Shown here: one piece after another, positions 1 through 23,603 of the stretch | Layout of the letters: every line of letters starts with the position of its first letter | How positions within the stretch are numbered: position 1 is the first letter of the stretch | Notes under the pieces: generated by a model | Database searches by the model: none | Seen by the model: the letters and a program-made list of their open reading frames with translations, nothing else | What the model was told of the DNA's origin: nothing | IMG/VR virus record: IMGVR_UViG_3300023174_002512 | Location: 1-23,603 of that record | DNA length: 23,603 bases | Strand: one strand, 5' to 3' | Source of the DNA: a virus | Program-made: the position numbers and the translations under genes

Positions 1-2017
1 CACCATTGATGTGGGCTTCTTTTGCTGCTGAACGGCGAAGCATAAATGTTCTGACTTTGCCACTCGTATCTTTCAATAAATGTTTATGGTTTAATTTGAC
101 TTCTTCTTTAACTGGTTTAACAACTCTATCCATAGCACGATTAATACCTGCTTGGTGTTTATCTGACATTTTGTTATATACATCGGAAGGTTGAACTTGG
201 CCTTTCATTGTTTTTACATAGCCAAATGTTCTTTTTTTAATATAATTGGATGCTGAATCAACTGAAATTTCATTTACTTTTTCAACTTCTTCTTTGTTAA
301 CTTGTTTCTCTAAACGGTCAATAGCACTAGACATATTCTCTTTGCCTTGTGCTGCGGCTTCTTTGCGTTTAGCTTCAATTTCATCATGTTTCTTTTCTCT
401 TTCAGCTGCAGCTTGACGAAACTTATCAAGTGCTGTTGGTTTCTTAGCCTCAAATAATTCTTCAAATTCTTCATTAATTTTTTTCTGTGATTTCATAGAT
501 GAACCTGAAATTGGAATATTTGGTTGTGATGGTTCTGCATCAGAAACCTTAACTAGTTTATCATGTACCGAGCGATACAATGTTTTTCTATCTTTACCAT
601 AGCGACCAAAGCCGTAGTATTCTAAACCAAGTTTTCGTGCTTCAGTAGAAGCAGCAGAATTAGGATGTGGCATTGCATCAGTTTTCTTATCAATTGGCAT
701 CGTATCTTTTTTCTGTAACTCATTTGCTACCCACTCTTTTGCTTGGTCTGCTTTTGGTGGTGCTTTCATAAACTTCTGAACACCTTTGTATAGGTTCAGA
801 AGTTCTTCTTTCTTTGCTTGAACAATCTCTGGTCTTGCAACTCTTAAATCTTCAGAGTTATCAAACTCAGCATATCTGTCACCAAATAGTTTTGCTAATT
901 CTGGTCTTGCCTTTTGAACGGCATCCCATTTTTGTTTGCGAACATCTTCAGGTACGGTACGACCACCACGAGAACCTCTTTCAACATTTCGTGAAGCGGA
1001 TACTTCATCTCGTGTGTTGACCATAATCATTGATGTGTCATAGCCTAATTCTTCAAGGCGAGATTTAATTGTTTTAATCTTTTCATGGTCATCACCTGTG
1101 CCATTGATAATCAAACCATTACGACCTTGTAGTGCTAAACGCTGGCGTAACTCGGTCATGTTCTTGGCTCGACCACGAACCAAATCTCTTTCAATCTTCT
1201 CAGATGCAGGCATCGTCTTGCTTAGATTTTTTTTATCCATCAAGAACTCTAAAGCCTTATCAGAGTTAATCTCAACCATGCCATTACCAGCAAGTGTGTT
1301 ATCTAAAACATAATCTTTACCAGAACCAGGACCACCTGCTAGAAATACTGCCTTAAAGATGCCTTTGTCATGCACACCTTCATTCAATAATTCTTCAAAT
1401 GCTTCATCAACAGATTCTTTAATGCCCATGTGTTTACGAACATCACTATACAATTCTTTTGCATGGCTTGGTTCAACATGAGATGGAATGCCTTTCTTAA
1501 ATTCTTTGAAGTTGCCAGTTGAAGCATGACTTCTCATTTTTGATGCTGACATTCCTTCTGTGCCTTCAGCATCAGGATCTCTTTCACCAGAAGAATGAAC
1601 AGTAATCTTTTTAAAATTGAATAGTGCGCCTTTGGCTGATCCATTGTATTGTGCCAATTTCTTTTTGTATTCTTCGGTGCGGTCAGAACCTGCCACCATG
1701 TGCAAATGTGTTACACCAGATTTGTGGAGTTTAGCCGCTTGGTCAAGAAAAGTAGGAGATTCTTTATTTGAAGTTGACAGATTGGTGTCAGGAAAGAACC
1801 GTTTTGCGTGTTTGAGTTTATCTTTTGCGGAGAGAGGATTCTTTTTAGGATCCTGTGAGTGAGAGAGAACAACATGGTGTGAACCACCAACAGACTTAGC
1901 AACCTCTTTGACCTTATCCACCAACTTGGCGTGGCCGGTTGTAGGCGGATTCATCCTGCCAAATGCAAGAACGGCGTGCTTCTCTGGTGCTTCTTGTATA
2001 AATTCTCTAAATTTCAT
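1..2017 (-). CDS. Nucleotidyltransferase-kinase fusion with capsid-targeting-like N terminus (partial, 3' end outside window)
   Basis: An open frame of 672 codons runs from ATG at 2017 off the left edge without a stop. Residues 11-200 look like a cytidylyltransferase/NMN-adenylyltransferase-fold domain: RMNPPTTGH (21-29) is the HxGH-type nucleotide-binding motif and GMSASKMR (155-162) matches the C-terminal S/T-x-x-R signature. Residues 217-420 look like a P-loop kinase of the polynucleotide-kinase/zeta-toxin type, with Walker A GGPGSGKD (228-235) and an Arg-rich lid region (345-353). A charged helical region (530-580) follows. Residues 1-10 (MKFREFIQEA) resemble the T4 internal-protein capsid-targeting sequence, with IQE|A as a gp21-type cleavage site. 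A perfect late promoter lies 36 bases upstream, and AGAGG precedes the ATG by 5 bases. The domain pair recalls NadR, but the kinase half looks different; the substrate is unknown. The domain calls are fairly secure; virion packaging is inferred. Confidence 0.88.
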   Translation of the reverse strand, partial: MKFREFIQEAPEKHAVLAFGRMNPPTTGHAKLVDKVKEVAKSVGGSHHVVLSHSQDPKKNPLSAKDKLKHAKRFFPDTNLSTSNKESPTFLDQAAKLHKSGVTHLHMVAGSDRTEEYKKKLAQYNGSAKGALFNFKKITVHSSGERDPDAEGTEGMSASKMRSHASTGNFKEFKKGIPSHVEPSHAKELYSDVRKHMGIKESVDEAFEELLNEGVHDKGIFKAVFLAGGPGSGKDYVLDNTLAGNGMVEINSDKALEFLMDKKNLSKTMPASEKIERDLVRGRAKNMTELRQRLALQGRNGLIINGTGDDHEKIKTIKSRLEELGYDTSMIMVNTRDEVSASRNVERGSRGGRTVPEDVRKQKWDAVQKARPELAKLFGDRYAEFDNSEDLRVARPEIVQAKKEELLNLYKGVQKFMKAPPKADQAKEWVANELQKKDTMPIDKKTDAMPHPNSAASTEARKLGLEYYGFGRYGKDRKTLYRSVHDKLVKVSDAEPSQPNIPISGSSMKSQKKINEEFEELFEAKKPTALDKFRQAAAEREKKHDEIEAKRKEAAAQGKENMSSAIDRLEKQVNKEEVEKVNEISVDSASNYIKKRTFGYVKTMKGQVQPSDVYNKMSDKHQAGINRAMDRVVKPVKEEVKLNHKHLLKDTSGKVRTFMLRRSAAKEAHING
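446..469 (-). other. Third gp21-like cleavage site, after the kinase domain
   Basis: Residues 517-524 read EFEELFEA. LFE|A fits the prohead protease consensus and repeats the FEEL of the second site. It falls just before the charged C-terminal helical region. This is a pattern match only. Confidence 0.35.
1376..1405 (-). other. Second gp21-like cleavage site, between the nucleotidyltransferase and kinase domains
   Basis: Residues 205-214 read EAFEELLNEG. LNE|G fits the prohead protease consensus and the segment resembles the N-terminal tag (FxE-hydrophobic-hydrophobic-x-E-small). It lies between the nucleotidyltransferase domain and the Walker A motif at residue 228. Whether it is cut is unknown. 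Confidence 0.4.
1988..2017 (-). other. Capsid-targeting-like N-terminal peptide of the nucleotidyltransferase-kinase
   Basis: The first ten residues, MKFREFIQEA, follow the pattern of T4 internal head proteins (MKxxxEFIxEA). IQE followed by A fits the gp21 prohead protease consensus (L/I)-x-E|(A/G/S). In T4 this peptide directs proteins into the prohead and is then removed. Function here is inferred from the pattern alone. Confidence 0.6.
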
Positions 2018-2052
2018 CTCCGCCTCTACAGCGTTTAATTATGATTACAGTC

Positions 2053-2060
2053 TATTTATA
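2053..2060 (-). promoter_or_regulatory. T4-type late promoter (TATAAATA)
   Basis: The minus strand reads TATAAATA, an exact match to the T4 late-promoter consensus recognised by gp55 with gp33/gp45. It sits in the 47-base gap between the stop of the upstream oxygenase gene (2065) and the ATG at 2017. The predicted start lies about six bases downstream, near 2047, leaving a leader of roughly 30 bases that contains AGAGG. Confidence 0.7.
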
Positions 2061-2064
2061 CAAT

Positions 2065-2844
2065 TTATGTTCTGTATGCTTCTGAGGATGTTTTGGAACT
2101 AGACCTTTTCTTAATCAAATCTAGTATTTCTTGACTGTTTGCCTGCTCTGAAGTGGGTGCAAAGTATGCTCGGTCATGTGAATCTACACCAGTTCTTGGC
2201 TCAGAAATATAGTATATCGCCAATGACTTACGATAAACACCTTCTGGACAAACGATTTCAGTTGGTAGTCCATGCCATGAATTATCTGCGGTATCAAACA
2301 GAACCGCACGATTAAATTTATTATACACCTTCGTTACACATTCTTTTGGTAGGTTCTTCTCTGCATCGTGTGACCAAAACTCTAGGCCACCATTCCATTC
2401 TTCTTGCCAATTTGGTGTCATGTAGATAATGATATTGATTCGTCTTTCCATGCCAAGTTTTGGATGAATAGAATAATCTTTGTGCATATTTAATTTACCA
2501 CCACGAGTATGCATATGCCAACCACCACCATGCATACCATAATCTGCAACAAGGTTTGGAATGCCAGTAATACATTTAATTTTATCTACGAACTCAGGTT
2601 TATTCATCATCGTGAAAGCCTGATATGTTTTGGCAGGAAACAAATCCCAATGTGGAGTTAATTTTTTGTTTTCAATGGCATTACGATAAACTGACCAGAT
2701 GTTTGGGTCATTGTAATCAGGAAATTCATTAGACAAATCTAATGCGGTAATATCTTCAAAGAAGTTATCAATAATACAATGTCGAAATGGTTTAGCTTCT
2801 TGAAATTCTTTGTTTAACTTATCGTAATCAAATTCGTTAATCAT
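2065..2844 (-). CDS. 2-oxoglutarate/Fe(II)-dependent oxygenase (prolyl-4-hydroxylase-like)
   Basis: A 259-aa protein with the double-stranded beta-helix iron-site pattern: H121-x-D123 in MHKD, a distal histidine in SWHG (H191), and R205 (YRKS) placed as the 2-oxoglutarate-binding arginine. GGLEFW (152-157) before the distal histidine is typical of P4H-like members. Enzymes of this family hydroxylate protein side chains or small molecules using O2 and 2-oxoglutarate; the substrate is not evident. Its ATG overlaps the stop of the preceding gene (ATGATTAA), and it is the last gene of the long coupled operon, so it may act on a product of that pathway. Family assignment is secure; specificity is unknown. 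Confidence 0.9.
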   Translation of the reverse strand: MINEFDYDKLNKEFQEAKPFRHCIIDNFFEDITALDLSNEFPDYNDPNIWSVYRNAIENKKLTPHWDLFPAKTYQAFTMMNKPEFVDKIKCITGIPNLVADYGMHGGGWHMHTRGGKLNMHKDYSIHPKLGMERRINIIIYMTPNWQEEWNGGLEFWSHDAEKNLPKECVTKVYNKFNRAVLFDTADNSWHGLPTEIVCPEGVYRKSLAIYYISEPRTGVDSHDRAYFAPTSEQANSQEILDLIKKRSSSKTSSEAYRT

Positions 2845-3562
2845 TTTTTCTTTTATATTCTTCTACAAACTGGTGAAATTGTGAGCCAAATCGTTTTGCA
2901 TAACATGAGTGTTCAATGGGAAACTTCTTAACTTTTATGTGCCTATTTTGAATTAAGAAAATAGATAACAATCTTTCCGTTACAAATGAAAAGAATGGGA
3001 TCCATGAGCCGTTATATCCTTTACCATCACGATAGAGGTAATTATATAGTTCACCATCTCCACGACAAATCTCTAATGTGTTATCAAGGAATGTTAACCA
3101 TTCTGTCCAAAACTTTGAGTTACCAATATAGTAATTACAGGTGGCAAAGTCATCTGCTTTATAAATTAATTCTTCAGCCTTTTCTGTGATACCAATCTTT
3201 GGAAATAAACGATTTGCAAACTTCAACATACCAGGATGCCATTGGTCTCCTTGCACCCAAAGATTTACATAATTTGCTGTAACTTCTAAACTTGGATCCA
3301 TGTGATACACATCATAATCAGGATTGGCTAAAATCCAATCACGAAACTCAGAAGAAGGCAACTCTGTTTTTTGCATCCAACGCCACGATAAAAGACCCCA
3401 ATATACATCGGTATCTTTGTGTTTCTCTAATAGATTTTTCCACATGGGATATTCCCGCAACTCTGGCTTGGCATTTTCGGTATTATCATACGGGGTAAAT
3501 GTAGAGTCTAAAATAGGCAACTGACTGTTATCATAGTATGCCTGATACAAAATCAAATTCAT
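2837..3562 (-). CDS. Glycosyltransferase-like protein (resembles DUF4422 organisation)
   Basis: A 241-aa soluble protein, coupled by ATGA to the preceding epimerase gene. Two blocks resemble DUF4422-type putative glycosyltransferases: an early segment with PELREYPMW and VYWGLLSWRW (about residues 33-62), where that family has an ELT.YW..WKN and GL.HYRR pattern, and FVTERLLSIFL (193-203), like the C-terminal ERL.S block. No DxD motif is obvious, apart from acidic stretches near YDVYHMD (83-89). Its position among nucleotide-sugar enzymes supports transfer of a sugar, but the resemblance is weak. The gene is clearly real; the function is tentative. Confidence 0.8.
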   Translation of the reverse strand: MNLILYQAYYDNSQLPILDSTFTPYDNTENAKPELREYPMWKNLLEKHKDTDVYWGLLSWRWMQKTELPSSEFRDWILANPDYDVYHMDPSLEVTANYVNLWVQGDQWHPGMLKFANRLFPKIGITEKAEELIYKADDFATCNYYIGNSKFWTEWLTFLDNTLEICRGDGELYNYLYRDGKGYNGSWIPFFSFVTERLLSIFLIQNRHIKVKKFPIEHSCYAKRFGSQFHQFVEEYKRKND

Positions 3563-4374
3563 TTCACCATGTCCTCAATGATAGCCTTCATATCGTAGTT
3601 TGGAGTGTATCCTAATGATTTTAATTTATCAGATAGCATCCACATACTACGAACTTGTACCGTGCGATGGAAGTCAGGAATTTCAATCGGCACTAATTTG
3701 CCTTTCCCACCAATTAATTCTTTGGCATACTCAATCATATCCTTGAATAACAATGGTTGCCCATTACCCACATTGTAGGTAGTATTAACTTCGCCTTTTT
3801 CCATGATGAGTTTAATTGCCCTAGCGGCATCATTTACATGAATATAATCTCGGTAAAGATTGCCGCCATCATAGACATTCACATCACGGCCTGCCTTCAA
3901 TTCATTAATCATATGTTGAAGTGCGTTCTTTTGTGGTGATGCCTTCTTATCGCCATAACCTGCAACATTAGCAAGACGGAGAATACGATACTTGATACCA
4001 AAGGTTTCACAATAAGAAATCAATAGTTGCTCTGCACAGCGTTTGGTAATAGAATAGAATCCATTTGGATAACAATTTGATTCTTCGTGTGCAGGCATCT
4101 CTGTTTCACCATAAACAAACCATGAACTGATAAAGTTAAATGTTACGGGTGAACTTTTACATTGTCGTAAAACTTTCATCAATGTAGTAAGATTTGTATC
4201 AATGTCAATAAAAGGGTCAGTCTTTACATTGTAATTTGTTACAGTAGAAATCATGTAAAGAATATCTTGGCCTTTTATTTCATAATCATTACGAGCATTT
4301 ACTATACAACCCGGATTCTGTCTAGTAAATTCTGAACCAACAAAGCCTGAACCACCAAATACTTGAATTTTCAT
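3559..4374 (-). CDS. NAD-dependent epimerase/dehydratase (extended SDR)
   Basis: A 271-aa extended short-chain dehydrogenase. The nucleotide-binding loop GGSGFVG lies at residues 7-13, SSWFVYGE (83-90) carries the catalytic serine region, and FYSIT-K gives Y107 and K111. DGGNLYRDYIHVND in the C-terminal half is the usual substrate-side signature of sugar-nucleotide epimerases and reductases. It lacks the Asp-Glu pair of 4,6-dehydratases, so epimerase or 4-ketoreductase activity is more likely. Downstream of an RfbH-type dehydrase, a CDP-abequose- or paratose-synthase-like 4-reductase is an attractive guess but cannot be settled from sequence. It is joined by 4-base ATGA overlaps to the 63-aa gene before it and the glycosyltransferase-like gene after it. 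Confidence 0.92.
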   Translation of the reverse strand: MKIQVFGGSGFVGSEFTRQNPGCIVNARNDYEIKGQDILYMISTVTNYNVKTDPFIDIDTNLTTLMKVLRQCKSSPVTFNFISSWFVYGETEMPAHEESNCYPNGFYSITKRCAEQLLISYCETFGIKYRILRLANVAGYGDKKASPQKNALQHMINELKAGRDVNVYDGGNLYRDYIHVNDAARAIKLIMEKGEVNTTYNVGNGQPLLFKDMIEYAKELIGGKGKLVPIEIPDFHRTVQVRSMWMLSDKLKSLGYTPNYDMKAIIEDMVK

Positions 4375-4562
4375 AGTGCTTGTTTCAACTTTTCAATTTC
4401 ATCATCTGTAAGGTGCATATCAAAATTGGAATAACTAATTACTTTTTTGGTTGATGTATCTAAAATTTCTCGTCTAAATGTAATTTTAGTTAAATCAGAT
4501 GGGTTTCTAGTCGATTGTGTTTCAACAATTAAATTACAATCATTTACATTTTTAAGTAACAT
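4371..4562 (-). CDS. Hypothetical 63-aa protein within the sugar operon
   Basis: I do not recognise this protein. It starts at ATG 4562, overlapping the end of the dehydrase gene by 11 bases, and its stop overlaps the epimerase start (ATGA). That tight packing in an otherwise gap-free operon argues it is translated. It has no signal peptide or membrane segment. The sequence alternates short beta-like stretches (KITFRREIL, KKVISYSNF) and ends in an acidic-basic helix (DDEIEKLKQAL). It could be a small accessory subunit for the neighbouring enzymes, but nothing in it shows this. Confidence 0.75.
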   Translation of the reverse strand: MLLKNVNDCNLIVETQSTRNPSDLTKITFRREILDTSTKKVISYSNFDMHLTDDEIEKLKQAL

Positions 4563-5835
4563 TTTTAATCACCTTTTCAATATAATCAAATACTGCATCA
4601 TTCCAAAATGGAGGACAACCTAACAAAAATACATGAGATAACGCTTTGTTTGCCAATGGATATTTACTTGCATCATCTAAGTGTTTGAAGCCTGGATGCA
4701 ATAGAATATTACCAGCAAAATAGTTTCGTGTTTGAATCTTATTGGCTTCAAAGTGTGCAACCAAAGTTTCTTTTTGTTTTTGTGTTTCACAGATAATTGG
4801 CACACCAAACCATGATGGTTCAGATTTATCTAGTTTGTCAGCCACACGAACATTCAAATATTTAAGCAATAGTTTAGATAATCTCTCTTTGTGTTCTTTT
4901 CTTTTCTCGTGAATGTAATCAACCTTTTCTAATTGTGCTATACCAATGGCACCTTGCATATCAAGAGGCTTCAGGTTGTAACCTGCATAAGCAAAAATAT
5001 ATTTGTGGTCAATAATGCCATCATAATCTGGCAACCACTTATCAAATCTATTGCCACAAGTTCCGCATGGTAACATATTGTTTGAACCAACACAATAACA
5101 ATCACGACCCCACCAAGAAATGGAACGAGCAATGTCAATTAACTTTTCATCATTAGACGAAATCATTCCGCCTTCACCTGTTGACATATGATGTGCAGGA
5201 TAGAATGATGTTGACCAGCAGTAATACAAATCAGTAATCAACTTTTCATTCCATTTGGTGCCTAGTGAATCGCAGTTATCACCAATCAATACAAGGTTAT
5301 TTCTGTAACAAATATCATGGATTCTATCCATATCAGGCGGATTGGCCAATACAGGAGAAACAATAATTGCTTTGGTCTTTTTTGTAATCTTTTCTTCAAT
5401 CTTATTTACATCAAAGTTCAATGTATCAAACTCAATATCAATGAATACTGGCTTAAGATTGTTCTGCATCAATGGTGCAATTGTAGTTGGAAATCCAACT
5501 GGTGAAACAATCACTTCATCATCATCTTGCCAATTCAAATGTTTCTTAACAGCGGCCATCATCACTAAATTGGCAGATGAACCAGAGTTGACCATGTGTG
5601 AGGCTTTTACATTGTATTTCTTTGAGAACTTGATTTGAAATTGTTCAACTCTTTCACCTGCTGGCAACCATTTGCCTGTGAGAAAAGATTTTAGACCAGC
5701 TGCAAACTCTTTTTCGTCCCACATTTGACCAGAATACATTACATAATCTTCGCCAGGTTTGAAGTTAGAATAATCTTGTTGATACTTCGGTTTAGCCTGT
5801 TTGGCTATTTCTTCAATTAATTTATCGTCAATCAT
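4552..5835 (-). CDS. RfbH/E1-type NDP-4-keto-6-deoxyhexose 3-dehydrase (DegT/DnrJ fold)
   Basis: 427 aa from ATG 5835, which forms TAATG with the preceding stop; a longer frame back to 5880 would sit inside that gene. The fold is a DegT/DnrJ/EryC1 sugar aminotransferase, but the residue normally occupied by the PLP-binding lysine is histidine (H215 in FYPAHHMSTGEGG), exactly as in E1/RfbH (DdhC). C188, C246, C248 and C257 reproduce the C-x57-C-x-C-x7-C iron-sulfur motif of E1, with one extra residue in the last gap. Family knowledge: E1 uses PMP and a [2Fe-2S] cluster to remove the 3-hydroxyl of CDP-4-keto-6-deoxyglucose, leading to 3,6-dideoxyhexoses such as abequose, paratose and tyvelose. 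The partner reductase (RfbI/DdhD) is not in the window. Confidence 0.92.
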   Translation of the reverse strand: MIDDKLIEEIAKQAKPKYQQDYSNFKPGEDYVMYSGQMWDEKEFAAGLKSFLTGKWLPAGERVEQFQIKFSKKYNVKASHMVNSGSSANLVMMAAVKKHLNWQDDDEVIVSPVGFPTTIAPLMQNNLKPVFIDIEFDTLNFDVNKIEEKITKKTKAIIVSPVLANPPDMDRIHDICYRNNLVLIGDNCDSLGTKWNEKLITDLYYCWSTSFYPAHHMSTGEGGMISSNDEKLIDIARSISWWGRDCYCVGSNNMLPCGTCGNRFDKWLPDYDGIIDHKYIFAYAGYNLKPLDMQGAIGIAQLEKVDYIHEKRKEHKERLSKLLLKYLNVRVADKLDKSEPSWFGVPIICETQKQKETLVAHFEANKIQTRNYFAGNILLHPGFKHLDDASKYPLANKALSHVFLLGCPPFWNDAVFDYIEKVIKNVT

Positions 5836-6548
5836 TAATATGCTTCCAATTGTCCATTTCCAGCCAACATTCCTTGGCAATATAAATTTTCAAACTCTAC
5901 TGAAAAACCTTTATCAATATTACCATAGTGTGCGTGTTCTGTGTCAACGCCATGTTGATTTATTGTTTGATAAATTGCTGGTAAAGTATTCAGATAATTA
6001 TCAAACAATGATATACAGAATGAATACATTCTAGTTATGTATAAGTGGTCACAACCAGATTCTAATTGTTTCTGTGGTGGTAACCAAGACGGCATTGCTT
6101 TCTTAAACACATACTTACCATATTGATTATCATATGCCTTAGGGTCATAACCTTCAAGCATATTGGTTCTAGCAGATAACTTAAACACCCTACGAACACC
6201 AGCCATCATCTTCTGTAATTCAGGATGTTGTTTAATAATACTTAGTGTCTTAAACAATAGAGTAATTTCTGCTTGTGATTTAAGGCCTGCATTTGCGAGT
6301 GACATTAAATCTTCATCACCAAAAAAACTAATACTTCTATCACAATATTGTGTTATTGTAACCATTGTTGCTTCATCAACCATCCTAGAAGAAGCATCTA
6401 CTAAGAAGATAATAGCATCAGGTGCAGCCTTGCGTAATGATTGCAGACCTTCAATCGTTTGCCTTATTCTTGTTTCATCATCAATAACACCAATGCTCGT
6501 TTTCAGAGCCGATGTTACAATAAACAAATCGGTACTAGGTATAATCAT
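5835..6548 (-). CDS. Hypothetical protein, possibly glycosyltransferase-like
   Basis: 237 aa from ATG 6548, chosen because it gives an ATGA overlap like its neighbours; an in-frame ATG at 6557 would add three residues. The N terminus (DLFIVTSALKTS, then an RIRQT...SLRK block and IIFLVDAS) has the alternating beta-alpha look of a GT-A Rossmann-like fold. VFKLSARTNML in the middle recalls the K(L/I)SGRY segment seen in some sugar-transfer proteins of surface-polysaccharide loci. No DxD motif is evident. It lies between an SDR and the RfbH-type dehydrase, so a sugar-transfer role fits, but I do not recognise a named family. Confidence 0.8.
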   Translation of the reverse strand: MIIPSTDLFIVTSALKTSIGVIDDETRIRQTIEGLQSLRKAAPDAIIFLVDASSRMVDEATMVTITQYCDRSISFFGDEDLMSLANAGLKSQAEITLLFKTLSIIKQHPELQKMMAGVRRVFKLSARTNMLEGYDPKAYDNQYGKYVFKKAMPSWLPPQKQLESGCDHLYITRMYSFCISLFDNYLNTLPAIYQTINQHGVDTEHAHYGNIDKGFSVEFENLYCQGMLAGNGQLEAY

Positions 6549-7216
6549 TTGTGCCATTCGGTATCAGGAAACATTTTAATAGTTTTATATTCAATATTGA
6601 ATTGGCTATTATACACGAAATCAATTACTTTTACAAGTTCTATTGGTGAAATTGCCTTACTTACATCACCGCATGGGTAAGGTATATCTCTACTCCATAA
6701 TGGTGTATCAATACCGCCTGGATGAATACTTGTTACTTTGATTCCTCTGCTACGCAATTCTTCACCAAGAACACCAGCAAATCCTGTAAGACCATGTTTA
6801 GAGGCACAATATGCGGATTGGTTTTCTAGTTCTTCAAGGCCTGCAACTGAATTGATAAAGAATATACGACTGCCTTTTTCCATTTTCTGTAATGCAAACT
6901 TAGTTACATACATGGCACCTTTAAGATTGATATCAATCATATCATCAATCTCATCAATACTGGTTTGTGAAAATGATTTCATCTTAAATACGGCTGCATT
7001 ATTAACTAGAATATCAATGTTACCAATCTGCTCAAAGGCAACACTTAGAAAGTATGGATTGCCAATATCAACTCTAAAGTGTTTGTAGTTTGATTGTTGA
7101 AACAACGATTCACCACGAGCAAAACCAATTACATTCCAACCTTTCTCAATGTAATCATATGCGATTTTTGCACCAACACCACTTGTGGTGCCAGTAATTA
7201 GAATTGTCTTATTCAT
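6545..7216 (-). CDS. Short-chain dehydrogenase/reductase (classical SDR)
   Basis: 223 aa from ATG 7216, which overlaps the cyclase stop (ATGAATAA). A further upstream TTG at 7231 is less likely. Classical SDR motifs are intact: cofactor loop TGTTSGVG (8-15), NNAA (72-75), catalytic S123, Y136 and K140 in YCASK, and the HPGGIDT block after the active site. These enzymes interconvert a hydroxyl and a ketone using NAD(P)H. Directly after the sugar-phosphate cyclase gene, it could reduce or oxidise a cyclitol ketone, as dehydrogenases do in C7-cyclitol pathways; that link is inferred from position only. Confidence 0.92.
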   Translation of the reverse strand: MNKTILITGTTSGVGAKIAYDYIEKGWNVIGFARGESLFQQSNYKHFRVDIGNPYFLSVAFEQIGNIDILVNNAAVFKMKSFSQTSIDEIDDMIDINLKGAMYVTKFALQKMEKGSRIFFINSVAGLEELENQSAYCASKHGLTGFAGVLGEELRSRGIKVTSIHPGGIDTPLWSRDIPYPCGDVSKAISPIELVKVIDFVYNSQFNIEYKTIKMFPDTEWHK

Positions 7217-8351
7217 ATTTAACTTCTTCAAATATATCTGAAGCTTTCTTTATCTCATCATCTGTTACATCATTTAATATTTTATAGTTGCCAATGCCAA
7301 CTGGCACAGGTAAGTATTGATTACTGTTTCTATGCTTCATTGTATCAGATAAAGACTTTTTAAGCAATTCAAATTTACAAAAATCTTTATGGAATACAGG
7401 CAATTTTAAACTGTGTGCTGTCTTAAAGATTCTTTCTAGTGTTTCAGTATCAATGTAACCACGAACATTAGCCAAACAAGAACTCAACAAGCAATCTAAT
7501 ACAACTGCTTCGCCATGTTGTAGTGTGTCCATATTTTGCATTTCAATAATAGGACTAAACGAATGGCCAAAGTCAACACATCGGTCTAGTTTTCTTTCCC
7601 ATAAATTTGGTGCCAATTCTTCAATCATGCCCGTAATGGCAGAATTGATTACACGAACTGGTACTGCACCAAACTGAAACTTCTCGATGATTAGTTGTTC
7701 TGCACTTGCTTCAAGTAACTCAAATAATTCTTTGTCTTTGATTACTGCAAGTTTAAATATCTCTGCAATGCCATTGACAATGTTTCTTTCATCTTGTGTA
7801 GCAATAAACTTCTTGTCTAGTAATGTGGCAATTGGTGGGTAATATGCACCAATACGATTTCTGCGGCCAAAGTGATTAGCTGCAACTTTAACACCAACAG
7901 AAGCATCTACGATAGCCAACAATGTAGTTGGCACTTTTACATAAGGAATACCTCTGCGATAGATTGAACAACAGAAACCAACCAAATCAAGCAGAACACC
8001 ACCACCAATTACAATGATTGCTTCTCTACGCAATACACCAACATCTTCAAAGAACCTTAAAATCTGGTCTGTGTGTTCCCAATCTTTGTTTTGTTCTGTG
8101 GCATCAATAACAAATAGCTTCAATTCTATTTTGAATGTGTTGAAGTAATCTTGTAATTGTTGACCATACAGTTTATATACAGTCTGGTCTATGACAACCA
8201 CTCTACGATTGGACTCACCAAAACTTAACAGGTCGTGATTGTTAATATTAAATACATCACTAGAATACTTTAAGACAAATTCAACCGGCAGTTCAGCTTT
8301 AACTGACCAAGTGCGTTTATAATTATCAAATTTTGTTAATACATTTTCCAT
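7209..8351 (-). CDS. Sugar-phosphate cyclase, sedoheptulose-7-phosphate cyclase type (2-epi-5-epi-valiolone synthase-like)
   Basis: A 380-aa member of the dehydroquinate-synthase-fold sugar-phosphate cyclases. The NAD-binding GGGVLLD (116-122), YRRGIPYVKVPTTLLA (131-146), E197/K200 in AEIFK, and metal-site residues H263 and H279 (QHGEAV) are present. Details favour the sedoheptulose-7-phosphate cyclases over 3-dehydroquinate synthase: VDASVGVK (148-155) rather than DSSVGGK, RRNRIGAYYPP, and DFGHSFSP (260-267), where dehydroquinate synthases have NxGHxxGH. EEVS enzymes turn sedoheptulose 7-phosphate into 2-epi-5-epi-valiolone, the entry to C7-cyclitols; related clades make other valiolones or desmethyl-4-deoxygadusol. 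The start forms TAATG with the kinase stop. Family is secure; the exact product is not. Confidence 0.93.
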   Translation of the reverse strand: MENVLTKFDNYKRTWSVKAELPVEFVLKYSSDVFNINNHDLLSFGESNRRVVVIDQTVYKLYGQQLQDYFNTFKIELKLFVIDATEQNKDWEHTDQILRFFEDVGVLRREAIIVIGGGVLLDLVGFCCSIYRRGIPYVKVPTTLLAIVDASVGVKVAANHFGRRNRIGAYYPPIATLLDKKFIATQDERNIVNGIAEIFKLAVIKDKELFELLEASAEQLIIEKFQFGAVPVRVINSAITGMIEELAPNLWERKLDRCVDFGHSFSPIIEMQNMDTLQHGEAVVLDCLLSSCLANVRGYIDTETLERIFKTAHSLKLPVFHKDFCKFELLKKSLSDTMKHRNSNQYLPVPVGIGNYKILNDVTDDEIKKASDIFEEVKYE

Positions 8352-9304
8352 TAGAATATCTTACTTAACAAGTGGCAAGCATGAACATAAAAGAATTTTG
8401 CCTTTTCAAAATCACCAGCTGCACACTTAAATGGCAACATACGAATGAATTGAGTTGCCTCTAATACATCAATGATTTGTTTATGTTCAAGGTGTGATTC
8501 AAAGATTTTATTAAATACTTTTAGATTATTTGGTATTTCTAAGTTATGTGATACAGATGAACCTTCTATGATAACAAACCTATCATTTATAAAGCCATAA
8601 TGACTACGAGAACATTGAAGCACCTGTGAATAATCTAATAGCCTACTATCTATAATGCTTTCTTCATACGGGTCAATGAATATGACTTTATCTTCTTCAA
8701 AAGAATACATCATATTTTCTAATGTTGGATTACCATGAATATTTTCTTCTGTAACCAATTCCATTTCATCAAAGAAGTTCTTCAACTCAGGTAAAAAGTT
8801 TTGAATGCCATGTGTTATTTGACCATTGTATTCAAAAGTATTGAATGTTCCAAGTTCATAAAAATTGTAGAAAGTTGGATACTTAAAAGCATCTGAAAGT
8901 TTTTGTGTAACTTCTTCTTTAAAATATAATTTGGGACCACCAGGATTTGGTATATACATTTTGCGGTGTAAGTTATCAAACGACCACATCATCGCATCAT
9001 GTATCTTTTCAATTTGATTTTCAGTTAATTTATCTTCTGATAAAATGGTTTTAATATCTCTGTAACCTTCCAAATAAGCGATATCAAAATAGGTTGAGTT
9101 ATTTGAATAATTCACATCTAATATTTTTGGAAACAAACCAGTTTCAGCCAATCGTTGTAGTTTCTTTAACTGTGTATACCAACGAACATAACCATATTCA
9201 CGATTGTCTTTTGTGCTGATTGATTTGCGAATAAACTTCCTATCACCATCTTCATATAATGATGTAGAACTAAGAGAACCGCCTTTTAATTGTGTAACTT
9301 TCAT
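8351..9304 (-). CDS. APH/choline-kinase-like phosphotransferase
   Basis: 317 aa with the aminoglycoside-phosphotransferase/choline-kinase fold pattern. KFIRKS (23-28) fits the nucleotide-binding strand with its lysine. IHGNPTLENMMY (189-200) is the catalytic loop, and IFIDPYE (208-214) is the metal-binding segment with D211. The loop reads HGN where the family normally has HGD: the catalytic Asp position is N192 (codon AAT), which may lower or abolish activity or reflect a subfamily variant. Kinases of this fold often sit beside a nucleotidyltransferase to activate a sugar or choline (LicA-LicC, AmgK-MurU). Here the nucleotidyltransferase gene overlaps by ATGA and the cyclase follows by TAATG, so a cyclitol or sugar substrate is plausible. 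Confidence 0.87.
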   Translation of the reverse strand: MKVTQLKGGSLSSTSLYEDGDRKFIRKSISTKDNREYGYVRWYTQLKKLQRLAETGLFPKILDVNYSNNSTYFDIAYLEGYRDIKTILSEDKLTENQIEKIHDAMMWSFDNLHRKMYIPNPGGPKLYFKEEVTQKLSDAFKYPTFYNFYELGTFNTFEYNGQITHGIQNFLPELKNFFDEMELVTEENIHGNPTLENMMYSFEEDKVIFIDPYEESIIDSRLLDYSQVLQCSRSHYGFINDRFVIIEGSSVSHNLEIPNNLKVFNKIFESHLEHKQIIDVLEATQFIRMLPFKCAAGDFEKAKFFYVHACHLLSKIF

Positions 9305-10017
9305 TTTAAACTTTTCTTTGCTAGTTCAAGACCATATTCTTGTGGTGAACCAAGAACAATAGTTTCATAGTTGTTATTTAATCCATTCAAGCCAATAGAA
9401 CAATTCTTCTCAATCATATGTGTAAATAGATTTGCAATATACATTTCCTTACCAACAAATGTGGCAGATAAACTCTCATACATCTGTTGGTATAATTGTG
9501 AGCTTTGAAACCCATATAGACCAGAACTGGCAAATGGAGAGATAGGAGATTTCTCTACAATCTCTGTTACAAGTCCATCTTTTGAACGAACATAAGAATA
9601 CTTTGGATTATTGGCAACAAACACATCAATGTAACCATCAGCCATCAAACTTTCAATCTCATTAAAATCTCTGCCAATTAAAAGTGTATCTGCATTGTGA
9701 ACAAAAAATGGTTTGGTTTGATTCTTTAGTAGTGAAGCACCAATGTATGCTGTGTGTGCCTGACCATCAGTATCACCAATATATTGAATATTATTCTCTG
9801 TTAGACCTAGTGGTTTAATTGTATCAACTAACTTGGTCTTAAAATAAGAATCTCTTTTATTCGCCAGAAGAATAGTTTCATCAAAAGTACCAAGTTGCTT
9901 AATGATTTCATGGATAATTGTTTCATCACCCCAAGGCAACAGATACTTTGGTATGTCAAAGCCAACATCATGGAATCTGGTGTTTAACCCAGCCATGCAT
10001 AATACTAACGAAGCCAT
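9301..10017 (-). CDS. Sugar nucleotidyltransferase (NTP_transferase family)
   Basis: 238 aa with the NTP_transferase layout: the nucleotide-binding loop MAGLNTRF (8-15) followed by IPKYLLP (22-28), a GQAHT block (85-89), and HNAD (107-110), whose Asp fits the metal ligand. Such enzymes couple a sugar 1-phosphate or similar phosphate to an NTP, releasing pyrophosphate. The usual GxGxR loop is varied (AGLNTRF), as in several polysaccharide-locus members. The start overlaps the previous gene by 13 bases and its stop overlaps the kinase start (ATGA). Together with the kinase it forms a phosphorylate-then-nucleotidylate pair. Which NTP and which sugar or cyclitol cannot be told. Confidence 0.92.
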   Translation of the reverse strand: MASLVLCMAGLNTRFHDVGFDIPKYLLPWGDETIIHEIIKQLGTFDETILLANKRDSYFKTKLVDTIKPLGLTENNIQYIGDTDGQAHTAYIGASLLKNQTKPFFVHNADTLLIGRDFNEIESLMADGYIDVFVANNPKYSYVRSKDGLVTEIVEKSPISPFASSGLYGFQSSQLYQQMYESLSATFVGKEMYIANLFTHMIEKNCSIGLNGLNNNYETIVLGSPQEYGLELAKKSLK

Positions 10018-10712
10018 TGTTCAAAGTCCTCACGAATCAAACTGTGCCATGTTCCGTTATATTGGCCTGGTGGAAATGGATGGTCAAGATTACAATATAT
10101 CAAATTTTCTCCAACTAAATTATTTGCTTTCCAATTTTCACTCATCATATCTTCACACATCATTTGCACACCATCTTCATCATAAAATTCATCAATACGG
10201 TTAAAAGTGTCTGCATACTTGTCCATATTTTCTGAAGATGAAAACGCAAATTGGTCATTACCAAAATCTCTTTGAGGTGTCATACGACAATTAGGTATAT
10301 GAAGTTTTGTATTATCTAAATCTGCAAAAGGTATTCTAGCATTAATGGCAAAATCAAAACGAGAACGAATTACCCAATCAAATTTTATATTATTGGATTC
10401 TTCATAGACCGTTTTTAATTCATTACATTTCATAATGCCATACAATTGGTTATAAGTTGACCTAGCTGGGTCTTTTACTTTCCAATTTGGTTGTGGTGGC
10501 GGAACTCTGGTGTATTTTGATAGGTCATTTGTCAATGACTTCTCAATCATAAATGCTTCAGGTTTATAGATTTCAATATCTGCAACTTCAGGTGATTCCC
10601 ACACATGACAAAAAACGATAACATCATTACCGTCTAGTATGTTTCTTTTAACAAACTCATAACCTTGTTTTACGCTACGAGCTTGTCCTGATAAACAAAG
10701 AGCAATCTTCAT
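10005..10712 (-). CDS. Putative glycosyltransferase-like protein
   Basis: 235 aa from ATG 10712, which gives an ATGA junction; the alternative GTG at 10721 is less likely. The N terminus KIALCLSGQAR is typical of a group of phage and polysaccharide-locus proteins thought to be GT-A-like transferases, and VIFCHVW soon after supports that. DWVIRSRFDF, in the middle, is the expected place for the nucleotide-sugar metal site (RxRxD pattern). There is no signal peptide or membrane helix. It follows the RmlB-like dehydratase, so it may transfer the sugar made by this operon. Annotation as a glycosyltransferase is moderately supported; donor and acceptor are unknown. Confidence 0.83.
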   Translation of the reverse strand: MKIALCLSGQARSVKQGYEFVKRNILDGNDVIVFCHVWESPEVADIEIYKPEAFMIEKSLTNDLSKYTRVPPPQPNWKVKDPARSTYNQLYGIMKCNELKTVYEESNNIKFDWVIRSRFDFAINARIPFADLDNTKLHIPNCRMTPQRDFGNDQFAFSSSENMDKYADTFNRIDEFYDEDGVQMMCEDMMSENWKANNLVGENLIYCNLDHPFPPGQYNGTWHSLIREDFEQWLR

Positions 10713-11737
10713 TTGAGCCACTTATCATTTTCTAACGACCATTGAACCATACCTTTAATGCGGTCACGCAAAGAAATCTTTGGTTTCCATCCTAAAGATT
10801 CCATATAATCACCAGACAAAGCGTAGCGTAAATCGTGGCCAGGTCTGGATGAATGAAAGTCAACCATTTCATATTTTAACTCCTTGTTTTGTGCTTCTGC
10901 AATTAATTTAGCCAATTCTAAGTTATCTACTTCATCTGGTCCCACAATATTAAACTTAGGAATCTTCGCACCACCAAAATCTGGAATACGAGCATAATCT
11001 TCAGGCAGGTTTAGAATAAACATTAAACCATCTGCAACATCTTTAGCATGAACATAGTGGCGTGAGCCTGCCTTTGTTTTGCTTCTATCAGAGTGAATAG
11101 TAAGTGTTTCACCATCACGAGCATACCGAATGGCCTTAGGAATAAACTTCTCAGGATGTTGGCGTTCACCAAACACATTCATTGTATGTGTAACAATGAT
11201 TGGCATATTGTATGTGTTCTCAAATGCAACACACATTTCTTCACCTGCCGCCTTAGATGCTGAATATGGATTCGTAGCATTGTAACGGTCTCTTTCTTTG
11301 TAATCTACGCCTTCTGGTGCGGGACCAAACACTTCATCTGTGCTGAAGTAAACAAACTTTTCTAAGTTCTTTAATGTGCGAGCATAGTTTAATAGATTAA
11401 CTGTACCGATTACATTGTCTTGCACAAACTCCATTGGAAATTCAATTGAGCGGTCTACATGAGAACCAGCTGCAAGGTGCAATACTAATTGAACATCACC
11501 AATTAAACCTGAAGTCTGTGGATTAATTTCAGCACGCAAATCATGGAACACAATCTCAACCCGTTTCTTCTGCTCAGGTGAATACTTCTTCATAATATCT
11601 TCAAGGCGATTTAGATTGCCAGAGAAATCTAATCGGTCAAGTGATACGATTGTCCAATCTGTTGTATCAAGGATTGTTTCAATCAAGTGATGTGCAATGA
11701 AGCCTGCACCACCTGTAATTAATACTCTTTTAGTCAT
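10709..11737 (-). CDS. NDP-glucose 4,6-dehydratase (RmlB-like extended SDR)
   Basis: 342 aa, the usual length for nucleotide-sugar 4,6-dehydratases. Visible are the NAD loop ITGGAGFI (7-14), HVDRSIEFP (93-101), the dehydratase-specific STDEVFG with D134/E135, YSASKAA with Y158 and K162, and the substrate-side SRPGHDLRYAL near the C terminus. The reaction is NDP-glucose to NDP-4-keto-6-deoxyglucose. RmlB uses dTDP-glucose; the RfbH-type 3-dehydrase in this operon would need the CDP form if it follows the classical route, so the nucleotide used here is open. The start overlaps the previous stop (ATGACTAA) and the stop overlaps the next start by 4 bases. Confidence 0.94.
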   Translation of the reverse strand: MTKRVLITGGAGFIAHHLIETILDTTDWTIVSLDRLDFSGNLNRLEDIMKKYSPEQKKRVEIVFHDLRAEINPQTSGLIGDVQLVLHLAAGSHVDRSIEFPMEFVQDNVIGTVNLLNYARTLKNLEKFVYFSTDEVFGPAPEGVDYKERDRYNATNPYSASKAAGEEMCVAFENTYNMPIIVTHTMNVFGERQHPEKFIPKAIRYARDGETLTIHSDRSKTKAGSRHYVHAKDVADGLMFILNLPEDYARIPDFGGAKIPKFNIVGPDEVDNLELAKLIAEAQNKELKYEMVDFHSSRPGHDLRYALSGDYMESLGWKPKISLRDRIKGMVQWSLENDKWLK

Positions 11738-12575
11738 TATATTTTTCCTCTATAACTTTTTTCCATTCTGGTACTCTATCATATTGATGAACAATTGTAA
11801 AGTCTTTTCCTGTTGAAGTTGCAACTTTGCCGTCTTTCATAATTGGTGATGGTTCAAGCAAGAATGGTTTGAATTCGTTAATCTTACTTGGGTCGGCAGT
11901 TGTGCCTAATTGTGCAGCCCATCCATCTTCTGACTTCATGTATCTTGCCACAGATTTATATGGCTCTTGTGAAATCATAAAGTTAAATGTGGATTGATCC
12001 ACAATTGGTATAGGTCGATTTACTGACATAACAAATATCATCGCACACAAATCTCTCATCGCTTCACCACGACCTGCCAAAACGCCTACATTGTAGATTG
12101 TATTGTCTTTGAATCTTTCATGGAAGAAGGGACCAAATGTTTCAATTAAGTTTTGGTTACCCCATGGTTCATCTTTGTATTTCATTGATTCGGAAGCAAA
12201 CATCAGCTTAGCACCTGGTAATTCCATGCCAAGGTATTTTGTTGGGTCTTCCTGAAAGATTACATCTTTAACATCGGTAGTAATAACAAACCGATAAGCA
12301 TCATGTGATTGTAGGTAATTGTAGATGTGAACAAAGCGCTCTACATGGACAGGCAACGATGATTGGTATTCATATCGTTGTGTAGTGTCGTTTGCTTTTC
12401 CAGGCAAAATGACCTGAAATCCGGCATCAGATAGCCGTTTGATGGTTTCATAATCAATGTTGAAGGCGACCATAACTTTCTCGCCTTTATAACCTGATTT
12501 GTTGATAGAGTTAACCCAATACTTCAGTTTACTCCAATCATAATTTGTGGTACATCCTATAATCAAATCTTTCAT
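11730..12575 (-). CDS. GT-A-type glycosyltransferase
   Basis: 281 aa; the first gene of the coupled sugar operon, preceded by a 23-base gap. The start LIIGCTTNYDW and VMVAFNIDYET suit the first strands of a GT-A fold. TTDVKDVIFQEDP (99-111) matches the DxD-type sugar-nucleotide/metal site of that fold (D101, D104). YNVGVLAGRG (161-170) is the typical N-x-G acceptor-side segment seen after it. No membrane segment is visible. GGA precedes the ATG by nine bases. The sugar donor may be a product of the downstream enzymes, but this is inferred. Confidence 0.87.
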   Translation of the reverse strand: MKDLIIGCTTNYDWSKLKYWVNSINKSGYKGEKVMVAFNIDYETIKRLSDAGFQVILPGKANDTTQRYEYQSSLPVHVERFVHIYNYLQSHDAYRFVITTDVKDVIFQEDPTKYLGMELPGAKLMFASESMKYKDEPWGNQNLIETFGPFFHERFKDNTIYNVGVLAGRGEAMRDLCAMIFVMSVNRPIPIVDQSTFNFMISQEPYKSVARYMKSEDGWAAQLGTTADPSKINEFKPFLLEPSPIMKDGKVATSTGKDFTIVHQYDRVPEWKKVIEEKYND

Positions 12576-12598
12576 AATAATTCCATTCAGTTAATATA

Positions 12599-12955
12599 TT
12601 ACTTATATCGCTTGTAGTCCTTAAACTTGGTAATGTTTTGACCTGGCGTGTCTTTCTTATAAGTATTTGCCAATTCATTGGTACCTTCTGCACCTGCACC
12701 AGATTTAGGCAAAATGTCTGGACTAATTGCTTCACTTACACTCTTATGTAGTTTCACTCCAGTTACATCTTGTACCAACTTCCATGCTTCTTTATGTTTC
12801 TTACTTTTAATATGTGATTGTAACACATCTTTTTGCTTTTGTGAAGCCTTTTGGTGAAACTTAAATAGTTCCATCACACCAATATTGCCTGAATATGCGG
12901 CTTCATCCAACTGTTTTAATGTTTGCTTAATCCAAAATACTCTTTGAACTGACAT
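12599..12955 (-). CDS. Conserved-looking hypothetical protein, 118 aa
   Basis: No named family recognised. The first 70 residues look helical and amphipathic, with a GNIGVMELFKFHQKAS segment followed by a charged helix and AWKLVQDVTGVKLH. The tail is loose and basic. It starts one base after the previous stop (TAATATG) with AGAGGG four bases upstream of the ATG, a good ribosome site. It is cytosolic by appearance. Being in the transcription unit that begins with the late-promoter-like box, it may be expressed late. Confidence 0.85.
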   Translation of the reverse strand: MSVQRVFWIKQTLKQLDEAAYSGNIGVMELFKFHQKASQKQKDVLQSHIKSKKHKEAWKLVQDVTGVKLHKSVSEAISPDILPKSGAGAEGTNELANTYKKDTPGQNITKFKDYKRYK

Positions 12956-12956
12956 A

Positions 12957-13238
12957 TTACCCTCTAGTAAGATTCAAAATCTTTTGAATCTGTGTTTCTA
13001 GTGTTGCTTTACGGTTAGGCCATTTAATAATTGGTTGGTCTGCCGTCTGTAATAGTTTGGTAAGAAATGGAAGAATTAATTTTTCTACCTGTTGCAACCT
13101 TGCCTTATATTCTTCTACTGTTTCTTCTTTCTCTGCAATAACATCTGTATATTCTTCTTCATCCATTGCGGTGAAGCCAAAGTCATCATCACCATACTCT
13201 TTCATTATTAGATTAAGGTCGTATTTAATTTCTGGCAT
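12957..13238 (-). CDS. Hypothetical protein, 93 aa, acidic N-terminal half
   Basis: Start chosen at ATG 13238, two bases after the stop of the ligase-like gene (TAAAATG); an ATG at 13265 would overlap that gene by 26 bases. The first 40 residues are very acidic (YGDDDFGFTAMDEEEY). A predicted coiled coil follows (EETVEEYKARLQQVEKLI), and then IIKWPNRK, a short segment I associate with small conserved proteins of aquatic T4-like phages. No function is recognised. Confidence 0.85.
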   Translation of the reverse strand: MPEIKYDLNLIMKEYGDDDFGFTAMDEEEYTDVIAEKEETVEEYKARLQQVEKLILPFLTKLLQTADQPIIKWPNRKATLETQIQKILNLTRG

Positions 13239-13239
13239 T

Positions 13240-14466
13240 TTATTTGTCCCAATTCTTGGCAGCATTAAAATTGGCGTGTGCGAATTCTAACCTGTCTATT
13301 AACTTCATAGCATTACCTTTAATTCGGTCAACTGCTACAAATCCTTCTGGTGCAGTAATTCTAAACCCATTGTCTGTGCGAATGAATGTTCCAACATCAC
13401 GAATGGTTTCCAATTTACGAACAATCATTAGTTTAGCATCAACAAGTAAATTCTGTAAATCAAATATCTTTTTAAGTTCGGCAGCATTACTGCGATAGAA
13501 CCGCATAAGTTCATTCTTTTTTGCAATTCTTTCTTTTTTGGTTTTTTCTAGTTTAGCTTCAAGAACAGATTGATTCAATTTAGTTTCAATTGTTTTAATC
13601 AATTCATTGGTGTGTGCTGTTGTATTCTTAATTGCTTGGCCTTCACGCACTTTACTATTATTGAATGTTTTAATCTGCATTAGAATTGTTTCATTGGCTG
13701 AAATGCGATTCAATGCCAATGGATTAATCTGTTGAAATAAAGAACCTGCCTGTGATAACACTCTTGTAATTTCTTTTGTTTCATCTTCAGTAAATGTGGC
13801 AGTACCAGAAGCATCAACGAATGAGGCATCACGAAACCAAACATCTTTGGTTGTAGATAACTTACCAATATCCACATTGAAAGAGGCCTTCATATCAGAT
13901 ATGGTTTTGCCTGTGTATGATGTGTGAAACACCACACCTAATTGTGCAGCCAACATTGACTGTGCTAGTTTTGAATCAGCAGGAATAGCATACACGATTG
14001 TGTTTGGTTGAAAGGTAATATATTTTTCACCATCAATGGTTTCTTTTTTCAAATCACCTTTTGAAAACATCATGTCGCCTTGCAATACACCTTTGATACC
14101 AAGTTTTGGTAGATAACGTAATGCAACTTTCAACTTATCATTCAGACCTTCGGCTGGGTGATTTTTATCAATGTCTTTATCTGTATAATTTAGTTTTGCA
14201 TTTTTAGCAAACACACCCTTAGTACCAACAAAGAATTTACCATTCTCCGGATTAATGCCTGCAAACACAGCAGGTGCACCGTCCCATTTTGTTGTTACAT
14301 TAACATGAGATTGTGATTGGCCAGCAAGCATATCACGGAGAGAACGGAGAAAATTAATTGCTTCTCGGCCACCTGCAACACCACGATTGAGCAATTCATC
14401 TTCAATATGCTCAAGGTGAACATTCTTGCCTTCTTTGCCTTCTGTTAAGTATTCTGTGAATTTCAT
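13240..14466 (-). CDS. Ligase-fold-like protein (DUF6267-like) with capsid-targeting-like N terminus
   Basis: 408 aa. Several segments fall in the order of polynucleotide ligase/nucleotidyltransferase motifs: KWDGAP (60-65) as motif I with K60 the candidate nucleotidylated lysine, FFVGTKGVF (78-86), VLQGDMMF (127-134) as a motif III-like block, TIVYAIP (156-162), and EGFVAVDRIKGNAMKLI (374-390) as motifs IV and V. A helical, lysine-rich insert (about 270-345) precedes the last block. I associate the sequence with a phage family annotated DUF6267; its activity is not established to my knowledge. Residues 1-10, MKFTEYLTEG, match the T4 capsid-targeting pattern with LTE|G as cleavage site. The gene is coupled by ATGA to the preceding unknown. 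RNA or DNA ligase activity is inferred. Confidence 0.88.
   Translation of the reverse strand: MKFTEYLTEGKEGKNVHLEHIEDELLNRGVAGGREAINFLRSLRDMLAGQSQSHVNVTTKWDGAPAVFAGINPENGKFFVGTKGVFAKNAKLNYTDKDIDKNHPAEGLNDKLKVALRYLPKLGIKGVLQGDMMFSKGDLKKETIDGEKYITFQPNTIVYAIPADSKLAQSMLAAQLGVVFHTSYTGKTISDMKASFNVDIGKLSTTKDVWFRDASFVDASGTATFTEDETKEITRVLSQAGSLFQQINPLALNRISANETILMQIKTFNNSKVREGQAIKNTTAHTNELIKTIETKLNQSVLEAKLEKTKKERIAKKNELMRFYRSNAAELKKIFDLQNLLVDAKLMIVRKLETIRDVGTFIRTDNGFRITAPEGFVAVDRIKGNAMKLIDRLEFAHANFNAAKNWDK
14437..14466 (-). other. Capsid-targeting-like N-terminal peptide of the ligase-like protein
   Basis: MKFTEYLTEG matches the T4 internal-protein tag pattern (MKxxxE-aromatic-hydrophobic-x-E-small), with LTE|G as a gp21-type cleavage site. 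It is closely parallel to MKFREFIQEA on the other tagged protein of this window. Confidence 0.55.
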
Positions 14467-15656
14467 TCTGATATCTTTATAAAAACTCCGTTTTTTGTTC
14501 CGCCTTCTTTCTTAGCTGCGTAATATAAAACAGAAATCCATTCTTCTAATTTTTTCTTTTTTGATATTTCTTGATACACTTTAACCCATCTTAAAGAAAC
14601 TAATTTGGATGATAGCCTTCCTGCTGCACTTCTATCTTTCGTTTCTTTTGAAATTGCATATTGTAAAACTTTACTAAAACCTTTTCCTAAAGGAGATTGC
14701 ACATTGCCAAAATTTACTTTAGCTCCGCCAACTGGATCATTTTCCATATCCTTAAAAAATTTAACCCAATAAGTTGTATTTTTTGTTGTCCATTCTCCAA
14801 CCGGGTCCATATTTGGATCTTTTCCTGGACTGGCAGGCTTTTCTAAACCAATACTTCTTAAATATTCTGTTATTCTTTCCGCAGAAGCTTTACCAAATTT
14901 AGCAGCTGCACCTTTACCTGTAACATCAGTTTGCACAACACCCCTAGAATCACTATATCTAAAATTTCTGTGTTGAATTCCAATTTCTTTTCCTTCAACT
15001 TTGAATCCTGCGGCTGCTTCACCAGTATCAAACATTACTGAACCATCCGATATTTCCAAATTACACCTAAGAGAACCTTTAATATATTCAATATACGATA
15101 AATCTTTTGATTTTTTAGCATTAGTTTTTAAGTTTGAAATTTCAAGGTTTGCTACTTTCATTTTAACTGGAATATCTTTTAATGAAATTCCATATAAAAT
15201 TCCATCTACAAAATATTTACGCATTAAATCATTTAATGATTGTAAATTTGTATCTTTATTTGAGCTTGTGCAACTTTTATTAATTTCATCTCTTATTTGT
15301 TTTTCTTTATTAGCTAGAACCATTACTATATCCATAGTATTCCAACTATCTTTGCTACTAATACCACAATATTTTGAGGATATTCCAACTAAAAAAGGCA
15401 TTATACCATCATCTCTAGAATAAACAAAACCTTTTACATAAGGCCTTTTACCAGGTAATCCTGTTGCACCTTTCATTAAAAAGTTTTTCATAGCAAATGC
15501 TTGTCCACGAAAACTATTATACCATTTAATGTCTATTTTTGAATAAATTTTAGCTAATTGTTCAATACTTAATTCAATGTTTTTTTCAATGTAATATTGA
15601 AAAAACAAACGAGAACAATTTTCTTGTTTTGCTGTTTCAATTGCATTACTTGCCAT
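14463..15656 (-). CDS. Hypothetical protein, 397 aa, AT-rich gene
   Basis: No confident family. The N-terminal region (ETAKQENCSRLFFQYYI, then IKWYNSFRGQAFAMKNFL) and SWNTMDIVMVLA in the first third resemble unknown proteins of T4-like phages that have a WNxxDI block, sometimes suspected to be nuclease-like; I cannot confirm catalytic residues. The C-terminal part is rich in lysine and glycine (AAAAGF, GKGAAAKFGKASAERI). The 5' half is markedly AT-rich: my hand count for 15121-15420 is about 25% G+C, against 32-45% in single lines sampled from the two flanking genes. GGAG lies six bases before the ATG but inside a hairpin. It has its own upstream gap and late-like box, and couples to the ligase-like gene by ATGA. 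Confidence 0.87.
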   Translation of the reverse strand: MASNAIETAKQENCSRLFFQYYIEKNIELSIEQLAKIYSKIDIKWYNSFRGQAFAMKNFLMKGATGLPGKRPYVKGFVYSRDDGIMPFLVGISSKYCGISSKDSWNTMDIVMVLANKEKQIRDEINKSCTSSNKDTNLQSLNDLMRKYFVDGILYGISLKDIPVKMKVANLEISNLKTNAKKSKDLSYIEYIKGSLRCNLEISDGSVMFDTGEAAAGFKVEGKEIGIQHRNFRYSDSRGVVQTDVTGKGAAAKFGKASAERITEYLRSIGLEKPASPGKDPNMDPVGEWTTKNTTYWVKFFKDMENDPVGGAKVNFGNVQSPLGKGFSKVLQYAISKETKDRSAAGRLSSKLVSLRWVKVYQEISKKKKLEEWISVLYYAAKKEGGTKNGVFIKISE

Positions 15657-15658
15657 TT

Positions 15659-15688
15659 AATACTCCATTATTTGTTTATTAGAGTATT
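15659..15688 (-). promoter_or_regulatory. Hairpin sequestering the Shine-Dalgarno sequence of the 397-aa gene
   Basis: On the minus strand AATACTCTA (15688-15680) pairs with TGGAGTATT (15667-15659), nine pairs including one G-U, around a 12-base AT-rich loop. GGAG (15666-15663), the ribosome-binding site six bases before ATG 15656, is wholly in the 3' arm. A transcript entering from upstream genes would form the stem and hide GGAG. One starting at the overlapping late box would lack the 5' arm. Confidence 0.6.
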
Positions 15689-15692
15689 TATC
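15685..15692 (-). promoter_or_regulatory. Late-promoter-like box (GATAAATA)
   Basis: The minus strand reads GATAAATA, one base off the T4 late consensus TATAAATA, in the 45-base gap before the ATG at 15656. With T4 spacing the transcript would start near 15679. The box overlaps the 5' arm of a hairpin covering the ribosome-binding site, so position as well as sequence supports it. Confidence 0.5.
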
Positions 15693-15701
15693 CTATCACA
15701 A

Positions 15702-16820
15702 CTAACGGATAATGTCAATCTCTTTATCGCCAGACCATACTTCCATCTCGGTTCTGATACGGCCATCGTTCTTTAATGTTTCAAAACGATTGGATGCTTT
15801 CTTTTTCCACCACTCCACAATGTTTTTCATGTGAAACTTTTCATAGTTTTCGGGGTCAGGAACCAACTCTGTTTCTGTGCCATTAACCACTTCAATAAAG
15901 TTTTTGAAACCATAGTTGGAGATATAATATCTTTTTCTTTCTGTAAGACCTTTAGCCTTATCAATCACTTCATTGAATCGTGTGAGTTCAGGTTCACCTT
16001 TTAGTGCCATCTTAACCATACTAATAACTTTTATTGTTGCTTTGAGTTTCTTACTTGAATCGGATGGATCAACCAATTGTTCACCTGTTGCAGCCTCAAC
16101 ATAGTCTTTAAGTTTCTTGTAGGCATCCCCGTCAAGCATTGGCACAAAGTTACTATCAGTTAGACCTTTGAAACGGAGATATGGTTTCATACCATCATAC
16201 TGTGATACTGTCTTTGAAGAACCATACAGACTGGTTGTTTCAAACAAGCAGAGATTCATACCATACTTTTTGTTCATAACTCCACGCAATTCATGAGAAC
16301 AACACATAGCGGCAAGTAATTTACCACCAAGATAATTGAAACCAAATGGTTGAGCGGGAACAATAGTGAAACCCATTGCAGCCGAGTTATTAAAATTTCT
16401 TGCGGCTTCTTTGCTCTGTGTGAATACTTGACCAAGCATTTCATTACGAGGTTTCATGTTGATAACAGGAGAACCAAGGCGAATGAAACCAACAATCTTC
16501 TTTGTGTTCTTTTCAAATACAGCAAACTGAACTATGCGACCGGGAACACTACGAGAGATTAGGTGAGAAGAAATAACGGAGATATAATCTAACCAACGAG
16601 AAGAACCAATATCAACCAATTCAAACTCCATATCGTCTGGATGAATGGTAAAATCAGAGAACAAATCTTCTTCAGGCCCACATCCTGGTAAACAAACAGG
16701 CATCTCTGCAATTTGTCCCATTTTTTGACTACGCATATAATCATCAATGCGGTCAAAATGATGGTAATAATCTTCCATGTATTTGGCACAATATATGGCT
16801 TGTTCTTTATTTAATTTCAT
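15702..16820 (-). CDS. DUF4338-like protein (DruA-related fold), function unknown
   Basis: 372 aa. The central part resembles DUF4338, the domain of DruA: GFIRLGSPV (111-119), a Lys-Pro-Arg-Asn and LGQVF stretch (123-133), FTIVPAQPFGFNYLGGKLLA (151-170), CSHELRGVMNKKYG (174-187) and LCLFETTSLYG (190-200), which parallel the 'ilP...LaS..l......yg..p.l.ETf' pattern of that domain. DruA belongs to Druantia anti-phage systems, and the domain is also found in phage and transposon contexts; biochemical activity is unclear. The resemblance is judged by eye. It is coupled by ATGA to the metallopeptidase-like gene upstream, and ends before the late-promoter gap. Confidence 0.82.
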   Translation of the reverse strand: MKLNKEQAIYCAKYMEDYYHHFDRIDDYMRSQKMGQIAEMPVCLPGCGPEEDLFSDFTIHPDDMEFELVDIGSSRWLDYISVISSHLISRSVPGRIVQFAVFEKNTKKIVGFIRLGSPVINMKPRNEMLGQVFTQSKEAARNFNNSAAMGFTIVPAQPFGFNYLGGKLLAAMCCSHELRGVMNKKYGMNLCLFETTSLYGSSKTVSQYDGMKPYLRFKGLTDSNFVPMLDGDAYKKLKDYVEAATGEQLVDPSDSSKKLKATIKVISMVKMALKGEPELTRFNEVIDKAKGLTERKRYYISNYGFKNFIEVVNGTETELVPDPENYEKFHMKNIVEWWKKKASNRFETLKNDGRIRTEMEVWSGDKEIDIIR

Positions 16821-17413
16821 AGTGTAATTTTCTGATTGTATTTAATGAATTTCTTTAAAAATCTATTATACACTACCGGGTCTGTTTTTGCAAATAAAAT
16901 CTGATACATTTCCTTAGAGTGGGAGTTGCCATGTAACCGCATCTCTATTACTGCCTCTTGTGCATAGGCATCTATCTCATCATCGTCACCGTAATACTCT
17001 AGTTGAACCTTCAATGTTTTATCCTCTACATTACTTCTGTATTGTTTACCAAAGTTATTGCCTCTTTGGCGAAATTGATAACGATGCCTTTTTTCATGCA
17101 CCAATGTTTTGAATACTTCATCAATAAAAACCTTTACAGTTGGTTCTTCAAGCTTAAATGATACATCTTTTTCATTTTCATTAAAAGAAATAAACATTTC
17201 AATATCTTTACCATCATAAATTGTTGGGTCATAATAACCACCAACACAAAGAATACTATATGATGTATTGGTCTTATCAATATATTTTTTTACTCTGACT
17301 TTATGCTCAGCCAACATTCTTCTAGTCCAATAAATTACTTGATTGGGAGTTTTTTCACCACAGAATCGGTGAGAATAAGAATGTAACTTGTCGTAAAGTA
17401 TTTTGTGTTTCAT
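16817..17413 (-). CDS. HExxH metallopeptidase-like protein
   Basis: 198 aa. LVHEKRHRYQ carries an HExxH zinc motif (H106, E107, H110). Acidic residues follow in YYGDDDEIDAYAQEA (141-155), where E146 or E153 could be the third ligand, as in gluzincin-type enzymes. There is no signal peptide, so it would act in the cytoplasm or virion. Size and motif order match small putative metallopeptidases found in T4-like phages. Its start overlaps the gp41 stop (ATGA). The substrate is unknown, and the two Arg/Lys residues inside HEKRH are unusual but not disqualifying. Confidence 0.82.
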   Translation of the reverse strand: MKHKILYDKLHSYSHRFCGEKTPNQVIYWTRRMLAEHKVRVKKYIDKTNTSYSILCVGGYYDPTIYDGKDIEMFISFNENEKDVSFKLEEPTVKVFIDEVFKTLVHEKRHRYQFRQRGNNFGKQYRSNVEDKTLKVQLEYYGDDDEIDAYAQEAVIEMRLHGNSHSKEMYQILFAKTDPVVYNRFLKKFIKYNQKITL

Positions 17414-18810
17414 ACCTTGAAACTGTCAAACTTATTGTTGAGCCTGCGTTCACGGTTACCAAATGTATTTAGCGGTTTATCTTCAATTTCTTGGCCAGAA
17501 TCAATGATATCATTTTGTGCTGATTGCTCGGCATCATACAATCTCATTTTGGATCTATCAACACCAATCACAAATCGTTTATATACATTAGGGTCACCAT
17601 AACGATTCTTCAACTGTTTAACCATCATTTGATTAAGTTGCTCAAGTTCTTCAGTTGAAATCAAAGCAAACATAAAGTCAGCAGTTGCAGGCAGACCAAA
17701 CGATTCGGAAGTATCTTCAAGACCAACATCGGTACTTGTGAAGCCACTTCTTGTTGTTTGTGTTGCACTTACAACAGGAACATTAAACTCAACAGCCAGA
17801 CCACGGAGTTCTTCTGCAATAGATTTGATGTAAGAATAGGTGTTCACACTACCACCCATTTTGATACGAGAAGAACAACAGATGTTTAGATAATCAATAA
17901 AGACAATATCTGGTGTGAAGTTTTTCTTTAACTTCAATTCATTTAACAAAGAACGGAAGTGGCCTGCATGAGCAGCTGCAGTTGGGTATTCTTTGATGAT
18001 TAATTTACCATGTGTCTTTGATTTAAGAATCTCAAACTTTCTTTCATACTCGGACTTAGAAATGGTTTGCAATTCATTTAGGTCAATGTTCATTAGGTTT
18101 GCATCAATACGCTCTGCAATTTTTTCTTCGGCCATTTCCATTGTGATATACAACACATTATGGCCTTGACTGATAGAACTGGCAGCACAATGACACATGA
18201 ACAATGATTTACCAACACCAGTACCAGCAAGTGCGATGTTTAGAGTTTTGATTGGGAAACCACCTTTGGTGATTTTGTTGAACAAATCAAGGTCAAAGCG
18301 AATACGAGATTCAACACGGTGATAGAAATCATATCGGTCATCATAATCATTTAGATAATCGTGACCAACTGAATTATCAAATGAAACACCAAGAGCATCA
18401 CTCAGGAGTTTTGGTATTTCACCTTTGGCTTTTTTACCAGATTTATCATCAAGGATGCCAACAGATTCCATGATGGCATTATAGATTGCTTTATCTTGGC
18501 AGAACTTCTCTGTGTGTTCTACAAGCCATTGTTGTTCAGATGGGTCTTTGTCATCGTGAACTTCATTGAGAATGTCAATTGCTGTCTTAACTTCAGATTC
18601 AGAAAGATTTTTACTTTCTGTGAAATTAATTACAAGAGCTTCGTGTGTGGGTAGTGTTTTGTATTTGTTGGCAAAATCTTGAACTTCTTTGAATACATTT
18701 CTTTCATTGATATCGGAGAAATACTCTGGTCTAATAAATGGAATAACTTTACGAGCATACTCCTCATTGTATATCAAATTCTTGATTATCGTCTTTTCTA
18801 AGCGTTTCAT
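17410..18810 (-). CDS. 41: Replicative DNA helicase gp41 (DnaB-like)
   Basis: 466 aa, close to the 475 aa of T4 gp41. The N terminus (NLIYNEEYARKV) aligns with the T4 start region. Walker A is GTGVGKS (196-202) and Walker B is IVFIDYLN with D306. Diagnostic shared segments include MEMAEEKIAERIDAN, LLNELKLKKNFTP and FGLPATADFMFALI. gp41 is the hexameric 5'-3' helicase that unwinds the phage fork with primase gp61 and loader gp59. ATG 18810 lies 47 bases inside the preceding gene and has no clear Shine-Dalgarno, but alignment with T4 supports it, so translational coupling is likely. The next gene starts on its stop (ATGA). Confidence 0.97.
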   Translation of the reverse strand: MKRLEKTIIKNLIYNEEYARKVIPFIRPEYFSDINERNVFKEVQDFANKYKTLPTHEALVINFTESKNLSESEVKTAIDILNEVHDDKDPSEQQWLVEHTEKFCQDKAIYNAIMESVGILDDKSGKKAKGEIPKLLSDALGVSFDNSVGHDYLNDYDDRYDFYHRVESRIRFDLDLFNKITKGGFPIKTLNIALAGTGVGKSLFMCHCAASSISQGHNVLYITMEMAEEKIAERIDANLMNIDLNELQTISKSEYERKFEILKSKTHGKLIIKEYPTAAAHAGHFRSLLNELKLKKNFTPDIVFIDYLNICCSSRIKMGGSVNTYSYIKSIAEELRGLAVEFNVPVVSATQTTRSGFTSTDVGLEDTSESFGLPATADFMFALISTEELEQLNQMMVKQLKNRYGDPNVYKRFVIGVDRSKMRLYDAEQSAQNDIIDSGQEIEDKPLNTFGNRERRLNNKFDSFKV

Positions 18811-19075
18811 ATTGTTGTTTCGTTAAGATTTCAGTTAGTATATCACCCATCATTGTAGAGAAGTTTTCATCTTTTGTCAAGTCATCAATGTCGTGTTTAC
18901 CTGGATTTACAACTGTATATCCAAACTGTAACACGCCCATTTCGCCTTGCGGTACTACTCTTACTTTACCATAATGGTAAACAACACCAGCATACTCACC
19001 TTCTAAGATTTGTAGGCCGGTGATTTCAGAATCGGTAAAGTCAATGAACTTAAAATCTTTACCTTCAAGCGGCAT
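18764..19075 (-). CDS. Hypothetical protein, 103 aa, between uvsX and 41
   Basis: Start at ATG 19075, 11 bases inside the end of uvsX, with an AAGAAGAAGAAG purine stretch just before it; in-frame ATGs at 19138 and 19126 lie deeper in uvsX and are less likely. The protein looks like a small beta-rich domain (LQILEGEYAGVVYHYGKVRV) followed by a helical tail (NFSTMMGDILTEILTKQQYETL). T4 has gene 40 in this position, but I see no similarity to gp40. Location between two replication genes suggests an early role in DNA metabolism; function unknown. Confidence 0.85.
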   Translation of the reverse strand: MPLEGKDFKFIDFTDSEITGLQILEGEYAGVVYHYGKVRVVPQGEMGVLQFGYTVVNPGKHDIDDLTKDENFSTMMGDILTEILTKQQYETLRKDDNQEFDIQ

Positions 19076-20129
19076 CTTCTTCTTCTTGTAAAAGAATTGG
19101 GTTACTTTCTCCCATAATGTTTCCATAAGCGATTCCATATTTTTGATTTACATACTCTTTGAACTTTTCATCTTTCAATAATGGCAACATGAAGTCATCC
19201 GTTTGAGTAGCTTCAAATCTTACTTTGTCACCTATTTCTCCACTTTTTTGGTCAACCTTTGCATACCAACCCGGAGATGGTTTAGAAAGAAACCCGCCTT
19301 CAATGGCAATATCCACAAGGCCAGAATACTTTTGGATACCACCATCAAAAGATACGCTGATAGGAATCTTAGACTTTTCTTTAACATAACGAGATTTCTC
19401 CACATTGATAATAAAATTGTAACCAGTAATTTCTGTTCCAGTTTTTTCTTGTTGACGACCAAGAATGTAAATATTATCAGCAGAGTAATAAGAACCTGTA
19501 CCACCACCAACGATATCTTTAGGGAACATACCAATCTCTTTGTAAGTATGATTCACAACAATCAATGAAATATCTTTTAGATTTAAGTGTGGTGTGACCA
19601 TGCGGAACAAACTCTTAACTTGTTTAGCACGGCTCATATCTGCAACTGATTTACCTTCAAGAGCATCTTCAACTTCTTTCTTTGATGCTAGATTACCAAT
19701 AGAATCAAGGATAATAATTAGTTTATCACCACGATTCACTTCTTGAAGCTGTTGCATGATATCAAACTTCAATTGTTCAATGTCAGTCAATGGAGTATGC
19801 AACACTCTGTCCATGTCAATTTCAAATGTTTCAAAGTATTTGATAGGTGTACCAAACTCTGAATCATAGAATAAAAGAACGGCATCTTTGTATTTGTCCA
19901 TATACGCTTTAGCCATTAATAAACTAAATGCCGTTTTAAAATGTTTAGATGGCCCAGCCCACATTGTTAGGCCTGGAATAATACCGCCATCTAATTTACC
20001 ACTCAATGCCACATTAATCATTGGCACATCGGTTGGTACCATATCTTTGTCTGTAAAGAATTTAGATTTGGATAGAATTGCACTATCTTTAATCGTTGAA
20101 TTCTTTTTAATCTTTTCAAGTAAACTCAT
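19065..20129 (-). CDS. uvsX: UvsX RecA-like recombinase
   Basis: 354 aa from ATG 20129, chosen because GGAGGT lies ten bases upstream and the product MSLLEKIKKNSTIKDS aligns with the T4 UvsX start; an ATG at 20150 would overlap the membrane-protein gene. Walker A is GPSKHFKT (59-66, T4 has GPSKSFKS) and Walker B is IIILDS with D142, followed by GNLASKKE as in T4. NHTYKEIGMFPK and VGGGTGSYYSAD complete the RecA-like core. The acidic C-terminal tail (LLQEEEDAA) is typical. UvsX catalyses strand exchange in recombination-dependent replication and repair, assisted by UvsY and gp32. At 354 aa it is shorter than T4 UvsX (391 aa). Confidence 0.97.
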   Translation of the reverse strand: MSLLEKIKKNSTIKDSAILSKSKFFTDKDMVPTDVPMINVALSGKLDGGIIPGLTMWAGPSKHFKTAFSLLMAKAYMDKYKDAVLLFYDSEFGTPIKYFETFEIDMDRVLHTPLTDIEQLKFDIMQQLQEVNRGDKLIIILDSIGNLASKKEVEDALEGKSVADMSRAKQVKSLFRMVTPHLNLKDISLIVVNHTYKEIGMFPKDIVGGGTGSYYSADNIYILGRQQEKTGTEITGYNFIINVEKSRYVKEKSKIPISVSFDGGIQKYSGLVDIAIEGGFLSKPSPGWYAKVDQKSGEIGDKVRFEATQTDDFMLPLLKDEKFKEYVNQKYGIAYGNIMGESNPILLQEEEDAA

Positions 20130-20130
20130 A

Positions 20131-20961
20131 TTAAAACTGACCTCCATCAAGTGTCGTAATTTTGGATTTGGGTATCACTTCATGCATTTCGCCATCTACA
20201 TAAAAGGATTCTAATGTATTTGAGGCTGTGTTGTCAACCTTTTTCTTCTTCTTTGCCTTCTTTATAGGCACAATCTGTTCTTTGTCTTGGCCTCTAAACC
20301 TTTTGTATGTTTGATTTGCGGCAATCAATAATAATATTGCAAGTGGGTCAAATACAATAATGATAGTAAAGATAACTAGTCTTACAGCTTTATCTATGAA
20401 ACTAGGATCATCTTTATTATAAAATATTTCGGCGATGTATTTGATTGGACCAATCTCTGCCGTCAACTTGTTTTCTTCTTTCATTAACGGCAACTTTTCT
20501 TTTGATAAACGATTCAATTCATTTTGTGTGGTTTGAATTTCTTTGTCAATCTTATTGGTTGCTGTTGCTGGGTCACCTGCTCGTTTCAAAAGATATTCTA
20601 ATTTATCACGAGCAATCTTCTCTTGTGTTTCTATGGTCTTTAATTGAACTGTATTAGCACCAACAACCACATTTGATTCAATGTGAGCTCGTGATAGATA
20701 ACCAAAAATACCCATGCTGGTAATCAACATCAAAAGAATAATTGCAATTGAGAAATAATATTTCATCAGGCGATTTGTTTCTGCCCAATTATTATATAGC
20801 CAAGATACTGTTACTAGCTTTGCAATCTCAAGGATAGAACCCATCAGTATGATTGGCCAGAAAGAACCAGGAAATATCTGTGCAAGGCCAATCACAGAAT
20901 AGAAAGCTGCGATTGCTGATAGAGCAATTGCAGTCAGAAAAGGTAATAGGGCTTGTAACAT
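20131..20961 (-). CDS. Membrane protein with coiled coil, function unknown
   Basis: 276 aa. Four probable transmembrane helices: about 4-29, 35-56, 69-90 and 192-215. Between the third and fourth lies a long polar helical region (104-170, including ETQEKIARDKLEYLLKRAGD and a KEIQTTQNELNRL heptad-like stretch) suited to a coiled coil. After the last helix comes a strongly basic tail (PIKKAKKKKKVDN). No signal-peptidase site is seen. The start forms TAATG with the preceding hydroxylase stop, and its last codons carry the uvsX ribosome site. Its position among replication genes suggests early expression at the host inner membrane; tethering replication or altering the envelope are possibilities only. 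Confidence 0.87.
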   Translation of the reverse strand: MLQALLPFLTAIALSAIAAFYSVIGLAQIFPGSFWPIILMGSILEIAKLVTVSWLYNNWAETNRLMKYYFSIAIILLMLITSMGIFGYLSRAHIESNVVVGANTVQLKTIETQEKIARDKLEYLLKRAGDPATATNKIDKEIQTTQNELNRLSKEKLPLMKEENKLTAEIGPIKYIAEIFYNKDDPSFIDKAVRLVIFTIIIVFDPLAILLLIAANQTYKRFRGQDKEQIVPIKKAKKKKKVDNTASNTLESFYVDGEMHEVIPKSKITTLDGGQF

Positions 20962-21509
20962 TATGGGTTTAATTTTGAATGTGGTACATCAAATACAAAG
21001 GTTATTCTTGTGCAATCACCAATGTTCTCTGTACCATGTAGTAACTTGTTATTGAACCACAGTAGAGTACCTGGTTCGACTATCACTTCTTCCTGACCAA
21101 CCATATATTTATACTTTCCCTGTATTGACAGATGGTACCTATCTTTTGAAATATAATATGAACCTTCATCTATATGACGACCAACTTGGCCACCAACTTC
21201 TAACGATAGAAAGCCACATCGTTTGAAGTTTTTAAAATGTCTTTTTAGAAAACCAATAATTTCGGTATGACGATGATATGCGGGAGTTGGAATACAAATC
21301 TCACTATCACCAACAAAGTCTTTTACATCTGTTACACCACCAATCACCAACTGTAATACACCAGCAGGCAAGTCAGCAAAGCCACGGTCAACCAATGATT
21401 GAACACCATCTAAACCTTTTTGATGTTCCCAATCTTCAGGATATTGTTTCAGTTGATTAAGTATCTTTGAAACATTGATGCCTGTTTTGATGACACGAAT
21501 ATTATCCAA
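20961..21509 (-). CDS. Aspartyl/asparaginyl beta-hydroxylase-like 2-oxoglutarate oxygenase
   Basis: 182 aa. The iron site reads GGQVGRHIDEG with H112-x-D114, then RYHLSIQG (124-131), PGTLLWFNNKLLHGTENIG with distal H158, and R168 (TRITFVFDV), the layout of the Asp/Asn beta-hydroxylase family. Such enzymes hydroxylate protein side chains; the phage target is unknown. No ATG occurs in frame until residue 136, so the start must be a non-ATG codon. TTG at 21509 is preceded by GGAGG with a six-base gap, which decides it, and overlaps the gp43 stop by 8 bases. Confidence 0.9.
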   Translation of the reverse strand: MDNIRVIKTGINVSKILNQLKQYPEDWEHQKGLDGVQSLVDRGFADLPAGVLQLVIGGVTDVKDFVGDSEICIPTPAYHRHTEIIGFLKRHFKNFKRCGFLSLEVGGQVGRHIDEGSYYISKDRYHLSIQGKYKYMVGQEEVIVEPGTLLWFNNKLLHGTENIGDCTRITFVFDVPHSKLNP

Positions 21510-23603
21510 AGAAGTCCTCCAATGAACTACTCTTTTCGGTTGTCCAATTCATACAATCTAAAATCACTTTGATTGGTTCAAGAAATGCCTTTTCAAATTG
21601 AGTATCATAGTCAATATATTCTTGTATGCCAAATTCTTTTGGTAGACGAACAGGATAAGAAATGACCATATCTTTGAATGGGTTTGGTTGTTTCAGATAA
21701 GTAAACTTCAACTTCTCACCATCTTGAATCAATGGGTATTGTTTTGTCAGACCCAATTCTTTTAGATAGTGATTGTATATAATGGCACCTTTCACATGAA
21801 TTGGTGTGCCTTTCTTATACATGGTAACTCTATCAGAATATTCTTTTAAGCCATTCAGACCACGAGGAAAAGATATTTCTTCTGGTGGTAAAGTCTTAAA
21901 CCTTATTCTAAAGTCCTCAATAAATTTATGCACATCATCTTCAGTACCAGTCATCATAATCTTAATAGATTCTTTCATCATTTCACGGATAGAAGATGGT
22001 GTAGATGACTTAATCATTTCAAGACCCATGACCTTCATCTGTGGTTCATTATACTGAATACCTTCGTTGTTATATACATTGAGAATGTACCGCTTCTTGG
22101 CAGTCCAGATACCTTTATCTGCCAACGATTCTCGTTTCATTTGCATCTTTTGAGCATACGCATTAACGTAAGTTGCAAGTTGATTGTATGATTCATCAAT
22201 ATACGGCTGTATTTTATCTTCACAGACCTTGTCCATGATGGTGATGATTTCTTCAGTTGATTTATTCTTACCTGCAACAATCTTCTCCACAAGTTCTCCA
22301 AGACGGAGATAAATCGAGTCAGTATCACTCGCAATAACATAATCTTCATTTGATGTTCCCAATAATTTGTTCATGTAGGCGTTAATCTTGTTTTCTATCC
22401 AGCGAATTGATAGTTGACCAGCCAAAGTAACTGCAAGAGCCATACGCAAATCATAAAAACGGAAGTATTGTGAACCCAATGCACCGTAAGCGGAGTTTAG
22501 CGAAACCTTTTTAGCAAGTTGTAGATTGTTAAACTTTGCTATGTTCTTTTCAATCTCATACTTTTTCTTCAGGTCAGGTTCATTTTCATATTCTTGTTTT
22601 GCCTTCAACATCAATTTCTTAAACTTCTTTCTATCTTCATACATATCTTCCAACATCTGAGGCAGAAAGCCTTTTTTATCTGTTCGGAAGAATTGACCAT
22701 TTGGTGTGATAGTAACACCTTTCAGTTTTGATAGGTCGATTTCTTTATTCAGTAACTTCTCAACTGATACACCACGAGAAATGATATCACGCATCTCTGG
22801 AGTATAATCAGCCACTTCAATCAGATTCTCTGGTGAAATACAATACTGCATCATCAAATGTGGATACAAAGAGTTCAAATCAAATGATGCCACCCACTTG
22901 TGCATACCAACTTGTGGGTCTTTGACATAAGCACCTTCAAATGCCGATGTTTTACTTTGCACAACTTTTGGCGGAACAACAATGCCTTTCTCCAGTAGAT
23001 ACGCATATGTCATTGAATCCCACATACGAGTTTGTGCAAAGATATCTTCGTAGTTTGTTTTCGTATCATAAGCCAAAGTCATACCAAGTTCAATCAGCTT
23101 TAACTTTTCTTCCATACGCACAATGAGTTCAACGTCTTTGATATTATACTCAATAAACTTTTGATAGTTTAAACGATATAAAGCATGGAGATTATCATAC
23201 TCATCAAACGATAGTTTGCTGTCGCCAAGTTCTACATTGGCGATGTTGTCTAGTTTATATGAATCTTGTGATTTACCTGCAGGAGCATACCATCTGTATA
23301 GTTCAATGTAATCAAGGAATGATACACCAACAAATTCGTATGCAATCAATTCACGGCCATTAATTACTGTCTTGCGTTCACTTAACATATTCCATGGTGA
23401 TAACTTCTTTGTGTCATCTTCACCAAGAATCTTATTGAAACGATTTACGAGATAAGGTATATCAAAGAATTTAATATTCCAACCAGAAAGAACATCTGGT
23501 GTGTTTTCTTGCCAGTAGGCTAGAAACTTTTTACATAAATCGGTCTCATCCTGGCAACGAATGTATTTTTCTTCACCTTTGGTTTCATATTCACCACAAC
23601 CAA
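21502..23603 (-). CDS. 43: DNA polymerase gp43, family B (partial, 5' end outside window)
   Basis: About 699 residues are visible and the frame stays open to the right edge; T4 gp43 is 898 aa, so roughly the first 200 residues are missing. The exonuclease has Exo II (NTPDVLSGWNIKFFDIPYL, just inside the edge) and Exo III (YNIKDVEL, near 23150); Exo I lies outside. Polymerase motif A is FDLNSLYP (near 22880), motif B is KVSLNSAYGALGSQYFR, and motif C is SDTDSIY (near 22320). The C terminus SSLEDFFG fits a sliding-clamp (gp45) binding peptide. gp43 is the replicative polymerase with 3'-5' proofreading. All visible catalytic motifs are intact. Confidence 0.98.
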   Translation of the reverse strand, partial: GCGEYETKGEEKYIRCQDETDLCKKFLAYWQENTPDVLSGWNIKFFDIPYLVNRFNKILGEDDTKKLSPWNMLSERKTVINGRELIAYEFVGVSFLDYIELYRWYAPAGKSQDSYKLDNIANVELGDSKLSFDEYDNLHALYRLNYQKFIEYNIKDVELIVRMEEKLKLIELGMTLAYDTKTNYEDIFAQTRMWDSMTYAYLLEKGIVVPPKVVQSKTSAFEGAYVKDPQVGMHKWVASFDLNSLYPHLMMQYCISPENLIEVADYTPEMRDIISRGVSVEKLLNKEIDLSKLKGVTITPNGQFFRTDKKGFLPQMLEDMYEDRKKFKKLMLKAKQEYENEPDLKKKYEIEKNIAKFNNLQLAKKVSLNSAYGALGSQYFRFYDLRMALAVTLAGQLSIRWIENKINAYMNKLLGTSNEDYVIASDTDSIYLRLGELVEKIVAGKNKSTEEIITIMDKVCEDKIQPYIDESYNQLATYVNAYAQKMQMKRESLADKGIWTAKKRYILNVYNNEGIQYNEPQMKVMGLEMIKSSTPSSIREMMKESIKIMMTGTEDDVHKFIEDFRIRFKTLPPEEISFPRGLNGLKEYSDRVTMYKKGTPIHVKGAIIYNHYLKELGLTKQYPLIQDGEKLKFTYLKQPNPFKDMVISYPVRLPKEFGIQEYIDYDTQFEKAFLEPIKVILDCMNWTTEKSSSLEDFFG

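Follow-up and report, generated by a model that had tools for sequence, protein, structure and literature searches.

Gene content, promoter, and domains of the locus

The window, i.e., the whole stretch of 23,603 nucleotides that we analyzed, comes from a record of a 23.6-kb viral fragment with T4-type replication genes. On its minus strand, an open frame of 672 codons starts with MKFREFIQEAPEK and runs off the window edge; a homolog that is 93% identical to the window protein (L002) is 902 aa long. The features considered below are as follows, with a bar marking each predicted cut.

2..2017 (-): nucleotidyltransferase-kinase polyprotein gene; 672 aa visible, 3′ end past the window edge
2018..2032 (-): leader element GCTGTAGAGGCGGAG with ribosome binding site, directly 5′ of the start codon
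2053..2060 (-): T4-type late promoter TATAAATA, 43 bases 5′ of the polyprotein ATG
1991..2017 (-): capsid targeting sequence (CTS) MKFREFIQE; F3, F6, I7, and E9 correspond to Y4, F7, I8, and E10 of T4 IPIII
1988..1993 (-): predicted cleavage E9|A10 (site 1); motif match, P1′ not conserved
1430..1978 (-): nucleotidyltransferase (NTase) domain, residues 14-196; NMN/NaMN adenylyltransferase-like, TTGH and SASKMR motifs
1376..1399 (-): internal motif FEELLNE|G, similar to a leader, with predicted cleavage E213|G214 (site 2); within the disordered linker 202-216
764..1354 (-): P-loop kinase domain, residues 222-418; Zeta_toxin/AAA_33, Walker A GGPGSGKD
518..640 (-): mini-domain GLEYYGFGRYG...SVHDKLV, residues 460-500; common to virion-detected cyanophage enzymes
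446..466 (-): motif FEELFE|A with predicted cleavage E523|A524 (site 3); within the disordered linker 495-527
2..445 (-): C-terminal tail; helical, lysine-rich, different between homologs
14440..14466 (-): second CTS-like start, MKFTEYLTE|G, of a DUF6267 gene (13240-14466); P1′ is A in relatives

The late promoter that a sequence-only reading had placed before the gene is present: TATAAATA has one other copy in the window (both strands scanned), which falls within a gene. The exact octamer precedes the gene in 3 of 15 homologs tested, with near variants in others. The leader element GCTGTAGAGGCGGAG, which that reading did not remark on, is identical in 39 of 40 homologous loci and one base off in the 40th, and it occurs as a single copy in each of the large relative genomes G001 and G002. 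It is possibly a translational operator or a small hairpin.

Pfam assigns CTP_transf_like to residues 17-79 and Zeta_toxin/AAA_33 to residues 222-373, the kinase also matching AAA_18. AlphaFold (31 homologs in the alignment) models the NTase (14-196) and the kinase (222-418) with confidence, adds a small domain at 455-490, and gives pLDDT values below 50 at residues 202-216 and 495-527; the first ten residues average 55. The NTase carries its signature motifs (TTGH at 26-29, SASKMR at 157-162). Its Foldseek matches include NaMN adenylyltransferase (2qtm), and those of the kinase include polynucleotide and nucleotide kinases, while a PDB sequence search with the NTase gave no match and a search of the whole T4 genome found no homolog of the polyprotein. 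The catalytic motifs are retained in homologs (NTase xGH and SxSxxR, kinase P-loop), and the Walker A motif GGPGSGKD (window 1313-1336, minus strand; residues 228-235) ends in GKD in 31/31 family members. In related kinases from isolated phages, this place reads GKT or GKS, not GKD. Because the P-loop of this kinase family thus departs from the GK(S/T) of zeta toxins, its kinase activity is uncertain. Our guess from the predicted folds is that the chemistry after entry would concern NAD+ or nucleotide/RNA-end metabolism; they would suit either NAD+ repair or RNA-end work.

The order of the domains, adenylyltransferase and then P-loop kinase, is that of NadR, and the gene could encode an ordinary intracellular, unpackaged NadR-type enzyme for NAD+ salvage during infection, with the cleavage motifs being coincidental. 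The 2qtm fold match and the use of NAD+ salvage enzymes by phages (PMC9503650) agree with this. The kinase, however, belongs to a different family from the ribosylnicotinamide kinases (Pfam: Zeta_toxin, AAA_33, AAA_18) and resembles polynucleotide kinases by fold, and the two domains are separable, being encoded by separate genes in HTVC008M and Melnitz. Moreover, NTase homologs are reported in the virions of four cyanophages, and an invariant CTS and a late promoter precede the enzyme (see below). We therefore regard a NadR-type enzyme as quite improbable.

Placement and conservation of the predicted cleavage sites

The three gp21-like motifs described in the sequence-only reading are real and are the sole [IL]xE[AG] matches in the 672 aa: E9|A10, E213|G214, and E523|A524. 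Their number is too weak to serve as proof, since three matches against 0.6 to 0.9 expected per 672 aa (estimated from two large relative genomes) are near chance. The same reading had also noted that the spacing of the sites matches domain boundaries, and here the signal is strong. Given the low pLDDT around each, all three are predicted to lie in linkers, and the probability that three random sites would fall one into each linker is about 5e-4. Over 31 homologs, [ILV]xE[AG] occurs 52 times in linkers (4,021 aa) and once in folded parts (13,908 aa). Unlike the count, the placement and conservation of the sites are not near chance.

A gp21-type protease is encoded in 6/8 relative records searched; that of this phage would lie beyond the window, itself a fragment. 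The capsid protein of relatives has YLNE|A (G001) or ILNE|G (G002) at the expected cut place, and the gp22 and gp68-like scaffold genes of relatives are the richest in the motif. From these capsid sites and site-rich scaffold genes, the lineage appears to follow the (I/L)-x-E|(A/G) rule. The richness of the scaffold genes also raises the question of whether the polyprotein is itself a prohead core or scaffold component, cut by gp21 mainly for removal like gp22, gp67, and gp68, with enzyme domains that have no role after entry. Its C-terminal tail, which is helical, lysine-rich, and in homologs site-rich, would fit such a role, but the sites avoid folded domains (1/53 inside) and homologs retain their catalytic motifs, which makes a scaffold role very unlikely.

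Conservation across homologs, which the sequence-only reading named as a check, holds in full for site 2 and in part for the other two. At site 2, E213 and G214 are each invariant (31/31), P3 is L, I, or V, and no column of the region varies more than P2. The VHD..IFK that follows is also invariant, and residues 214-222 match the catalytic core in invariance, so part of the conservation of site 2 may belong to the kinase start. In a survey of 80 kinase loci, not all of them independent and gathered with two patterns (one containing EG, the other being Walker A), E|G stands at the kinase start in 80/80 and L/I/V at P3 in 79/80. About 11 of the 80 came through Walker A only; all of these have E|G and all but one have L or I at P3.

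Stand-alone kinases begin with a leader that ends in the same residues (MKTFRELKE|G, MKSFEQILSE|G, MIPFILKE|G). In HTVC008M and Melnitz, where the two enzymes are separate genes, the kinases begin MIPFILKE|G and MKTFAELQE|G, respectively. Upstream of the kinase, loci have no partner, this NTase, another NTase (L060, L130), an NTase plus a 70-aa insert (L066, L145), or unrelated regions (L160-L168, L199), among which L160 has a peptidase-like HELVHHKQ motif. In gp053 of the Agrobacterium jumbo phage Atu_ph07 (L110, 2245-4581), an unrelated N-terminal region that starts MKWNDLNE|A meets the kinase at VTE|G. Because E|G is kept in stand-alone and fused kinases alike, the internal site is the equivalent of a separate gene's leader. 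A second module is exchanged in a similar way: a small downstream gene of G001 starts MKTFNTFVVE|DLRKWF, and VFSE|DLRNWF or similar is found in-chain elsewhere (L017, L022, L037). In one homolog (L067), a KVNEEFES-like motif recurs at three junctions, and in some homologs the C-terminal tail includes additional modules that carry more such sites.

Cutting between the two enzymes at site 2 is strongly predicted from this invariance, the modeled disorder of the linker, and the presence of this E|G where stand-alone kinases begin. A different reading is that the chain is packaged but uncut, a multidomain effector in the style of polyvalent proteins that is injected whole, with LxE|G being nothing more than a conserved beginning of the kinase domain. 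In its favor, there is precedent for injected polyvalent proteins (PMC5512222), residues 214-222 vary as little as the catalytic core, and P1′ of site 1 is mostly not small. Against it, L/I/V at P3, a free P2, and an invariant E form a protease recognition pattern rather than a fold pattern; region 202-216 is predicted to be disordered; and in the stand-alone kinases this E|G directly follows a CTS-like leader, a position known to be cut in T4. We consider an uncut effector unlikely, at about one chance in five.

As a place for cutting, site 3 is less convincing than the other two: its FExxFxE is conserved in the alignment, but P1′ is variable, with A or S in roughly half of the homologs and E, D, or another residue in the rest. 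The mini-domain that precedes it has clear matches in two virion enzymes, the kinase gp14 of S-CREM2 (E = 5e-8) and the NTase of S-SM1 (E = 4e-6), and directly follows the leader in each. The matches that come next, after one iteration, are weak: the NTase of S-SCSM1 and the Cas9-like gp12 of S-CREM2, both of them virion proteins. The mini-domain may be a cargo-associated domain.

Capsid targeting sequences in virion proteins of relatives

T4 IPII and IPIII begin MKTYQEFIAE|A, and the window leader has the same spacing and mutationally mapped residues: aromatics three apart followed by I/L-x-E within a leader of about 10 aa. In the T4 CTS, capsid entry depends on residues 4 and 7, and processing on residues 8 and 10 (PMC9026906, a review of Black's work). 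Among the 31 homologs, F3, F/Y6, L/I7, and E9 are each present in 31/31, while CTS positions 4, 5, 8, and 10 vary freely. The residue after the leader is A in the window protein and in 3/31 homologs, and Q, N, K, T, or S in 28/31; conservation of site 1 thus stops at P1′. Since the published gp21 motif is given as L/I-x-E without a P1′ rule (PMC9026906), cutting before Q or N at the homologs' site 1 may be possible. These alignments suggest that targeting by site 1 is conserved and cutting in homologs perhaps not; cutting at E9|A10 is possible in the window protein, which matches the motif.

The family NTase is the cyanophage core cytidylyltransferase T4-GC190, which virion mass spectrometry reports in purified particles of four cyanophages: S-SM1 (PMC3037559), S-SZBM1 (PMC9146016), S-SCSM1 (PMC9602691), and S-CREM2 (PMC10665884). 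These virion-detected homologs are NTase genes without the kinase. All four (4/4) start with a CTS ending in E|A: MKKFSAFLNE|A in S-SM1, MRFRQFIIE|A in S-SZBM1, MKSFLQFLKE|A in S-SCSM1, and MKNFSSFLTE|A in S-CREM2. In the passages covered of the T4-GC190 papers, there is no mention of a targeting sequence or of cutting. The earlier proposal that the polyprotein is packaged in the prohead is thus well supported by analogy, through the CTS fit and the four virion NTases, with the packaging of this protein itself being drawn from its relatives.

We also examined how the leader is distributed over a genome. In S-CREM2, a CTS pattern derived from T4, whose final form (F/Y/L; I/L/M/V/F) was widened after a first look at this phage, marks 5/219 genes, and 5/5 are among the 52 virion proteins (P = 6.5e-4): a SAM hydrolase, an APH-like kinase, the NTase, and two unknowns. 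A stricter pattern gives 3/3 in virions (P = 0.013). A looser one, a leader followed by a small residue, shows no enrichment in S-CREM2 (1/52 virion proteins versus 3/167 others), which indicates that the targeting part (aromatics, I/L, and E) is informative and P1′ is not. S-SCSM1 has two clear CTS genes, one of them tagged as virion, which are too few to count. One S-SCSM1 gene whose start, MKTFKQFMSE|S, resembles a CTS carries no virion tag.

Whether the NTases, kinases, SAM hydrolase, and Cas9-like protein of cyanophage virions are cargo or contaminants is an open puzzle of cyanophage proteomics (PMC10665884), and the S-CREM2 authors write that the virion-associated enzymes might be co-purified contaminants (PMC10665884). 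A leader common to the virion enzymes argues against the contaminant reading, and a leader rule would offer a mechanism for packaging. The Cas9-like S-CREM2 gp12 (L090, 7704-10313) has RFASFMAE|A 17 residues past its annotated start and is a candidate packaged CRISPR-type nuclease. Its start may have been miscalled with respect to this CTS, although the codon there is CTG.

A proposed head-packaged polyprotein and its relation to known systems

We propose, with a probability of about 0.68, that the gene belongs to a T4-like (Kyanoviridae-type) aquatic phage, is expressed late, and encodes an enzyme polyprotein that is packaged in the head and cut in its linkers by a gp21-type protease so that its enzymes are injected separately. 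After late transcription, the nine-residue CTS MKFREFIQE would bring the chain into the prohead core, where the gp21-type prohead protease, cutting after (I/L)-x-E, would act in the disordered linkers. Of these predicted cuts, the one at E213|G214 is the most confident, and those at E9|A10 and E523|A524 are possible. The NTase and the P-loop kinase would then be separate proteins in the mature head and would be injected along with the DNA. A fusion of genes, each with its own targeting and cleavage leader, is the probable origin of the chain, and the leaders would have been retained as internal cutting sites. In this scheme, we infer the packaging of this particular protein, the cutting itself, the injection, and the direction of fusion.

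CTS loading and gp21 cutting are already known from T4, as are injected multidomain polyvalent proteins. The polyprotein resembles T4 IPI-IPIII and Alt in the (I/L)-x-E rule and the late promoter, and Alt in its enzyme cargo. It differs from the T4 internal proteins in having several enzyme domains on one chain with a site between them, and in the P1′ after the leader, which in its homologs is often not small. With at least two unrelated enzyme domains in one chain, it also resembles the polyvalent proteins, multidomain enzyme chains predicted to be head-packed and injected (Iyer et al. 2017, PMC5512222). Their processing is ascribed to a built-in metallopeptidase (PMC5512222), whereas the polyprotein would use the head protease in trans: Pfam gave no match to a metallopeptidase, which is common but not universal in polyvalent proteins, in the polyprotein or the full-length homologs scanned. 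The terms "zeta toxin" and "cyanophage" do not occur in the text of PMC5512222. In phiKZ-like phages and SPN3US, the head protease cuts head and ejection proteins after a short x-x-E, sometimes at several sites; these cuts remove propeptides, and the available part of that paper does not describe the separation of two enzymes (PMC10052503). The literature that we covered, partial enough for an absence to weigh little, describes neither a CTS rule for cyanophage or pelagiphage cargo nor a head protease that separates two enzymes.

More generally, we lean slightly toward a modular targeting-and-cutting code in marine and freshwater T4-like phages. Each cargo enzyme would have a leader, genes would fuse freely, and leaders would turn into head-protease sites within the chain, so that separate enzymes are delivered from the capsid by a single gene and cargo is predictable from sequence. 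If the leader rule holds, the cargo of very abundant aquatic phages could be read from their genomes, and this would be a case of a head protease in a phage separating the parts of an enzyme polyprotein, as is otherwise associated with RNA viruses.

The rest of the window adds several observations. PHROG 455 covers both DUF6267 and the nucleotidyltransferase, from which we conjecture that fused DUF6267-NTase forms probably exist. A run of sugar-nucleotide and glycosyltransferase-like genes (2837-12575, minus strand) lies between the polyprotein gene and the DUF6267 cluster; in HTVC008M and Melnitz, the two are at most a gene or two apart. Finally, amid the replication genes, positions 15702-16820 (minus strand) encode a DruA-like protein (PF14236, E = 8.5e-13), related to a Druantia defense protein, and a similar protein is found in HTVC008M.
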